Shown here piece after piece: positions 1-64,000 of a DNA stretch of 64,000 nt. A program made the position numbers and the translations under genes. The stretch comes from Bacteroidia bacterium. Lineage in GTDB: Bacteria; Bacteroidota; Bacteroidia; B-17B0; Aurantibacillaceae. Positions within the stretch are counted from its first letter, which is position 1. The number at the start of each line of letters is the position of its first letter. The stretch lies in the NCBI GenBank assembly GCA_016787785.1, contig JAEUTO010000011.1, positions 62,001 to 126,000 of the forward strand. The letters run 5' to 3'. The notes beneath the pieces were generated by a model. The model ran no database searches. It saw only the letters and a program-made list of their open reading frames with translations, and was not told the DNA's origin.

Positions 1-284
1 AATTCGATAAAACAAAATTACTTTCGCTGAGCATAAAAACTATTGATGGTTTTCAGGGAGAAGAACGCGATGTAATTTATATTTCGTTAGTAAGAAGTAA
101 CGAACGACAAGAGATAGGTTTTTTAAATGATCTGCGAAGAATGAATGTTGCCATCACCCGTGCAAAGAAAAAACTAGTGGTTATTGGCGATAGCTCAACC
201 ATTGGCGCCAGCAAATTTTATAATTCCTTTTTAGAATATTGCGAAAAGCATGGAGCGTACAGGACTGCGTGGGAATGGTCGTAG
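1..284 (+). CDS. SF1 DNA/RNA helicase, C-terminal end (partial)
   Basis: The reading frame enters from the left edge and ends at a TAG at 282-284; about 93 codons are visible. It contains helicase motif V (TIDGFQGEERDVI) and motif VI (RRMNVAITRAKKKLVVIGD), with the arginine finger in NVAITRAK. This pairing is typical of superfamily 1B helicases of the UPF1/IGHMBP2/DNA2 type found in Bacteroidota. The N-terminal Walker motifs lie outside the window, so the exact subfamily and any fused nuclease cannot be judged. Confidence 0.85.
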   Translation, partial: FDKTKLLSLSIKTIDGFQGEERDVIYISLVRSNERQEIGFLNDLRRMNVAITRAKKKLVVIGDSSTIGASKFYNSFLEYCEKHGAYRTAWEWS

Positions 285-288
285 ATGC

Positions 289-380
289 TTAACCACAAAG
301 GGCGCTAAGAAGGCGCAAAGAGCACTAAGAATATTTTCTTTGTGAACTTCGTGAAAAAACTTTGTGTGCTTTGTGGTTAA
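289..380. repeat. Dispersed repeat with perfect 12-bp terminal inverted repeats
   Basis: The ends are TTAACCACAAAG (289-300) and CTTTGTGGTTAA (369-380), perfect reverse complements around about 68 nt of degenerate AAAG/CTAAG-like repeats. Related ends occur at 12880-12917 (ending CTCTGTGGTTAA) and near 36343-36490 (ending CTATGTGGTTAA). It lies between the helicase and the convergent transporter gene. Its function is unknown; it could act as a weak bidirectional terminator or be a mobile palindrome. Confidence 0.7.
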
Positions 381-392
381 GTAATATGAGAT

Positions 393-2066
393 CTAATTCT
401 CTTTTCCTTCATGAAAAACCTTATTCAGGCGTTTCAATAAAAGCATCATAATTAAAAAAGCAAACATAAGCAAAGCAAAATTCAACCAAAAGTAATTTGC
501 TTTGTTATCAAACTTATCCCAATTCTTTGCAAGTACACCGCTTAATTTATTACCAATAGAAGTTGCTAATTGCCAACCACCCATCATCAACGCTGCTAAA
601 CGTAAGGGCGCTAATTTAGATACCATCGATAGTCCCATCGGACTAAGCAACAATTCGCCAACCGTTATAACACCATAACTTCCTACCAACCACCAGGCAC
701 TGGCCTTATGCATACCATTATCAGTGTAATGTACCGCTGCAACCATTACCAGCGTTGATAGTGCGCTAATAAATAACCCATAAGCAATTTTTGTTGCAGT
801 AGTTGGTTCTTTGCCTCGCTTGCGCATAAATGCAAAAAAAGCAATTATAAAAGGTGTGAGAGCAACAACAAAGAACGGGTTAATAGATTGAAAGATCTCC
901 GTATTTAAAAGGTTAACAGATTGACCCGGCGCAGGCATTTTAGAACTATCAATGTTTTTAAAGTATAATGGATAATCCATACACTTCACCGGCTTACCAT
1001 CCGGGCCTTTTATTTTCCTGAACTGTTCGTCTACCTGGTTAACTTCTTTATTTTTTGCAACCAACTCTTCTGAAAAGCTAAAAAACTTGGTAACCGGTAG
1101 TACAGAGGTAGGAATTTCTCTGTTCGTATAGCTTTCGGCATAGGTTGTTAGCGCTGTGCCGTTCTGTTTAAAGATCGCCCAAAACAGTATCACAATAATA
1201 AAAATAGTGAACATGGTTCCTAACGGTTTTCGCTCTTCCGCATTTGCCTTTTTAAATATAGAAGCATAAAAATATACTACCGGAATGCAGAACATAAAGA
1301 AGGCATCGGTACTCTGGCTTCCCATAATGGTAAATACTTCATTCTCTTTTCCTCCAATAGCGTTTGGCAAGATCCAGCCCACAACCGCGAATGCTAGGCC
1401 TGTTAAAAGCACCTTTACAAACTGCATAATAAATGGTTTATCTTCCGGCTTAGGTTCTTTACGCACATCTACATGCTTGTAATGTTTCATACCTAACCAA
1501 AACGTTATTACGCCTAAGAACATGCCTATACCTGCAGTAATAAAAGCGCCGTGCCAGCCAATTTTATTTCGCATAATGGCCGCCACAAAATTACAAACAA
1601 GGGCGCCAACGTTAATGCCCATATAAAAAATATTGTATCCTGTATCTTTATTGGCACGGTAGCGTGGGTCGTTATATAAATTTCCTAAAAGGGTTGCAAT
1701 GTTTGGTTTAAAGAAACCATTACCAACTACCATTACCGCAAGCGAAGTAAAAAAGGCCCACTTTTCGGGAATGGCCAACATGCAGTAGCCTACGCCCATT
1801 AAAATGCCGCCCAGCGTAATTGAAAAACGATAACCTAATTTAAGATCGGCTAAAAGACCTCCCATAAAAGGCGTTAAATATGCTAAAGCAATAAAGGTTC
1901 CAAATATATCGGCACCGGTAGCATTGTCCCAACCCATCCCTCCTTCCTTGGTATCAGCCGTCATGTAAAGGAAAAAAATACCGATCATTAAGTAATAACC
2001 AAAGCGTTCCCAAAATTCGGTAAACACTAAAAAGAAAAGTCCTTTGGGATATTTAGAATCAGCCAT
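393..2066 (-). CDS. POT/PTR2 family proton-coupled oligopeptide transporter
   Basis: 557 aa inner-membrane protein of the major facilitator superfamily, expected to import di- and tripeptides using the proton gradient. The POT signature E-x-x-E-R-F-x-Y-Y is at residues 17-25 (E17, E20, R21), in the first membrane helix as the family requires. Many hydrophobic segments follow. A long soluble loop of roughly 80 residues, after FAIFKQNGTALTTYAES, is common in the longer Bacteroidota members. Gene length is normal for the family. It is transcribed toward the left-edge repeat; the small membrane-protein cluster lies just upstream on the same strand, 30 nt away. Substrate specificity cannot be read from sequence. 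Confidence 0.92.
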   Translation of the reverse strand: MADSKYPKGLFFLVFTEFWERFGYYLMIGIFFLYMTADTKEGGMGWDNATGADIFGTFIALAYLTPFMGGLLADLKLGYRFSITLGGILMGVGYCMLAIPEKWAFFTSLAVMVVGNGFFKPNIATLLGNLYNDPRYRANKDTGYNIFYMGINVGALVCNFVAAIMRNKIGWHGAFITAGIGMFLGVITFWLGMKHYKHVDVRKEPKPEDKPFIMQFVKVLLTGLAFAVVGWILPNAIGGKENEVFTIMGSQSTDAFFMFCIPVVYFYASIFKKANAEERKPLGTMFTIFIIVILFWAIFKQNGTALTTYAESYTNREIPTSVLPVTKFFSFSEELVAKNKEVNQVDEQFRKIKGPDGKPVKCMDYPLYFKNIDSSKMPAPGQSVNLLNTEIFQSINPFFVVALTPFIIAFFAFMRKRGKEPTTATKIAYGLFISALSTLVMVAAVHYTDNGMHKASAWWLVGSYGVITVGELLLSPMGLSMVSKLAPLRLAALMMGGWQLATSIGNKLSGVLAKNWDKFDNKANYFWLNFALLMFAFLIMMLLLKRLNKVFHEGKEN

Positions 2067-2096
2067 TTTTTTGATTTATGATTAATGATAAAAGAT

Positions 2097-2603
2097 CTAT
2101 GACAAGTTAGTTTGAGTGCCTTTCATGTGCTTTAAATTGATGGCATACAAGATAATAAAAACAGAGTCGATCAAAATTGAAACGATCAACGAACCGTATG
2201 ATTTTGCACCATCGGCAACACCAATATCCAAGCCTAAAAAATTTGTAAGTAATTCGGCAGCTACGTAAATAAAAAAACCAATTTTGTTTAAACGCCACAT
2301 CATTATTACGCCAACCAACGACAGGATGTTAGCAAAGAAATTATACAAACACAATTTACCTATTTCATTAAAAAATACGATCGGATCCATTTCTTCTAAC
2401 TGCGGTTGTTGCGCAATTATTTTATCCCAAACATTGGTAATGGTATCTTCGCCTATTACCAGACAAAATGAGCCCAGGCCATACAACAATATCATTAAGC
2501 CGCAGGCAACAAAAGAAATAATACAAATTATTTTTAAAAATTGAGGCTTCTCGGGCAGCGGTGCAATATCATTTTGAAACCCGTCATTCATAGTATTTTC
2601 CAT
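2097..2603 (-). CDS. Small four-helix membrane protein, paralogue 1 of 3
   Basis: 168 aa. Four hydrophobic segments are visible: one after the N-terminal acidic stretch (FLKIICIISFVACGLMILL), two around MMWRLNKIGFFIYV, and a last one ending YAINLKHMKG. It is clearly related to the proteins at 2677-3210 and 4146-4616, sharing the pattern [M]W-[KR]-L-x-K-x-G-F-[FY]-[FI]-Y and the end [IV]LYA[IV]NLK[YH]. Family name and function are not recognised. The three copies sit in one same-strand cluster with DUF2752 and DUF4190 genes, suggesting local duplication and co-expression. Confidence 0.75.
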   Translation of the reverse strand: MENTMNDGFQNDIAPLPEKPQFLKIICIISFVACGLMILLYGLGSFCLVIGEDTITNVWDKIIAQQPQLEEMDPIVFFNEIGKLCLYNFFANILSLVGVIMMWRLNKIGFFIYVAAELLTNFLGLDIGVADGAKSYGSLIVSILIDSVFIILYAINLKHMKGTQTNLS

Positions 2604-2676
2604 TAGCGTTTACGTTTTATAATAAAAGTAAAAATGCTAATAAAAACAGTGAAATACTAATGGGATCAAAAATTAA

Positions 2677-3210
2677 TTAATCGAATTGGCTGGGAGGCAC
2701 CATGTATTTTAAATTTACGGCATACAGCACTATAAACACAGCGTCAAAAACTATCAACAATGTTATTACAATACCTATTACTGCAGAACCCATACTTCCG
2801 GCCATTGCACTGGCCGCGGCAAGCGCATCGGTACCGCCAAATATAAGGCCGATGTATGGAACTACTTCACCTATCAAATAAAAATAAAATCCTGTTTGTT
2901 TTAAATTCCACATTTGCACAGCACCAAATGCACATAATGCAATTGCAAGAATGTTGAGTAGCGTGGTAAGGATCTTTTTTGCACCGCCTTCATCGGCCAA
3001 TGCCGCTTCCATTTTGTCGGCAGCTTCGGGGCTGATCTTTCGCAACTGTTCTATCTGTTCCAACTGCTTCTCGGGCGATTGAGTAATTAATCCCGATAAA
3101 GACGAGATCAATAATAATGCGCAGCATGCCCAGGTTAACACACATGTAACCGATAGTAATGTTGGGCGACCATGTTTAATTTCGTTTGTTGAATCAATAC
3201 TGTTTTCCAT
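2677..3210 (-). CDS. Small four-helix membrane protein, paralogue 2 of 3
   Basis: 177 aa. It has the same architecture as its neighbours: a short polar N-terminus, hydrophobic segment (LLSVTCVLTWACCALLLISS), an amphipathic Lys/Glu-rich loop of about 40 residues that may face the periplasm, then MWNLKQTGFYFYLIGEVVPYIG and a C-terminal helix ending VLYAVNLKYM. The gap to the DUF2752 gene upstream is only 4 nt, so the two are probably cotranscribed. Function unknown. Confidence 0.75.
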   Translation of the reverse strand: MENSIDSTNEIKHGRPTLLSVTCVLTWACCALLLISSLSGLITQSPEKQLEQIEQLRKISPEAADKMEAALADEGGAKKILTTLLNILAIALCAFGAVQMWNLKQTGFYFYLIGEVVPYIGLIFGGTDALAAASAMAGSMGSAVIGIVITLLIVFDAVFIVLYAVNLKYMVPPSQFD

Positions 3211-3214
3211 TTGT

Positions 3215-3610
3215 TTAAATTTTAAAGGTTAATACTAAAGGAAGAGCCACTGATAGAAAGAGTAAAACACTAATAGCTAGTTCTATTTTAACGAAGCTGC
3301 GAGAAATTAGTTTAGGTTTTAACAAATAAATTAAAACAATTGCCCCTCTTAAGAACAACTGAAATGAAAAAAACAAAAAGAAAGGCCAGGACAAACTGTT
3401 AAAATCCCTTCCTTCCTTAAAATGAAAATGTGTGTAATTGCTAAAAGCACGCGAAAATCCGCAAGAGGGACAGTCTTTACCGGTAGCGGCTTTTATGGCG
3501 CAATCCAGCGGATGATCATTAGGGTAAAAAAAATAGGAGTAAGCAAAGCCTACTCCTATTAATATAAAAAACACCAAACTTATTATTACATAGCTGGGCG
3601 CTTTACGCAT
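3215..3610 (-). CDS. DUF2752 family membrane protein
   Basis: 131 aa. The DUF2752 signature is present: D-C-A-I-K-A-A-T-G-K-D-C-P-S-C-G-F-S-R-A at about residues 36-55, giving the family's C-P-x-C-G-x-[ST]-R motif between hydrophobic segments. Three membrane segments are likely. The family is widespread in Bacteroidota and its biochemical role is not known; the cysteines could bind metal or form a disulfide. Its stop lies 4 nt before paralogue 2, and its start directly follows the stop of the DUF4190 gene. Confidence 0.8.
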   Translation of the reverse strand: MRKAPSYVIISLVFFILIGVGFAYSYFFYPNDHPLDCAIKAATGKDCPSCGFSRAFSNYTHFHFKEGRDFNSLSWPFFLFFSFQLFLRGAIVLIYLLKPKLISRSFVKIELAISVLLFLSVALPLVLTFKI

Positions 3611-4009
3611 TTATTGTTGTGGAACGTTTAACGTATCGGTTAATTGTTTTAACTGATCCATTGCTTTTGTTAAAGAATCCATTGCACCAGATTTTTCCAT
3701 AGCTTCTTTAAACATTGAGCCACCTTCTGTTACTGCTTTTGCAATTACAAAGATCCAGATAGAACCAATAATGATAGCAAGTATAGAGCAGATCAAACCG
3801 GCAATTGCCATACCTTTTGGGGCATTGGCTTTTTTTGCTTGTGCCATGCTCACAGCTGACAAAATTAAACCAACTACCGCTAAAACTATTGCCCACCAGC
3901 CAAAGCAAGGTACAAATGATACGATAATTGCTAAAATTCCTAAGATCATACCTGCAATGCCTAAACCTTTTCCGTTATTTCCTGCAGGTGTTGTAGTGTT
4001 TTGTTCCAT
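3611..4009 (-). CDS. DUF4190 domain membrane protein
   Basis: 132 aa. The core is Gly/Ala/Ile-rich with two membrane hairpins: GLGIAGMILGILAIIVSFVP followed by WWAIVLAVVGLILSAVSMAQ, and a later GMAIAGLICSILAIIIGSI. This is the DUF4190 pattern. After the last helix comes a soluble tail of about 45 residues with coiled-coil character (EAMEKSGAMDSLTKAMDQLKQ). No catalytic residues are apparent and the function is unknown. It heads the tight run DUF4190-DUF2752-paralogue 2. Confidence 0.8.
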   Translation of the reverse strand: MEQNTTTPAGNNGKGLGIAGMILGILAIIVSFVPCFGWWAIVLAVVGLILSAVSMAQAKKANAPKGMAIAGLICSILAIIIGSIWIFVIAKAVTEGGSMFKEAMEKSGAMDSLTKAMDQLKQLTDTLNVPQQ

Positions 4010-4095
4010 TTCTTGTTTTTTAAATTAATAATTGAGTGAAAGTAACCTCTTTTTATTAGACATGAGGTTAAGGTCTTGTAAAGTTTTTAACAAAT

Positions 4096-4130
4096 AAAAA
4101 GTCCCTCCTTTATAAAAGAAGGGACTTTTT
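4096..4130 (-). terminator. Intrinsic terminator after paralogue 3
   Basis: Stem AAAAAGTCCCTCCTT (4096-4110) pairs with AAGAAGGGACTTTTT (4116-4130), with one mismatch and a short A/T loop. It lies immediately downstream of the - strand gene 4146-4616 and has U-runs in both directions, so it also closes the upstream edge of the DUF4190 transcript. Confidence 0.85.
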
Positions 4131-4145
4131 AAAAATTAAAAAAGA

Positions 4146-4616
4146 TTATTTTAAATGTTTTAGGTTTAAACCGTAAAGTACAATGAATAAAGCACCAAAA
4201 ACAATTGACATCATACCAGAACCAAATCCGCTATAAACAATTGTCATAATGATAGATACTACAGTAGCTCCTACATAAAGGAAAAAGCCGATTTTTTGTA
4301 GTTTCCACATTTTAATAACGCCAAATAAAGATACTAATACAGTAACAAAACCTACTGCAATGTAAGCCCATGTCATACCTGCACTTGGTCCGTGTGACAT
4401 TGCCTCAGACATAGCAGCGCCAGCTGATCCAGCTTCGCCTGACATGCCTTCTAATGCAGAAGCTCCCGCTGTTACAGCACCCATTACAGTAATTAAAGTA
4501 ATGTAGCCTAAAATTGCTAAGCCTGCAGCAATAAATGATAAAATACATAATACAGTTAAAAATACCGGTCTTTTTGCGGCATCAGTTCCTGGTGTTGTTT
4601 GTGTTTGTTGTTCCAT
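4146..4616 (-). CDS. Small four-helix membrane protein, paralogue 3 of 3
   Basis: 156 aa. It shares with the paralogues at 2097 and 2677 the core MWKLQKIGFFLYVGATV and the end FIVLYGLNLKHLK. The loop between helices 1 and 2 is Gly/Ala/Ser/Met-rich (about residues 48-75), unlike the charged loop of paralogue 2. A strong terminator follows, so it is an independent transcription unit from the DUF4190 gene. Function unknown. Confidence 0.75.
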   Translation of the reverse strand: MEQQTQTTPGTDAAKRPVFLTVLCILSFIAAGLAILGYITLITVMGAVTAGASALEGMSGEAGSAGAAMSEAMSHGPSAGMTWAYIAVGFVTVLVSLFGVIKMWKLQKIGFFLYVGATVVSIIMTIVYSGFGSGMMSIVFGALFIVLYGLNLKHLK

Positions 4617-4724
4617 CGTTTAGTTTTTTTTAGTTAATATTAATTGATTGAAATTAATTTTTTCTTTTAAACTGCAAGCGCCAATTTTAAAAAAGTTTTT
4701 AACATTTTTTTGATTTCGTCTGAT

Positions 4725-6440
4725 TTATAGGCCCTTCCATGCCATAAAATTAACATTTGCATCGTTTTTTGCTTTTAAAACAGGGTTAAAAAAGTAGGTA
4801 TTTCCCTTTTTATCGCCCTGCAAAACAATGGTTTTTATGTGTTCGGCAGAGTTTATTGTTAAAACTAGCTCCTTTTCGTCCTTAAAATACTGCAACCAGT
4901 TATTAAGGTTACTTTTTAAGGCAATTCCGTTTACGGCAATAATTTCATCATTCGCAAATAAGCCGGCTTTCCAGGCGGGAGAATAGGGCGCCACTAAACT
5001 AATTTTAGCGTTTTGGCCATGATCCATTACCTTAAAACCGTATTTATGTTCGCATTCGTGCGTATTGGCTTGTTTTATAAAGTCAATTTCCAAATAGTCG
5101 AAACAAGGTTTTAGTTCTGCTTCAAAATCCTGCGGCGAATACACATGGCTCTTAAAAAAATCGGTTAGATCTAAACCACTAACTTCATTTACCAATTCAA
5201 TAACGTTGTTCTCAGAATAACCAATGCCTTTTTTACCAAAGCGCTCATATAATAGAACGCATACATCGCGCAATCGTTTTTTATTTTGGGTGGCCTGTAA
5301 AATTTTTACATCCAGCATAAAAGCAATTAAACTTCCCTCGTCATAAATATTTGTTTTGCGATAAGGTGCGCCCGGCACATAACCATCTAACCAGGTTTCC
5401 CAACTGCTATCGGCTACGGATAAATTGTAGCGACCAAAATTGTGAAAATGTTTTGTTAAGCGTTCTTCGAGCGTTTTAAAATATTGTTGCAAAGTAAAAA
5501 CATTGCTGCTCAATAATAATTTATCGCCGTAATAAGTAGTAAAGCCCTCGTAAACATAACCCGTTTTCGCATAATTTTCTTTGGTATAATTATACGGCAA
5601 CATTTCTTTTGGGCGAATGGTTTTAATATTCCATGAATGAAATAATTCGTGACAACTTACACCCAATACATCTTCATAAGTTCCACCGGAGTTAATGGCG
5701 TAACCCGGACCAATAGCAATAACCGTATTCTTAACATGCTCAACACCATGATAAAATTTAAATGGCAGCACCTGAAAAATAAAATGATATTCGTCTGTCG
5801 TAAAATCATTCCAAAATTCAATTTGTTTTTGTGTGAAAGCCGAGAAATTATCTTTCATTAATTTAAAGTCGGGTTTGCACTCGCCAATAAAATGTAAATA
5901 GAATTTAATGTTGTTTACTTCGTAAAAATCGCTTTGAATTTTTTCGGAAGCAACAAATGGTGAATCTACCAGCTCTTCAAAATTTTTGGCGATCAACACA
6001 TTCTTTTCTTTTCTTAATGAACAAACGATCTTATAATTTTCGGGAACGTTTAATTCAACACGATGCTCCTCCTCCATTCTACCCACCACATACATGCAAC
6101 AATGCACGGGGTTCATATACACTTGCGTTGTATCTGCAAAACAAGCACCTGCATTTAATTCGGCAGCATAATAACTGTAAGTAACTTTAATAGATGATTG
6201 ACCTTTTGTATCTATTTCCCAAAGATCTTTGTTGACTTTGTTATACGACAACACTTCGTTCTTATCATTAAAAACATCTACCCGCTTAATATTCTTAGCA
6301 AAGTTTCCCAATTCGTAACGGCCCGGACGCCAAACAGGCAGCTGCAACTGAACTGTATCTTGTGTAATGGCATCCACAAACATATCAATATACACGTAGT
6401 GTGATGCCGGATTTTTTTGATACATTAAATATTTTATCAT
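4725..6440 (-). CDS. M61 family metallopeptidase with PDZ domain
   Basis: 571 aa zinc aminopeptidase-like protein. The N-terminal half (1-200) is the beta-rich M61 domain. The zinc motif is H264-E-L-F-H268, followed by SWNIKTIRPKEM and the third ligand region Y-E298-G-F-T-T-Y-Y, matching the M61 (glycyl aminopeptidase) arrangement. A PDZ domain follows near residues 465-550 (SPAWKAGLFANDEIIAVNG). No signal peptide is visible, suggesting a cytoplasmic enzyme unless the start is wrong. The gene is divergent from the TPR gene, with a 51-bp shared promoter region. Confidence 0.88.
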   Translation of the reverse strand: MIKYLMYQKNPASHYVYIDMFVDAITQDTVQLQLPVWRPGRYELGNFAKNIKRVDVFNDKNEVLSYNKVNKDLWEIDTKGQSSIKVTYSYYAAELNAGACFADTTQVYMNPVHCCMYVVGRMEEEHRVELNVPENYKIVCSLRKEKNVLIAKNFEELVDSPFVASEKIQSDFYEVNNIKFYLHFIGECKPDFKLMKDNFSAFTQKQIEFWNDFTTDEYHFIFQVLPFKFYHGVEHVKNTVIAIGPGYAINSGGTYEDVLGVSCHELFHSWNIKTIRPKEMLPYNYTKENYAKTGYVYEGFTTYYGDKLLLSSNVFTLQQYFKTLEERLTKHFHNFGRYNLSVADSSWETWLDGYVPGAPYRKTNIYDEGSLIAFMLDVKILQATQNKKRLRDVCVLLYERFGKKGIGYSENNVIELVNEVSGLDLTDFFKSHVYSPQDFEAELKPCFDYLEIDFIKQANTHECEHKYGFKVMDHGQNAKISLVAPYSPAWKAGLFANDEIIAVNGIALKSNLNNWLQYFKDEKELVLTINSAEHIKTIVLQGDKKGNTYFFNPVLKAKNDANVNFMAWKGL

Positions 6441-6476
6441 TTTAAGAGCGGGTTTAAATTTCTATTTATAAATGTA

Positions 6477-6484
6477 TATATTTG
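6477..6484 (+). promoter_or_regulatory. Bacteroidota -7 element (TATATTTG)
   Basis: TATATTTG matches the TAnnTTTG -7 consensus exactly. The GTG start of the TPR gene is only 8 nt further on, so transcription would begin at or next to the start codon. No clear TTTG -33 element is found at the right distance (TTTAA at 6453-6457). Confidence 0.5.
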
Positions 6485-6491
6485 AATTATT

Positions 6492-7580
6492 GTGAGGCAC
6501 CTCTTTTTTATTTTTTTTATACTCAACTTATTAAACGTTTGCAGTCAGGATCTTGATTCGCTTAAAACGGTTGCTGCAAAATTACCAAATGATACAAGCA
6601 GGGTAAATCTTTTTTACAACGAAGGTTTTTCTCACCGCGCCAGCAACGCACAATATAGTTACGACTGCGCAAAGCTGGCCGAAAAATTTGGGCAAAAAGC
6701 CGGCCTGCCATTATACGCGGCAAAAGCCTGCAATTTATTGGGCATTTTATTTTATAGGAAAGGCGATCTTATTTCTGCACTTACTTATCATAAAAACGCG
6801 CTGAAATTAAGAACGGTTATTAACGACAAAAAAGGAATTGCGCAAAGTCAAACCAATTTAGGAAATATCTATTCTGAACTGGGCCGCTACAAATTAGCAG
6901 AAATAGCGTATTTAAGCGCGCTTGACATTAATAACGAATTAAAGATCGAAAAACAAATAGATAATTGTCTTTTAAATTTGGGTGTACTAAGCACCGAACT
7001 AAAGATGATAAGCGTAGCCGAAAGTTATTTTAACCGCGCTTTAAAAAATTCTGAAAAAAGATTTGATTACGAGATGCAGGCCTCCTGCTTAAATAATTTA
7101 GCGGTAATAAATACCATAAGGCAAAATTACGACGCCGCTATTGCCAACAGCCTTAACTCTATTAAAGTAAAGGATTTAATGGATAACGAAATGGAAATGG
7201 CCGATTCTTATTTAAATATTGCCGTTGCCTACATTAAGAAAAAAGAAGCACTGCCCGCATTAGAAAATTTAAAAATTGCCGATAGCATTATTTTAAAATT
7301 CAATTATCTGGCCGCTAAAATTCAATCGTTAAAAGCCTACTCAGAATATTATGAGCTGGAGCACAATTACGAAAAAGCGTTTGAACAATTACAACAATGC
7401 ACCGTTTTAAAAGACAGCCTCACAAAAGCCAATAAACAAATTGACGAGAATAATTTTACCGAAACCTCAACAGCATTACAAGAAATAAAAAGTACAAACG
7501 GGTTTTCGGTGATCTATTTTAATTTATTGATGATCGTATTTTTATTATGTGGTCTATTTATTTTTAAACACAAACGATGA
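6492..7580 (+). CDS. TPR repeat protein with signal peptide and C-terminal membrane anchor
   Basis: 362 aa from a GTG start; no in-frame ATG lies near enough to keep the signal peptide. Residues 1-18 form a signal peptide ending CSQ. A periplasmic stack of about six 40-residue TPRs follows (AKACNLLGILFYRKGDLISALTYHKNAL...). A membrane segment near 335-357 precedes a basic end, FKHKR. The start DLDSLKTVAAKLPNDTSRVNL is the same kind of opening (DSLK..L....DT.R) as in the array at 34.6-44.2 kb. This copy ends right after the anchor, without the cytoplasmic coil. Binding partners are unknown. Its stop overlaps the next start by 4 nt. Confidence 0.8.
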   Translation: MRHLFFIFFILNLLNVCSQDLDSLKTVAAKLPNDTSRVNLFYNEGFSHRASNAQYSYDCAKLAEKFGQKAGLPLYAAKACNLLGILFYRKGDLISALTYHKNALKLRTVINDKKGIAQSQTNLGNIYSELGRYKLAEIAYLSALDINNELKIEKQIDNCLLNLGVLSTELKMISVAESYFNRALKNSEKRFDYEMQASCLNNLAVINTIRQNYDAAIANSLNSIKVKDLMDNEMEMADSYLNIAVAYIKKKEALPALENLKIADSIILKFNYLAAKIQSLKAYSEYYELEHNYEKAFEQLQQCTVLKDSLTKANKQIDENNFTETSTALQEIKSTNGFSVIYFNLLMIVFLLCGLFIFKHKR

Positions 7581-7921
7581 GCAAAAAAGATAAAAGCAAA
7601 GGCGGTTTGGTGTATTCTACCAACCCAAATTTTACACCCGATAATTTTGAAGAGGAAGAGGACGAACTAAATTTAAAAACAGGCCAACCGCCTTTAAAAG
7701 TTTATTTAGATAGATTAGGCGGCGGAAAATCTGTTTCGCGCATTACAGGTTTTACGGGCAAGACAGGAGATATTGAAAGCCTCGGAAAATTATTAAAACA
7801 AAAATGCGGCGTTGGCGGCACCGTAAAAGATCGCGAAATTTTAATTCAAGGCGATCACCGCGATAAACTTATTTTGTTGCTTTTAAAAGAAGGGTATAAA
7901 GCTAAAAAAGCGGGCGGGTAA
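7577..7921 (+). CDS. SUI1/YciH family translation factor
   Basis: 114 aa. The C-terminal two thirds is an eIF1/SUI1 fold: VSRITGFTGKTGDIESLGKLLKQKCGVGGTVKDREILIQGDH, with the family's GGT-[VS]-K-x-x-x-I-x-[IL]-Q-G-D-H motif. The N-terminus is a short charged extension. Bacterial YciH proteins are thought to influence initiation fidelity on the 30S subunit. The ATGA overlap with the TPR gene implies translational coupling, though the functional link is unclear. Confidence 0.9.
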   Translation: MSKKDKSKGGLVYSTNPNFTPDNFEEEEDELNLKTGQPPLKVYLDRLGGGKSVSRITGFTGKTGDIESLGKLLKQKCGVGGTVKDREILIQGDHRDKLILLLLKEGYKAKKAGG

Positions 7922-7998
7922 AGGCTTACGATCGCTAAGCCTTATTCAATTTTCCCTTAGGGCTAACAAAAAAAGAATTCCAGAACTAATTTCTTGTC

Positions 7999-8660
7999 GT
8001 CACTTTTTCCTTGATGAAAAAGTAACCAAAAAATCAAGGCTCACAAACAAATTCCTTGATTTGTAGTTTTAAATTTTTTTGTGTCGCCCGCAAACTCGCC
8101 CCATCAAGCATTCATTTGCGAGGGGCTCAAACAGCGCGGGCTCGAATAATTTTAAGCGCAGCCAACCGCCTAAATATTTTAATTGGATTATGCCCTTAAA
8201 ATTTGCCAGGATAAAAAATTAAAACTCAAATCTTACGGAATTTCTTTGAGGCCTGTATGCTGTGTGTGCTTACGCGCACAGTATTACGTAAAACATTAGG
8301 CTGTTAGCTGTTTGAGTTATCCGCGTGAGCAAACCAAGCAATCCGGCCTCATAAAATTAAACGTGAAAATCTTTATGGGTTTAAATGCGGGCACAAAAAA
8401 GTCTTCGGCAAATAGGTATTTAGAATTTTCGTGTTGACTTTTTTGGGCAGATTGTGCGGAGAAGCCATGCTGTTTGAGGGCACACAAAATATTTCTTTGG
8501 CCCGAGTTCATGGCTTCAGCTTAAAGGCATAAAGATTTTAGTTTAATTTTATGCAGCCTTGACTTTTTTGTTACTTTTTGTGTCAAGACAAAAAGTAAGG
8601 CAAAAAAATTGTGCCGCCGCACAAAGCTGTTTTAAATATGCGTGGTTTATTTGCACACAG
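7999..8660 (+). repeat. Modular structured intergenic element, copy A
   Basis: Non-coding element in an 897-nt gap. It begins with the boundary hairpin ACTTTTTC-cttgat-GAAAAAGT. A roughly 195-nt core follows (8049-8243) with an outer stem AAATTCC...GGAATTT, an inner stem GCCCC...GGGGC and an inner stem AATTTTAAGCGCA...TGCCCTTAAAATT. It then carries its own variable right half, not shared with the other copies, and ends at the right hairpin TTGTGC-cgcc-GCACAA (about 8610). The other copies are at 12030-12800 (inverted), 22045-22830, 23700-24060 (inverted, divergent), 24720-25560 and 47340-47660 (right half only). Confidence 0.8.
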
Positions 8661-8675
8661 TGAAATAAATAAAAG

Positions 8676-8713
8676 AAAAACCCGCACCTAAAACCAATTA
8701 TTTGCGGGTTTTT
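8676..8713. terminator. Intrinsic terminator hairpin
   Basis: Stem AAAAACCCGCA (8676-8686) pairs with TGCGGGTTTTT (8703-8713), followed by a long T-run. It is oriented equally well for either strand; the nearest likely user is the - strand gene ending at 8819 or readthrough from the SUI1 gene. Confidence 0.75.
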
Positions 8714-8718
8714 TTATT

Positions 8719-8814
8719 CGTCATTGCGAGGGCTTCGCCCGAAGCAATCTCATATGCAGGTAATTGAGATCGCTTCGTCACTTTTTGCTAAAGCGCAAAA
8801 TCCTCGCGATGACG
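8719..8814. repeat. Dispersed CGTCATTGCGAGG-type inverted repeat
   Basis: CGTCATTGCGAGG (8719-8731) is mirrored by CCTCGCGATGACG (8802-8814), and an internal GAAGCAATCTC/GAGATCGCTTC pair adds to the stem. Sequences of this type are scattered through many bacterial genomes. It lies between a terminator and the end of a T9SS cargo gene. Confidence 0.75.
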
Positions 8815-8818
8815 GTTG

Positions 8819-9604
8819 TTAATCTAACACCACCTTTTTAACTTGAGCATGTTTCCCTTGTTCTATCCTTACAAAATAAACACCTTTTGGATTTTTACTG
8901 ATATCAATTTCTTTATCGTAAGCACCAACAAAGTTTGGTAAATTTTCGCTGTATACTTTTTTACCTTCAACGTTTAAAATGGTTATTTCTGCATCTCCTT
9001 TTTCAGGTAAAGAAAAACTTAAATTAAATTTACCGTTGCTTGGGTTGGGATAAAAATTCATTTTATCTACCGCCAGCTTTCCATCTGTAGCGCTTGACTG
9101 ATTTATTTTTTTTAATTCTGTTGCATCGGCATCTGTGATCTTTACATTTTTGATCATGACTATTTTTGTTACTTTTTTCTCAGCCCTTTTATCGCTATCG
9201 CTTTTTCCGTCTTCGTTAACAATGATCATCTTTTGCACGCCTTTGGCATTTGCATCTACGCCTGCTTCTTTTAACGCTTTTGTAATTTCCTCGTCCATAT
9301 CGGCACCATCGCCTTTGTGAATGATCTTTATATCTGCATTTTCCCCATTCACCTCATTACCGTTAATAACAATTACTTTTTTCATTTTACCTTCCTCTCC
9401 AACCGAGATCTCTTCGATGTTTACAGTTCCATTATCAACGTTAATGGTAGAAGCATCATCGGTAGTGTAAGTAGTATCCGTCACCTTCTCAACACCATTA
9501 ATGTTCTCAATTTTTTTAATGTGTACTTTTGCCTGTTTTTTTTCTTGTGCCGTTACTAAAGCTGTGCTTAGTAATAAAGCGGCTGTAATTAGAGTTGTTT
9601 TCAT
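8819..9604 (-). CDS. Secreted protein with T9SS C-terminal sorting domain
   Basis: 261 aa. Signal peptide at 1-19 (MKTTLITAALLLSTALVTA). The middle section, about residues 20-180, is Lys/Asp/Glu/Val-rich and repetitive (KVIVINGNEV, KMIIVNEDG, KIVMIKNVKI) without a recognised domain. The end is a type A T9SS sorting domain: NFYPNPSNGKFNLSFSLPE...VYFVRIEQG...KKVVLD. The protein is therefore exported to the cell surface or released by T9SS. It is divergent from the histidine kinase gene at 9733, 128 bp away, and could be its regulatory target or a sensed partner, which is conjecture. Confidence 0.85.
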   Translation of the reverse strand: MKTTLITAALLLSTALVTAQEKKQAKVHIKKIENINGVEKVTDTTYTTDDASTINVDNGTVNIEEISVGEEGKMKKVIVINGNEVNGENADIKIIHKGDGADMDEEITKALKEAGVDANAKGVQKMIIVNEDGKSDSDKRAEKKVTKIVMIKNVKITDADATELKKINQSSATDGKLAVDKMNFYPNPSNGKFNLSFSLPEKGDAEITILNVEGKKVYSENLPNFVGAYDKEIDISKNPKGVYFVRIEQGKHAQVKKVVLD

Positions 9605-9632
9605 AATTTTATTTGTTTTATAATTTATACAA

Positions 9633-9640
9633 CAAAATTA
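9633..9640 (-). promoter_or_regulatory. -7 element of the T9SS cargo gene
   Basis: On the - strand this reads TAATTTTG, an exact TAnnTTTG match, 29 nt upstream of the ATG at 9604. No obvious -33 element was found. Confidence 0.45.
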
Positions 9641-9732
9641 CCTTTGGCTCAAGCGCAGCAGGGTTAAAGCGCGGTTAAACTTAGTTAAGGAAAAGTTAAA
9701 GTTAGTCCCAATGAGTTAAATAGTTCCTAAAT

Positions 9733-11310
9733 TTGGTACAGTTGAAGACCTCCAAACGTTATATCCCTATTTTAATTAGCCTGGCTTTGCTAAGCTTAAT
9801 TGCGTTGCAAATAGTTTGGTTGTTTTATGTTTACGAATACAAAAAACAGGAATTAAAAGACAATACCCGCGAAGCTGTTTTGGAAACAAGCGACCGTTTG
9901 CAACGTGATGAGAATGCCAAACTCATTATTAACAATATGGATTCTTTATTGCTAACCGACAACATAATTGGTGATGAGAAAAAAGGAGAGCTGCGCGTTA
10001 TTGTTTCTAACATTAAAAATAAATTTAAGATCGATACGCTTCGCCCGGGCGATCAGATCAACCAGGAGATCCGTATTGTGAATGATAGCTCTACCACCGT
10101 TGTAAAAATTGGTAACAACAAAAAACACAAGGTTATTATACATTCCGAATCGCTTACTGTTGCCGATCCAAAAAAGAAAGCAAAAGATCTGGAGCAAATA
10201 TTTTTAAAAATGGCCATCAACGCCAAAGACGCACAAAAAAATATTGATGCAAGAGTAGATTCTGCTGCGCTAAAAAAAGTTTTAAGAGACGAGCTTTTAA
10301 AACGCGGTATTGATCTGACGCCTGATTTTGGTGTTTCTTATTTTCCAAAAAATAACAGGCCGGGTTCTTTGCCGTACCATGTTGTTTATAATACGCCGGG
10401 CTATAAATACATTTTACCTGCTATGGTAAGCTTGCCGCTTTTTGAGGGCGATGTTTTTGGCGGCGATCTTTTAATTAAACTGGGTTACCGCCAGTCTACC
10501 ACCAATTTTATTATTAAACAAATGGCGGGCCTGCTTGCTTTATCTTTATTTATTACGTTGCTCATTGCTTTTGTGATGATCCATATTTTTCGCCGGATGC
10601 TAAGCCAGGAAAAATTGCATCAACTCAAGAACGATTTTATTAATAACATGACGCACGAATTAAAAACACCTATTGCCACTATTTCTTTAGCAACCGATGC
10701 CTTAAATAATCCGCTGGTAAAGAACGACGACGAAAAATATAAAAACTACACACGTATTTTAAAGGAAGAGAATTTTAAACTTAACAACCATGTGGAACGC
10801 GTGCTGCAAATGGCCCTGCTAGATAAAGGCGAACTGCAATTGAACAAACAACCTGTAGATCTTGTTGCTATTATACAAAATGCCATTGCCACCTTTAAAT
10901 TACAAGCGCAGCAGCAAAACGCCACCATCAACTTTACACCTTCGCAAAAAGAAATTATCATTACCGGCGATAAATATCATTTACTCACAGTCTTCTGTAA
11001 TTTAATTGACAACGCTCTAAAATATTCTGACAAAAATTGTGAGATCAGCATTTCTGCCGCGCAAAATTCAAGCGGCACCGCTGTTTTTATTAAAGATAAT
11101 GGCATGGGCATCGATCCTGCTTTACACGAAAAAGTATTTGAGAAATTTTACCGTGTGCAAGGCGGCAACCTGCACGATACAAAAGGTTTTGGTCTTGGTT
11201 TAAGTTATGTGCGTTCCATCATCACCGCACACAACGGTACCATCACGTTACAAAGCGAAAAAAACAAAGGCAGCGAATTTATTATAAAACTCAACAACTA
11301 TGCAAACTAA
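9733..11310 (+). CDS. Sensor histidine kinase
   Basis: 525 aa two-component sensor. Membrane segment 1 is near residues 11-31 and segment 2 near 260-285 (GLLALSLFITLLIAFVMIHIF), enclosing a periplasmic sensor region of about 225 residues with no recognised fold. The HisKA box is NNMTHELKTPIA with phosphoacceptor H308. HATPase motifs follow: N box (NLIDNALKYSD), G1 (DNGMGID), F box (FEKFYR) and G2 (GFGLGLSYVRSI). The start is TTG at 9733 or another TTG 9 nt later; no ATG is available. It overlaps the response regulator by 11 nt, giving a classical kinase-regulator operon. The signal is unknown. Confidence 0.93.
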   Translation: MVQLKTSKRYIPILISLALLSLIALQIVWLFYVYEYKKQELKDNTREAVLETSDRLQRDENAKLIINNMDSLLLTDNIIGDEKKGELRVIVSNIKNKFKIDTLRPGDQINQEIRIVNDSSTTVVKIGNNKKHKVIIHSESLTVADPKKKAKDLEQIFLKMAINAKDAQKNIDARVDSAALKKVLRDELLKRGIDLTPDFGVSYFPKNNRPGSLPYHVVYNTPGYKYILPAMVSLPLFEGDVFGGDLLIKLGYRQSTTNFIIKQMAGLLALSLFITLLIAFVMIHIFRRMLSQEKLHQLKNDFINNMTHELKTPIATISLATDALNNPLVKNDDEKYKNYTRILKEENFKLNNHVERVLQMALLDKGELQLNKQPVDLVAIIQNAIATFKLQAQQQNATINFTPSQKEIIITGDKYHLLTVFCNLIDNALKYSDKNCEISISAAQNSSGTAVFIKDNGMGIDPALHEKVFEKFYRVQGGNLHDTKGFGLGLSYVRSIITAHNGTITLQSEKNKGSEFIIKLNNYAN

Positions 11311-11986
11311 AATATTATTGGTTGAGGACGAAAAGAATTTTGGATCCATCCTTAAAGATTATTTAAAGATGAATGATTTTGCTGTTGAATGGTGCGAAGA
11401 TGGTGAACAAGGTTTGCAGGCATTTAAAACTTCTAAATTCGATCTCTGTATCATCGATGTGATGATGCCAAAAAAAGACGGCTTCACCCTAAGCACTGAA
11501 ATAAAAGCCATTAACAAAAACATTCCACTCCTTTTTCTTACCGCCCGCGGCATGCGGGAAGATATGATAAAAGGTTACAAATTGGGCGCTGCCGATTACA
11601 TTACCAAACCTTTTGATTCTGAATTGCTCTTATTAAAAATAAAAGCTATTTTAAATAACCAATCTAACAGCGCTAACGACAACGAATTTTTGCACCAGCT
11701 GGGCGAATTTAATTTTAACGCAAAGCTTCGCTCCCTTAAAAGAAAAGACCAGGAAATAAAACTCTCGCCCAAAGAAGCAGCGCTTTTAAATTTATTGTGC
11801 CAACACAAGAACGATGTGCTGCTTCGCGAAAAAGCCCTCAAACAAATATGGACTGAAGATAATTATTTTACTGCCCGCAGCATGGATGTTTACATCGTAA
11901 AGCTCCGCAAGTATTTATCTGCCGATGCTAATATTGAAATTAATAATTTGCACGGTAATGGTTATAGCCTTTTGGTAAAGGCATAG
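11300..11986 (+). CDS. OmpR/PhoB-type response regulator
   Basis: 228 aa. The receiver domain (1-120) has acidic residues E9/D10/E11, phosphoacceptor D53 (CIIDVMMP), T81 (FLTARG) and K103 (DYITKPF). A winged-helix DNA-binding domain follows (KLSPKEAALLNLLC ... ARSMDVYIVKLRKYL ... LHGNGYSLL). It is the cognate partner of the overlapping kinase. Targets are not known; the divergent T9SS gene at 8819-9604 is the nearest candidate. Confidence 0.95.
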   Translation: MQTKILLVEDEKNFGSILKDYLKMNDFAVEWCEDGEQGLQAFKTSKFDLCIIDVMMPKKDGFTLSTEIKAINKNIPLLFLTARGMREDMIKGYKLGAADYITKPFDSELLLLKIKAILNNQSNSANDNEFLHQLGEFNFNAKLRSLKRKDQEIKLSPKEAALLNLLCQHKNDVLLREKALKQIWTEDNYFTARSMDVYIVKLRKYLSADANIEINNLHGNGYSLLVKA

Positions 11987-12029
11987 CCTTTTTTAAAATC
12001 CTTTATATTTCTTTGCCTTTGGTCGAAAT

Positions 12030-12800
12030 CCCTTTATGTTTTTTCTGTCACTTTTGTAGCAGGGCAAATGTGTGGGACACATTTGAGCCAGCTTTGTGCG
12101 GCGGCACAATTCTTTTTCTTTACTTTTCCTTAGTCGAAAAGTAAACAAAAGACAAGGCAAAACGATCTTTCCCCACGCTCTTGATTTTTTTTGAAAAGCT
12201 AATAAAGTAAAAAATTCTGTTCCATTTTTTTAAGCGAGAACAGAATTTTAAACGACAAGCGCCTTTATCGCTTTTCTACAAAAAAATCAATTCACCCCTC
12301 CCACGCCAAGCGTTTTGCCGGGCCCACGCGCCGAAAACTCAAACATCCAGCCGCAGAATTCCCATCCGCAAAATCCGTACGCGTAAGCACACACAGCATA
12401 TTGGCCTCAAAGAAATTGCGATAGATTTGTGTTTTAATTTTCGTGACAGATTTTAAATGCATAAATAGCCAATGTATTTGAGCGGCATTGCTGCATTTAA
12501 AATCCTATGAGCCCGCGCTGTTTGAGCCACTCACACAGTATTTCTCAAATGTGGCGAGTTTGCGGGCGACCGCTTAAAATTAAAACTACAAATCGAGCAA
12601 TTTGTTTGTAAGCCTTGATTTTTTGGTTACTTTTTGATCAAGCAAAAAGTGACTCCAAAAATAAAGTTCAGAAATTTCCGGGATTTGATTTTTTGGTTGC
12701 CAACACACTGTCTCGCTCAATGCTTTGCATTACCGTGATCAAGCAAAAAGTGACGGCAAAAATAAAGTTCAGAAATTTCTTCTTGTGTGATTTTTTGATT
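12030..12800 (-). repeat. Modular structured intergenic element, copy B (inverted)
   Basis: This 770-nt copy is the reverse complement of copy C at 22045-22830 over nearly its whole length, including the composite left end with a second partial boundary. The core is 12413-12603 (191 nt). The variable half is a long nested hairpin with inner arms AAAATTCTGTTC/GAACAGAATTTT and outer arms GCTTTTC/GAAAAGC plus A/T tracts. At its far end it carries a small palindrome, CAAATGTGT-ggg-ACACATTTG (12065-12085). The rest of the 11987-12921 gap holds a terminator and a short GTGGTTAA repeat fragment (12880-12917). Confidence 0.8.
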
Positions 12801-12832
12801 GAAAAAGTAAAGCAAAAAATTATTTCTGCAAC

Positions 12833-12868
12833 AAAAAAGCCCGCTATTTCTAGCAGGCTTTCTTTTTT
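12833..12868 (-). terminator. Intrinsic terminator after the 706-aa T9SS gene
   Basis: Stem AAAGCCCGCTA...TAGCAGGCTTT with one bulge, flanked by A-run and T-run. It lies 54 nt downstream of the - strand stop at 12922. Confidence 0.75.
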
Positions 12869-12921
12869 AATTAAACTTGGAGTTCTTCGTGCCTTCTTAG
12901 TGGCCTCTGTGGTTAAGTAAA

Positions 12922-15042
12922 TTACTGTATAACCAATTTCTTAGTTGTAGTCAAACCACCATTCTTAACATTTACAAAGTAAATACCAGAATTTAAATTA
13001 GCAAGATCTACTTCAATTTGGTTTGAACCATATTGTGCTTTGTAAGAATTTTGTTTTACAACCTGTCCTGTATAATTTAAAACAGAGATCTCTAAATTAG
13101 ATGTAGCATCTAAATTTAAAGCAACTGTACATTTTTCGCTTGCAGGGTTTGGATACAATGCAAATTGTACTGCATCTTTTTTATTCTCGTTAAACCCGCC
13201 TGTAGGAGGAAAATAAAAAGTTAAATTCTCGGTAGAATAATAATGTGTGTTAGAACTACCTTGTATATACGGATTACTGTTTGTAACCGTTACAGGTATT
13301 TTTACAGTTACATTCATTCCACCACCTGTTGTAGGTGTTGTAACAGCAGCACCAGACTCCGGCGAAGTAAAGTGGAACATGGCTTTGCTGGCAACATTAG
13401 GATTAAAGCCTATTGCAGGTTTTGTAACATTTATTTCTGTTGGACTAATATTTGTACCATTTAAGATTGCATTAGACCACATTCTTGCTTTTACATTTGG
13501 TAAGTTATTCCATTTTTTACCTGCTTGTGTAAAGTTAGAATCCGATTCTGCCCATGTATAAGTAATAAATTGTCCATCAGGTGTTCTGCTAATTTGTATA
13601 CGCGAATCTGAAGTTACTTTACCTGCGTCATCATCCCAAGGGTTATCTGCAAAACCAGGATTACCCGAAACAGAGCTTGGCGCTTCGCTACCTAAAGAAT
13701 CGATGGTCATAAAACTCCATGCCGACGTTCCGTCTCCATAAAAATCATATAAGTAAGGGTGTTGGTTTGGGCCGTGTGGCCATGTGTATTCTTCTGAAGT
13801 ATAACCAGGCGTGAATGCTAACGAATCTACATCAGGACTAGAAGTACTTGCAATAACAGTTGCCATGTGCAATTTGTTATTAGCATCAACGGTCATATCA
13901 AATCCTTCGAAAGGATTAAAGAAAGGTATTACTAAACCAGGGTTTGCATTTGTTGGTGCTAATCTGTTTTTTATTAATTGGTAAGCAGGCGTATTAAAAT
14001 CAATACCCGGTAACAATGTCCACGATGTACCGCTGTTGGTAGTTTTGTAAACAATGGGTTGCCATCCTCTGTTAGATAAAGTTGCGCCTGTTCTGCTTCC
14101 TAAGAACACAACGTATCCCACTGTGCCGGCTTCGTTCCAGGCCATTGTAGCGTTTGAGTTCATTTGTAAGAACAGATCTGATTTTACAAGCACCGGTGGC
14201 ACTATCGAATCGGTGCTCCAGTTAAAGATCCCTGCATTAAAAACACCTTTTTGTATCACACAACCTCTTGCATCAACCGGTGCAGCATCCGGATCAGGAA
14301 TTAACTGACCCATAGATCTTACAGCACCATCATCCGTTGTTTGAAAACCGTATACCGGCCAATCGTTAGAATAAACGTTTGGTCCAAAAGGGCCGGCGGT
14401 GCTAAAAAATTGTTGTGCGCCCGGTGTTTGGCTGGCCACATTATTAAATACGGTAGAACCTTGTACTGCTAACTGTTTACTTGCAAAATAACTTCCACCC
14501 CAGTTACTGCCAACAATACATGGGCCCGAAGCTACAACATAAGCGTTGGCTACATTGGTATTTCCCGGTGCGCTATAAACGGCACCTTGTGGGTAACGGC
14601 CAGGGTTAGTGGCGTCAGACCAAAGGCAAGTACTATCCCAGTTGGCTCCCCAGTTGCTGCTAATCATAGCAACTATAACACCTGTATTATCTACAGGGCT
14701 ACCAACATAGGTAGAACTTTTACGGTGTATAAAAGAAACCACGTTTACATTATCATTATAGTGTAAAGGTCTTTCTGCATTTATAGTTACCCCATAAATA
14801 TTGGCCGAAGCCGAAAAAGGGTTAAAACTGGTAACGCTTGAGCTGCTCATTTGCACAGGTCCCGGTATGGGGTTATTGGCAACACCTGCTTTATTAACAT
14901 TAAGTCTGTCTTTTTCAAGAGCAGATTTATTTTTATTGGCCAGGCGTTGCTGCATATTAATAACGCTGGTTGCTTTTGCGCGCTCTTGTGCGTTAAAAGA
15001 AAGTACGCCAAGGGCCAAAATTGTGGTAAATAATTTAGTCAT
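12922..15042 (-). CDS. Large secreted T9SS cargo protein, beta-propeller-like
   Basis: 706 aa. Signal peptide at about 1-18 (MTKLFTTILALGVLSFNA). The long Asn/Gly/Thr-rich body contains several blocks such as DDGAVRSMGQLIPD, TTNSGTSWTLLPGIDF and WNNLPNVKARMWS that resemble BNR/sialidase-type propeller blades, but I cannot assign an enzyme. A proline/glycine linker (PPTGGFNENKKD) leads to a T9SS sorting domain: FALYPNPASEKCTVALNL...GIYFVNVKNGGLTTTKKLVIQ. It is probably surface-displayed or secreted. It is divergent from recA. Confidence 0.8.
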   Translation of the reverse strand: MTKLFTTILALGVLSFNAQERAKATSVINMQQRLANKNKSALEKDRLNVNKAGVANNPIPGPVQMSSSSVTSFNPFSASANIYGVTINAERPLHYNDNVNVVSFIHRKSSTYVGSPVDNTGVIVAMISSNWGANWDSTCLWSDATNPGRYPQGAVYSAPGNTNVANAYVVASGPCIVGSNWGGSYFASKQLAVQGSTVFNNVASQTPGAQQFFSTAGPFGPNVYSNDWPVYGFQTTDDGAVRSMGQLIPDPDAAPVDARGCVIQKGVFNAGIFNWSTDSIVPPVLVKSDLFLQMNSNATMAWNEAGTVGYVVFLGSRTGATLSNRGWQPIVYKTTNSGTSWTLLPGIDFNTPAYQLIKNRLAPTNANPGLVIPFFNPFEGFDMTVDANNKLHMATVIASTSSPDVDSLAFTPGYTSEEYTWPHGPNQHPYLYDFYGDGTSAWSFMTIDSLGSEAPSSVSGNPGFADNPWDDDAGKVTSDSRIQISRTPDGQFITYTWAESDSNFTQAGKKWNNLPNVKARMWSNAILNGTNISPTEINVTKPAIGFNPNVASKAMFHFTSPESGAAVTTPTTGGGMNVTVKIPVTVTNSNPYIQGSSNTHYYSTENLTFYFPPTGGFNENKKDAVQFALYPNPASEKCTVALNLDATSNLEISVLNYTGQVVKQNSYKAQYGSNQIEVDLANLNSGIYFVNVKNGGLTTTKKLVIQ

Positions 15043-15114
15043 GTTTCTTTGTTTTATATAGTAAAGATAAGGCTTTTGACCGTTATAATAACAATTTTTT
15101 AAAATACTACAATC

Positions 15115-15134
15115 TGTAGCAGGACATTGCTACA
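15115..15134. promoter_or_regulatory. Palindromic operator candidate upstream of recA
   Basis: TGTAGCA-N6-TGCTACA is a perfect interrupted palindrome, overlapped on its left by CTACA-atc-TGTAG. It ends 9 nt before the putative -7 element of recA, so a bound protein could block the promoter. A LexA-type or other SOS regulator is a natural guess, but no such regulator gene is in the window. Confidence 0.5.
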
Positions 15135-15143
15135 AAATGCGCA

Positions 15144-15151
15144 TACCTTTG
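15144..15151 (+). promoter_or_regulatory. recA -7 element (TACCTTTG)
   Basis: Exact TAnnTTTG match about 95 nt before the recA ATG, directly downstream of the palindrome at 15115-15134. No convincing -33 element at 19-20 bp. Confidence 0.5.
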
Positions 15152-15245
15152 TGTATAAGTTAGGGTAAAAAGTGGAGATGGGTTGCGGAGAAAGAAAAAA
15201 CAAGCTCTAACTTTATTTAAAGCGTAATCAAATAAACTATATATC

Positions 15246-16316
15246 ATGGCAAAGAAAAATGCAGAAGAAGTACTGGAAGATGTTTCGACGGGCTCAACAA
15301 CCAAAAAGACCGTTAATTCCGAAAAACTAAAAGCGCTTCAATTAACATTAGACAAATTAGAAAAAACATATGGTAAGGGTACCATTATGAAACTGGGCGA
15401 CACCAAGATCGAAGCCATAGAGGCTATCTCTACAGGCTCTTTAGGTTTGGATATTGCCCTGGGCATTGGTGGTTTACCAAAAGGACGTGTGGTTGAAATT
15501 TACGGACCAGAATCGTCAGGTAAAACAACCTTAGCTATACATGCTATTGCAAGCGTGCAAAAAGCCGGTGGCATTGCAGCCTTTATTGATGCAGAACATG
15601 CCTTTGATCGTTTTTATGCCGAGAAATTAGGAGTAGATACAGGGAGTTTATTGATCTCTCAGCCCGATAACGGCGAGCAGGCTTTAGAAATTGCCGATAA
15701 TTTAATACGTTCGGGTGCTGTTGATCTTGTGGTGGTAGACTCCGTTGCTGCGCTTACGCCAAAAGCCGAAATAGAAGGTGAAATGGGTGATAGCAGAATG
15801 GGTTTACAGGCACGTTTAATGAGCCAGGCCTTACGTAAATTAACCGGCACTATTAATAAAACAGGTTGCTGCTGTATTTTTATCAATCAGTTGCGCGAGA
15901 AGATCGGCATTATGTTTGGTAATCCTGAGACAACAACAGGTGGTAACGCTTTAAAATTCTACGCTTCGGTGCGTTTAGATATTCGCCGCATAAGCCAGTT
16001 AAAAGAAGGCGATGTGGTAATGGGTAACCGTGCACGCGTTAAGGTTATTAAAAATAAACTAGCGCCACCATTTCGTATGGCCGAGTTTGATATTATTTTT
16101 GGAGAAGGCATTAGTAAAGTGGGCGAGATAATTGATATTGGTGTTGAGAAGAACATTATTAAAAAAGCCGGTTCATGGTTTAGTTACGAGGACACCAAAT
16201 TAGGCCAGGGCCGCGACGCCGTAAAAGCCTTATTTGCTGAGAACCCCGATCTTGCACAAGAGATCGAAGATAAAATTAAAGCTGCTTTAATAGCAGAAGC
16301 TGCGCCAGCAGAGTAA
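15246..16316 (+). CDS. recA: Recombinase RecA
   Basis: 356 aa, usual length. RecA polymerises on single-stranded DNA, drives strand exchange, and in its activated form stimulates self-cleavage of LexA-family proteins. Walker A is GPESSGKTT (87-95). Also visible are FIDAEHAFD, Walker [13 protein letters not shown], the L1/L2 region ([43 protein letters not shown]) and an acidic Ala/Glu-rich tail. The N-terminal extension of about 20 Ser/Thr/Lys-rich residues is common in Bacteroidota. It is followed on the same strand by the MazG/DUF2075 gene run, whose large protein carries a RecA-responsive-type domain. Confidence 0.99.
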
Positions 16317-16425
16317 TTCAGCTGAGAATTGAATTATTGGCAGCCCTAAAACCATTGGGTTAATTGTAAAAAAGATTTGTTTAAATAAGCTACCCTTTCT
16401 GTAATGGATTGGGTGGTTTTTTTAT

Positions 16426-16456
16426 TTTGTGAAGCCGTAAAGCATTTGTATCTTTA
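16426..16456 (+). promoter_or_regulatory. Promoter of the MazG-DUF2075-HNH gene run
   Basis: TTTG (16426-16429), 19-bp spacer, TATCTTTA (16449-16456): seven of eight bases of the Bacteroidota -7 consensus with the correct spacing. Transcription would start near 16463, about 28 nt before the ATG at 16491. This makes the run independent of recA. No copy of the recA palindrome is present here. Confidence 0.6.
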
Positions 16457-16490
16457 AATCAAGTTGGCCAGGTAAAACTCAAAACAATCG

Positions 16491-16820
16491 ATGAAAGATA
16501 CCGAAGAAATAATAAAAGAGCTCGTTAAGTTCAGAAACGAACGTGACTGGGAGCAATTTCATAATCCTAAAGATTTAGCATTGGCTATAAATATCGAAGC
16601 GGGAGAACTGCTTGAGCTGTTTTTGTGGAAAAAAGCAGAAGAAGCAAATAAAGAAAAGATAAAAGAAGAATTGGCGGACATATTTTCATTTGCATTTTTG
16701 TTGGCAGATAAATATGGTTTTGATGTTAAAGAAATTGTTCTGGAAAAAATTAAATTAAACGGCGAAAAGTATCCGGTCGAAAAGGCCAAAGGCACTGCTA
16801 AAAAATATAACGAACTATGA
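16491..16820 (+). CDS. MazG-like nucleotide pyrophosphohydrolase
   Basis: 109 aa, all-alpha NTP pyrophosphatase of the MazG/RS21-C6 (dCTPase-like) type. Key features are FHNPKDLALAINIEAGELLELFLW with the E-x-x-E metal ligands (EAGELLE) and the second acidic pair in EELADIFSFAFLLADKYG (E..D). Such enzymes hydrolyse (d)NTPs to monophosphate plus pyrophosphate and may deplete or clean nucleotide pools. The stop overlaps the next start (ATGA at 16817), indicating translational coupling with the DUF2075 protein. The exact substrate is unknown. Confidence 0.9.
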   Translation: MKDTEEIIKELVKFRNERDWEQFHNPKDLALAINIEAGELLELFLWKKAEEANKEKIKEELADIFSFAFLLADKYGFDVKEIVLEKIKLNGEKYPVEKAKGTAKKYNEL

Positions 16821-19012
16821 GTTTGTCGTTTGAATTAGCAATTGAAATTTCCGAACAATATGATTTTAATAAAGAGTCGTTAAATAAGATTGAGTTAAAT
16901 CCGTGGGTTAAAAATCAGTGGCCATTAGTTTACTTTATACAAAACGAAACAAAAAAAGTAGCTTACGTTGGAGAGTCAACAAATGCGGCCAACAGAATTA
17001 AAAATCATCTAGCTAATCCAAAAAAATCACAGGTCTTTAATAAGATTTCAATTATCGGCAGTGACAAATTCAACAAATCAGCCACGTTAGACATTGAATC
17101 TCATTTAATTCAATACATAACTTCCGAAGGAACCTATGAGCTACAAAATGGAAATTATGGTTTAATTAACCACAATTATTATCAACAAGACTTGTATAAA
17201 GATCTTTTTAAAGAAATTTGGAATAAGCTTATTGAAAAAAAAATAGTCACCAAAACGCTTACGGAAATTGAAAATTCAGAAATTTTCAAATACTCTCCGT
17301 ATAAATCATTAAATGAAGACCAATATACCTCTGTTCTGCAAATACTTGAAGGGCTTTGTATAAAAAAATCTAATAGGATTTTTATTAAGGGGAGTGCCGG
17401 CACTGGAAAAACAATACTTGCAACTTATTTAATAAAGCTTTTAAATTCTGACACAACAAATTCCAATTTCGAAGATTATAACGACGATGAATTAAGGGAA
17501 ATAAACTACATTAAAGCATTCCAAAAAAAATATCCAAATGCAAAAATCGGCCTAGTAATTGCAATGACTTCGCTTAGAGATTCTCTTGTTAATGTCTTTA
17601 AGAAAATACCTGGATTAAAAGCTTCAATGATTCTAAGCCCTTCGGACACTTTTAAACCCAAAGAAAAGTACGATCTATTAATTATTGATGAAGCCCATCG
17701 CTTAAGGCAATATAAAAATATTGGCTGGAGAGGAACATTCAAAAAAAACAATCTCAAATTAGGATTAGATGAAACTGGAACTGAATTAGATTGGATCATC
17801 GCTAATAGTAAGAACCAAATATTTTTTTACGATTCAGCTCAATCTGTCAAACCTTCGGATGTTGATGAAGAAAATTTCAGTACATTGTTAAATGACAAAA
17901 ACACTTTAAACCTCGAACTTACTTCTCAAATGAGAGTTAAAGGCGGTAATAACTACATAAAATTTGTTGATGAACTATTGCACGTTAAAGGGAATCCTAA
18001 CAAATTATATTCGCCAAAAGATTACGAATTGATAATGTTCGATTCCTTAAAAGATCTTTATGAAGAGCTTACTAAAAGAGAAAAAAATTACGGCTTGAGC
18101 AGGCTGGTCGCTGGATACTCATGGCCTTGGTTATCTGAAGGAGACAAAAAAGCTGTTGATATTGAAATTGATGGCTTAGAATTTCAATGGAACCAAACTA
18201 CAAAAGATTGGGTTAATTCGCCAAATGCTTTTAAAGAAATTGGATGTATCCATACAACTCAAGGCTATGATTTAAATTATACGGGAGTAATTTTTGGTAA
18301 AGAAATCAATTATAACAAAACAACAAATAAAATTGAAATCGATCAAAAATTATATTTCGATAAATATGGAAAAATCGGAGTTGATAACGTTGATGATTTA
18401 AAGTCTTATATAATTAATATTTATAAAACTATAATGTACCGAGGCATTAAGGGTACATTCATTTATGCGTGTAATAAAGACTTTCGGGATTATTTAAAGC
18501 AATACATTGCAGTATATAAAAAAGAAATTCCCCTAAGAATTCTTAAAAAGGAAGATGTTAAGCCTTTCGTAAACGCTGTACCATTAGTTGACATAAAAGT
18601 TGCTGCCGGATCATTTAGTGAATCACAATTACAAACTAATATTGATTGGATTGAATTACCGCATAATTATGTTGTAAAAGAGGGTTATTTTGTTTGTGAA
18701 GTAATTGGAGATTCCATGAATAAGAAAATTCCCAATGGCTCATTTTGTCTATTTAAAAAAGACACTGGTGGTTCAAGAGAAGGAAAAATTGTTTTGGTTG
18801 AACACTCCAATATTCAGGATAGAGATTATGGCGCCGGTTACACTGTGAAATTATACCAAAGCACAAAAGAAATTGGCGACGACCACTGGTCGCATAAATC
18901 AATTGTACTAAAACCAATGTCTAATTCCCCTGATTACAAAAACATTATTTTAAGCCCCGAAGAAACTGACAAACTAAAAGTTGTCGGAATATTTGTCGGC
19001 ATTATCAGTTAA
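16817..19012 (+). CDS. GIY-YIG nuclease / DUF2075 ATPase / LexA-type S24 peptidase fusion
   Basis: 731 aa with three parts. Residues 35-100 form a GIY-YIG domain: V-Y-F (38-40), A-Y-V-G-E (49-53), R60, and E94 in IESHLIQYI. Residues 160-590 form a DUF2075 P-loop NTPase/helicase with Walker A GSAGTGKT (192-199), Walker B DLLIIDEAHR (286-295) and the motif IHTTQGYDLNYTGVIFG. Residues 595-731 match the LexA/UmuD S24 fold: V-A-A-G (A597-G598 at the expected cleavage position), G-D-S633-M, and T-V-K678-L-Y as the Ser-Lys dyad. The Ala-Gly to Ser spacing of 36 residues equals that of UmuD. The sequence is AT-rich compared with recA. I infer a DNA-damage or invasion-responsive nuclease-ATPase; this is not shown. 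Confidence 0.85.
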   Translation: MSLSFELAIEISEQYDFNKESLNKIELNPWVKNQWPLVYFIQNETKKVAYVGESTNAANRIKNHLANPKKSQVFNKISIIGSDKFNKSATLDIESHLIQYITSEGTYELQNGNYGLINHNYYQQDLYKDLFKEIWNKLIEKKIVTKTLTEIENSEIFKYSPYKSLNEDQYTSVLQILEGLCIKKSNRIFIKGSAGTGKTILATYLIKLLNSDTTNSNFEDYNDDELREINYIKAFQKKYPNAKIGLVIAMTSLRDSLVNVFKKIPGLKASMILSPSDTFKPKEKYDLLIIDEAHRLRQYKNIGWRGTFKKNNLKLGLDETGTELDWIIANSKNQIFFYDSAQSVKPSDVDEENFSTLLNDKNTLNLELTSQMRVKGGNNYIKFVDELLHVKGNPNKLYSPKDYELIMFDSLKDLYEELTKREKNYGLSRLVAGYSWPWLSEGDKKAVDIEIDGLEFQWNQTTKDWVNSPNAFKEIGCIHTTQGYDLNYTGVIFGKEINYNKTTNKIEIDQKLYFDKYGKIGVDNVDDLKSYIINIYKTIMYRGIKGTFIYACNKDFRDYLKQYIAVYKKEIPLRILKKEDVKPFVNAVPLVDIKVAAGSFSESQLQTNIDWIELPHNYVVKEGYFVCEVIGDSMNKKIPNGSFCLFKKDTGGSREGKIVLVEHSNIQDRDYGAGYTVKLYQSTKEIGDDHWSHKSIVLKPMSNSPDYKNIILSPEETDKLKVVGIFVGIIS

Positions 19013-19023
19013 AAATAAATCGA

Positions 19024-19917
19024 TTGGAAAAACTGCCATTTATACCAAATCAAATCTACAATCGCAGAGCAGATATACATGCTGCGTATGGTGGCAATTG
19101 GCAGAGCGGAATTTGTCCTTCTTCTACCTATCCTTATATTTTTATTTTCTCAGGTAAGTCAGGGCATCAGCATGGATATAAAGATGGTTGGGATAATCCA
19201 AATGTTTTTACCTATACGGGCGAAGGTCAAGCAGGCGATATGAAATTTACAAAAGGTAATCTCGCACTTAGAGATCATCTTCAGAATGGTAAAAGAGTAT
19301 TTCTTTTTGAAAGTGAGGGTAGAGGTTTTGTGAAATTTATAAGCGAAGTAGAATTTTTTGACGCGGATTATTTTGAAACACATGACACTTCCGGCACAAC
19401 ACGCTTAGGTATTAAATTCTTCTTTAAAAGAAAAGGTGCCTTTGTTCCTACGCAGCCAGCCTTATTTGACCAACCGGATATTGCAGCAGATCCTCATGTG
19501 ATCTATGAAAAAAGTGAACCAAATATAACCGAAAGAAGGGGCTTAGTTACCTCAAGGGTTGGCCAAGGGGCCTATAGAAAGCGAATTATTCATCGCTGGG
19601 AATATAAATGCGCAGTTACCGGATTTGATAAATTGAACATTTTAGTTGCTTCACATATTGTACCTTGGGCTGATTCAAATAATAATGAAAGATTAGATGT
19701 TCATAATGGCATTTTACTTTCTCCAACTTATGATGCTTTATTCGATAGACATCTAATTACGTTTGAAAATGCAGGAAAAATAATTTTGTCTGATTTAATA
19801 GAACCGCAAGCATTTCAAAAGATTGGTGTAACTGGTCAGGAGAAAATAAAAAGTCTCAGTAATTTTAATTTTGAGTATTTAGATAAGCATAGAATTCGTT
19901 TTAATGAAAACCGTTAA
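19024..19917 (+). CDS. HNH endonuclease with N-terminal SRA/PUA-like domain
   Basis: 297 aa from a TTG start 11 nt after the previous stop; no ATG lies near. Residues 1-140 contain SGHQHGYKDGWDNPN and FTYTGEGQAGDM (62-73), resembling SRA-type modified-base readers that precede nucleases in modification-dependent restriction enzymes. Residues 185-245 form an HNH_2 nuclease: C196-A-V-T-G, A-S-H211-I-V-P-W, H227-N228-G-I-L-L-S-P, D237-A-L-F-D241. I infer cleavage of DNA bearing modified bases. The reader assignment is by motif similarity only. Its end overlaps the NUDIX gene by 14 nt. Confidence 0.8.
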   Translation: MEKLPFIPNQIYNRRADIHAAYGGNWQSGICPSSTYPYIFIFSGKSGHQHGYKDGWDNPNVFTYTGEGQAGDMKFTKGNLALRDHLQNGKRVFLFESEGRGFVKFISEVEFFDADYFETHDTSGTTRLGIKFFFKRKGAFVPTQPALFDQPDIAADPHVIYEKSEPNITERRGLVTSRVGQGAYRKRIIHRWEYKCAVTGFDKLNILVASHIVPWADSNNNERLDVHNGILLSPTYDALFDRHLITFENAGKIILSDLIEPQAFQKIGVTGQEKIKSLSNFNFEYLDKHRIRFNENR

Positions 19918-20281
19918 AGTAGTTTGTGGCATTATTCAAAAGGACGGCAAAATATTTATTGCACGTCGCAAGCCCGAAAAATCTATGGGTGGTTACTGGG
20001 AATTTCCTGGAGGTAAAATTGAAAAGAGTGAGGATGAAGAGCAAGCGCTAAAAAGGGAGTTAAAAGAAGAATTGGGGATGGCGGTATTAGTTGGTAAACG
20101 CATTGGACAAAACACTCACAAATACGAAACCATAACAATTGAATTGATTGCATACGAGTGTGAATTTATTTCCGCATCATTTCAATTAACTGATCACGAT
20201 GAATATAATTTTGTGAATCCAGAGAACTTGATTAATTTTAATATTGCACCAGCTGATATGTTTTTTCTAGACATATTATGA
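19904..20281 (+). CDS. NUDIX hydrolase, MutT/8-oxo-dGTP diphosphatase type
   Basis: 125 aa. The NUDIX box is complete: G-G-K-I-E-K-S-E-D-E-E-Q-A-L-K-R-E-L-K-E-E-L-G-M, with all consensus Gly/Glu/Arg/Glu positions. The start VVCGIIQKDGKIFIARRK and GGYWEFPGGK are typical of MutT-like enzymes that remove oxidised nucleotides. The overlap with the HNH gene indicates one mRNA. Together with the MazG-like enzyme it gives the run two nucleotide-pool hydrolases. Confidence 0.92.
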   Translation: MKTVKVVCGIIQKDGKIFIARRKPEKSMGGYWEFPGGKIEKSEDEEQALKRELKEELGMAVLVGKRIGQNTHKYETITIELIAYECEFISASFQLTDHDEYNFVNPENLINFNIAPADMFFLDIL

Positions 20282-20311
20282 ACGACAAAAATCGAAATGC
20301 GAAAATGAATA

Positions 20312-21595
20312 ATGGATCAAGTGGAACAAATATTTTATGATTTATTTTGGAGGCACAAGGCTTGCCAAAATCTTTTTTTATTGTCTAAAGAGGAATTTCT
20401 CGACACTAAAACTTTTACTTTTGGCGATAAACCAATAAACATTTCCTTCCCAAGAATTATATTATCAAATATAGAATCAATAGAAGATTATAATCATAGT
20501 AAGATAAAGATTAGAACAGATAATCATGCTATTAAATCAGAATCTCTTATTCAGGAAATTATTGAAAAATACAAACCTATTATTGGTGCGTTTCTAGAAT
20601 CAAAATTTAGCGGAATAGCGAATAGAATAATAACTGACTTAAGTGAAGATCCTTTTGGTTTTATTTTGCCAATTATAAGCGCTTTTCTTTCCGGTGAAGG
20701 AGAAGGAGAAAGGGTTGTAATTGAATTTCTTCATAAGTATAACCTAATCGGAAACCACATTACTAATTACGAGCAACTTGGAGAATACTTAGAAAAAGAA
20801 GCATTTAACAAAAATGTAAAAAATGCATTATCAGAACAGAACATGTGGGCGTTGCTTGAACTTTTAAAATCAGTTAAGGATAGGTATGTAACTGAAATAT
20901 ACAAAAGCCTCCACAATTCTAATCAGGTACTGGTAAGTTCATTTCATGACATCGACAATTTTTCAGATAGATTGAAACTATTTAGTATGTTATATGATGC
21001 AAAAATCATAAAGCCAAGTAAAGAGGATTCTTTTCTTGAATGTACCAGTTGTGAGCCAGATACATATAGAGGCGTATTTTCTTTGAAAATTAATCCTATA
21101 AAATTAAAGAAAATAAAATGCCCGATTTGTAATTCAGCTATAACATTTTATGTGCCTTATGAACTTGATCCTGTTATTTTCGATTTGATAAAAGAAAAAG
21201 ATGGAATGATATTGCATGCGCTCCAGAATTTATTAAAGGAACACAGGATCAAATTCAAAGTTAATATAAATGCTCTAAATGATATCGAAATAGATTGCAT
21301 CTACAAAATTAAAAAGGAAGTATTTGTGGTTGAATGTAAAATGTACAAACAAAATACTACACAGAAGAAACTTGAAAGTAAAATAAAAGAACATTTTTCA
21401 AAACTAATTAAAGATATTAGAAGAATTCAGGATGATAAAAACGATAGAACTGAAAGTACAACTCCAATACTTTTAGTTAATATTCATGATTCTAAATTAC
21501 TTAACAATATTTTAAATAAGTTAAAGAAGGCCAATAAGGATGAATTATATCAAAAGGGGAAAATTTTAACCATAAACGAAATTCCCATCAAATAA
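20312..21595 (+). CDS. Zinc-ribbon protein with PD-(D/E)XK nuclease-like C-terminus
   Basis: 427 aa; family not recognised. Residues 1-235 are mostly alpha-helical with no identified domain. A zinc ribbon follows: C244-T-S-C247 and C270-P-I-C273. At about 315-395, D-I-E-I-D328-C-I-Y-K-I-K-K-E-V-F-V-V-E341-C-K343-M fits the PD-(D/E)XK core (Asp on one strand, E-x-K on the next), then a Lys-rich helix (KIKEHFSKLIKDIRRI). A strand-plus-helix end follows (PILLVNIHDSKLLNNILNKL). It starts 30 nt after the NUDIX stop and is AT-rich like the upstream genes, so I treat it as the last gene of the run. Nuclease activity is inferred. Confidence 0.6.
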   Translation: MDQVEQIFYDLFWRHKACQNLFLLSKEEFLDTKTFTFGDKPINISFPRIILSNIESIEDYNHSKIKIRTDNHAIKSESLIQEIIEKYKPIIGAFLESKFSGIANRIITDLSEDPFGFILPIISAFLSGEGEGERVVIEFLHKYNLIGNHITNYEQLGEYLEKEAFNKNVKNALSEQNMWALLELLKSVKDRYVTEIYKSLHNSNQVLVSSFHDIDNFSDRLKLFSMLYDAKIIKPSKEDSFLECTSCEPDTYRGVFSLKINPIKLKKIKCPICNSAITFYVPYELDPVIFDLIKEKDGMILHALQNLLKEHRIKFKVNINALNDIEIDCIYKIKKEVFVVECKMYKQNTTQKKLESKIKEHFSKLIKDIRRIQDDKNDRTESTTPILLVNIHDSKLLNNILNKLKKANKDELYQKGKILTINEIPIK

Positions 21596-21606
21596 TTTAT
21601 ATTAAT

Positions 21607-22006
21607 ATGCACCCCAGCCCCTTCCATAATTACCTCATCCGTCCCATGCAGCAAAACGATGCGGCGGCTTTTTTTAAAATGGTTGAGGTTAACCGTCCGC
21701 GCCTGGAGAGCGGTTTTGCCGGTACCGTTAGCAAAACAAAAACCTTACAAGCTACCGAGGAGTTTATTGCAAATAATACGGCAAATGTGCGGTGCACATT
21801 TGAGCGAGGTTGTGTGGAGGCTTCACCATTTATTTAACGAGCTGGGCTTTACCAAATTATTTTTACGCACACAACCCTCCAACACAGAAGCCTGCGGCTT
21901 AGCTGAAAAGCTGGGTTTCCAACAAGAAGGGTTACTGCGTAAAGATTACAGAACTACTAGTGGAGAGTTGGTAGATTTGGTTTATTATGGGTTGTTAAAA
22001 AAATAA
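21607..22006 (+). pseudogene. GNAT (RimJ/RimL-type) acetyltransferase, disrupted
   Basis: The N-terminal part (MHPSPFHNYLIRPMQQNDAA..., about 59 codons from 21607) and the C-terminal part (HLFNELGFTKLFLRTQPSN...GLAEKLGFQQEGLLRKDY to the stop at 22004-22006) are in different frames. The central acetyl-CoA-binding stretch, about 50-60 residues in intact relatives, is missing. In its place is a piece of the local intergenic repeat, including a perfect 9-bp-arm palindrome (21782-21802). The gene is almost certainly non-functional. Confidence 0.85.
21782..21802. repeat. Small palindrome (REP-like) inside the broken GNAT gene
   Basis: Arms CAAATGTGC and GCACATTTG surround a 3-nt centre (GGT). The same 9-3-9 layout occurs at 12065-12085, 22759-22779, 24769-24789, 24864-24884 and 24945-24965 with different but still complementary arms. 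The flank GAGCGAGGTTGTGTGG also matches repeat sequence. Confidence 0.85.
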
Positions 22007-22044
22007 CAACCCATTTCAAAGTAAATTCTGTTATACCCAAAATT

Positions 22045-22830
22045 CCTGAACCTTATTTTTGTCCTCACTTTTTCCTTGATGACGGCAATGCGTCAGCATT
22101 GAGCGAGATTGTGTGGTGGCAAGCAAAAAATCAAATCCCGGAAATTTCTGAATTTTATTTTTGGAGTCACTTTTTGCTTGATCAAAAAGTAACCAAAAAA
22201 TCAAGGCTTACAAACAAATTGCTCGATTTGTAGTTTTAATTTTAAAACGGTCGCCCGCAAACTCGCCACATCCGAGAAATATTTTGCGAGTGGCTCAAAC
22301 AGCGCGGGCTCATAGGATTTTAAATGCAGCAATGCCGCTCAAATAAATTGGCTATTTATGCATTTAAAATCTGTCACGAAAATTAAAACACAAATCTATC
22401 GCAATTTCTTTGAGGCCACCTCACTAGGTGTGCTTACGCGGACGACATTACGGCTGTAACTTTGCGGTTAGGTGTTTGAGTTTTCGGCGCGTGGGCCGGG
22501 CAAAACGCTTGGCGTGGGAGGGGTGAATTGATTTTTTTGTAGAAAAGCGATAAAGGCGCTTGTCGTTTAAAATTCTGTTCTTTCCCAATAAAAAAACGGA
22601 ACAGAATTTTTTACTTTATTAGCTTTTCAAAAAAAATCAAGAGCGCGAGGAAAGATCGTTTTGCCTTGTCTTTTGTTGGATTTTATCCTGAGCGAAGCCG
22701 AAGGGTTTCGACTAAGGAAAAGTAAAGAAAAAAATTGTGCTGCCGCGCAAATCTGGCTCAAATATGCACTGCATATTTGCCCTGCCTCAAAAGTGACAAA
22801 AAAACATAAACGTATTTCGACAAAAGAACA
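22045..22830 (+). repeat. Modular structured intergenic element, copy C
   Basis: It fills the 849-nt gap 22007-22855. It begins with a partial boundary interrupted by a small palindrome (CAATGC...GCATTG) and then has the full boundary hairpin ACTTTTTG-cttgat-CAAAAAGT. The core is at 22216-22406: outer stem AAATTGC...GCAATTT, GCCAC...GTGGC, and GATTTTAAATGCA (22316-22328) with TGCATTTAAAATC (22359-22371). The AAAATTCTGTTC/GAACAGAATTTT long hairpin follows. At the right end are TTGTGC-tgcc-GCGCAA and the palindrome CAAATATGC-act-GCATATTTG (22759-22779). It is an inverted near-copy of 12030-12800. Confidence 0.85.
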
Positions 22831-22855
22831 AACAAAAAAATTAAATAATAGTTTT

Positions 22856-23689
22856 TTACTGCAGAAAAAAACTGATTGTTTTTTCGATCACCTCTTTTGC
22901 CATATCGGGAAGCGGTAATGCAAAAGGATGTTTCACACCAAAGGTGTGATCACCATTTTCTATTTTTAAAAGCTCGCCATGTTTCGCACTGTGCAAAAGC
23001 TCTTCGGCATCGTGATACTTCACTGCCGTATCGGCCGTACCATGCACAATTAAAAAAGGAATGCTTAAACGCTTTACGGCATGGTTAATATTGAGGCGTT
23101 CCTTATTTGCTAAAATGGTTTCGTAAAACTGGTAATACAAAGGCATATTTTGTTTGGTGCGCGCATTTTTGGCGTACACCACACCATCACGTTTCCAGGT
23201 TTCAACCGTTAGTGGTTTGTTTCGGTCCATCTGGCTTACCGAGGCCCATGTTGCTACTTTTTTTACGCGAGGGTCTTCGCCTGCTTTTAAAATGGTGATG
23301 CCGCCACCGCGGCTGTGCCCGAGTAAATATAATTTATTGGCGTCGCTTTCATTTTTAAGCTCAACAGAACTTAAGCTCCAGTCCATTACTTTTTTAAGAT
23401 CGTCTAACTCAATAATATAATTGTTATTGCCAAATGCTTCGAGGTCGCCAAAATTTTGTGGATCGCTAACCGTAGTGCCGTTGTGTGAGAAATTAAATTT
23501 AATGAAGATAAAACCCGTTTCAGCAAATTGCTGCGCCATGTAATTAAAATGGCCCCAGTCTTTAAAACCTTTAAAGCCGTGCGAAAAAATAATTATTGGT
23601 TTTGCTGTTCCGTCGTCTTTATAAAAACAATCCAGTAGTATTGGCTTGTCTTTGCTTCCGGCAATTTGAAGATCTTTAATAAGTTTCAT
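22856..23689 (-). CDS. Alpha/beta hydrolase (dienelactone-hydrolase/acyl-peptidase-like)
   Basis: 277 aa with the start at the ATG whose complement lies at 23687-23689 (MKLIKDLQIAGSKDKPILL). A longer open frame reaches 23986 but its extra 99 codons are repeat sequence. Motifs: oxyanion region IIFSHGFKGFKDWGHF, nucleophile G-H-S-R-G-G, acid in LIVHGTADTAVKYHDAEEL, and histidine in ENGDHTFGVKHPF. It is a soluble serine hydrolase whose substrate cannot be told. It stands alone between two repeat copies. Confidence 0.85.
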   Translation of the reverse strand: MKLIKDLQIAGSKDKPILLDCFYKDDGTAKPIIIFSHGFKGFKDWGHFNYMAQQFAETGFIFIKFNFSHNGTTVSDPQNFGDLEAFGNNNYIIELDDLKKVMDWSLSSVELKNESDANKLYLLGHSRGGGITILKAGEDPRVKKVATWASVSQMDRNKPLTVETWKRDGVVYAKNARTKQNMPLYYQFYETILANKERLNINHAVKRLSIPFLIVHGTADTAVKYHDAEELLHSAKHGELLKIENGDHTFGVKHPFALPLPDMAKEVIEKTISFFLQ

Positions 23690-23699
23690 TATTACAAAT

Positions 23700-24060
23700 A
23701 TACTAAAGAGTTGTACGAAAATTGTTAAGTAAAATTTGGCGTTACCTCCATGGCTTTCGTATAATTGACGAAAGGAACACACCCTGTGCCTTCCGCGTGA
23801 GCACACAATGTGAGCCGGCCTTTTAAAATTTTGCGTTAAAAATCTTTTTTCTTCAAAAGCGTTGGCGAGTGGGGAGATGATTTTGGCTGTTCGCGTAGCG
23901 CTTAAATCATCGGCTTGAAGAAAATTAGATTTTAGCAAAATTTTAAGAAAGCCTTGATTTTTTTGCTTACTTTTTTGATCAAGCAAAAAAGTGAGGACAA
24001 GACCTAATTAGGGAATTGCTTTTTGGTTTCCGACTCACTAACTCGCTCAAAAGTCTATAA
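23700..24060 (-). repeat. Modular structured intergenic element, copy F (divergent)
   Basis: Read on the - strand it starts with the boundary hairpin ACTTTTTTG-cttgat-CAAAAAAGT (near 23967-23991). A different payload follows: a long imperfect inverted repeat whose arms include AAAATTTTGC...GCAAAATTTT and TTTTCTTCAA...TTGAAGAAAA (about 23818-23945). The 190-nt core seen in the other copies is absent. It produces a spurious N-terminal extension of the hydrolase gene. A further boundary-like fragment with CTCGCTCAAAAG lies at 24040-24060. Confidence 0.65.
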
Positions 24061-24166
24061 GCCTTTTGCCGCCCGCTAGATTGGACAATTGTGCGTGCAA
24101 ACTGAATTTGCGTTTCTTACAATTCGATAAAAAGAAAATCTGAGTTCTTTTTATTTCAGGATTTTG

Positions 24167-24174
24167 TATCTTTA
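24167..24174 (+). promoter_or_regulatory. -7 element of the SRPBCC gene
   Basis: TATCTTTA in the context TTTGTATCTTTAAA, the same string context as the promoter at 16449-16456. It lies 47 nt before the ATG at 24221. The -33 region is weak. Confidence 0.45.
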
Positions 24175-24220
24175 AACGATCTGTTTAAAAATAGTGTTCC
24201 TTAAATAAAAATTAAACATC

Positions 24221-24673
24221 ATGAAAAAACTACGTTACGAAATTACGATCAATGCCAACCGCGAAAAAGTTTGGCAAGCCGTTACAGGAAATAAAACCTA
24301 CAGCGAGTGGACCGCTGCCTTTAACCCCACTTCTTATTATGAAGGTAGTTGGAACGAAGGCGATAACATTCGTTTTTTAGGAGTAGACGATGAGGGAAAA
24401 ACCGGAGGCATGCTTTCAATGATCGAAAAAAGTGAGCAGCCGTCTTACCTCTCCATTAAACACTACGGCCAAATTGTAAAAGGCATAGAAGATACTACAA
24501 GCGACGAAGTAAAAGCCTGGGCACCCATGCACGAAAATTACACCTTAGAAAAGATAAACGACAACAGCACCCGCTTTATTGCCGAACTCGATAGCAACGA
24601 AGCTTGGGATGCCATGATGAATGAGATGTGGCCAAATGCGCTTAAGAAGTTAAAAGAAATAGCAGAACGATAA
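24221..24673 (+). CDS. SRPBCC (START-like) domain protein, AHSA1 type
   Basis: 150 aa. The opening EITINANREKVWQAVTGNKTYSEWTAAFNPTSYYEGSWNEGD and the closing helix (WDAMMNEMWPNALKKLKEIAER) are typical of the Bet v1-like hydrophobic-cavity fold of the activator-of-Hsp90-ATPase/polyketide cyclase group. The ligand is unknown. It is a single gene between repeat copies F and D. Confidence 0.85.
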   Translation: MKKLRYEITINANREKVWQAVTGNKTYSEWTAAFNPTSYYEGSWNEGDNIRFLGVDDEGKTGGMLSMIEKSEQPSYLSIKHYGQIVKGIEDTTSDEVKAWAPMHENYTLEKINDNSTRFIAELDSNEAWDAMMNEMWPNALKKLKEIAER

Positions 24674-24719
24674 GACACATAACGCTTTGCGTTATGTGCT
24701 TAAACCAAAAATTACCTCT

Positions 24720-25560
24720 CAAAAATTCCTGAACCTTATTTTTGTTCTCACTTTTTGCTTGGTGACGGCAAATGTGCCGTGCACATTTGATTCTTGAACT
24801 AATCTTTTGCCGTCACTTTTTCCTTGATGAAAAAGTAACCAAAAAATCAAGGCGAGCAAAGGGCAAATAAGCTGTGCTTATTTGAGCCGGCTTGTGCGCA
24901 GTTTGATTTGTAGTTTTGCTTGCACACCGGCTGGCTCGTCGCTAAAAATGTTTGCCAAACATTTTCTTAACGCTCCGCCCTAAGAGGTCGCCCGCAAACT
25001 CGCCCCATCAGGAAATTCATTTGTGTGGGGCTCAAACAGCGCGGGCTCATAGGATTTTAAATGCAGCAATGCCGCTCAAATACATTGGCTATTTATGCAT
25101 TTAAAATCTGTCACGAAAATTAAAACACAAATCTATCGCAATTTCTTTGAGGCCAGCTCGCACTGTGTGCTTACGCGGACGACATTACGGCTGTAGCTTT
25201 GCGGTTAGGTGTTTGAGTTTTCGATCTTGATCTTTTGCAGAGATAGCTAGCGAGCTAAGCTAGGCAGTTAGTTGTTTAGGCGCAAAGAAAGTGAAGCTTA
25301 GCGAGGCAGCGCTTTTGCTTTCGCTGCCTCTACGTCGCGAAAGCAAAAATCTCCTTCAAAAGATCAAATGCGTTTTGGTTACTTTTGAGCGCCAAAAGTG
25401 ACAAAAAAACATAAAGGAATTTCTTTTTCTCTACTTTTCGACTAAGGAAAAGTAAAAAAGAAAAATTGTGCCGCCGCACACAGCCCGTATAAATATGAAT
25501 TGTATGAACCCATTTTGCATGGTCGCAAAATCCTACGCCAAATTGACAAAAAAAATAAAA
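24720..25560 (+). repeat. Modular structured intergenic element, copy D
   Basis: Occupies most of the 1,015-nt gap 24674-25688. The boundary hairpin is ACTTTTTC-cttgat-GAAAAAGT. The core is partly rebuilt by inserts that carry small palindromes at 24769-24789, 24864-24884 and 24945-24965. The inner stems are GCCCC...GGGGC and GATTTTAAATGCA...TGCATTTAAAATC. The payload (25228-25380) is a nested hairpin with outer arms TTGATCTTTTG/CAAAAGATCAA and inner GAGGCAGCG/CGCTGCCTC. It is shared with 47340-47660, not with copies A-C. It ends with ACTTTTG-agcgc-CAAAAGT and TTGTGC-cgcc-GCACA. Confidence 0.8.
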
Positions 25561-25688
25561 ATATTTCGAATGCCGGAAATTATTGGTACTTGTAGCTAAA
25601 ATCCATCTCCGATGGTTTTTCGTAAAAAAATGTTTAACTTTAATTTAGCAAGAACAATATGTTTTTGCGACATCTCGCAAAATAAATA

Positions 25689-26315
25689 ATGGACAAAAAC
25701 CAAACTGCAGTTAACATCTTTAATAAAAACGCAAATTTGTATCAAGACAAATTTATGGATGTAAATTCGTACGGCCCATCCTTTGATCTATTTTGTAGCA
25801 CACTCAAAAAAGATGCAGAAATTTTAGAACTCGCTTGCGGTCCCGGTAACATTACAAAGTATTTGTTGAGTAAACGCCCTGACTTTAAAATATTAGGAAC
25901 CGATCTTGCACCTAACATGGTAGCCTTGGCTAAAATAAACAATCCGGGCGCTGAATTTAAAGTAATGGATTGCCGGGAAATAGGAAAGCTTGAAAAGAAA
26001 TATGATGCCGTGATGTGTGGTTTTTGCTTGCCATATCTCTCTAAAGAAGAAGCTTTAAAACTAATTGCAGATACTTCGCAATTATTAAAAGCCGGTGGCG
26101 TAATTTACATTAGCACCATGGAAGACGATTATGCAAAGTCTGCTTTTAAAAAAGGAAGTACAGGTGAAGAGATCTTTATGCATTATCACCAGGCCGATTA
26201 TTTAACCCAGGCGTTGAAGGAAAATAAATTCATGGTCATTGATCTAAAGCGACAAGACTATCCTGAAAAAGACGGAACTAAAACAACTGATCTTATTTTA
26301 ATAGCCGAAAAATGA
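25689..26315 (+). CDS. Class I SAM-dependent methyltransferase
   Basis: 208 aa. Motif I ILELACGPGNITKYLL, motif II GTDLAPNMVALAK, the acidic KVMDCREIG, then VMCGFCLPYL and a late ...VIYISTMEDDYA, all in the order of a Rossmann-like methyltransferase. The substrate is not determined; the best general fit is a small-molecule or ubiquinone-type (UbiE/Methyltransf_11/25) enzyme. A possible -7 element (TAACTTTA) is at 25635-25642. It overlaps the GNAT gene by 4 nt. Confidence 0.9.
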   Translation: MDKNQTAVNIFNKNANLYQDKFMDVNSYGPSFDLFCSTLKKDAEILELACGPGNITKYLLSKRPDFKILGTDLAPNMVALAKINNPGAEFKVMDCREIGKLEKKYDAVMCGFCLPYLSKEEALKLIADTSQLLKAGGVIYISTMEDDYAKSAFKKGSTGEEIFMHYHQADYLTQALKENKFMVIDLKRQDYPEKDGTKTTDLILIAEK

Positions 26316-26779
26316 AAATAGATTACGTGATTGCAAGTTTAAACACCGAGTTTGACGACGGAAGAAAATTATTTCAGCACTACGCTAATTCGTTAAAGGT
26401 AGATCTTGCTTTTCAGGATTTTACAAAAGAGCTAAAGATGATAGACATGCAATACAACAAACCCAGCGGTGCATTGTTGTTGGCCTACCACGGCGCTAAC
26501 GCCATTGGCTGTGCAGCAGTACGCGAATCGGATAAAGATACTGCCGAATTAAAACGCATGTTTGTGTTGCCGGAATACCGTAAACAAGGCATTGGAAAAA
26601 CCTTGTTGCAAATGATCGTAGAACATGCAAAAAAATTGCAGTACGTAAAGATAAGATTAGATACCTTGCCCGATATGTTGGCAGCGCAGGAACTTTACAA
26701 AGCAAATGGTTTTTACGAGATCCCATCTTACCGTTATAATCCAATAAGAGGAACGGTGTATATGGAAAAGAAATTATAA
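26312..26779 (+). CDS. GNAT family N-acetyltransferase
   Basis: 155 aa. The acetyl-CoA motif A is ELKRMFVLPEYRKQGIGKTLLQMIVEHAKKL (R/Q-x-x-G-x-G/A as K-Q-G-I-G-K), followed by VKIRLDTLPDMLAAQELYKANGFYEIPSYRYNP, the usual motif B. The substrate is unknown. It is translationally coupled to the methyltransferase by an ATGA overlap. Confidence 0.92.
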   Translation: MKIDYVIASLNTEFDDGRKLFQHYANSLKVDLAFQDFTKELKMIDMQYNKPSGALLLAYHGANAIGCAAVRESDKDTAELKRMFVLPEYRKQGIGKTLLQMIVEHAKKLQYVKIRLDTLPDMLAAQELYKANGFYEIPSYRYNPIRGTVYMEKKL

Positions 26780-26784
26780 CAGCC

Positions 26785-27474
26785 CTAGCCTATTACCTTT
26801 TTATTGATGCGATAACCTTTGCCTTTTTGCGATTGTATAATGCGCTTGCCAAAGAACTGGCGTATGTTATAGATGTGCACATCGATGGTGCGTTTTTTTG
26901 CCACCTCTTCATCTAACCAAATTAAGCCGGCAATTTCGGTCTTGCTAAAAAATTTATCGGGTGTGTTATATAATAATTCAAACACTTTAAATTCTTTTCG
27001 CGGTAATTGAATAGGAACACCTTTATTAAAAATTAAAAATTTCTCGTCATCAAGAATAACCTCTTTGCTTCCACCCGATTTAATTTTTATTCTGCGTTTT
27101 AATAAATTCTTTAAGAACAAGATCATTACACCGGGCTTCGCATGAAAATTAATGAACGAATCGGCGCCTGAATTAAATGCGATCTCTTGTGCAAAATCAT
27201 CCTGCTTTTCAGAATAAATTATAACAAAGGGTTTTGAATTGAACTGACGTAATTTAATTTCCTTAGTAATAATTACAGCATCATTAGGCGCAAGATCTAA
27301 ATTCAAAAAAACAATGTCGCATTCGTTCTTTTCGAGTGTCTCAAAAAATTCGCTCTCCTGATTGCAGATAAAAACGTTGGCATAAGTATTCTTAATAAGA
27401 TCTATTGTTTTAAAGATCTTAGAGATAGAATTATCAAAAAATACTATCGAATAATTATTAGAGTTCATAACCAA
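26785..27474 (-). CDS. Response regulator with degenerate receiver and winged-helix domain
   Basis: 229 aa (a second in-frame ATG two codons in is equally possible). The receiver fold is recognisable, but the phosphoacceptor position reads V-F-L-N58-L-D, with Asn in place of Asp, and the acidic pocket is reduced (VFFD14-N-S). The Lys (H-A-K-P-G) is kept. The C-terminal domain is intact OmpR-type: LPRKEFKVFELLYNTPDKFFSKTEI...KRTIDVHIYNIRQFFG...QKGKGYRI. It is probably a phosphorylation-independent transcription factor. It is followed upstream on the same strand by the PP2C phosphatase gene, 57 nt away. Confidence 0.88.
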   Translation of the reverse strand: MVMNSNNYSIVFFDNSISKIFKTIDLIKNTYANVFICNQESEFFETLEKNECDIVFLNLDLAPNDAVIITKEIKLRQFNSKPFVIIYSEKQDDFAQEIAFNSGADSFINFHAKPGVMILFLKNLLKRRIKIKSGGSKEVILDDEKFLIFNKGVPIQLPRKEFKVFELLYNTPDKFFSKTEIAGLIWLDEEVAKKRTIDVHIYNIRQFFGKRIIQSQKGKGYRINKKVIG

Positions 27475-27531
27475 GAACGTAAAGTTTGGTTATTAAGTTT
27501 AACTCTAAGCCAAGCAAAAGTTAATTTAATA

Positions 27532-28377
27532 TTAAATAAATTCAATACCCAGCAGGCAGATGTCATCCGTTTGTTCATTTATGCCCTTCCAGAGCTGAAA
27601 ACGATTTTCTATCTCTGAAAATTGACTGCTTATTGGCAAATTACCAATAGAATGTAAGTAATTTTTAAAATTCCGGCTACCCAGTTTTTTAGACTGCGTT
27701 CCACCAAACTGATCCTGAAAACCGTCGCTATACAAATACACTTTTTTAGAGCCTTCGAGTTTAGAATATTGGGTGGTAAATTGCCTGTTGGTTTCAATTT
27801 GCCAACCACCAATAGGGAAACTATCGCCACAAAGGTTAATGGCCTCCTGATCCTTTCCGGTAATTAAGATATTTGAATTGGCCCCTGCAAATTGAAAATC
27901 CCTTGTTTCGGGGTTAAAAGCAATGAGCGAAATTTCCATCCAATCGTTATTCAACGTTTCGTCGTCTTCATGCCGCTTAAATGTTTCTATCCACTTTTTA
28001 TCTATTTCTGTTAAGATCTCTCCCAGGTTTGAATATTTTTTTGAGTACACAATATAATTTAAAAAACCAATGGCAAGAGTAGATAACATGGCCCCGCTAA
28101 CGCCATGGCCGGTGCAATCGCCAACGGCATAATAACTCCAGCCATCTTTTTTACCTAACCAAAAAAAATCACCTCCTATTATTTGTAGTGGATTGTAAAA
28201 AACAAAATAAGGGTGCCCGTTCTTTTTAAAATGTCTCTCCTGGGGCATCATGCCCTGTTGTACAGATGAGGCATAATAGAGGCCGTCAATTAGATCTTTG
28301 TTCTTTTTTTCGAGTACCTGATACGCTTTTGAAATTTCGTGAGACGGATTCTCATGTATAAATAGTTCTGTTGTCAT
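27532..28377 (-). CDS. SpoIIE/PP2C-type protein serine phosphatase
   Basis: 281 aa cytoplasmic phosphatase. Metal-binding motifs are I-I-G-G-D70-F-F-W-L and A-V-G-D87-C-T-G-H-G-V-S-G-A-M, then YSDGFQDQFGG and QTDDICLLGI. The N-terminal part KKNKDLIDGLYYASSVQQGMMP is the same linker type as the LDSIHYAKRIQTALLP ending of the TPR-array proteins. It is therefore a stand-alone version of the catalytic domain those proteins lack. The family acts on anti-anti-sigma or STAS-type proteins. Its target is not in the window, but a SiaB-like protein is encoded at 61957. Confidence 0.92.
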   Translation of the reverse strand: MTTELFIHENPSHEISKAYQVLEKKNKDLIDGLYYASSVQQGMMPQERHFKKNGHPYFVFYNPLQIIGGDFFWLGKKDGWSYYAVGDCTGHGVSGAMLSTLAIGFLNYIVYSKKYSNLGEILTEIDKKWIETFKRHEDDETLNNDWMEISLIAFNPETRDFQFAGANSNILITGKDQEAINLCGDSFPIGGWQIETNRQFTTQYSKLEGSKKVYLYSDGFQDQFGGTQSKKLGSRNFKNYLHSIGNLPISSQFSEIENRFQLWKGINEQTDDICLLGIEFI

Positions 28378-28475
28378 GCAACTGCAAAAGAACAGAAGAG
28401 TAATAATGTTAAAGGAAATTTATAATTAACTGTAGGTTAATTTAGCCAAGCGGCACTAAAGCGTAGATGAAAAAT

Positions 28476-28871
28476 TTATTTTTGAATAAATATCTTATGT
28501 GCCGAAATGTTTAGCACCGCAAAGATCTTTTGGCTTTCGGTAAAGAGGCTTTTGGTATTTTCGGGATGTTTGTGTTTTAACGCTTTAAAGAAAGCGTCCA
28601 TTTTAGAAGCCCACACTTTTACAACCTTTAAGTTCTTTTTAGAAATAACTGTTTTTAATTTGGTGTTCTTGTCTATCTCTGCACTCAATTCGTTAATAAC
28701 GGCTTTTACTTTTTTGCCATCAGTAGATTCAGAAAGACCAGAGCGCGTGTAGATGAGTTTTAAAAGGTCAACATTCAAATGATAATTGGCAAGCAAGGCT
28801 TCCAGTACAAATCCTTTTTTAGAAGCTGTTTCAATTTTTTTAAGTTCTGCTGTTACTTTTTTCTGTGTCAT
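28476..28871 (-). CDS. Hypothetical helical protein
   Basis: 131 aa from the ATG at 28869-28871 (MTQKKVTAELKKIE). A longer open frame to 28916 only translates the terminator hairpin. The protein is Lys/Leu-rich and nearly all helical, without signal peptide, cysteines or recognised motif. It lies 10 nt downstream of the terminator of the T9SS gene, so its transcript must come from readthrough or from an unseen short promoter. Function unknown. Confidence 0.65.
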   Translation of the reverse strand: MTQKKVTAELKKIETASKKGFVLEALLANYHLNVDLLKLIYTRSGLSESTDGKKVKAVINELSAEIDKNTKLKTVISKKNLKVVKVWASKMDAFFKALKHKHPENTKSLFTESQKIFAVLNISAHKIFIQK

Positions 28872-28880
28872 ATATAAATA

Positions 28881-28913
28881 AAAAACGCCTGCTAAAGATA
28901 GCAGGCGTTTTTT
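28881..28913 (-). terminator. Intrinsic terminator of the 562-aa T9SS gene
   Basis: A 13-bp stem, AAAACGCCTGCTA / TAGCAGGCGTTTT, with a 4-nt AAGA loop and T-runs on both strands. It lies just after the - strand stop at 28931. Confidence 0.88.
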
Positions 28914-28930
28914 CACGAAGAGCTTAAATA

Positions 28931-30619
28931 CTATTTACTAACTACTAATTTAACGGTTTCTTTACCGTTGATCGTGTTTAGTGTTACAAAGTAAATTCCG
29001 TTGTTTAATTCTTTAGTATCAATTGTTACTGTGTTCTCTCCACCGTTAAGGTTTTGGTTTTGAACCGGAACAGCAACTATTTTACCAGTTATATCAGAAA
29101 CAACAACTGTTAATACCATAGCGTTTTGAGTTTCTATTTTTAATACCGCAGCATCCGAAGTTGGATTTGGATATAAACTAACGTTACCAATAACGTTCTT
29201 CGCTTCATGAATTGAAGTGATACAGTTTACAGAAGATGCAGCTGTTGCAGCAGCAATAGCAGCAGTTGTAAAGCTGGCTCCTGTTAATGCAATTGAATTA
29301 GTACTTGGACGGTAATCTGCATTAAGGAAGTTAGTACCATATGGGTTAGTTAAGATATTTGCGCTTGATAATAATGTATCGTTATAGTTTGCAGCAACAA
29401 ATGTATTTGTATTAATTACATTAAACGTACCAGATTCTGTAGCTCTTTGGCCGTAACCTGCAAGAATGTTATTTTGGAATATTAATGTTCCTGCTTGTGC
29501 GTTTGCTTCGCATTGTGCTCCATCAATAAATACGGCACGTGTTTTGTGGTCCATTAAAATAGAGTTAACGATCTTTAAATTAGAGTTACGACGGATACGA
29601 GCACCGCGACGGAAACCAGGGTGAGTAGTTGCAGTAAGAACACCTCTTAATGGCCCGATATCAGTAATATTTGAGAAGATAGCAGATGTAAGCGGCGCGT
29701 TAGTTGTAGAAGTTGCATCGTTATCTGATTCAAAAGCTTCAGAAGTAGAAGCACCAGATGGCGCAGCATAAGTTGGATCGGCTAAGTTCGGGTCACGTAC
29801 ACCCAAAGCAAATTGAACGCTTCCGCTGAAACCATTATCAGTATCAAAATCATCATCAACACAACGGTAAGCTACTAAGTGTTTACAGTTTACTGTACCA
29901 CCAAACCACTCAAAAGCGTCATCATTTACAAATGAACATTGAATATTATCAATGATCGTACCTCTACCAACTGCACCAAAAGTTAAACCGTTGATCTCTT
30001 TATTTGCAGCGTAAACATAACCACCAAATTCGATACGTACATACTCAAGGTCACCTGAGTTATCGTTATCATTTGGAGTTGTTCCACCACCATATTGAGT
30101 TAAAGAACTAGGAGTAATACCTTCGATGTTATTAATTCCACCCGGGTTATTGTTGTTTGCTAATCCCATTAAAATTACACCACCCCAGTCACCAGGAGCT
30201 CTTGAGCCAGGTGCTGCATCAGAAGTAAATACGATTGGATTACTGGCATTACCAACTGCCATTAATTTTGAACCTGTTGTAATAAATAAACCTGAACCTG
30301 CAACCTGTGCTGAACCTTTAACAACAACACCTGGTTGTATTGTTAAGATAGCACCACTTGTTACATAAATTGGCCCTTGTAATAAAACTGTTTGGCCGGT
30401 TGCCCATGTTGTGTTAGCTGTAATGTTTGCGCTAACAGTCATTGTATTTGCAGGGTAAACTTTATTTTGAGGATCCCACTCTGTCCAACCATTTGTCCAC
30501 ATTGCTGTTGGAGCCGGAGCAAAAGCACCGCGGTAACAGGTCTTTTGTAAGAACGCTGTTTGTGCAACTGCGCTCGTTAACGCTACTGCTGCCAATACTG
30601 TAAGTAAATTTTTTTTCAT
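28931..30619 (-). CDS. Secreted beta-helix-like T9SS cargo protein
   Basis: 562 aa. Signal peptide at 1-19 (MKKNLLTVLAAVALTSAVA). The body has GAILTIQPGVVVKG, ASNPIVFTSDAAPGSRAPGDWGGVILMG and GDLEYVRIEFGGYVY, a pattern typical of right-handed beta-helix surface proteins of Bacteroidota. It ends in a T9SS domain (SLYPNPTSDAAVLKIETQ...GIYFVTLNTINGKETVKLVVSK). It is the downstream neighbour of the TonB receptor on the same strand and shares direct-repeat boxes in its upstream region, suggesting co-regulation and a joint role at the outer membrane. The ligand is unknown. Confidence 0.85.
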   Translation of the reverse strand: MKKNLLTVLAAVALTSAVAQTAFLQKTCYRGAFAPAPTAMWTNGWTEWDPQNKVYPANTMTVSANITANTTWATGQTVLLQGPIYVTSGAILTIQPGVVVKGSAQVAGSGLFITTGSKLMAVGNASNPIVFTSDAAPGSRAPGDWGGVILMGLANNNNPGGINNIEGITPSSLTQYGGGTTPNDNDNSGDLEYVRIEFGGYVYAANKEINGLTFGAVGRGTIIDNIQCSFVNDDAFEWFGGTVNCKHLVAYRCVDDDFDTDNGFSGSVQFALGVRDPNLADPTYAAPSGASTSEAFESDNDATSTTNAPLTSAIFSNITDIGPLRGVLTATTHPGFRRGARIRRNSNLKIVNSILMDHKTRAVFIDGAQCEANAQAGTLIFQNNILAGYGQRATESGTFNVINTNTFVAANYNDTLLSSANILTNPYGTNFLNADYRPSTNSIALTGASFTTAAIAAATAASSVNCITSIHEAKNVIGNVSLYPNPTSDAAVLKIETQNAMVLTVVVSDITGKIVAVPVQNQNLNGGENTVTIDTKELNNGIYFVTLNTINGKETVKLVVSK

Positions 30620-30673
30620 TGTATTTGTTTTAAATTTTATGGTACAAATCTCAGCTATTAGCTTGTATTAATC

Positions 30674-30728
30674 GTTACTTAAAAATTAAATAACAATGAA
30701 GTGTATGTTACCTAAAAGTTAATTAAAC
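30674..30728 (-). promoter_or_regulatory. Paired direct-repeat boxes upstream of the T9SS gene
   Basis: Box 1 begins GTTACTTAAAAATTAAAT (30674) and box 2 begins GTTACCTAAAAGTTAATT (30707), the latter an 11-bp-period direct repeat of GTTA. Closely similar boxes, in the same order, lie upstream of the TonB receptor (33730-33766). An 11-bp direct repeat is the usual site type for OmpR/PhoB regulators; one is encoded next to the receptor at 33853. Confidence 0.45.
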
Positions 30729-30762
30729 TATTGCGAAGAAAACAAGGAAAGTTTCTATTATT

Positions 30763-33684
30763 CTAAAATTTATAACTTATAGATAAGGCATAAGTAGAGC
30801 CATTTTGAACAGTTCTGATGATGTCATCTTTTGTTTTGTTCAAACGGGTGTCTTTATCGTTATAATCTTTTTTGTTATAGAAATACTGTATCTGTGTTTT
30901 TGCTAAGATATCACGTGCGGTAAAACGTACCTCTAATTTATTCTTTAAAAAACTTTTAGAGGCTTGTAGATCAACAACTGTTCTTCCGCTTTCCCAGATA
31001 TCCAACTGCGATCCGTAATTACCAACAACAGCAATACGCTGACCGACCCTGTTAACAATACCACTTACACTAAATCCATTCACATTATCAACATAAGAGA
31101 TACCTGCATTTAAAAGATAAGGCGATTGTCCTTGTAATGTTCTGCTATTTGGTGCTTCTGCAGGTTTTGAGGTTTGTTTTGAAACATCTACTGTAGATTT
31201 TATGTAAGCAAAATTGCTGAAAAGCGTTAGGTTATTTAATATTTTTCCTATTAAGCTGGTATCGTTTTTTATAAAGGTTCCTAAGATAATGCGGTACTCT
31301 AATTCAAAACCTTTGCAACTTGCTTTGTCTGAATTCACGTAAGAAATTTCGTTTGCGTTTGTTCTAGCAAACGATTCAATAGGATTTAAGAAGTCTTTGT
31401 AAAATAATGAAGCTGAAAATAATTGTCCTCTACCCGGATAGATCTCGTAACGCAGATCGTAATTGGTGATCTTTGCACGTTGTAATGTATCATTACCGCT
31501 GGTAAAAAATAAAGTTGTAAAATCATAAAAACCAAACGGCGCTATTTCCCTAAACTCCGGGCGATTTAATGTTTGCGAATAACTTAAACGTATATTTTGT
31601 TTATCGTTTGGCGAGAAGATCAGATTTGCAGAAGGCAACAGATCAACAACGGTTGTATCTTTTGTAATTTCTTTTTTATTGATCACGTACAACACATCAG
31701 GATAAATTAGTTTTTGGTTATACGCTTCTACCCTTGCTCCTAAAACAGCTCTGAACCATGTTTTATATTTTACATCGGTCATTAAAAAACCGGCCGTTAA
31801 ATTAGAAGAAGCTTTGTATGAATCCTGCGGGTGCGTTCCTTCTGTAATTTTAAATCCTCCTTTATTGGGCGCTATCAATCCCATATTCTGATTTGTGAAG
31901 ATCTGGCTTTGATCTAAAAACAATAAACTATCGGTAAATGCAATTGGAAACCCTGAACCATACATAGTAAAGCCAAACTGGCGCGCAGTAAAAACACGCG
32001 AACGTTGTTGCACTTGCCCACCGGTTTTAATTTCAAAACTAAAATCAGGCGATACTTTAAAATTACGCGAGATATCTAATTTGGCACTTTTAATATTTTC
32101 TGTTAGTCGCGACCAGAACATGTATCCGCCATAATCATTACCCACACTGCTTGGCGAAATAATTGCCTGGTAAGTTGTATCGTATGGATTTGGTTCGTTC
32201 GGATCAGAAATATATTTTAGTCTGCCGTATGTATTTCTTCTTAAATTCGGAATGTCGCGTTTAACACCACTGTAAGATCCAACCCAGTTTATTTTTAATT
32301 TTATTTTCGGAATTAAATGTTCGCCTATTAACTGCGTTGATTTAATTTGATTAGACGTGAACCAGTACGCATTGGTCTTAGACATGGTAGGGTTTGCATC
32401 GTTTAAATTACCATCACCTGTTCTTATTATTGTTCTGTCGTCTGAATTAATGCTAAACAAATTTTTTGAACTGATAGAATTGTTTTCGTTTAATTTACAG
32501 CTAAGATTCAACAAACCACCCGCCAGTATTTGTGTTGAATAATTATCATCCACAAAAACCGCATCCAACTGAGATGGCTCAGCAGGATCAATATTATTCG
32601 AAAAAGAATTACGCACTGCCTTTAAAAAAGAATTTGTTTTGTTGTAGCTTACAGATGCGATTATCCCAAGGAAATCTTTTTCTTTTAATTTTATATTGTA
32701 CCCTGTAGAAAGCTGGAAAGACGTATTAGGTGAATATTTTTTTGTGTAAGTACCCCAGTCATTTTCGGGTAAAGATTTAGCTAAAGCTGCCTGTTCATTT
32801 TTAATGTATGGAAAATTTTCGATCTCTGGAATTTGGTTTGGCATGGCCCTTGTTCCATCATCAATGCCTAACCAGTCTTTTTTGCCACCTTTATAATAGA
32901 TCTGTTCTTTACCTGTGGTTATTGTGTTGTAACCACCACTTACCGAAACAGCGAAAAAATTCTTTTCAGGAATGCTCTTTGTACTAATGTCAATAATACC
33001 TCCTGCAAATTCACCCGGCATATCGGCACGTGCCGTTTTTGTGATCACTAAATTATCTAACATGTTGCTGGGGAAAATATCAAAGGCAAACGCTTTTCTA
33101 TCACTCTCAGAACTTGGCAAAGGTGCCCCGTTCAAATAGGCGGCATTATAACGCTCGTTCAAACCACGCACAACAACAAACCTATTATCTTGTATACTGG
33201 CACCACTCACACGTTTTAACACATCAGATGTATTTTTATCGGGTGTACGCTTAATGGTTTCAGCGCTTATACCATCGCTCACACTGGCGTTATTTTTTTG
33301 TTGAAGAACCAAAGCGGTATTATTTTCTTTATTAAGGGTAACCACCACCTCTACTTCGTTAAGGTCGGCAGAAGAAGAAGGATCTAATAAAATACTAATG
33401 TCTGTTGGCTCTCCCTCTTTTACCTCAACACCGGGAATTTTTTTTGAGGTGTAAGAAATATAGCTGATTATAAGGGTAACTTTACCAACCGGAACATTGT
33501 TAATAGCGAATTTACCGTCAAAATCGGCGCTAGCACCTTTTCCTGTCCCTTCAACCAGGGCAGTGGCTCCAGGCAAGGTTTCGCCGGTTTTTGCGTCTAA
33601 AATAGTGCCCGAGATACGGCCGGTTTGACCAAGGCTTATTAATATTGAACAACTTAATAAAACAGTGAGGAATAATTTTTGCAT
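30763..33684 (-). CDS. TonB-dependent outer-membrane receptor
   Basis: 973 aa. Signal peptide at 1-19, then a carboxypeptidase-regulatory-like domain (GRISGTILDAKTGETLPGATALVEGTGKGASADFDGKFAI, about 22-100). A plug domain follows (NASVSDGISAETIKRTPDKNTSDVLKRVSGASIQDNRFVVVRGLNERYNA, about 130-240) and then a 22-strand barrel ending in the C-terminal aromatic S-Y-K-F. It uses the TonB complex to import a large or scarce ligand, which I cannot identify; it lacks a SusD partner, so it is not a canonical SusC. Neighbours are the co-directional T9SS protein and a divergent PhoB-like regulator. Confidence 0.93.
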   Translation of the reverse strand: MQKLFLTVLLSCSILISLGQTGRISGTILDAKTGETLPGATALVEGTGKGASADFDGKFAINNVPVGKVTLIISYISYTSKKIPGVEVKEGEPTDISILLDPSSSADLNEVEVVVTLNKENNTALVLQQKNNASVSDGISAETIKRTPDKNTSDVLKRVSGASIQDNRFVVVRGLNERYNAAYLNGAPLPSSESDRKAFAFDIFPSNMLDNLVITKTARADMPGEFAGGIIDISTKSIPEKNFFAVSVSGGYNTITTGKEQIYYKGGKKDWLGIDDGTRAMPNQIPEIENFPYIKNEQAALAKSLPENDWGTYTKKYSPNTSFQLSTGYNIKLKEKDFLGIIASVSYNKTNSFLKAVRNSFSNNIDPAEPSQLDAVFVDDNYSTQILAGGLLNLSCKLNENNSISSKNLFSINSDDRTIIRTGDGNLNDANPTMSKTNAYWFTSNQIKSTQLIGEHLIPKIKLKINWVGSYSGVKRDIPNLRRNTYGRLKYISDPNEPNPYDTTYQAIISPSSVGNDYGGYMFWSRLTENIKSAKLDISRNFKVSPDFSFEIKTGGQVQQRSRVFTARQFGFTMYGSGFPIAFTDSLLFLDQSQIFTNQNMGLIAPNKGGFKITEGTHPQDSYKASSNLTAGFLMTDVKYKTWFRAVLGARVEAYNQKLIYPDVLYVINKKEITKDTTVVDLLPSANLIFSPNDKQNIRLSYSQTLNRPEFREIAPFGFYDFTTLFFTSGNDTLQRAKITNYDLRYEIYPGRGQLFSASLFYKDFLNPIESFARTNANEISYVNSDKASCKGFELEYRIILGTFIKNDTSLIGKILNNLTLFSNFAYIKSTVDVSKQTSKPAEAPNSRTLQGQSPYLLNAGISYVDNVNGFSVSGIVNRVGQRIAVVGNYGSQLDIWESGRTVVDLQASKSFLKNKLEVRFTARDILAKTQIQYFYNKKDYNDKDTRLNKTKDDIIRTVQNGSTYALSISYKF

Positions 33685-33729
33685 TTTGCGTTATAATATA
33701 CGCTGCAAAAAAAGCCAATGTAAATTACC

Positions 33730-33766
33730 GCTACTTAAATTTGATGTTACCAAAAGTTTAACTTAA
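33730..33766 (-). promoter_or_regulatory. Paired direct-repeat boxes upstream of the TonB receptor
   Basis: GCTACTTAAATTTGAT (33730-33745) is followed directly by GTTACCAAAAGTTTAAC (33746-33762), the second with two GTT half-sites 10 bp apart. It matches the box pair at 30674-30728 in sequence and order. It lies in the 168-bp divergent region shared with the response-regulator gene. Confidence 0.45.
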
Positions 33767-33799
33767 TTGTTGTTTTTAGTTTATAATTTAATAATTAGT

Positions 33800-33807
33800 T
33801 AACTTTG
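33800..33807 (+). promoter_or_regulatory. -7 element of the PhoB-like regulator (TAACTTTG)
   Basis: Exact TAnnTTTG match 46 nt before the ATG at 33853. The box pair at 33730-33766 is just upstream, so autoregulation is possible. Confidence 0.5.
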
Positions 33808-33852
33808 GGGAATGGGCTTTGTGGTAATTTTACGCAGACACACGAACAAAAT

Positions 33853-34536
33853 ATGAGCAATTCTAATTTTAAAATACTGTTGGTTGATGACGAGCCGGAT
33901 ATTGTAGAGTTTTTAGGTTACAATTTAAAAAAAGAAGGCTACACCATACTCACCGCCAATAACGGCAAAGACGCTGTAGAGATCGCCAAAAAAGAAATAC
34001 CTCACTTAATAGTACTCGACGTAATGATGCCTGATATGGATGGTATAGAAACCTGCCGTGAATTACGTGAACAAAAAAATTTACAGGAAGTATTAATTGC
34101 TTTTTTAACTGCCCGCAGCGAAGATTATACGCAAATTGCAGGTTTTGAGGTTGGCGCTGATGATTATATCACAAAACCAATTAAGCCCCGCGTTTTTATT
34201 AGCCGCGTAAAAGCGTTATTACGCAGGTTACAGGCAAATAATATTTCAGAGTCGGTTATAGAATTTGGTAACATTCGTATTGATAAAGAAAAACACGTTG
34301 TTTATAAAGGTCAGGAAGAAATTGCTTTACCTAAAAAAGAATTTAAATTATTCTCATTACTTAGCAGCAAACCCGGTAAAGTTTTTACCCGCGAATTTAT
34401 TTTAGATACCGTTTGGGGCGACGAAGTAGTTGTAGGTGATAGAACCATTGATGTACACATTCGTAAACTTCGCGAAAAAATTGGCGACGATTATTTTAAG
34501 ACCGTAAAAGGCGTTGGCTATAAATTTGAGTTTTAA
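33853..34536 (+). CDS. PhoB/OmpR-type response regulator
   Basis: 227 aa with the start chosen at MSNSNFKILLVDDEP; an in-frame ATG at 33805 adds an unlikely 16 residues. The receiver has D12-D13, phosphoacceptor D56 (LIVLDVMMPDMDG), FLTARS and DYITKPI. The winged helix reads LPKKEFKLFSLL...GDRTIDVHIRKLREKIG...VKGVGYKFEF. No kinase gene is adjacent, so its partner is encoded elsewhere. It is a likely regulator of the divergent TonB receptor and the T9SS protein behind it. Confidence 0.94.
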   Translation: MSNSNFKILLVDDEPDIVEFLGYNLKKEGYTILTANNGKDAVEIAKKEIPHLIVLDVMMPDMDGIETCRELREQKNLQEVLIAFLTARSEDYTQIAGFEVGADDYITKPIKPRVFISRVKALLRRLQANNISESVIEFGNIRIDKEKHVVYKGQEEIALPKKEFKLFSLLSSKPGKVFTREFILDTVWGDEVVVGDRTIDVHIRKLREKIGDDYFKTVKGVGYKFEF

Positions 34537-34666
34537 TTCCTCTTGTTTTAACGGCAAAAATCGTACTTTTTTTGTGAATTGACGGGGCTTTAAGGCCTAT
34601 AAGGCACAAAAACACTTTTTCATTATTTCTTCTCGGAAAATATAATTAGATTAGTAAATCGAACTA

Positions 34667-36343
34667 ATTAAAAAATATCTGTTTCCGGGAATTATTTCCC
34701 TGTTTTTTTCTTTACAAACAATTGCACAGCAAAGTGTTATTGATTCGCTTAAACTTTTATTAACCACTGCCAAACACGATACCACGCGCTGTGCTCTCCT
34801 TAATTCCATTATAGAATCAGAAAGCGACGATACTGTTTGGCCCGAGTATAACGACCAGCTTTTTGCACTCGCCAAAAAAAATGCAGCTAGTTCAAATCCC
34901 ACACTAAAAAAATTGTATTTAACGCATATGGCCAATGCCCTTAACAATATGGGCTACCTGGCCGAGCAACAAGGCGATCTGCCTTTGGCTTTGGACTACG
35001 ATCACCGTAGTTTAAAGATCCAGGAACAAATAAACAATAAAAAAGGCATTGCCACTTCTTTAAATAATATAGGTGTTATTTATTATAATCAAGGTCAAAT
35101 TCCAAAAGCATTAAAATACTATCACAAAAGTTTAAGGATCCAGGAAGAAATGCGTGACAGTGTTGGTGTTACAACTACCCTAACAAACATTGGGCTTATA
35201 TATGGCAAACAAGGCGAAATTACAAAAGCCATGAGCTACTTTAATAAAAGTTTAACAATACAGGAAGCTATAAAAGATAAATTGGGTGTTGCCAACACGC
35301 TTACACACATTGCCACTATTTTTGAGAATCAAGGCGATATTCCAAAAGCGTTGGAGTATTATCACAAAAATTTGAAGGTTCAGGAAGAACTTCGCGATAA
35401 AGGAGGAATTGCGAATTCTTTGATGAACATTGGAATAGTTTATAAAAAGCAAGATGATCTTAGCAAAGCCCTGATCTATTTTATGAAAAGTCTTAAGTTA
35501 AATCAAGAGTTAAAAGATCGCTCAGGCATTACACGCAATATAAATAACATCGGCGTTATTTATTTTCAACAAAAAAATCCAAAAAAAGCTTTAGAGTATT
35601 ATAATCAAAACTTAAAGATACAGGAAGAGATGTTTGATAAAGCTGGCATGGCCTATTCCTTTAATAATATGGGCACGGCCTACTCCGAACTAAAACAATT
35701 TGATAAGGCCTTAGAGTGTTTTTTAGCAAGTTTAAAAATCAGAGAAGAAACAAAAGATAAAAGAGGCGTATCAACTGCCTTAAACAATTTATCTATGCTC
35801 ATGAGCCAAACAGGAAAAATAAATTTGGCACTCGACTATGGTAAACGCAGCTTACAACTTGCTAAAGAGTTAGAGTTTCCGGAAAATATTCGTCTGGCAG
35901 AACATAGCCTTGCACAAGCCTATGAAGTAGAAAAAAATTATAGGGAAGCCTTTGCGCATTACAAACAATACATTATTTACCGTGATAGTATTAATAACGA
36001 AACAACACGCAAGGCCAGTATTAAAAGTCAGCTTAAGTATGATTATGAAAAAAAGGAAGCCGTAATAAACGAGCAGCAGGAAAAAGAAAGAGCAATTGCG
36101 GCAGAAAAAGACGGATTTCAAAAAATAGTGATCGCATCGGTTGTTTTGGGTTTGGTGTTGGTAATTATCTTTGCTGCATTTGTGTTTCGTAGTTTAAGCA
36201 TTACACGTAAGCAAAAAATAATTATTGAAGTAAAGCAAAAAGAAATACTGGATAGTATAAATTATGCCAGGCGCATACAACTATCGCTTTTGCCACAAGA
36301 AAAGTATATTGCTAAACACCTGCAAAAAATAAATAAAAATTGA
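34667..36343 (+). CDS. TPR-array unit 1: signal peptide, TPRs, membrane segment, coil
   Basis: About 558 codons. The frame opens after a stop at 34655-34657, and the signal peptide (KKYLFPGIISLFFSLQTIAQ) begins directly after an ATT at 34667; no ATG/GTG/TTG precedes it. The first in-frame ATG (34919 region) would remove the signal peptide and the conserved opening V-I-D-S-L-K-L-L-L-T-T-A-K-H-D-T-T-R-C. Either ATT is used as start or the gene has lost its start. About eight 40-residue TPRs follow (GDIPKALEYYHKNLKVQEELRDK), then a charged coil, a membrane segment (IASVVLGLVLVIIFAAFVF) and the end LDSINYARRIQLSLLPQEKYIAKHL. The SpoIIE domain of typical relatives is absent. Confidence 0.7.
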   Translation: MKKYLFPGIISLFFSLQTIAQQSVIDSLKLLLTTAKHDTTRCALLNSIIESESDDTVWPEYNDQLFALAKKNAASSNPTLKKLYLTHMANALNNMGYLAEQQGDLPLALDYDHRSLKIQEQINNKKGIATSLNNIGVIYYNQGQIPKALKYYHKSLRIQEEMRDSVGVTTTLTNIGLIYGKQGEITKAMSYFNKSLTIQEAIKDKLGVANTLTHIATIFENQGDIPKALEYYHKNLKVQEELRDKGGIANSLMNIGIVYKKQDDLSKALIYFMKSLKLNQELKDRSGITRNINNIGVIYFQQKNPKKALEYYNQNLKIQEEMFDKAGMAYSFNNMGTAYSELKQFDKALECFLASLKIREETKDKRGVSTALNNLSMLMSQTGKINLALDYGKRSLQLAKELEFPENIRLAEHSLAQAYEVEKNYREAFAHYKQYIIYRDSINNETTRKASIKSQLKYDYEKKEAVINEQQEKERAIAAEKDGFQKIVIASVVLGLVLVIIFAAFVFRSLSITRKQKIIIEVKQKEILDSINYARRIQLSLLPQEKYIAKHLQKINKN

Positions 36344-36494
36344 AACACATAGAAAACATAGTTAAATGTGTTAGATCGATCCTCAATTCTTACAAAAGAA
36401 CACATAGCCAATTCTGCCTTCGGCAGAATTATCTGTGTAACTTTATGCACAAAGTTGTTCCCTATGAAACTATGTGCTCTATGTGGTTAAAAAA
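36343..36494. repeat. Dispersed CTATGTGGTTAA-type repeat between units 1 and 2
   Basis: A spacer of degenerate ACACATAG/CTATGTG repeats with a perfect internal hairpin AATTCTGCC-ttc-GGCAGAATT (36410-36430). It ends CTCTATGTGGTTAA, like the ends of the repeats at 289-380 and 12880-12917. The ATG inside this end (36481) is the likely start codon of the next gene. Confidence 0.7.
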
Positions 36495-39400
36495 AATTGC
36501 GTTAATACTGTTTCTTTTTCCCTTTTTCTTTTCTGCTCAAAACACCAGTAGTGAGTTAAGTCGAACCATAGACTCGCTTAAACTTGCTCTTAAAAAAGCC
36601 GATCATGATACCGTACGCTGCTCTATTTTAATGACGCTTGCAGAAACGGCCAGCGAAGAAGAATGGCCACTTTTTAATGAACAATTAAAAAATATTGCCG
36701 AAAAAAATATTGCAAAAAATGACAGAAATAAAAAGATTTTTTTAAAATACCTTGGTGTTGGATTAAATAATATGGGTGTACTTAACGACATTCGCGGCAA
36801 CAGCCAGTTAGCTTTAGAATATTATCTTAAAAGCATAAAGCTATTTGAAGAGCTAGGCGATAAAAATGCTACTGCAGGTGCGTTAAACAACGTTGGTTTT
36901 ATTTATAATAACCAGGGCGATATTGAAAAAGCACTAGAATGGTTTCACAAGAGCTTAAAAAATTATGAAGCACTAAACGATAAAAAAGGTATAGCAACCT
37001 CTTTACTTAACATTGGCACAATATATGAAGATCAGAATGATCTGGAAAAAGCTCTTGAATATTATCGCAATAGTTTAAATACACTGTTAACAACAGGAGA
37101 TAAAAAAAGTATAGCCTACGCCTTAAATAACATTGGCGCCACCTACACTAAACAACACAAAATTAGCGAGGCACTCGAATATCTTCAGCGAAGTTTAAAA
37201 TTAAGAGAGGAAATTAATGATAAGAATGGAATAGCTACTTCCTTAAATAATATTGGTACTGCATATAGTACCGCCGGAAATGATGAGGAAGCCCTTAATT
37301 ACAACAACGAAGGCTTAAAAATAAGAGAAGCAGTTGGCGATAAGCAAGGCATGGCCGCATCTTTAAACAACTCCGCCCGCCTGCTATACAAATTAGGTAA
37401 GTCTGAACAAGCTATTTCGTTTGCACAAAAAAGTTTATTGATATCAAACGAGCTGGGCTTTCCTGACAATATAAAAAATGCAGCGCTTTGCTTAAAAAAA
37501 ATTTATACGGCGCAAAAAAAATATAAAGAGGCCTACGAAATGTTTGAACTCGAAATTAAAATGAGTGACAGCATAAATAATCAGGAAACACAAAAAGCTG
37601 CCATTAAAAAACAAATGCAGTACAGCTATGAGAAAAAAGAAATAGAAATAAAAGCCGAACAGGAAAAAAAAGACGCAATTGTTAAAGAAGAATTAAAACA
37701 AAAAGAAAAAGAACGCAATTATTTTATTGTGGGGTTTATTTTGGTTGGAATTCTGGCCTTGTTTATTTTTAGGAGCTTTAAACAAAAACAAAAAGCAAAT
37801 AAAATTATTTTAGAACAAAAGCAATTGGTAGACGAAAAGCAAAAAGAAATTCTGGATTCCATTCATTACGCAAAAAGAATTCAAACTGCATTATTGCCAA
37901 GTGAAAAGTATATTCAAAAAAATTTAAAGGGCCTACATAAAAATGCACTTTCGTTTATCTTCTGTCTTTTGTCCCTTATAACTTTTTCAGGTGAAATCGA
38001 TTCACTAAAACACGCTCTTAAAAAAGCGACACACGATACAACGCGCTGCAAAATTTTAATTGCCATGGTAGAGGCGGAAAATAGCGACGAACTTTGGCAC
38101 GCATATAATACGCAGCTAAAAACACTTGCCGAAAAAAATATTGCCGCTGGCGGACCCCTCAAAAAAATATATTTGAACTACCTTTCTACTGCCCATAATA
38201 ATATCGGCGTTGGGGCAACCTACTATGGAAATAATAATCTCGCGCTTGAAAATTTCCAAAAGAGTTTAGAAATAAGTAAAGCGCTTGGTGATAAAAAAGG
38301 CATAACAGAATCGTTAAACAATATTGGCTATGTATATGATGTACAGGGCAACATTCCCATGGCACTTGAGTATTTTCATCAATCTTTAAAGCTTCATGAA
38401 GAACTGAAAAACGATCACGGCATTGCCAACACCCTAAATAATATTGCTACCATTTATGGAAGACAAGGTGAAAAAGATAAAGCACTAGAGTACCATTACA
38501 AAAGCCTGCGAACACGGGAACGGATAAACGACAAAGCCGGCATAGCCCAATCGTTAAATAATATAGGCGCTCTTTACGATAAGGATGGTGGAACAAGCGC
38601 GCTCGAATATTATCAAAAGAGTTTAGCCATTTACATAGAGCTTGGCGATAACCTTGGGATAGCTAATGCATCTAACAACATTGGCTCTATTTATCACCGA
38701 CAAGGAAACAGTTCTTTAGCCTTAACCTATTTCATTAAAAGCTTAAAGATACATGACGAACTTGGCAATAAAAGCGGGTCGGCTTTTACACTAAATAATA
38801 TTGCATCCTTATTCTATAAAATTAAAAGTTTTGATCAGGCATTATCTTATGCCCAAAAGGGCATGGTGGTTGCCAGAGAGGTTGGTTATCCCGAAAGGAT
38901 AAAAAATTCGGCCGATATTTTAAAGAGAATATTCCTTCAGCAAAAAAAATACAAAGAAGCTTTTGAAATGTATGAACTGGAGATCAAAATGCGCGATAGT
39001 CTTAACAACCAGGAAACGCAAAAAGCCGCTGTTAAAAAACAGCTGCAATACGATTACGAGAAAAAAGAACTGGAAATAAAAGCAAATCAGGATAAAAAAG
39101 ACGCCATAGCAAAGGCCGAACTAAAGCAAAAAGAAAACGAACGTAATTATTTTATTGTCGGTTTTGGTTTAGTATTGGCGCTAGCGTTATTTATTTTACG
39201 TGGCTACAAACAAAAACAAAAAGCCAACGCAATTATTCTTCAACAGAAAGATTTGGTTGACGAAAAACAAAAAGAAATTTTAGATTCCATTCATTATGCC
39301 AAACGAATACAAACTGCTTTATTGCCAAGCGAACGATATATAGATAAAAGTTTGAAGCAATTAAACAATAAAACTCTTTTATCATTGATCTTTTGTCTTT

Positions 39401-42400
39401 TATCATTTTGCTCATTTTCGCAAAGTATGGATTCACTAAAACTTGCACTAAAAAACGCTAAACACGATACAACACGCTGTAATGTTCTAAATGCAATGAT
39501 CGAAGCTGAGGGTGATGATAATATTTGGCCCCGGTACAATGAACAATTAAAACAACTTGCCGAAAAGAACATTACCAATAATTCAGAGTCAAAAAATGTT
39601 TTCTTAAAACACCTTGCGTCAACCTTGAATAACATCGGCTATCTGGCCAATCAACAGGGTGATATTACCAGGGCATTGGAATATTATAATAAGAGCCTAA
39701 AAATTGAAGAAGAGTTAGGGGATAAAGATGGAATAGCGCTCTCTTTAAACAACATTGGTGCTATTTATAAAAATCAAGGCAATATCCCAAAAGCATTAGA
39801 TTATTATGATAAAAGTTTAAAGATCCAGGAAATTATTGGCAATAAAAAAGGAATAGCAATTTCTTTAAATAACATTGGGGTTATTTATAAAAACCAGGGC
39901 GGCATCCCTAAGGCATTAGAGTATTTTCACAAGAGTTTGAAGATCAGAGAAGAGATTGGAGATAAACGCGGAATATCAACTTCCTTAATCAACATTGGAG
40001 ATATTTATCAAAACCAGGGCGACCTGCCAAATGCATTAGCGTATTTTAAAAAAAGCTTAAAGATCAGGGAAGAAACAGGAGATAAAAAAGGAAAAGCAGA
40101 TGCATTAAGCCACGTAGGTCTTATTTATAAAAAGCAGGGCAACATCCCCAAAGCTCTGGAGTATTATAACAGCAGTTTAAAGATCCACGAGGAGCTTGGC
40201 GAAAAAAAAGGAATAGCGTATTCTTTAAACAACATTGGGGTTATTTATGATAATCACAACGATATTCCCAAAGCTTTAGAATTTTATCAGAAGAGCTTTA
40301 AGATCCATGAAGAAATTGGAGATAAAACGGGAATATCGCACTCTTTAAACAGCATCGCTATACTTACATTAAGGAAAGGACAAATTAAGGAGGCGCTTGT
40401 AATTGCCGGCAAAGGAATGCAAGTGGCTAAAGAGTTGGGCTTTCCTGAACTAATTAAAAGTTCGGCAAACACGCTTAAATCGATCTTTCAAAAATTAAAT
40501 AATTACAAAGGTGCATTTGAAATGTTTGAGTTGGAAATTAAAATGAGAGACAGTATTAATAACCTGGAAACTCAAAAAGCCAGTGTCAAAAAACAAATGC
40601 AATATGAATACGAGAAAAAAGAATTACAAACAAAAGCAGAGCAGGATAAAAAAGATACCATTGCAAAAGCCGAATTAAAACAAAAAGAAAACGAGCGTAA
40701 TTATTTTATAGCAGGTTTTGGTTTAGTATTGGTGTTGGCACTATTTATTTTACGCGGATACAAACAAAAACAAAAAGCCAATGCAATTATTTTACATCAA
40801 AAACATTTAGTAGACGAAAAACAAAAAGAGATCTTAGATTCTATTCATTATGCTAAACGCATACAGTCGGCTCTGTTGCCGAGTGAAAAGTATATTGATA
40901 AAAGTTTGAAGCAACTCAATAAAACGGTTTTGTCTTGTATCTTATGCTTAATGTCTTTTTTCTCATTCTCTCAAAATGTTGATTCGTTAAAACTATTACT
41001 TAAAAATGCCAAACACGATACAACACGCTGTACTATTTTATCCAAACTATCAGAGTTGGCAGCGGAAGAGGAGTGCCCTGTTTTTAACGCACAATTAGAA
41101 TTAATAGCCCGTGATCATCTCGCAAGGTCTGAGGCAGATAAAAATTTTTATCTCAAACAGCTAGGCATTTCGTTAGTGAATAATGGTTATTTTTCTCATC
41201 AAGCAGGTAATTACAAAAAAGCAATTAGCGATTTTGAAAAAGGGCTTGAGATTCAAAAAAAATTACACGACACTGCCGGCATTATTTTGTCGTTAACCAA
41301 CATCGGCGTACTTTATCAGGATATTGGCGACCCGTTAAAATCATTGGATGTTTTTAACGACCAGTTAAAATATAACGCTGCTATAAAAGATAGGAAAGGC
41401 ATAGCAAATTCTCTTTTTAATATCGGCTCAGCCTATTACGATGAAGGCCTTCCGGCTAAAGCGGTTGAGTTTTACAACAAAAGTTTAAAAATTGAGGAGG
41501 AGATCGGTAATAAAGATGGCATTGCTTTTTGTTTAAACGATATTGCTTTGGTATATCAAAATCAAGGAGATATTCCTAAAGCCTTAGAATATCATTTTAG
41601 GTGTTTAAAGATCAGAGAGAACTTAAACACTAAGCCCGAAATAGCATATTCGCTTAATAATATTGGTTTAATTTATAAAGAGCAGCTCGAAACAGATAAG
41701 GCCCTGGCATACTATAATAAGTGTTTAAAAATTATGACAGAAATTGGCGATCAACCGGGCGTTGGTTTGGCGTCAAATAATATAGGGCTCGTTTTTATTG
41801 ACAGGAAGGAGTTTAACGTTGCGCTTAGCTACTTTACAAAAAGTTTAAATATCTATCAAAAGTTAGAGAACCCAAAAGGCCTTGCAAATGCTTTAAAAAA
41901 TATTGGCTTGGTATTAAAGTTTTTAGGAAAATATGACGAAGCAATTGAGAATTATTATAAAAGTTTAAAAATACAGCGAGAAATATTTGATGAAAAAGGA
42001 AAGACCAGAACTTTAATTGAATTGGCAAACCTTAAGTTAAAGCAAGATCTTCCTGATCAGGCGCTCGGCTTTGCTTCTGAGGCCATTATTGCTTCGAAAA
42101 AATTAGGTTTCCCATTGGAAATAAGGAATTCGGCAAATGTATTAAAAACTATATTCCAAAAACAAAATAAGTATAAAGAGGCATTTGAAATGTATGAGCT
42201 GGAAATTAAAATGCACGACAGCATTAATAACCAGGAAACGCAAAAAGCTACAGTTAAAAAACAAATGCAATATGAATTCGAGAAAAAAGAATTAGAAACA
42301 AAAGCAGAACAGGATAAAAAAGACGCCATTGCAAAAGCCGAATTAAAACAAAAAGAAAACGAACGTAATTATTTTATTGCCGGTTTTGGTTTAGTATTGG

Positions 42401-42597
42401 TGCTGGCGTTATTTATTTTACGCGGATACAAACAAAAACAAAAAGCCAATGCTATTATTCTGCAACAAAAACATTTGGTTGATGAAAAACAAAAAGAGAT
42501 CTTGGATTCCATTCATTACGCAAAACGCATACAAACTGCCTTAATACCCTCCGACAAATACATAGAAAAAGAATTAAAGAAATTACGCGAACGTTAG
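36481..42597 (+). CDS. Giant fused TPR protein containing array units 2-5
   Basis: 2,038 aa from the ATG at 36481 (MWLKKIALILFLFPFFFSAQ, a good signal peptide). The frame also runs open upstream to 36340, through repeat sequence. Four complete units follow without a stop: each has TPRs, a membrane segment (e.g. YFIVGFILVGILALFIF), a KQKQKANAIILQQKHLVDEKQ coil and ...YAKRIQTALLPSEKYI. A new hydrophobic SP-like segment then begins (about 37944, 39372 and 40924; e.g. LSLIFCLLSFCSFSQ). Internal units have no in-frame start codon. The topology alternates sensibly: each SP-like segment would return the chain to the periplasm. SpoIIE domains are missing. Intact fusion, polyprotein processing and decayed separate genes are the alternatives. 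Confidence 0.75.
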   Translation: MWLKKIALILFLFPFFFSAQNTSSELSRTIDSLKLALKKADHDTVRCSILMTLAETASEEEWPLFNEQLKNIAEKNIAKNDRNKKIFLKYLGVGLNNMGVLNDIRGNSQLALEYYLKSIKLFEELGDKNATAGALNNVGFIYNNQGDIEKALEWFHKSLKNYEALNDKKGIATSLLNIGTIYEDQNDLEKALEYYRNSLNTLLTTGDKKSIAYALNNIGATYTKQHKISEALEYLQRSLKLREEINDKNGIATSLNNIGTAYSTAGNDEEALNYNNEGLKIREAVGDKQGMAASLNNSARLLYKLGKSEQAISFAQKSLLISNELGFPDNIKNAALCLKKIYTAQKKYKEAYEMFELEIKMSDSINNQETQKAAIKKQMQYSYEKKEIEIKAEQEKKDAIVKEELKQKEKERNYFIVGFILVGILALFIFRSFKQKQKANKIILEQKQLVDEKQKEILDSIHYAKRIQTALLPSEKYIQKNLKGLHKNALSFIFCLLSLITFSGEIDSLKHALKKATHDTTRCKILIAMVEAENSDELWHAYNTQLKTLAEKNIAAGGPLKKIYLNYLSTAHNNIGVGATYYGNNNLALENFQKSLEISKALGDKKGITESLNNIGYVYDVQGNIPMALEYFHQSLKLHEELKNDHGIANTLNNIATIYGRQGEKDKALEYHYKSLRTRERINDKAGIAQSLNNIGALYDKDGGTSALEYYQKSLAIYIELGDNLGIANASNNIGSIYHRQGNSSLALTYFIKSLKIHDELGNKSGSAFTLNNIASLFYKIKSFDQALSYAQKGMVVAREVGYPERIKNSADILKRIFLQQKKYKEAFEMYELEIKMRDSLNNQETQKAAVKKQLQYDYEKKELEIKANQDKKDAIAKAELKQKENERNYFIVGFGLVLALALFILRGYKQKQKANAIILQQKDLVDEKQKEILDSIHYAKRIQTALLPSERYIDKSLKQLNNKTLLSLIFCLLSFCSFSQSMDSLKLALKNAKHDTTRCNVLNAMIEAEGDDNIWPRYNEQLKQLAEKNITNNSESKNVFLKHLASTLNNIGYLANQQGDITRALEYYNKSLKIEEELGDKDGIALSLNNIGAIYKNQGNIPKALDYYDKSLKIQEIIGNKKGIAISLNNIGVIYKNQGGIPKALEYFHKSLKIREEIGDKRGISTSLINIGDIYQNQGDLPNALAYFKKSLKIREETGDKKGKADALSHVGLIYKKQGNIPKALEYYNSSLKIHEELGEKKGIAYSLNNIGVIYDNHNDIPKALEFYQKSFKIHEEIGDKTGISHSLNSIAILTLRKGQIKEALVIAGKGMQVAKELGFPELIKSSANTLKSIFQKLNNYKGAFEMFELEIKMRDSINNLETQKASVKKQMQYEYEKKELQTKAEQDKKDTIAKAELKQKENERNYFIAGFGLVLVLALFILRGYKQKQKANAIILHQKHLVDEKQKEILDSIHYAKRIQSALLPSEKYIDKSLKQLNKTVLSCILCLMSFFSFSQNVDSLKLLLKNAKHDTTRCTILSKLSELAAEEECPVFNAQLELIARDHLARSEADKNFYLKQLGISLVNNGYFSHQAGNYKKAISDFEKGLEIQKKLHDTAGIILSLTNIGVLYQDIGDPLKSLDVFNDQLKYNAAIKDRKGIANSLFNIGSAYYDEGLPAKAVEFYNKSLKIEEEIGNKDGIAFCLNDIALVYQNQGDIPKALEYHFRCLKIRENLNTKPEIAYSLNNIGLIYKEQLETDKALAYYNKCLKIMTEIGDQPGVGLASNNIGLVFIDRKEFNVALSYFTKSLNIYQKLENPKGLANALKNIGLVLKFLGKYDEAIENYYKSLKIQREIFDEKGKTRTLIELANLKLKQDLPDQALGFASEAIIASKKLGFPLEIRNSANVLKTIFQKQNKYKEAFEMYELEIKMHDSINNQETQKATVKKQMQYEFEKKELETKAEQDKKDAIAKAELKQKENERNYFIAGFGLVLVLALFILRGYKQKQKANAIILQQKHLVDEKQKEILDSIHYAKRIQTALIPSDKYIEKELKKLRER

Positions 42598-44151
42598 ATG
42601 AAAATTTTGTGGAAAATATTTTTTATTGTTTTAGCATTTGACTGCGCGAACACAGTGTTAGCGCAATCAGCCCCTAACATTGATAAGTTAACGGATTCGT
42701 TAAATCTCGTTTTAAAATATGCAAAAGAAGATACCGTTAAAGTAAATATTTTAAATGAGCTTGGTGAGATCTGCGATGAAGAGGATATTTTAAAATATGC
42801 AGAGCCTGCACTTAAACTTGCCGAAAAATTAGGCTATAAACGAGGGATGGCAGGCGCTTATATTAATATTGGCTACGACCACAATAGAACGGGCAATTAT
42901 TCAAAAGCATTAGAGTGTTATTTAAAAGCGCTTAAATTTTGCGAACAGATTGGAGACAAATATAATTATGCGGCAGCCTGTAATAACATTGCAAATGTTT
43001 ACACCAACCAAACAGATGGTTTAATGGCCTTAGAATGGCAGCAAAAGTGTTTAAAAATTCAAAAGGAAATTGGCGACAAGAAGGGAATGTCAATTTCACT
43101 TAATAATATCGCCGAAACATATGTAAGTTACGGAGATATTACAAAAGCGCTTGAATTACATCTCCAAAGTTTAAAAATAAAAGAAGAGATTGGTGATAAA
43201 AAGGCTATGGCCAGATCGTTTAATAATATTGCCGTTATTTTCAACCGACAGGGCGAAACTCAAAAAGCCCTCGAGTGGCATCAAAAGAGTTTAAAAATAG
43301 AAGAGCAAAATGGTAACAAGCGTAACATTGCCAACTCGTGTAACAACATAGCTAAAATTTTAATTGAGTTGGGAGATCTCGAAAGGGCTTCTGAAATGCT
43401 TTATAGAGCGCTTAAACTACAGGAAGAGATCGATTTTAAACAAGGGCTGGGCTATACGTACAATAATTTAGCGGAAATTTTTTTAAGAAAAAATGACTTC
43501 GAAAAAGCTTTAGAATATGATTTTAAAAGTTTAAAAATAAGAGAAGAAATAGGAGATAAAAATGGAATCGCTTATTCTCTTGATAATATAGCAAAGCTTT
43601 ATTTAAAAACAAACGCATTAAAAGAATCCGAGGCATTCGGTCTCCGATCTATGAAAATTGCAAAAGAAATTGGCTTTCCCGAAAACATTCGTAATGCGAG
43701 TGAAGTATTAAGTCAGATTTATAGGGCCATCGGAAAATACAAATTAGCCTTCGAATATTACGAACTCTATATTCAAATGCGCAACAGCATAAATAACCAG
43801 GAAACGCAAAAAGCTACAGTTAAAAAACAAATGCAATATGAGTATGAGAAAAAAGCACTAGAAACAAAGGCAGAGCAGGATAAGAAGGACGCCATTGCAA
43901 AAACCGAGTTAAAACAAAAAGAAAAAGAACGCAATTATTTTATTGTTGGTTTTGGTTTAGTTCTCGTTTTAGCACTATTAATTTTTCGTGGGTACAAACA
44001 AAAACAAAAAGCCAATGCAATTATTTTACAACAAAAACATTTGGTTGACGAAAAACAAAAAGAGATCTTGGATTCCATTCGTTATGCAAAACGCATACAA
44101 TCGGCATTATTGCCGAGCGAAAAATATATACAAAAACAATTGAAGCGCTGA
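42598..44151 (+). CDS. TPR-array unit 6, separate gene
   Basis: 517 aa. The ATG directly abuts the stop of the giant gene (TAG-ATG), so reinitiation is likely. Signal peptide at 1-22 (...CANTVLAQ), about eight TPRs (GDITKALELHLQSLKIKEEIGDK), a coil, a membrane segment (YFIVGFGLVLVLALLIF) and the terminal QKEILDSIRYAKRIQSALLPSEKYIQKQLKR. It is a self-contained version of one unit of the array with proper start and stop, and like the others it stops before any SpoIIE phosphatase domain. TPRs probably bind a periplasmic protein; the partner is unknown. Confidence 0.85.
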   Translation: MKILWKIFFIVLAFDCANTVLAQSAPNIDKLTDSLNLVLKYAKEDTVKVNILNELGEICDEEDILKYAEPALKLAEKLGYKRGMAGAYINIGYDHNRTGNYSKALECYLKALKFCEQIGDKYNYAAACNNIANVYTNQTDGLMALEWQQKCLKIQKEIGDKKGMSISLNNIAETYVSYGDITKALELHLQSLKIKEEIGDKKAMARSFNNIAVIFNRQGETQKALEWHQKSLKIEEQNGNKRNIANSCNNIAKILIELGDLERASEMLYRALKLQEEIDFKQGLGYTYNNLAEIFLRKNDFEKALEYDFKSLKIREEIGDKNGIAYSLDNIAKLYLKTNALKESEAFGLRSMKIAKEIGFPENIRNASEVLSQIYRAIGKYKLAFEYYELYIQMRNSINNQETQKATVKKQMQYEYEKKALETKAEQDKKDAIAKTELKQKEKERNYFIVGFGLVLVLALLIFRGYKQKQKANAIILQQKHLVDEKQKEILDSIRYAKRIQSALLPSEKYIQKQLKR

Positions 44152-44152
44152 T

Positions 44153-44782
44153 CTAAAGCAAATTTAATTCTTTCAAAAAATCGCCGATCTCAGCGTTCTT
44201 TGGAAGCAAAAATGCGCTTATGCCACATTCGCCGGCACCTTTTACATGTTGAATAGAGTCATCTATGAAAACAGTTTCCTCAGGCTTTAAACCGTTTGCT
44301 TCTAAAACAAATTCAAAGATATCTTTATTTGGTTTACGCATATTCATTCGGCAGGAATAGTAAACTTCATCAAAATAGTCGTTAAAATTCTTTACGCCGT
44401 GTTTAAGATAGAGCTCGTGTTCAAATGCAGCAATGTGCGGTTCATTGGTATTACTTAATAAAAAGGTATTGTAATTTTGCTTCATACTCACCAAAACGTC
44501 CAGTCTTTTTTCCGGAACGTCTAATAACATGGCATTCCAGGCTCTCAGTAATTCGTGATCGGGGCCATCGTAGCGAATTTGCCTTCTTAATTCATAAAAA
44601 AATTCTTCGGGAGAAATCTGGCCTTTGTCGAAGCTGTCGAACAGCTCGCTTTGAGCAGCTTGCGTGTAAATAGCCTCAAATGGCATATAAGTGAGTTTAT
44701 TAAATTCGGAGATCGTCCGGTTAACATCAAGATTAATGATCACACCGCCAAGGTCGAAAATGATATTTTTTATATGTTGCAT
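44153..44782 (-). CDS. HAD family hydrolase (HAD-IA, YihX-like)
   Basis: 209 aa. Motif I I-F-D-L-G-G-V-I-I-N (nucleophile Asp, with Gly at the usual +2 Asp as in YihX-like sugar-phosphate phosphatases), motif II F-L-L-S-N-T-N, and motif IV E-T-V-F-I-D-D-S near the end. The helical cap lies between motifs I and II. It probably dephosphorylates a sugar phosphate or similar metabolite. It converges with unit 6 with a 1-nt gap, and is divergent from the tRNA gene. Confidence 0.9.
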   Translation of the reverse strand: MQHIKNIIFDLGGVIINLDVNRTISEFNKLTYMPFEAIYTQAAQSELFDSFDKGQISPEEFFYELRRQIRYDGPDHELLRAWNAMLLDVPEKRLDVLVSMKQNYNTFLLSNTNEPHIAAFEHELYLKHGVKNFNDYFDEVYYSCRMNMRKPNKDIFEFVLEANGLKPEETVFIDDSIQHVKGAGECGISAFLLPKNAEIGDFLKELNLL

Positions 44783-44788
44783 TATTAT

Positions 44789-44819
44789 TTTGCAAATATG
44801 GGGCTTTTATCTATTTTTG
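44789..44819 (+). promoter_or_regulatory. tRNA promoter, TTTG-N19-TATTTTTG
   Basis: TTTG (44789-44792), 19-bp spacer and TATTTTTG (44812-44819) match the Bacteroidota -33/-7 consensus exactly. The mature tRNA starts 24 nt after the -7 box. It is the best promoter seen in the window and helps identify the phylum. Confidence 0.75.
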
Positions 44820-44842
44820 CAATCCCTCCCGAGGGAAATTTT

Positions 44843-44919
44843 GGTCCTATAGCTCATTCGGTTAGAGCAACTGACTCATAATCAGTAGGTGCTTGGTTCG
44901 ATTCCAAGTGGGACCACCA
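44843..44919 (+). tRNA. tRNA with CAU anticodon (Met or Ile2)
   Basis: Acceptor GGTCCTA pairs with TGGGACC, D-arm AGCTC...GAGC, anticodon stem ACTGA/TCAGT with loop CTCATAA (anticodon CAT at 44877-44879), T-arm CTTGG-ttcgatt-CCAAG. CCA is encoded (44917-44919). A CAU anticodon may be elongator Met or, if lysidine-modified, Ile; the sequence alone does not settle it for me. It is not an obvious initiator because the first acceptor pair G-C is matched. Confidence 0.95.
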
Positions 44920-44931
44920 AAATAAAGCCCC

Positions 44932-44961
44932 AAAGCCCCTCTTCCGTAGCGGGGCTTTTTT
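44932..44961 (+). terminator. tRNA terminator
   Basis: AAAGCCCC (44932-44939) pairs with GGGGCTTT (44951-44958), followed by more T. It also sits 11 nt beyond the stop of the convergent - strand gene at 44972, so it may serve both. Confidence 0.85.
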
Positions 44962-44971
44962 GTTGATCGGC

Positions 44972-45739
44972 TTACAGAATAAACCCCATCACCGCGTCAA
45001 AAAATTCTTTGGGCTTTTCGGCGTGTATCCAATGTCCGGATCCTAAAATAGTTTCGAGTTTATAATTTGGAAAGTGTTTTTTAAAATCCAAAAGATCGCT
45101 TTCTGCAATATAATTTGACCTTTCTCCGCGCACCACTAACGTTGGTACATCGCTTGAGCCTGCTGGTATTGCAACGCCTATGTTGTTATAATTTTTTGTG
45201 ATGGTCTTTAAATTAAAGCGCCAATCCATGATATTATTTTCTGTATCGCGCCAATAAATATTCTTCAATAAAAATTGTTTGGTTCCAAAATCATTCAGGT
45301 ACGTGTTTAAAACTGCTTCTGCTTCTTTGCGCGTTTTTATTTTAGAAAAATCAACAGCATTTAACGCTTGTAAAACAGCTTCATGATGGGGCGCGTAGGC
45401 CCTTGGAGAAATATCGGCAACAATTATTTTTGCGGCAACGTTCTTGTATTTTAATTCAAAGAACATAACTACTTTGCCACCCATGCTGTGTCCTAATATG
45501 ATCGGGTCTTTTAACTGATGTTCATCAATAAATTCTTTCAGGTCGTCAGCCATTACTTCGTAATTCCAAACCTCACTGTGCGGTGAGAGACCGTGATTAC
45601 GAAGGTCTAAAGTATAAACATGAAATCCTTTTTCTGCAAATTGTTTTGCCAGTGTATTCCAGTTATCACTTTGCCCAAATAAACCGTGCATAATGATCAA
45701 TGGTTGCCCCTCTCCGAATTCTCTGTATGCTAATTTCAT
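44972..45739 (-). CDS. Alpha/beta hydrolase, YbfF-type esterase
   Basis: 255 aa. Oxyanion loop IIMHGLFGQSDNW, nucleophile elbow L-G-H-S-M-G-G, D-L-R-N-H-G-L-S-P after strand 4, the acid region TLVVRGERSNYI and the histidine in G-S-G-H-W-I-H-A-E-K-P. Length and motif order fit the YbfF acyl-CoA esterase group. No operon partner is evident; pdxJ lies upstream beyond a dispersed repeat. Confidence 0.9.
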   Translation of the reverse strand: MKLAYREFGEGQPLIIMHGLFGQSDNWNTLAKQFAEKGFHVYTLDLRNHGLSPHSEVWNYEVMADDLKEFIDEHQLKDPIILGHSMGGKVVMFFELKYKNVAAKIIVADISPRAYAPHHEAVLQALNAVDFSKIKTRKEAEAVLNTYLNDFGTKQFLLKNIYWRDTENNIMDWRFNLKTITKNYNNIGVAIPAGSSDVPTLVVRGERSNYIAESDLLDFKKHFPNYKLETILGSGHWIHAEKPKEFFDAVMGFIL

Positions 45740-45764
45740 TATCTTTTAATTTCTTTTCTCTAAC

Positions 45765-45849
45765 GTCATCCCGAACTTGATTCAGTGTCTCAGTACTCAC
45801 ATAAATTCTTTTAAAGAAAACTGAGATTCCGGGTCAAGCCCGGAATGAC
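45765..45849. repeat. Dispersed GTCATCCCG-type inverted repeat
   Basis: GTCATCCCGAACTTGA (45765-45780) and TCAAGCCCGGAATGAC (45834-45849) match as inverted repeats at 13 of 16 positions, with an inner CTCAGT/ACTGAG pair. This is a sequence type found scattered in many bacterial genomes. It fills the gap between the YbfF-like gene and pdxJ. Confidence 0.75.
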
Positions 45850-45852
45850 AAA

Positions 45853-46569
45853 TTATTTTAGTTGTCGTAAATATAATTGCACGGTATTTTCTAAACCCAA
45901 ATACAAAGCATCGCTAATTAAAGCGTGACCAATAGACACCTCCAGCAAATTTGGAACGTTTTGTTTAAAGAATTTTAAATTTTCTAAACTTAGGTCATGC
46001 CCCGCGTTAACGCCTAAACCCAGCTCGCCCGCTAATTTAGCAGCCGCTGTAAAGGGTATAATTACTTTTTCTTTTTCAGTAAAAAACAATCGCGCATATT
46101 CTTCAGTATATAATTCAATTCTATCTGCACCGGTTTCTTTTGCACCTCTTACCATTTCTAAATTTGCATCTACAAAAATGGATGTACGGATATTACTTTT
46201 TTTAAATAGCGCTATCATCTCCACCAAATAATCTTTATTCTTTTTTGTGTCCCATCCATGATCGCTTGTTAACTGCCCTTGCACATCGGGCACTAATGTT
46301 ACCTGATGAGGTTTTACTTCTAAAACAAGATCAACAAATTTTTGTTCTTTAGGATTGCCTTCAATATTAAATTCTGTTTTTAAAATCGGCTTAAGATCGC
46401 GCACATCTTTGTACGTAATATGTCGCTCATCGGGCCTTGGATGCACGGTAATTCCGTGAGCGCCAAAGGCCTCTATTTGTTGTGCCGCTTTTATTACATC
46501 GGGTACATTGCCACCCCTTGCATTGCGCAAAGTGGCTATTTTATTAATGTTTACGCTTAATTTAGTCAT
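45853..46569 (-). CDS. pdxJ: Pyridoxine 5'-phosphate synthase
   Basis: 238 aa, normal length. PdxJ condenses 1-deoxyxylulose 5-phosphate with 3-amino-2-oxopropyl phosphate to pyridoxine 5'-phosphate in de novo vitamin B6 synthesis. Signature stretches are LSVNINKIATLRNARGG, G-I-T-V-H-P-R-P-D-E-R-H-I, F-N-I-E-G-N-P, VTLVPDVQGQLTSDHGW, DRIELYTE, L-G-V-N-A-G-H-D-L and EVSIGHALI. It is divergent from the CBS-domain gene. Confidence 0.98.
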   Translation of the reverse strand: MTKLSVNINKIATLRNARGGNVPDVIKAAQQIEAFGAHGITVHPRPDERHITYKDVRDLKPILKTEFNIEGNPKEQKFVDLVLEVKPHQVTLVPDVQGQLTSDHGWDTKKNKDYLVEMIALFKKSNIRTSIFVDANLEMVRGAKETGADRIELYTEEYARLFFTEKEKVIIPFTAAAKLAGELGLGVNAGHDLSLENLKFFKQNVPNLLEVSIGHALISDALYLGLENTVQLYLRQLK

Positions 46570-46649
46570 TATGAGGTCTTTAATTATTTGTTACTTTTTG
46601 CTAAAACCTCAGTAAAGCTAATTAATTTACATAAATTTGAGAAAGAAAT

Positions 46650-47312
46650 ATGTTAGTTGTCGATTTAATTACGGATGAGATCCCACCACTTAAAACCACT
46701 GATACGGTTGAATTGGCATTGGACTGGATGGAGCAATTTAAAGTTTCGCATCTGCCCGTTGTAAAAGATCGCGAATTGATAGGCCTTGTTTCTGAAACAG
46801 ATCTTTTAGATTATAATCACCCCGAAGAACAAATAGATGCCAGCAAATTACATTTAATGCGGCCTGCCATTCATCTTCACCAGCACACTTACGAATTAGT
46901 AAAATTAATGACCAGTTTAAATTTAACGCTCATTCCGGTGTTAGATGAGAACGAAAAATACAAAGGTTGCATTACTTTAAAAGGTATTGTGCAAAATTTA
47001 AGCACCATGATCTCCGTTCAAAATCCGGGCGGTGTAATTGTGCTTGAATTAAATCAAAATGATTATTCAGTTACTCAGATAGGAAATATTATTGAAGGGA
47101 ACGATGCGAAAATTTTGAGTCTGCATGTTTCATCACAACCTGATAGCATGAAACTGGAAGTGACCATAAAAGTAAATCGCGAGGATCTTTCAAGCATCAT
47201 TCAAACATTTAACCGTTACAATTATATCATCAAAGCCACTTATTCGCATAGCGATTATGAAACGGGCATGAAGGATCGTTTGAACGAATTCCTTCATTTT
47301 TTGAATATTTAA
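46650..47312 (+). CDS. CBS-domain pair protein with ACT-like C-terminus
   Basis: 220 aa. Two CBS domains at about 1-60 and 65-125 (HLPVVKDRELIGLVSETDLLDY; LIPVLDENEKYKGCITLKGIVQ). A C-terminal 80-residue segment with alternating beta and alpha elements follows (GGVIVLELNQNDYSVTQIGNIIEGNDAKILSLHVSS), which resembles an ACT/regulatory fold. It probably senses an adenosine nucleotide. No enzyme domain is attached and its partner is unknown. Confidence 0.88.
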   Translation: MLVVDLITDEIPPLKTTDTVELALDWMEQFKVSHLPVVKDRELIGLVSETDLLDYNHPEEQIDASKLHLMRPAIHLHQHTYELVKLMTSLNLTLIPVLDENEKYKGCITLKGIVQNLSTMISVQNPGGVIVLELNQNDYSVTQIGNIIEGNDAKILSLHVSSQPDSMKLEVTIKVNREDLSSIIQTFNRYNYIIKATYSHSDYETGMKDRLNEFLHFLNI

Positions 47313-47339
47313 ATCTTAATAATTTTCTTGACCCTCCTC

Positions 47340-47660
47340 CGCTCTTTGGGCTCTCCCTCGAGAGGGAGCACACATTGTGCTTACGCGCACAGAATTACGG
47401 AAGTAGCTTTGCGGTTAGGTGTTTGAGTTTTCGATCTTGATCTTTTGCAGAGATAGCTAGCGAGCTAAGCTAGGCGTTTAGTTGATTAGGCGCACAGAAA
47501 ATGAGCTTAGCGAGGCAGCGGTTTTGCTTTCGCTGCTTCTACATCGCGAAAGCAAAAATCTCCTTCAAAAGATCAAATGCGTTTTGGTTACTTTTGCGCG
47601 CCAAAAGTGACGAAAAGAACATCGAGAGATTTCGATTAAAGAAAAGTAAAGAATAAAATT
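47340..47660 (+). repeat. Modular structured intergenic element, copy E (right half only)
   Basis: It carries only the variable payload of copy D: GTGCTTACGCG..., the outer arms TTGATCTTTTG/CAAAAGATCAA, inner GCTTAGCGAGGCAGCG, then ACTTTTG-cgcgc-CAAAAGT. The 190-nt core and the left boundary are missing. At its left is a CTCCCT-cgag-AGGGAG palindrome (47350-47365) instead. It ends 3 nt before the truB stop. Confidence 0.8.
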
Positions 47661-47662
47661 CT

Positions 47663-48370
47663 TTAAAGATCATTAAATCGCTCCGCGAAAACCTGTGGTG
47701 TCACCGCGTTTTCCAATTTAAAATCGCCAATACGCGTGCGAACTAATTTTGTAAGGTGTGCGCCGCTATTTAACGCAAGACCAAAATCGCGCGCAATGCT
47801 TCGAATATAGGTTCCTTTGCTGCACACAATTCTAAAGCTAACGGTTGGCATGTTGACGTTGGTGATTTCAAATTCTTTGATCTCGATCTCACGCGATTTC
47901 ATTTCTACTTCCTCACCTGCCCTTGCCATTTCATACGCACGTTTGCCATTTATCATTACGGCACTAAAAATTGGCGGCACCTGTTGTTGAATGCCGGTAA
48001 ATTCTTTTGCAGCCTGTTGTATAGCTTCCAGCGTAATGTGTTCTGTTGGAAAGGTTTTGTCAACTTCTTTCTCCAGATCAAAGCAGGGTGTTGTTGCACC
48101 AAGTAAAAAAGTTCCGGTGTATTCTTTCTCCATGCCCATCAGATCATTAATGGTTTTTGTTTTTTTACCCGTGCAAACAATTAGCAAACCTGTTGCCAAA
48201 GGATCCAATGTGCCGGCATGACCGATCTTTGGTTTTGTTTTAACACCATCCACAATTAACGATGGGTGTTGCTTGATGGCGTGCTTTAATTTATTAACAG
48301 CCTGAAAACTGCTCCAGGTGTATGGTTTATCAATGAGTAAAACTTCGCCGGTATAAAAATTGTATTCCAT
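47663..48370 (-). CDS. truB: tRNA pseudouridine-55 synthase
   Basis: 235 aa starting at MEYNFYTGEVLLIDKPYTWSSF, whose ATG overlaps the metF stop by one base (TAATG). An upstream in-frame ATG lies within metF and is unlikely. The catalytic motif is H-A-G-T-L-D-P-L-A-T-G with the conserved Asp. Also present are K-E-Y-T-G-T-F-L-L-G and C-S-K-G-T-Y-I-R-S-I-A-R-D. It lacks the long C-terminal PUA extension, as do other Bacteroidota forms. It modifies U55 in the T-loop. Confidence 0.97.
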   Translation of the reverse strand: MEYNFYTGEVLLIDKPYTWSSFQAVNKLKHAIKQHPSLIVDGVKTKPKIGHAGTLDPLATGLLIVCTGKKTKTINDLMGMEKEYTGTFLLGATTPCFDLEKEVDKTFPTEHITLEAIQQAAKEFTGIQQQVPPIFSAVMINGKRAYEMARAGEEVEMKSREIEIKEFEITNVNMPTVSFRIVCSKGTYIRSIARDFGLALNSGAHLTKLVRTRIGDFKLENAVTPQVFAERFNDL

Positions 48371-49323
48371 TAAAACACTTCTTTGGCTACTCGTTTGGTA
48401 GCTTCTGAAGTTCCCATGGTGTAAAAATGTAAACAAGGCACATTTTCTTTTACCAATTCTTTACTTTGTTGTATGCACCATTTAATGCCCGCCTCTTTTA
48501 CCGCTTTATCATCTTTACATTTTTCTAACTCTTCGTAAAAAGGTTGAGGAATATCGATATGAAAAATTTTAGGAAGCGTTGTAATTTGTTTTTTGGTGCT
48601 TAATATTTTTAGTCCCGGAATAATTGGAACAGTAATTCCATTTTCGCGACACAATTTTACGAAAGCAAAATATTTAGAATTATCGAAGAACATTTGTGTT
48701 ACAACATATTCTGCACCTGCATCTACTTTTGCTTTTAAATATTTAAGATCGCTGATCATGTTCGGCGCTTCAAAATGTTTTTCAGGATAGCCCGCTATAC
48801 CAATACAAAAATCAGTTGGTGCGGCATCCTTCATCTCTTCATCCAGGTATTGCGCGCGGTTCATTTCTGTAATTTGTTTTACAAGATCGATCGCATATGG
48901 GTGTCCGCCCGGCTCCGGCACAAATGCCGGTTCTGTTTTAATGCTATCGCCGCGAAGGGCCAATACATTGTCAATTCCTAAAAATTGAAGGTCGATCAAG
49001 GCGTTCTCTGTTTCTTCTTTGGTAAAACCACCGCAAATAATATGCGGTACTGCCTCAACGTTATATTTATTCATAATGGCCGCGCAAATACCAACGGTAC
49101 CCGGACGTTTACGAATGCTTACTTTTTCTAAATAACCGCCGTCGCGTTTTTTATAGATATACTCTTCACGGTGATAGGTAACATCAACAAAGGCTGGTTT
49201 AAATTCCATTAGCGGATCAATGCCGTCATAAATGCTTTGAATGCTTTTTCCTTTTAATGGTGGGAGAATTTCAATTGAAAATAATGGCTTCTTACTTTGA
49301 GAAAGCTTTTGTGTTAATTTCAT
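48370..49323 (-). CDS. metF: Methylenetetrahydrofolate reductase [NAD(P)H]
   Basis: 317 aa. It converts 5,10-methylene-THF to 5-methyl-THF for methionine synthesis. FAD-barrel signatures: FSIEILPPLKGKS, PAFVDVTYH, HIICGGFTKEETENALIDLQFLGIDNVLALRGD, IGIAGYPEKHFEAPN, GAEYVVTQMFFDN and PIIPGLKILS. It lies in an operon with truB, with which it overlaps by 1 nt. Confidence 0.97.
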   Translation of the reverse strand: MKLTQKLSQSKKPLFSIEILPPLKGKSIQSIYDGIDPLMEFKPAFVDVTYHREEYIYKKRDGGYLEKVSIRKRPGTVGICAAIMNKYNVEAVPHIICGGFTKEETENALIDLQFLGIDNVLALRGDSIKTEPAFVPEPGGHPYAIDLVKQITEMNRAQYLDEEMKDAAPTDFCIGIAGYPEKHFEAPNMISDLKYLKAKVDAGAEYVVTQMFFDNSKYFAFVKLCRENGITVPIIPGLKILSTKKQITTLPKIFHIDIPQPFYEELEKCKDDKAVKEAGIKWCIQQSKELVKENVPCLHFYTMGTSEATKRVAKEVF

Positions 49324-49422
49324 ATGTTGTTATTATTTGTTCTTTTTGGCCACAGGTAATTCGCATCTTTAAAATTGTCCCAATGAATCGGGATTTTTTT
49401 GTGGCTCATTTCATAAAACGTA

Positions 49423-49659
49423 TTAATTGACAGAGATAATTTCTTTTATTTCGGGAACAGCGCGTTTAATGGTTTCTTCAATTCCTGCTTTCATCGTCAT
49501 GTGACTCATGTTGCAGGTTTTGCAGGCGCCTTTTAATTCCAATTTAAGGATGCTGCCTTCAGTAATATCAATAACCTCAACATTGCCTCCGTCAGCCTCT
49601 AAATATGGGCGAATAGAGTCCAATGCGTCTTCAACTTTTTTATGTAGTACAGCGTCCAT
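49423..49659 (-). CDS. NifU C-terminal domain protein (Nfu-type Fe-S carrier)
   Basis: 78 aa single-domain protein. R-P-Y-L-E-A-D-G-G-N-V-E-V and K-G-A-C-K-T-C-N-M-S give the Nfu fold with the C-x-x-C cluster ligand pair. Such proteins hold a labile [4Fe-4S] cluster on a dimer and pass it to target enzymes. Length is typical of stand-alone Nfu in this phylum. Confidence 0.93.
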   Translation of the reverse strand: MDAVLHKKVEDALDSIRPYLEADGGNVEVIDITEGSILKLELKGACKTCNMSHMTMKAGIEETIKRAVPEIKEIISVN

Positions 49660-49854
49660 TTATAAATTTAACACAAAGATACAAGTATAGGGCGACTTAC
49701 CAAAAACTAATCAGCTAACGCCAAAATAACTTAAATAGTTGCTCAGATACCGGCTAATTCTACGAGTAAATGAACTTAATACGTTATTCTTTGTCTTAAT
49801 GTTGGGAGTAAGCCGAAAAGCCATAAAATGAGTAGGCGCAAAAATAAAAATGTC

Positions 49855-50493
49855 ATGATAAAAAAGATCAAAACGATTGCAGTATGTATGATCACTGCAA
49901 CAATTTTAATAACAGGTTGCAAAAAAGCTACTAACGGAAAAGATGGTGAAGCTGGTCCTCAAGGCCCACAAGGCACGCCAGGAGTAGTTGCCACTTCTAC
50001 AGATGGTTATATTACAGGTACTCTTTTAGGAACACGCAAGGACGGCACACCTATTAATGAAACTTTCAATTTTAAAAATTATTGGGGCGGACCTTCTGCA
50101 ACGCTAGATAGCATAAGTCCAACAACGTATGTTTTCAATTTTAGCAGAGGAACCGATATTTTAAAACAGGACGGCGCTAACTTTACTTACGTGGCACCAA
50201 CACTTACCACCACTTCTGGCAATATATCGTTGAGTAATTTTGCATTTAGCAAAACGCTGGGCACTAATAAAGAGTTTCAATTTAGTACCAATAACACAAC
50301 CTCGTTAAACGCTACTTCACTTGTGTATAACAAAAACACCGGGCTTTTTACCGGTAACTTTAGTGGCAGCATTTCAGCTATAAATAATACTTCCGGCAAC
50401 TCTGCTACTATTTCGGGTAGTTTTCAGGTAACCGTAACTCAGATCTATAATTTTGTGAAGAAAGGCACACCTATCTCCAGCTCAGCTCAATGA
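49855..50493 (+). CDS. Lipoprotein with short collagen-like segment
   Basis: 212 aa from MIKKIKTIAVCMITATILITG; an ATG 27 nt earlier would disrupt the signal peptide. Lipobox L-I-T-G-C gives a lipid-anchored Cys. It is followed by three G-x-y triplets of collagen type (GKDGEAGPQGPQGTPG) and a Ser/Thr/Asn-rich beta-type domain with no known family. It probably sits at the cell envelope. The collagen-like stretch is common in Bacteroidota lipoproteins just after the anchor. Confidence 0.8.
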   Translation: MIKKIKTIAVCMITATILITGCKKATNGKDGEAGPQGPQGTPGVVATSTDGYITGTLLGTRKDGTPINETFNFKNYWGGPSATLDSISPTTYVFNFSRGTDILKQDGANFTYVAPTLTTTSGNISLSNFAFSKTLGTNKEFQFSTNNTTSLNATSLVYNKNTGLFTGNFSGSISAINNTSGNSATISGSFQVTVTQIYNFVKKGTPISSSAQ

Positions 50494-50514
50494 GTTTAAA
50501 TTTTATTGTTGATC

Positions 50515-50547
50515 AAAAGGTCCCGGTGTTAAAAGCCGGGATCTTTG
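50515..50547 (+). terminator. Terminator after the collagen-like lipoprotein
   Basis: AAAGGTCCCGG pairs with CCGGGATCTTT (one mismatch) around an 8-nt loop, followed by a short T-rich tract. Confidence 0.7.
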
Positions 50548-50646
50548 TTTAGTGCCTTTAAGGTGGGTAAAGAGGTTAACTACATTTTAGAACAACTGTG
50601 TGTTGCGATTTGCTAAATGAATATTATTTTATGTACTTTGCCAATA

Positions 50647-51381
50647 ATGGAAGAAGATAACTTAATTTTTGGTACCCGCGCGGTAATTGAAGCAGTAGAA
50701 GCAGGAAAAGACATTGAAAAAATATTTATTCAAAAAGGTCTATCCAACGAACTATATCACCAATTACGCAACGCTTTAAAAGGTCAGGCAGTACCTATTC
50801 AAATTGTGCCGCCGGAGAAATTAAAACGTATTACCGAGAAGAACCATCAAGGTGTAGTTGCTTATTTAACTGAAATTAATTATTACAATTCTGAAGAAAT
50901 TTTAGCCGAGGTTTTTGAAAAAGGAAAAATTCCTTTGGTCTTAATTTTAGATCGTGTAACAGATGTGCGTAATTTTGGCGCTATTGCCCGTGGAGCAGAG
51001 TGTGCTGGTGTTGATTTTATTATTATTCCAAGCCGCGGTGCAGCGCAAATTACCGGCGATGCCATAAAAACAAGTGCAGGTGCATTACACCGTATTAAGG
51101 TTTGTCGCGAAGATAATTTAAAAACTACCATTGAATACTTAAAAGAAAGCGGTTTGCAAATTGTTTCCTGTCACGAAAAAACAGATAATTTAATTTACGA
51201 TGCCGATCTTACAAAACCAACAGCCATTATTGTTGGCAGCGAAGAGAATGGTATTAGCAACGAATATTTAAAGCGCAGCGATATACAGGTAAAAATTCCA
51301 ATGGCTGGTAAAATAGCGTCACTAAATGTTTCTGTAGCGTCGGGAATTGTATTGTTTGAAGCCGTTAAGCAGCGTTTGTAG
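50647..51381 (+). CDS. rlmB: 23S rRNA (guanosine-2'-O-)-methyltransferase RlmB-like (SpoU family)
   Basis: 244 aa from MEEDNLIFGTRAVIEA; an in-frame ATG at 50617 adds ten atypical residues. The N-terminal substrate-binding domain (1-90) and the SPOUT catalytic domain carry the family motifs: motif 1 L-D-R-V-T-D-V-R-N-F-G-A-I-A-R, motif 2 I-I-V-G-S-E-E-N-G-I, motif 3 V-K-I-P-M-A-G-K-I-A-S-L-N-V-S-V-A. It is expected to methylate G2251 (E. coli numbering) of 23S rRNA; a TrmH-like role is the main alternative. Confidence 0.92.
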   Translation: MEEDNLIFGTRAVIEAVEAGKDIEKIFIQKGLSNELYHQLRNALKGQAVPIQIVPPEKLKRITEKNHQGVVAYLTEINYYNSEEILAEVFEKGKIPLVLILDRVTDVRNFGAIARGAECAGVDFIIIPSRGAAQITGDAIKTSAGALHRIKVCREDNLKTTIEYLKESGLQIVSCHEKTDNLIYDADLTKPTAIIVGSEENGISNEYLKRSDIQVKIPMAGKIASLNVSVASGIVLFEAVKQRL

Positions 51382-51383
51382 TT

Positions 51384-52178
51384 TTAAAAACACTTCGCTA
51401 AAAATTTCCGTAACGCTTTATTGCTTTCGCGGGGCGATTCTAAAAAACCCATGTGTCCATCATGTTCTAAATATAAAACGCTCTTGTTTTTTATGAGTTT
51501 AGATTGTTCTAACAATTGCTCATAAGGTAAAACATTATCTTGCTCGCCAATTACCATCATTATGGGATATTTTACAAGGCTTAGAATGATATCACGTCTT
51601 GGTCTATCCTTCATTCCAAGCAATGCAGCAATAATTCCCTTTTTTCCTGTTCCTTTTGCAACAGTGGTGGCAAAAGCAATTTCATCTTTTAAGTATTTTA
51701 AATTTTTTGTTGCAAATAAATTTTTGATGGTTGTTTTGGTGTAAATACCCCTATTGGCTTTTACTGCGGCAATAGCTCTTAGTCTGTCTTTCTTCTTCTC
51801 TTCGCTGTCGGCTAAACCCGAACTGTGATACAAACACAATCCGTTTAAATGATCGGGATAAAGATCAGCAAATGCCAGAGCAACATAACCGCCCATGCTG
51901 TGTCCAATGATCACATATTTTTTTAATCGTAACGAATCTAAAACTGCTTTCACACATTTTGCCATAAGATCCATACTGTGCGCATAACCCACGCAGTCTG
52001 TATCTCCATGCCCGGGCAGATCGATAGCAATAACACGGTACGACTTTGAAAGTTCATTTGTAGTTTGTTCCCAGATCTTATGCGAGCCCAAAAAACCATG
52101 CAGCAATACAACTACTTTGCCTTTTCCTTTATCAAAAAAAGTAACTTTTTCGTTTTTATATTTCGCAGTCTTTAGCAT
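51384..52178 (-). CDS. Alpha/beta fold hydrolase
   Basis: 264 aa. VVLLHGFLGSHKIWEQ, A-I-D-L-P-G-H-G-D-T-D, nucleophile I-G-H-S-M-G-G-Y, acid at G-E-Q-D-N-V-L, histidine at E-H-D-G-H-M-G-F-L-E-S-P. Soluble, related to MenH/BioH-type hydrolases; the substrate is undetermined. It converges with rlmB with a 2-nt gap and is divergent from feoAB. Confidence 0.9.
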   Translation of the reverse strand: MLKTAKYKNEKVTFFDKGKGKVVVLLHGFLGSHKIWEQTTNELSKSYRVIAIDLPGHGDTDCVGYAHSMDLMAKCVKAVLDSLRLKKYVIIGHSMGGYVALAFADLYPDHLNGLCLYHSSGLADSEEKKKDRLRAIAAVKANRGIYTKTTIKNLFATKNLKYLKDEIAFATTVAKGTGKKGIIAALLGMKDRPRRDIILSLVKYPIMMVIGEQDNVLPYEQLLEQSKLIKNKSVLYLEHDGHMGFLESPRESNKALRKFLAKCF

Positions 52179-52238
52179 TTATTTAAACACAAATGTAATT
52201 GTAAGATCGGTATTAAAAAATCATAAATACCCTTTTCC

Positions 52239-52281
52239 TACCATATTTATGGTATAGGTTATAGGTTCTAAAACCTGTAAC
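52239..52281 (+). promoter_or_regulatory. Two adjacent palindromes over the feoAB promoter
   Basis: Palindrome 1 is TACCATA-tt-TATGGTA (52239-52254). Palindrome 2 has arms GTTATAGGTT and AACCTGTAAC around CTAA (52258-52281), 9 of 10 pairs. A -7-like TAACTTTA (52278-52285) overlaps the right arm of palindrome 2, and the ATG of feoA follows at 52296. An iron-responsive repressor (Fur or DtxR/IdeR type) is the natural candidate; the site sequence matches no consensus I can quote with certainty. Confidence 0.55.
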
Positions 52282-52295
52282 TTTATACTTCATTT

Positions 52296-52523
52296 ATGGA
52301 TTCTTTAGATCATCTTAAACCTGGCCAAACGGCTGTAATTAAGTCTTTTGTGAACGAAGCACTGAGTTCAAAATTAATTGAGATGGGCTGTTTGCCGGGC
52401 GAAACGGTTAGCCTTTCAAAAACGGCACCCCTGGGCTGTCCTATGGCCATTAACATTGCCGGTTATGAATTAAGTCTTAGAAAGGATGAAGCCGCCTCGG
52501 TGATCATAGAATTGGTGGCATAA
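52296..52523 (+). CDS. feoA: FeoA family ferrous-iron transport protein
   Basis: 75 aa SH3-like cytoplasmic protein. L-K-P-G-Q-T-A-V-I-K, L-I-E-M-G-C-L-P-G-E-T-V and G-C-P-M-A-I-N-I-A-G-Y-E-L-S-L-R match FeoA. It supports Fe2+ uptake through FeoB, encoded 4 nt downstream. Confidence 0.95.
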   Translation: MDSLDHLKPGQTAVIKSFVNEALSSKLIEMGCLPGETVSLSKTAPLGCPMAINIAGYELSLRKDEAASVIIELVA

Positions 52524-52527
52524 ATTT

Positions 52528-54567
52528 TTGTCGGAAGCAAAACAAAATAATTATTTAAAAGTTGCCTTGCTTGGAAACCCAAATTCAGGCAAATCGAGCG
52601 TTTTTAATGGCTTAACGGGTCTCTCGCAAAAAACAGGTAACTACGCAGGCGTTACGGTTGACAGGCAAGAAGGCAAAACGTCGTATGTACGTAACGGAAA
52701 CAAAGTAACATTTTCTATTCTTGATCTTCCGGGTATTTACAGCCTTTTTCCAAAGTCGAACGACGAAGAAATTGCCTGCAAAACGCTGCTTGACCAAAAA
52801 GAGAATATTGATGTTGTTGTAGTTGTAATTGACGCTTCAAATATTAAACGTAATTTATTATTGGCTACGCAGCTGATCGATCTTAAATTCAAAACGGTTA
52901 TTGCTTTGAACATGATAGATGAAGCCGATAAACAAAACATAAAAATAAATATTGAGGAATTACAACAAACTTTGGGTGTAGATGTGATTCCTTTAGACTC
53001 GCGCAGGCAAATAGGTTTTTCAAAATTAAAAGAAGCAATACTAAACGCCAGGATAAGCGGGAGCTTTTTTTATGACCTCAATGCTGCCTACGTTAAAGAT
53101 TATAAAGACTACAAGCATTTTATTATTGCAATACACGCTTCTGTTAAAAATACAGAGACAACACAGTTAGAAAATGCCGATAAGATCTATCGTTTTAATA
53201 CAATAAACTACGTAGTAGCAAAAAGTGTACAAAGCCCCGAACAGTTGTCGTCAAAAAAATTGAGCTCAAAAATTGATGCCGTTACAACGCATAAAGTGTA
53301 TGGTTATTTTATTCTACTACTCGTTCTGTTTTTAGTTTTCCAATTCATTTTTTTCATCTCCGAAACACCTATGAACTGGATAGAAACCGCCTTTTTAAAT
53401 TTGGGAGATCTTATTCATAACAACTTACCAAAAGGACAATTGAACGATCTCGTTGTAAACGGATTAATTGCAGGCATTAGTGGTGTGGTGATGTTCATTC
53501 CGCAAATTGCTTTCTTATTTATGTTCATTGGTTTTTTAGAAGACTCCGGCTACATGGCCCGCGCTAGTTTTATTATGGATAAAATCATGCGCCGTTTTGG
53601 TTTAAATGGCAAATCGGTTATTCCATTAATTAGCGGAACGGCCTGCGCAGTGCCTGCTATTATGGGCACCCGAACCATTAGCAATAATAAGGAGCGTTTA
53701 ATAACCATTTTTATTTTACCATTAATTAGCTGCTCTGCACGTTTACCGGTTTATACATTGCTAATTTCTGTGATGTATCCTAATAGTAAATTTTTAGGAT
53801 TTTTTAATTCAAAGGGCGCGGTTCTGTTTCTATTGTATATGCTAGGTTTTGCAGTAACGCTTATAACTGCTTATGTTTTAAAAAAAATACTCAAAACAAA
53901 AGAGAGTTCCTTTTACGTTATGGAATTGCCGGTGTACCGTTTACCACAGGCAAAAAATATCGGCATAATGGTATTCTCAAAAGTAAAAGTTTTTATTAAA
54001 GAAGCCGGAAAAGTAATTTTAGCCATCTCAATTATACTTTGGTTTTTAAGTACACATGGTGCGGGCGACGAATTTAAAAAACTAGAAGAGCAAAAAATCA
54101 CATTAGAAAATAATTCAAATACAGTTGACAATTCAGCAGCATTAAAAAAAATAGAAACAGAAAAATTAGAACGATCTTACATCGGGCAGTTTGGGCAATT
54201 TATTGAGCCTGCCATAAAACCAATTGGTTATGATTGGAAAATTGGTATCGCGCTTATTACTTCCTTTGCAGCCCGCGAAGTTTTTGTAGGCACTATGGCA
54301 ACTATTTACCAGGCCAATGATTCAGAAAATGAGATCGGCATCAAACAAAAGTTGTTGATCGAAAAAGATGCAGCAGGAAACTTAAAATATACCCCCGCCG
54401 TTTGTTGGTCGTTATTGTTGTTTTATGCTTTTGCGCTGCAATGTATGAGCACAGTTGCGGTTGTGCATCGCGAAACAAAGAGCTGGAAATGGGTGTTAAT
54501 TCAATTCGTATTTATGTCAACTTTAGCCTATTTATCGGCATTTGGGGCTTATAACCTGCTTTTTTAA
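52528..54567 (+). CDS. feoB: Ferrous iron transport protein B
   Basis: 679 aa from a TTG start 4 nt after feoA. N-terminal G domain: G1 G-N-P-N-S-G-K-S (16-23), G3 D-L-P-G-I-Y-S, G4 N-M-I-D. The helical spacer is followed by the membrane region with two Gate motifs, including the conserved C-A-V-P-A-I-M and P-L-I-S-C-S-A-R-L-P-V-Y. It imports Fe2+ across the inner membrane. Transcription is probably controlled from the palindromes at 52239-52281. Confidence 0.97.
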   Translation: MSEAKQNNYLKVALLGNPNSGKSSVFNGLTGLSQKTGNYAGVTVDRQEGKTSYVRNGNKVTFSILDLPGIYSLFPKSNDEEIACKTLLDQKENIDVVVVVIDASNIKRNLLLATQLIDLKFKTVIALNMIDEADKQNIKINIEELQQTLGVDVIPLDSRRQIGFSKLKEAILNARISGSFFYDLNAAYVKDYKDYKHFIIAIHASVKNTETTQLENADKIYRFNTINYVVAKSVQSPEQLSSKKLSSKIDAVTTHKVYGYFILLLVLFLVFQFIFFISETPMNWIETAFLNLGDLIHNNLPKGQLNDLVVNGLIAGISGVVMFIPQIAFLFMFIGFLEDSGYMARASFIMDKIMRRFGLNGKSVIPLISGTACAVPAIMGTRTISNNKERLITIFILPLISCSARLPVYTLLISVMYPNSKFLGFFNSKGAVLFLLYMLGFAVTLITAYVLKKILKTKESSFYVMELPVYRLPQAKNIGIMVFSKVKVFIKEAGKVILAISIILWFLSTHGAGDEFKKLEEQKITLENNSNTVDNSAALKKIETEKLERSYIGQFGQFIEPAIKPIGYDWKIGIALITSFAAREVFVGTMATIYQANDSENEIGIKQKLLIEKDAAGNLKYTPAVCWSLLLFYAFALQCMSTVAVVHRETKSWKWVLIQFVFMSTLAYLSAFGAYNLLF

Positions 54568-54678
54568 TCAACAAATTTCATCGCTTATCCTTAAATTCTT
54601 CCATTAGCAACAAATAGCGCTTAATATTTTGGTATTCAATAAATTAATTACATTTTTACATCCTAATTTTATTAAAAA

Positions 54679-57363
54679 ATGATCAAACGTATTTTAGTAG
54701 GTGCCATAGCTGCTTCAGCAGTTATTTCGGCCTGCCATAGCAACAAAAAAGCAACTACAGCTGTGGTTGATAACGAATCTGCTTTTCTTTTAGACACTGT
54801 AAACATTGTTGCGAATGAAGTTCCAAAAAAAGAAGAGTACCGTGCTTCAAATCCCCGAATAAACGATATCATTCATACCAAACTGGAAGTGAATTTTGAC
54901 TGGACCAATTCGAGAATGAATGGAAAAGCAGAGATCACCGCAAAACGTTATTTCTATCCGGGCAATATGCTTTATTTAAATGCTAGAGGTATGGATATTA
55001 AGAGTGTTGTTGTATCGGAGACAACATTTAATTCAGTAAAGAAAAAAGAAGGCAATAAAACAATTGAGGCTGCTGTTGAAACGTTGGTACCTATAAAAAC
55101 CTCAAGTTACAAATACGAGAATGACTCTTTAAAAATTAATCTGGGGAGAACATTTACCAATAAAGAAACTTATTACGTACAGATCGAATATGTTGCCAAA
55201 CCAAACGAATTAAAAGCTGGCGGCAGCAGCGCCATTAGCAGCGATAAAGGTTTATACTTTATCAATCCAACAGGTGAGAATGTTTATAAAATGCCGCAGA
55301 TCTGGACGCAGGGCGAAACACAATCCAATTCAGCCTGGTTCCCAACAATAGATAGTCCGAACGAAAAAATGACGCAGGATATCTTTATGACCGTTGAAGA
55401 AAAATTTACTACTCTATCTAACGGTTTATTGGTTGACGCAAAAAAGAATGCCAATGGCACACGTACCGATCATTGGAAATTAGATTCGCCACACGCACCT
55501 TATTTAGCCATGATGGCAGTTGGTGAATTTAAAAAAGTAACAGATGAGCCGTGGAATGGTAAAGAAGTAAGTTATTATGTAGAGAAAGAATACGAAGCGC
55601 ATGCCAAAGCTATTTTTGGTGATACGAAAGAGATGATCGAATTCTATTCGAGTAAATTAGGCGTGCCTTATGCCTGGCCAAAATACGCGCAAATTGCCGT
55701 ACGCGATTATGTGAGTGGTGCCATGGAAAACACAAGCGCTACTTTGCACGGAGATTTTGCAGTGTATCAAACCACGCGCGAAACAATCGATGGCAAAAAA
55801 GGTAATTCTATTATTGCACACGAGTTATTTCACCAATGGTTTGGCGATCTTGTAACCTGCGAAAGCTGGAGCAATTTGCCATTAAATGAAAGTTTTGCAA
55901 CGTACGGTGAGTATTTATGGGAAGAACATAAATTCGGAAGAGATGCGGCAGATTATCATCATTATAACAGCCGCGAAGGTTATATGGCTTCTGAAAAAGA
56001 AGTGAACCTTATTCGTTTTAATTACGACCAGCGCGAAGATATGTTTGATGGTTTTAGTTACAATAAAGGCGGTCAGGTATTACACATGTTACGTAAAGAA
56101 GTTGGCGACGATGCATTTTTTGCTTCTTTAAAAAATTATTTGGAAACCAATAAATTTAAAACTGGAGAGATCCATCAACTGCGTTTAGCTTTTGAAGAAA
56201 CAACCGGGCAGGATATGAACTGGTTCTTTAACCAATGGTTCTTAAACAAGGGTAGGCCAAAATTAGTTGTTACAAAAAATTATAATGCAACTACGGGTAA
56301 TTTAGAGTTAACAGTTGAACAAACGCAAAACTTTAAAAAATATCCTTTATACCGTTTACCAATTGATATAGATATTTATGTGAACGGAAAAGCTGAACGC
56401 ACAAAAATTGTAGTGAGCGATGTAAAACAAACATTTAATATAAAAGTGAGTGGCGCCCCGCAATTGGTAAATTTTGACGCCGAAAGACAGTTGCTTTGTG
56501 ATCTTGAATATATTAGAACTGTAGAAGAGTACATTTTCCAATACAAGAACGCCCCTTTATATGTTGACAGATACGAAGCTTTAAAACAATTAGATGAAAA
56601 GCTAGCAGATGCAAATGTTTATGCGATGTTTAAATGGGCAGCAGAAAATGATAAATTTCATGTATTAAGAAATTACGCAGCAAATAAATTAATAGAGGCG
56701 CCTGCAGATAAAATGGCAGACGTAAAAACAACTTTATTATCGATCTACAACAACGATAAAAAAACAAGAGCCAGAGCAAACGCCCTACGCTTATTGAACA
56801 AGAAATTTGGCTCTGATGCGGATATTGCAGCATTAAACATTAAAGCGCTGAACGAACAATCCTATGCAATTTGTGGTGAGGCTATTGAAGCACTTTCAAA
56901 GAAAGATCCAAAATTGGCAATGGAAAAAGCAAAACTATTTGAGAACGAAACCGGGAAAGATGTACTTTATCCTATTGGCGAATTATATTCTAACCACGGT
57001 AGCGACGAGCAAATGCTTTTTTTCCAAAATAATTTAAAACAATTCAACGGTTTTGAAGTGATGGGTTTTATTAGCATGTATGCAAAAACGGCAAAACGTT
57101 GTACCTCATCGGTTTCTGCCATTGTAGCTGCAGGCGATCTTAATGCAATGGGCAAAGGCGCGAACAGATTCACCAAATATAGCGCGGCAAAAGGCATAAA
57201 GGATATTTTGAATGTTTGGGAAACCAAAGAAAAAACATTAAAAGCACAGGTTGCAGCTGCTCAAAAAGAGAACAAAGATGTAACCGCACTTGAGAAAGAG
57301 CTAAAACTAACCACCGAAACAAAAGATATCATAGCAAAAAAATACAACGAAATAAAGATCTAA
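54679..57363 (+). CDS. M1 family aminopeptidase, lipoprotein
   Basis: 894 aa. The signal peptide has lipobox V-I-S-A-C (Cys19), so it is anchored in the envelope, probably periplasm-facing. M1 motifs: exopeptidase G347-A-M-E-N351, zinc motif H381-E-L-F-H385, and the third ligand Glu in N-L-P-L-N-E-S-F-A-T-Y. After the catalytic part come a beta domain (LELTVEQTQNFKKYPLYRLP) and an ERAP1-like/HEAT C-terminal region ending in a Lys-rich coil. It trims N-terminal residues from peptides. Confidence 0.95.
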   Translation: MIKRILVGAIAASAVISACHSNKKATTAVVDNESAFLLDTVNIVANEVPKKEEYRASNPRINDIIHTKLEVNFDWTNSRMNGKAEITAKRYFYPGNMLYLNARGMDIKSVVVSETTFNSVKKKEGNKTIEAAVETLVPIKTSSYKYENDSLKINLGRTFTNKETYYVQIEYVAKPNELKAGGSSAISSDKGLYFINPTGENVYKMPQIWTQGETQSNSAWFPTIDSPNEKMTQDIFMTVEEKFTTLSNGLLVDAKKNANGTRTDHWKLDSPHAPYLAMMAVGEFKKVTDEPWNGKEVSYYVEKEYEAHAKAIFGDTKEMIEFYSSKLGVPYAWPKYAQIAVRDYVSGAMENTSATLHGDFAVYQTTRETIDGKKGNSIIAHELFHQWFGDLVTCESWSNLPLNESFATYGEYLWEEHKFGRDAADYHHYNSREGYMASEKEVNLIRFNYDQREDMFDGFSYNKGGQVLHMLRKEVGDDAFFASLKNYLETNKFKTGEIHQLRLAFEETTGQDMNWFFNQWFLNKGRPKLVVTKNYNATTGNLELTVEQTQNFKKYPLYRLPIDIDIYVNGKAERTKIVVSDVKQTFNIKVSGAPQLVNFDAERQLLCDLEYIRTVEEYIFQYKNAPLYVDRYEALKQLDEKLADANVYAMFKWAAENDKFHVLRNYAANKLIEAPADKMADVKTTLLSIYNNDKKTRARANALRLLNKKFGSDADIAALNIKALNEQSYAICGEAIEALSKKDPKLAMEKAKLFENETGKDVLYPIGELYSNHGSDEQMLFFQNNLKQFNGFEVMGFISMYAKTAKRCTSSVSAIVAAGDLNAMGKGANRFTKYSAAKGIKDILNVWETKEKTLKAQVAAAQKENKDVTALEKELKLTTETKDIIAKKYNEIKI

Positions 57364-57377
57364 AAAATACATTTTCC

Positions 57378-57411
57378 AAAGCCCCGCAAAATAGTGCGGG
57401 GCTTTTTTTGT
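57378..57411 (+). terminator. Terminator of the M1 aminopeptidase gene
   Basis: AAAGCCCCGCA (57378-57388) pairs perfectly with TGCGGGGCTTT (57395-57405), followed by more T. Confidence 0.92.
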
Positions 57412-57442
57412 TTATACGGCATTATTTGATATTTTTAAATCC

Positions 57443-57847
57443 GTGAAAAAGATCTTAATAATAGTAGTTGCATCGGTTCTAATTTTTAGTGAGTGTGCAA
57501 GTCCTGAGTCCATTGATAACAAGGCTTTAAAGGTGGTGAGCCAATTCAATAGCAAATGCCCCATGATGATAGATCAGGAAACCAGAATGGATGGCATCGA
57601 AATTAAGAATGGTAACACCATTGTGTATAAATACACCTTAATAAATTTGTTTGCCGCAAAAGTAGACACTGCCAAGTTCAATTTGGCTTTAAGGCCCGGA
57701 ATTATCAATACCATAAAAACAAACGCGGAATTAGCCGAACTAAAACGTATTAACTCGAGTTTTGAATACTATTACAAAGACCGCGAAGACAAATTTATTT
57801 ATTCGTTTTTAATTACCCCCAAAGATTACATCGATCAACCGCAATAA
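57443..57847 (+). CDS. Small exported protein, possibly a lipoprotein
   Basis: 134 aa from a GTG start. The N-terminal hydrophobic segment KKILIIVVASVLIFSEC ends at Cys19; the -1 Glu makes it a poor lipobox. The mature part is a small alpha/beta protein (DNKALKVVSQFNSKCPMMIDQETRMDGIEI) of a type common in Bacteroidota genomes but unnamed to me. It lies 2 nt before the exonuclease gene. Confidence 0.7.
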   Translation: MKKILIIVVASVLIFSECASPESIDNKALKVVSQFNSKCPMMIDQETRMDGIEIKNGNTIVYKYTLINLFAAKVDTAKFNLALRPGIINTIKTNAELAELKRINSSFEYYYKDREDKFIYSFLITPKDYIDQPQ

Positions 57848-57849
57848 AA

Positions 57850-58545
57850 ATGACAACAACAGAAATAGAAAAAATATTATTCATCGATATTGAGACCGTT
57901 CCTGTAACATATAAATACAGCGATCTGGACGAAAGCACCAAAGAGCTTTGGAATAAAAAATGGCAATACAATAAAGATATTGCGCCCGAACAACAATATA
58001 GTAAAGCCGGCATTTATGCCGAATTCGCCAAAGTTGTTTGCATTGGCCTGGGCTTTTACAACCAGAAAAAATTCCGCGTAAAAGCAATTACTTCCACTAA
58101 CGAGGTAGAAATTTTAACACAATTCGCAGATCTTTTAAAAGCGCATTTTAATACCTATAGTCATTTATTATGTGCCCATAATGGCAAAGAATTTGATTTT
58201 CCTTTTCTGTGCCGCCGCTTTTTGATCAATAATTTGCCATTGCCAAAAACACTACAAATTCAGGGTTTAAAGCCCTGGGAGGTAAAGCATATTGATACAA
58301 TGGATCTGTGGAAATTTGGAGACGTAAAAAATTTCAGCTCTCTAAATCTATTGGCACATGTATTGGGTATTCCTTCCCCAAAAGATGAAATGGATGGAAG
58401 CATGGTTGGCAAGACCTTTTACGAAGAAAAAAACCTCGAAAAAATAGAGAAGTATTGCAAAAAGGATGTTATCACGCTGGCCCGCGTTTATAACCGCTTT
58501 GCGGGAACGGGAAATTTAAGCGATGATGATATTATTTTTGTGTAA
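57850..58545 (+). CDS. 3'-5' exonuclease (PolB-type, RNase H fold)
   Basis: 231 aa. DEDD-type acidic motifs: ExoI F-I-D-I-E-T-V-P, ExoII A-H-N-G-K-E-F-D-F-P-F-L, ExoIII Y-C-K-K-D-V-I-T. The length and the lack of polymerase domains fit the stand-alone predicted PolB exonuclease-like family. It would degrade DNA or RNA 3' ends. It is probably co-transcribed with gpsA (20 nt gap). Confidence 0.9.
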   Translation: MTTTEIEKILFIDIETVPVTYKYSDLDESTKELWNKKWQYNKDIAPEQQYSKAGIYAEFAKVVCIGLGFYNQKKFRVKAITSTNEVEILTQFADLLKAHFNTYSHLLCAHNGKEFDFPFLCRRFLINNLPLPKTLQIQGLKPWEVKHIDTMDLWKFGDVKNFSSLNLLAHVLGIPSPKDEMDGSMVGKTFYEEKNLEKIEKYCKKDVITLARVYNRFAGTGNLSDDDIIFV

Positions 58546-58565
58546 ATTCATGCAAAATTTTATAC

Positions 58566-59558
58566 ATGGCCCCTCGTATAGCAATTATTGGTAGTGGAAG
58601 TTGGGCAACAGCGCTGGCAAAATTATTGCTAAACAACACTGCAAAAATAAACTGGTTCATTCGTAAGCAGGAAGATATTGCGCTGTTCAAAGAATACAAG
58701 AACAATCCAAAATATTTAAGCTCGGTAGATTTTGACATTTCCAAGATCTCTTTTTTCGATTCCATTTCCGAGTGCATAAAAAATTCAGATTATCTTATTC
58801 TTGCTATCCCATCTGCTTTTTTACACACTTCATTTTCCGGTTTAAAAGAAAATGATCTTAAAGACAAAATTATTTTTTCTGCCATAAAAGGCATTGTACC
58901 TGAACATAATTTAATTGTTGGCGAATATTTAAATACAGCTTACAATGTGCCTTTACAAAACATTGGTGTTATTACCGGCCCATGCCATGCAGAAGAAGTT
59001 GCCATGGAAAAATTAAGTTATTTGACCATTGCCTCTCAAAACACAAAGAACGCTGCAACATTAAGTGAACTTTTAAATTGTCGTTATTTAAAATCATCCG
59101 TTAGCGACGATATTTACGGTACAGAATATTCTGCAGTACTAAAAAACGTAATTGCAGTTGCCGGCGGTATTTGCCACGGCTTAGGTTACGGCGATAATTT
59201 CTTAGCCGTATTAATAAGTAATGCTATTCAGGAAATAAAACGTTTTGTAGATGCGGTTCACCCTATTGACAGAGATATCAATGCCTCTGCTTATTTGGGC
59301 GATCTTTTGGTAACGGCTTATTCGCAATTCAGTCGCAACCGTATGTTTGGCACCATGCTTGGCAAAGGTTACGGCGTAAAACGAGCGCAGTTGGAAATGA
59401 ACATGGTGGCCGAAGGTTATTATGCCGTAAAATGTGTTTACGAAATAAATAAGAATTATAATATTGACATGCCTATTACAAATGCTGTCTACAATATCAT
59501 TTACAAGAACCAGGATGCGCGTAAAGAAATAATTGAATTATCAAATTTGTTATCATAA
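58566..59558 (+). CDS. gpsA: Glycerol-3-phosphate dehydrogenase [NAD(P)+]
   Basis: 330 aa. Rossmann motif I-A-I-I-G-S-G-S-W-A-T-A-L, A-I-P-S-A-F-L, G-V-I-T-G-P-C-H-A-E-E-V and the catalytic Lys region A-V-L-K-N-V-I-A-V-A-G-G-I, then L-L-V-T-A-Y-S-Q-F-S-R-N-R. It reduces dihydroxyacetone phosphate to sn-glycerol 3-phosphate for phospholipid synthesis. The downstream PAP2-like membrane gene starts 6 nt later. Confidence 0.97.
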   Translation: MAPRIAIIGSGSWATALAKLLLNNTAKINWFIRKQEDIALFKEYKNNPKYLSSVDFDISKISFFDSISECIKNSDYLILAIPSAFLHTSFSGLKENDLKDKIIFSAIKGIVPEHNLIVGEYLNTAYNVPLQNIGVITGPCHAEEVAMEKLSYLTIASQNTKNAATLSELLNCRYLKSSVSDDIYGTEYSAVLKNVIAVAGGICHGLGYGDNFLAVLISNAIQEIKRFVDAVHPIDRDINASAYLGDLLVTAYSQFSRNRMFGTMLGKGYGVKRAQLEMNMVAEGYYAVKCVYEINKNYNIDMPITNAVYNIIYKNQDARKEIIELSNLLS

Positions 59559-59564
59559 ACCACC

Positions 59565-60197
59565 TTGAAAAATTTTGCTTTAGTTGTTTCTGTACTCATG
59601 CACCCATTACTAATGGCCACTTACGTATGCCTGTTACTTTTTTTTGGTGTGCAAAATACGGTGTACGATTACCTCACACCTTTTGAGACCAAATGGCGTA
59701 TTTCTATTATTGTATTTATGTTTTCTTTTGTTTTTCCGGTATTAAATATTTACATACTTGTAAAACTAAAACGCATTCCTAGCCTTACACTTTCCGATCA
59801 AAAAGACAGAACTTTTCCCTTATTTATCACGGCATTGTTCTATTTTGGCTTGTTTTATTTATTAATGGACATTAACATTTGGAACAGCGTTAAGCTTTTT
59901 ATTATTGGCGGCGCCGTTTGTATTTTGCTTACAACACTCATTAATTTAAAATATAAGATAAGTGCGCATATGGTAGGCTTAGGCGGCGTGTTGGGTATTT
60001 TAATTTCTGTTTCTTATTTAATTCGTTTTGATATGACGCCCTATTACATTGCTACAATTATTTTAGCAGGCATTGTTGCTTTTGCGCGTTTAGTTTTAGA
60101 AGAACACAAACCCGCACAGTTGTATTTAGGCTTTTTTTTAGGATTAATTGTACAAAGCGGTTTGTTTTTTGGCCTGCAAAAAGTAACCTTTGTATAG
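59565..60197 (+). CDS. Membrane protein, possibly a degenerate PAP2 phosphatase
   Basis: 210 aa from a TTG start. Six or so membrane helices. Three short stretches recall the PAP2 lipid-phosphatase motifs: L-S-D-Q-K-D-R-T-F-P, S-A-H-M-V-G, and A-R-L-V-L-E-E-H-K-P-A-Q-L-Y-L-G-F-F-L-G (R-x5-H-x5-G-x3-G). The classic PSGH is reduced to I-S-A-H. If active it could work on a lipid phosphate, which would suit its place after gpsA. The assignment is tentative. Confidence 0.7.
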   Translation: MKNFALVVSVLMHPLLMATYVCLLLFFGVQNTVYDYLTPFETKWRISIIVFMFSFVFPVLNIYILVKLKRIPSLTLSDQKDRTFPLFITALFYFGLFYLLMDINIWNSVKLFIIGGAVCILLTTLINLKYKISAHMVGLGGVLGILISVSYLIRFDMTPYYIATIILAGIVAFARLVLEEHKPAQLYLGFFLGLIVQSGLFFGLQKVTFV

Positions 60198-60209
60198 AAA
60201 GAATATATT

Positions 60210-61229
60210 TTGAATTTAGTAATTGGCGCTACAGGTATTTTAGGAAGTCATGTTGTTTTGAAACTCCTGCAAAACAATGAACCCGTTATTGCATCAAAAC
60301 AAAGAACAAGCGATCTTAAAAAAGTAGAAAAGCTTTTCTCTTATTACTGCCCTAACCCAAAAGAACTTTTTGAGAAAATTAAGTGGGTGGATGTGGATGT
60401 TACCGACATTTATTCTATTGAAGAAGCGATGAATGGTGTTACAGCCGTTTATAACTGTTCGGGCTTTGTATCATTTAATAAAAGAGACCGTAAAAAAATA
60501 TTTCTGATAAATGAGATCGGTGCGGCCAACGTAGTAAATGCATGTTTACATAAAAAGATTGATGCCCTGTGTCATGTAAGCTCGATTGCCACTGTTAATA
60601 ATTCTGATTACACGCTACCGCTTAACGAAAGCGTTTTCTGGAAATCCTCGGGAAAAGAAAGTGATTATGCCATTAGCAAATATAATGGCGAGCGCGAGGT
60701 TTGGCGGGGTATTGAAGAAGGATTAAATGCGGTGATCGTAAACCCCGGAGTGATTTTATCATCTGGATTTTGGAACCAAAGCAGTTCTAAATTATTTGAT
60801 GTTTGTTATAAAGGAAATAGATTTTATACAACCGGTATAGCGGGTTATATTGCCGGCGATGATGTTGCGGCGTGCATGTTGCACTTGGTTAAACAACGGT
60901 TATTCAACAACCGTTATATTTTAATTGAAAATAATTATTCATTCAAAGAGATATTAGATAAAATTCAATCTCAATTAAAAAAACAAAAACCAACTATTCA
61001 TGCAGGCGAAAATATGCTTGGTTTTGCAAGAATGCTGGATGCCTTTGTTTGTGCTTTTTCCAATAAAGAACGTAGAATTACTAAACCTGTTATCTACGCA
61101 GCCCTTAATAAACAATCCTTTTCAAATAATAAGATCAAAGCCTCTTTTCAAATTCCGTTTATGCCTGTAAATCAGGTAATTGAGAAGGTGTGCGCTGATT
61201 ATTTGGCCGATAGAACAGCGCATTTTTAG
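60210..61229 (+). CDS. NAD-dependent epimerase/dehydratase (extended SDR)
   Basis: 339 aa from a TTG start. N-terminal G-A-T-G-I-L-G-S-H, then V-D-V-T-D (adenine-binding Asp), A-V-Y-N-C-S-G, H-V-S-S-I-A-T and the catalytic Y-A-I-S-K (Tyr-x-x-x-Lys), followed by V-I-V-N-P-G-V-I-L. It acts on a sugar nucleotide, flavonoid-like or sterol-like substrate; the specificity is unknown. It is the last gene of the gpsA run. Confidence 0.9.
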   Translation: MNLVIGATGILGSHVVLKLLQNNEPVIASKQRTSDLKKVEKLFSYYCPNPKELFEKIKWVDVDVTDIYSIEEAMNGVTAVYNCSGFVSFNKRDRKKIFLINEIGAANVVNACLHKKIDALCHVSSIATVNNSDYTLPLNESVFWKSSGKESDYAISKYNGEREVWRGIEEGLNAVIVNPGVILSSGFWNQSSSKLFDVCYKGNRFYTTGIAGYIAGDDVAACMLHLVKQRLFNNRYILIENNYSFKEILDKIQSQLKKQKPTIHAGENMLGFARMLDAFVCAFSNKERRITKPVIYAALNKQSFSNNKIKASFQIPFMPVNQVIEKVCADYLADRTAHF

Positions 61230-61338
61230 GAAAAAGTGCTTTTTGGGCTAAAAATTAAATTTTATCAATTAAATTTTTGTTTTTGTAGATTAAATATCTA
61301 ATTTAGTCTATTATTTTACCAAATTTTAAGAACTAAGT

Positions 61339-61956
61339 ATGCATATTGCAATTGCCGGGAATATAGGGTCAGGGAAAACTACATTAACATCGTTACTAGC
61401 GAAACATTACAAGTGGCACGCGCATTATGAAGATGCAGATGACAACCCTTATTTGAACGATTTTTACGAAGATATGCAGCGTTGGTCCTTTAATTTACAA
61501 GTGTATTTTTTAAATAACAGATTTAACCAGATCCTTGATATAAGAAAAGGTAAACACTCCGTTGTTCAGGACAGAACAATTTATGAAGATGCTTACATTT
61601 TTGCACCCAACTTACATGCAATGGGTTTAATGACCTCGCGTGATTATGATAACTATTTTTCGTTATTTAAATTAATGGAAAGTTTGATAAAAGCGCCGGA
61701 TCTTATCATTTACTTAAGGGCAAGTGTACCTACTCTGGTAAAACAAATTCAAAAACGCGGAAGGGATTATGAGAACAGTATTCGTTTAGATTATTTGAAA
61801 AGATTGAACGAGCGTTACGAAGCCTGGAGCGGATCATACGAATCAGGAAAGATTTTGGTAGTAGATGTTGATGATATTAATTTCAGCGAGAACAAAGAAG
61901 ATTTTGGTAAGGTAATTAGAATGATAGATGCTGAACTAAACGGTTTATTTAAATAG
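61339..61956 (+). CDS. Deoxynucleoside kinase
   Basis: 205 aa. P-loop A-G-N-I-G-S-G-K-T-T at 6-15, D-R-T-I-Y-E-D (the D-R-S/T motif with catalytic Asp), I-Y-L-R-A-S (nucleoside-binding), and R-G-R-D-Y-E as the LID region. It phosphorylates a deoxynucleoside (dA/dG type most likely in this phylum) for salvage. The downstream SiaB-like gene follows with no gap. Confidence 0.93.
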   Translation: MHIAIAGNIGSGKTTLTSLLAKHYKWHAHYEDADDNPYLNDFYEDMQRWSFNLQVYFLNNRFNQILDIRKGKHSVVQDRTIYEDAYIFAPNLHAMGLMTSRDYDNYFSLFKLMESLIKAPDLIIYLRASVPTLVKQIQKRGRDYENSIRLDYLKRLNERYEAWSGSYESGKILVVDVDDINFSENKEDFGKVIRMIDAELNGLFK

Positions 61957-62532
61957 GTGAGCTTAACTTTAAATAAGGAATCAGAGTTTTTTGACCTGCA
62001 CTTTGCAAAACAGGTAAAAAATGTAAATCAATCGGGCCAATTGATATTAGCCTATGATGGCGTTTTAAATAACGAAACCATCTCTAAACTTGAAACGGAA
62101 ATTGAAGGTAAAATACTTGACAAAAATTTCCCGAAACAAGTTGTAAAAAAAGTTTTCTTTATTTGTGTAGAATCTCTTCAAAACCAGTTAATACATGGTC
62201 ATAAAGATGATAAAGGTTCTCAACATAATTTTTTCTTGCTAGGTCATTCAGATAAAGCGGTAAGCATTATCTCTGCTAACTTAATCACCAATGCTTCGGT
62301 TGATAAAGTAAAAAGTCAGATAGAAAAAATAAATTCATTTGATGATCCTGCAGCTTTAAAAGCATTTTATTTAGAGCATCTTGAGAATAACGAACTAAGC
62401 GATAAAGGTGGCGCCGGCTTAGGATTTATTACCATTGCCATGAAATCTGGAAATAAAATTACACCCTCTTTTGAGGTCATCAACGAAAAATACTCTTTGT
62501 TTTTATTAGAGGTAAAAATAAATCTTGAGTAA
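61957..62532 (+). CDS. SiaB-like (DUF6272) regulatory protein
   Basis: 191 aa from a GTG start directly after the kinase stop. The pattern LILAYDGVLNNETISKLETEIEGKI, K-K-V-F-F-I-C-V-E-S-L-Q-N-Q-L-I-H-G-H and S-D-K-G-G-A-G-L-G-F-I-T-I-A-M-K-S-G fits the SiaB/DUF6272 family, GHKL-like proteins that in Pseudomonas phosphorylate SiaC opposite the SpoIIE phosphatase SiaA. Here it is unlinked to a phosphatase; the PP2C gene at 27532 is the only candidate in the window. Confidence 0.8.
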   Translation: MSLTLNKESEFFDLHFAKQVKNVNQSGQLILAYDGVLNNETISKLETEIEGKILDKNFPKQVVKKVFFICVESLQNQLIHGHKDDKGSQHNFFLLGHSDKAVSIISANLITNASVDKVKSQIEKINSFDDPAALKAFYLEHLENNELSDKGGAGLGFITIAMKSGNKITPSFEVINEKYSLFLLEVKINLE

Positions 62533-62540
62533 GCCAAAAA

Positions 62541-63701
62541 ATGTCGCAAGATAAACAGGCAATTCTCTTTTTAGCTTCCTGGTATCCAACACCACACAAC
62601 AAAAATCACGGAATTTTTATTCGCAATCACGCATTAGCATTAAGCAACTACATGCCTGTTATTGTTGTATATGCGTATTCAACATCAACAGCTCAAGACT
62701 TTAGGATCAGAAAAAACAAAGATGGGGATTTTGAAGAATGGCTATTAGAGTATCCAAAAAGTACTGCCCCCTTCATTTCTTTTTTCATAAAATATTTTCG
62801 TTTTAAAAAAGCGTATAAATTATTGCTGCAAGAATTAATAAAAAATAATGTCTCTATTAAAGCCATTCAGCTGAATGTTATTTTCCCTGCCGCAATTGCA
62901 TTACCAATATTTAAAGATCACTACAAAGTGCCTCATACCGTTGTAGAGCATTGGAGTGGCTATTTGCCCGAAGATGATAATTACAAAAGCGGCGTTGTGA
63001 AAGATGCTACAAAAAAAGCTATAAGATCTGCCTCTAAAATATTTTATGTTTCCGAAAAACAAAAACAAGCCATGCTTGGCCATGGTTTAAAAGGCAATTA
63101 CGAATTACTATATAATGTAGTTGATACCAAATTATTTAAAGAAAATAAAAACGCAAAAAGCCAAAGGCCATTATTACTTCATGTTTCATCTTTAGTTGAG
63201 CGAGAAAAAAACATCAGCGGCACTTTACGCGTTATTCAAAAATTACAACAAGCCAAATACGATTTCGATCTTGTAGTAGTTGGCGGAAACGCAGAAACCG
63301 TTTCTCACTGCGTAAACGAAGCAAAAAAATTACAATTAAGCACTACAACCTTTGTGGGCGAAAAAACTCCTGCCGAAGTTGCGGCTTACATGCAACAAGC
63401 AAACGCGTTGATCTTATTTAGTAATTACGAAGGTATGCCGGTTGTAGTTTTAGAGGCGCTTGCCAGCGGCTTACCTGTATTTGCAAGCAAAGTTGGGCAG
63501 TTGCCAAATATGATCGATAAGGACCTCGGAAGATTAGCAGATGTTGGAGATGAGACCGCATTGGAAAATAATTTGAGAGAATTCTTAGATGGGAAAATAA
63601 AATTCTCTCCTGAAAAAATGATTAACTTCATTTCAGAAAATGCCTCGCAGGAAATAGTTGGCAAAAAGCTTGCTGAATTTTATAACTCGGCCTGCTCTTG
63701 A
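62541..63701 (+). CDS. Glycosyltransferase, GT4 family
   Basis: 386 aa GT-B enzyme. Acceptor domain start F-L-A-S-W-Y-P-T-P-H-N-K-N-H-G-I-F-I-R-N-H, donor domain L-L-L-H-V-S-S-L-V-E-R-E-K-N and the E-x7-E signature as N-Y-E-G-M-P-V-V-V-L-E-A-L-A-S-G. It transfers a sugar from a nucleotide donor, probably in surface polysaccharide or lipid glycosylation. It converges with and overlaps rsmA by 22 nt. Confidence 0.93.
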   Translation: MSQDKQAILFLASWYPTPHNKNHGIFIRNHALALSNYMPVIVVYAYSTSTAQDFRIRKNKDGDFEEWLLEYPKSTAPFISFFIKYFRFKKAYKLLLQELIKNNVSIKAIQLNVIFPAAIALPIFKDHYKVPHTVVEHWSGYLPEDDNYKSGVVKDATKKAIRSASKIFYVSEKQKQAMLGHGLKGNYELLYNVVDTKLFKENKNAKSQRPLLLHVSSLVEREKNISGTLRVIQKLQQAKYDFDLVVVGGNAETVSHCVNEAKKLQLSTTTFVGEKTPAEVAAYMQQANALILFSNYEGMPVVVLEALASGLPVFASKVGQLPNMIDKDLGRLADVGDETALENNLREFLDGKIKFSPEKMINFISENASQEIVGKKLAEFYNSACS

Positions 63702-64000
63702 ACAAATTTTGTTAACTCCACAAACTGCGCTACCGAAAGCTGTTCGGGACGCTTATCTAAAAGCGGGTGCCTCAATTCGTTATTATTAAATAAAGTGCGT
63801 ACTGAATTACGAATTGTTTTTCTTCTTTGATTAAAAGTTGTTTTTACTACTTTTTTAAACAGGTCTTCGTCGCAATCTAATTTTTGAACATTATTTCTTG
63901 TTAAGCGAATAACTGCGCTTTTTACTTTTGGCGGTGGCGAAAAAACATTCTCATGCACGGTAAATAAATAGTCAATTTCATAAAAAGCCTGTAACAATAC
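63680..64000 (-). CDS. rsmA: 16S rRNA dimethyladenosine transferase, C-terminal part (partial)
   Basis: The frame runs off the right edge; about 107 codons are visible. F-S-P-P-P-K-V-K-S-A-V-I-R-L and V-V-K-T-T-F-N-Q-R-R-K-T-I-R-N-S, followed by R-P-E-Q-L-S-V-A-Q-F-V-E-L, are the characteristic C-terminal motifs of RsmA (KsgA), which dimethylates A1518/A1519 of 16S rRNA. The SAM-binding half lies outside the window. Confidence 0.95.
   Translation of the reverse strand, partial: VLLQAFYEIDYLFTVHENVFSPPPKVKSAVIRLTRNNVQKLDCDEDLFKKVVKTTFNQRRKTIRNSVRTLFNNNELRHPLLDKRPEQLSVAQFVELTKFVQEQAEL

Follow-up and report, generated by a model that had tools for sequence, protein, structure and literature searches.

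A stop-free array of four TPR membrane-protein units in a Bacteroidia bacterium looks like a rare cellular polyprotein

In the window, the 64,000-nucleotide stretch of DNA from a Bacteroidia bacterium analysed here, several products' worth of sequence lie within a single uninterrupted frame. The ORF runs on the forward strand from an ATG at 36481 to 42597 and encodes 2,038 residues (the open frame 36340-42597 spans 2,085 codons if counted from a TTG). It holds four units, each built from a signal-like segment, TPRs, a membrane helix and a conserved coil, and seems to be one of the rare polyproteins of cellular origin, not an error. The reading that we favour, with modest confidence, is a selected four-unit fusion that would re-enter Sec at its internal signals and be cut by signal peptidase I into four single-pass proteins, that is, a polyprotein. 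The features of the locus are given below (p values for heptamer relics are against synonymous re-coding and uncorrected).

33853-34536, + strand: OmpR/PhoB-type response regulator, syntenic left border of the array (best NCBIfam matches of PhoB type, below cut-offs)
34658-36343, + strand: unit 0 (stop to stop), a separate TPR-TM-coil gene
36341-36492, no strand: palindromic repeat element, ends approximate, with genomic copies elsewhere
36481-42597, + strand: fused four-unit ORF, 2,038 aa (open frame, family matches, hydropathy)
36481-37944, + strand: unit 1, with its own ATG signal peptide, TPRs, TM 37723-37779, coil and C-motif at 37855
37945-37989, + strand: seam 1, internal signal-like segment ALSFIFCLLSLITFS, predicted cut before GEIDSLK (heptamer relic, p 0.037)
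37990-39372, + strand: unit 2 (unit A, orthologous in five species), TM 39148-39204, C-motif 39283 (tree support 99/100, bootstrap unsettled)
39373-39420, + strand: seam 2 (J2), internal signal-like segment TLLSLIFCLLSFCSFS, predicted cut before QSMDSLK (heptamer relic, p 0.01)
39421-40923, + strand: unit 3, TM 40702-40758, C-motif 40837 (hydropathy, model)
40924-40971, + strand: seam 3 (J3), internal signal-like segment TVLSCILCLMSFFSFS, predicted cut before QNVDSLK (heptamer relic, p 0.02)
40972-42597, + strand: unit 4, TM 42370-42426, C-motif 42505, TAG end
42598-44151, + strand: unit 5, a separate gene whose ATG lies immediately 3' of the unit 4 stop
44153-44782, - strand: presumably a HAD-type phosphatase-like gene, judging by its sequence; right border of the array

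The original prediction of a stop-free, four-unit frame of about 2,038 residues is borne out by the ORF itself, by family matches and by hydropathy. PF13424 matches the fused protein in 13 stretches (E 6.7e-181), showing that a TPR ectodomain is present, and a model of unit 3 (39361-40920) consists of TPR-like helix pairs (mean pLDDT 82.3) whose best PDB matches in a structure comparison are TPR proteins. Hydropathy places membrane helices at residues 415-433, 890-908, 1408-1426 and 1964-1982, with weaker hydrophobic segments at the N-terminal start and at about 488, 965 and 1482. The fused units carry the membrane helix and a coil with a DSIHYAKRIQ motif. With their TPRs, coil and DSIHYAKRIQ-type motif they resemble the TPR-TM-SpoIIE (PF07228) sensor phosphatases of Bacteroidota, but they end about 30 residues past the motif, without SpoIIE, and four of them share one frame. 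Neither the fused protein nor units 0 and 5 gave a match to the SpoIIE domain PF07228 at E-values up to 1e-5; in two longer relatives the domain comes after the same C-motif, and full-length TPR-TM-SpoIIE relatives are located in the same arrays (L034, L037). Each fused unit is a truncated relative of these phosphatases, ending just before the phosphatase domain.

The response regulator shares 92-98% identity with genes adjoining the array in five other genomes, and the right border gene 84-89% with those of four genomes, where it lies on the same strand as the array. The palindromic element overlaps the stop of unit 0, whose own signal peptide frame is without ATG, GTG or TTG, and gives the signal peptide of unit 1 its ATG and Trp-Leu-Lys; copies elsewhere in the genome have the CTATGTGGTTAA end in common. 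A TonB-type neighbour in the window, omitted from the species tree, is only 51-59% like its close relatives.

The internal signal-like segments are present as predicted, ending in TFS/G, SFS/Q and SFS/Q at seams 1, 2 and 3 (the slash marks the putative cut). Across the fused seams recognised in the window and in related genomes, position -1 is S or A in 13 of 13 and position -3 is S, A or T in 12 of 13. Were the fusion real but uncut, the internal segments would stay membrane helices and the four TPR domains would be tethered to each other in a single multi-pass chain. The topology does alternate sensibly, and the hydrophobic runs at the seams, by our own count 16 residues, are hardly below the 17 of the membrane helices, so that length does not separate the two. 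However, the seam segments are less hydrophobic (peak KD19 of 1.5-1.6 against 2.2-2.5), the small-x-small motif before Q or G is retained despite varied codons, and one seam exists both fused and split in sister species, as described below. We consider an uncut array unlikely.

Start codons at the seams bear on another explanation, namely that the units are for the most part made separately, from internal starts at TTG or rarer codons, and that the open frame is incidental. The claim that in-frame start codons are lacking holds for ATG and GTG ahead of the cores, but not for TTG, which stands in frame ahead of the core at J2 (-78 nt from the DSL motif) and J3 (-75 nt) and might begin a signal peptide there. 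Additional TTG codons lie farther upstream or within seam cores, and ATG occurs inside the J3 core and past the predicted cut at J2. In some separate units TTG is the sole canonical start near the core, and five of the 66 units surveyed lack any canonical start within 25 codons of it (unit 0 of the window is not flagged in this count; its missing start was read separately from the sequence). Against this, the G006 seam has zero ATG, GTG or TTG between C-motif and DSL, and in the G011 and G020 seams the TTG codons are confined to the core (at or inside it) or to positions far upstream. Moreover, ribosomes on an upstream unit that lacks a stop must read on. Internal initiation as the main route is rather improbable.

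The original prediction had also proposed that a lost ATGAAAAC start was converted into a fusion. This model is rejected: AATAAAAC is not a converted start, because its AATAAA encodes the C-terminal Asn-Lys of ordinary units, separate members of which end in ...LNK-S-stop (spelled AATAAAAGTTAA in L033). What stands at the seam is the usual C-terminus of a unit, followed by a signal core apparently derived from a repeat.

The repeat in question is (GTCTTTT)n, which translates into VFCLLSF in all three frames, so that a seam made of it stays open and hydrophobic whichever frame is entered. Twelve of the 13 fused seams carry a heptamer relic at the DNA level, with uncorrected p values of 0.003-0.037 when compared with synonymous re-coding; in this test the sorting pattern placed one element-type G053 seam in the 'separate' class. 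The match to the repeat is 58-73% in 12 of 13, in degenerate copies only, and a long pure tandem repeat with frame-shifting copy number, as in a phase-variable locus, was not found at the seams. From this sequence comparison, the hydrophobic cores at these 12 seams look like (GTCTTTT)n relics. The same repeat was found in signal peptides of unrelated genes. Abundant 7-bp direct repeats are described in bacteria (PMC4692102, PMC4679880); the degenerate runs here differ in having apparently been recruited as hydrophobic signal and TM coding sequence.

Fused junctions of this kind occur in related genomes, as the original prediction had suggested looking for. A profile search of 40 genomes of the genus, with up to 150 candidates scored per genome, revealed stop-free unit-unit seams in six. 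These hold 13 fused seams among 61 recognised junctions, a count from which 72 of 133 C-motifs were left out because no neighbour was recognised behind them (ends of arrays, units with SpoIIE, or cases that the pattern missed); the split among the non-fused classes is rough because a few of the 61 rows, for instance that of L027 and one of L112, seem to be in the wrong frame. Alignment A1, used in the genus and class searches, was built from nine of the 13, omitting one G011 seam and the G006, G045 and G021 seams. By synteny, two-unit fusions lie at the same locus in four other species (G020, G006, G045 and G011), and in the first three the fusion site is the orthologous seam after unit A, seam 2 of the window; G021 carries a different fused seam. 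Unit A is orthologous in five genomes (support 99/100, in a unit tree with unsettled bootstrap that includes three non-unit rows on very long branches, G053c50 u0, u1 and u4). Species differ in their unit B, so that conservation concerns the seam and unit A rather than one fixed four-unit protein, and because twelve fused seams share one origin, independent fusion events are few, about two.

A screen of 395 genomes of the class, scoring no more than 15 candidates in each, turned up no stop-free full-length seam beyond the window's genome, and in the C6, C7 and C10 stretches of that genome the arrays consist of separate genes. Some candidates were rejected: a 1,009-codon figure in G164 represents separate units, several large open-frame figures in the array survey are not single frames, and the 1,751-aa ORF of L030 has just one C-motif and is a single long protein rather than a fusion of these units.

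Comparison of two of the two-unit fusions over 968 codons gives pS 0.69 and pN 0.16, and the seam alone pS 0.61 and pN 0.15. With silent sites near saturation and replacements rare, these values point to purifying selection through the fused frame and the seam. They also speak against a decaying pseudogene that lost start and stop codons without consequence, as do 2,038 codons free of stop or frameshift; paralogues are many and unit number and order vary between species, yet decay is very improbable. A sequencing or assembly artefact, for which nothing speaks except oddity, is more improbable still, given stop-free seams in six of 40 genomes, seams of this type at one locus in four further assemblies (G011, G020, G006 and G045) and the different one in a fifth (G021).

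The unit-A seam is fused in G020 and split in G018 by a palindromic element, in units that are sisters with support of 100/100; between these two seams pS is 0.456 and pN 0.329, indicating little constraint. Such coexistence of a joined and a split form is expected if both give the same mature proteins. Parsimony favours a fused seam first, then split in G018. Very similar element seams occur in G053, which belongs to another clade, and species-tree supports are weak, so that an exchange of seams by recombination is equally possible. In close relatives, then, the junctions are mostly not separate genes without a spanning product: four species are fused, and the G018 seam and the G053 seams are split. 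Independent assemblies, synteny and selection support the fusion and the polyprotein architecture.

Under the favoured reading of a processed polyprotein, ribosomes would translate all four units in one pass. Sec would move each TPR domain to the periplasm while each coil remains cytoplasmic, and the next internal signal, its core born from the (GTCTTTT)n repeat, would re-enter Sec, using the positively charged tail of the unit before it as n-region. Signal peptidase I may then cut after small-x-small (SFS/Q, TFS/G); cleavage at the internal signals is plausible from their sequence. The products would be four single-pass proteins, the same as from separate unit genes, in a fixed 1:1:1:1 ratio. 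Through the conserved coil, the units probably pair mutually and with phosphatase-bearing paralogues, as co-sensors or decoys, and their function is probably co-sensing related to SpoIIE phosphatases. A broader proposal is offered tentatively: the heptamer repeat could act as a frame-proof generator of signal peptides that welds tandem membrane-protein genes into polyproteins cut by signal peptidase, and the palindromic mobile element could re-split them by supplying a stop and a start, making fusion and operon interchangeable.

To our knowledge, bacterial cellular polyproteins have rarely been described, and none of this kind is among the literature matches listed. FbcH of Bradyrhizobium, a cytochrome b/c1 precursor processed by signal peptidase, yields two membrane proteins from one frame and likewise has an internal signal sequence. 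It joins two different subunits, whereas here tandem paralogues with repeat-derived signals exist in fused and split versions and would be cleaved. Polyproteins of the flavivirus type, also cut by signal peptidase, share the alternating signal and stop-transfer segments and the cuts after small residues; the present case differs in being a cellular bacterial gene of tandem paralogous units, with no evidence of a dedicated protease. With a conserved case whose seam is fused in one sister species and split in the other, processing of a bacterial polyprotein by signal peptidase can be put to a direct test, and signal cores born from a repeat would offer a concrete route by which signal peptides arise from simple repeats.

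The reading frame at 36340-42597 on the plus strand is open over 2,085 codons and, from the ATG at 36481, encodes a product of 2,038 residues, which confirms the original prediction of four units in one stop-free frame. The ORF consists of four copies of one unit, each running from a signal-like segment through a mature start of the form DSLK..DT.R, a TPR run and a membrane helix to a charged coil that terminates in the motif DSIHYAKRIQ (C-motif). Since one separate unit lies on each side of the fused ORF, the array comprises six units, arranged as 1 + 4 fused + 1:

34658-36343, separate unit (unit 0)
36341-36492, palindromic element, overlapping the stop of unit 0
36481-42597, plus strand, fused ORF (units 1-4), with seams at 37945-37989 (J1), 39373-39420 (J2) and 40924-40971 (J3)
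42598-44151, separate unit (unit 5)

The array's first unit keeps its signal peptide (IELIKKYL...) in three species (window 34658-34700, L034:9992, L037:9998). The signal-peptide frame has no ATG, GTG or TTG (it reads stop, ATC GAA CTA ATT AAR AAA), and a rare AUU/AUC start is possible; a mechanical ORF list puts the gene start at 34913, beyond the signal.

The fusion is no error. Stop-free matches to a seam profile, covering 64-67 of its 67 positions, occur in six of 40 genomes of the genus: six in G011, three in the window's own genome and one each in G020, G006, G045 and G021. Nine of the 13 seams went into the profile: five of the six in G011, all three of the window's genome and the one in G020. 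Of 61 unit-to-unit junctions recognised across the window and 42 extracted loci, 13 are fused, 12 keep the frame but contain a stop and 36 change frame; a few of the 61 look mis-framed, and a further 72 C-motifs have no recognised neighbour. Among 395 genomes of the class, 12 of them listed as this genus, the window's own three seams are the only full-length stop-free ones, with up to 15 candidates scored per genome. The fusions of G006 and G045 differ with pS 0.689 and pN 0.164 over 968 aligned codons, and with pS 0.605 and pN 0.148 in the 30-codon seam stretch. Likewise, pN lies below pS in all 57 listed pairs among the 12 fused seams with a GTCTTTT-like core (nine pairs being within G011), and the fused seam of G020 versus the split one of G018 is less constrained (pS 0.456, pN 0.329). 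The fused frame was thus retained through near-saturation of silent sites, and so was the stretch from unit end to signal core.

A response regulator borders the array on one side and a HAD-type gene on the other, an order shared by G018, G020, G006 and G011. In these four genomes the HAD-type gene is on the array's strand, whereas that of the window (44153-44782) is on the other strand, so a small inversion has taken place at the right border. In G045 the regulator is linked to a fusion and the HAD gene sits on another contig; in G053 contigs break within the array. Two-unit fusions occupy this locus in G020, G006, G045 and G011 (1017, 968, 974 and 967 codons, respectively, stop to stop). Window unit 2, termed unit A, is orthologous in the own genome, G018, G020, G006 and G045 (support 99/100), and the seam following it is fused in all five except G018. 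There it is split, although each of the two flanking units groups as sister with its counterpart in the fused pair of G020 (100/100 both times). Parsimony on a weakly supported species tree favours this seam having been fused first, a reading tempered because seams also move between units: the sister units G011b_u0 and G053c67_u2 (100/99) have different seams.

The palindromic repeat is about 150 bp long, ends in CTATGTGGTTAA and has further copies elsewhere in the own genome. The copy at 36341-36492 gives unit 1 its opening codons, ATG-TGG-TTA-AAA, and similar elements split heptamer-type seams, one in G018 and three in G053. Left of the array, a TonB-receptor-like gene (30763-33684, named from sequence) shares only 51-59% identity with the corresponding genes of seven close relatives, against 78-99% for other neighbours, and has a partial 71% match over 505 residues in the outgroup G017, so that its replacement is possible. 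Large genes within the array locus of two species (L037:7112-9856, L105:4807-6522) are, judged by eye, presumably DNA methylase or restriction genes.

The repeat (GTCTTTT)n reads VFCLLSF in all three frames. Twelve of the 13 fused seams match it at 58-73% over 45 bases, exceeding re-coding of the same peptide (p 0.003-0.037, uncorrected); the G021 seam shows no match above re-coding (0.49, p 0.23). The repeat unit has seven bases and favours no frame, so seams built from it cannot easily close one. Three of four seams sorted as element-type also match, the exception being the window's unit 1 (p 0.26), and two of 44 seams sorted as separate fall below p 0.05, one being a mis-sorted element-type seam of G053. 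Four-copy runs with up to two mismatches occur in six of 40 genus genomes, some being the seams themselves; reverse-pattern controls gave no matches in these six, one in G001 and three in G003. Outside arrays, where several sites are orthologues of one another, three of eight examined in the own genome fall within the signal peptides of unrelated genes, named from their sequence as those of a LysM protein, an amidase-like protein and a lipoprotein, and among eight in relatives three lie in signal peptides and two in in-frame membrane-like segments. Given these carriers, heptamer runs seem to supply the material from which signal and membrane segments can form. At the locus level, L062, L063, L068, L139, L142 and L144 hold unrelated secreted proteins with GTCTTTT signal-peptide cores, and L141 and L143 have the repeat in membrane-like segments inside frames. 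A different repeat-like stretch, GTCACCCTGAGCGGAGTCGA, a putative interspersed repeat, is in frame within signal peptides of three G011 units (L033:2751, 11464, 14659).

Compared with the membrane helices, the segments at the seams have lower hydrophobicity at a similar length (16 vs 17 residues, own count). A lysine-rich tail precedes them, and their last residue is small, with Q or G next. All 13 fused seams carry S or A at -1, and 12 of the 13 carry S, A or T at -3; in separate units the small residue and Q are mostly present too, but Leu is common at -3. Codons at seam ends differ between species. Together these features make up the pattern of cleavable signal peptides, which is how the seams probably work. 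Internal cleavage would yield mature proteins identical to those of separate genes, in line with fused and split seams replacing one another. Possibly, the fused product instead stays an uncut tethered chain. Internal starts at TTG are also possible: the expectation that internal segments lack in-frame starts fails at J2 and J3, which have in-frame TTG codons ahead of the core, whereas ATG, GTG and TTG are all absent from the G006 seam. For the cleavage reading, FbcH of Bradyrhizobium and the flavivirus polyproteins are background systems; no bacterial case like a fused TPR polyprotein was among the matches listed from open-licence literature, which is weak evidence of absence.

Regarding the units themselves, a structural model of unit 3, based on an alignment of 21 units, has helix pairs followed by a single long helix at 402-504 (mean pLDDT 82.3, pTM 0.67); TPR domains, that of LGN among them, are its best matches in the PDB. 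Pfam searches of the fused protein (E up to 1e-5) gave families of TPR type plus some weak coil-like hits, and no SpoIIE. In arrays of two other species, longer relatives (L034:18156-20312, L037:13038-15227) carry SpoIIE (PF07228) after the same motif, which makes the units look like sensor phosphatases shortened ahead of the enzyme domain. The family is large, as 135 stretches in the own genome match the fused protein. Most genes of a second tandem TPR array there (L026, G000:C6:277000-296500) have about 680-710 codons and so match the SpoIIE-bearing relatives in length; every gene is a separate frame, and several overlap or abut stop to stop. As invariant columns among the 21 units fall mostly in the juxtamembrane coil, the membrane helix and the C-motif, their distribution suggests that pairing through the coil has been preserved, perhaps with phosphatase-bearing paralogues.
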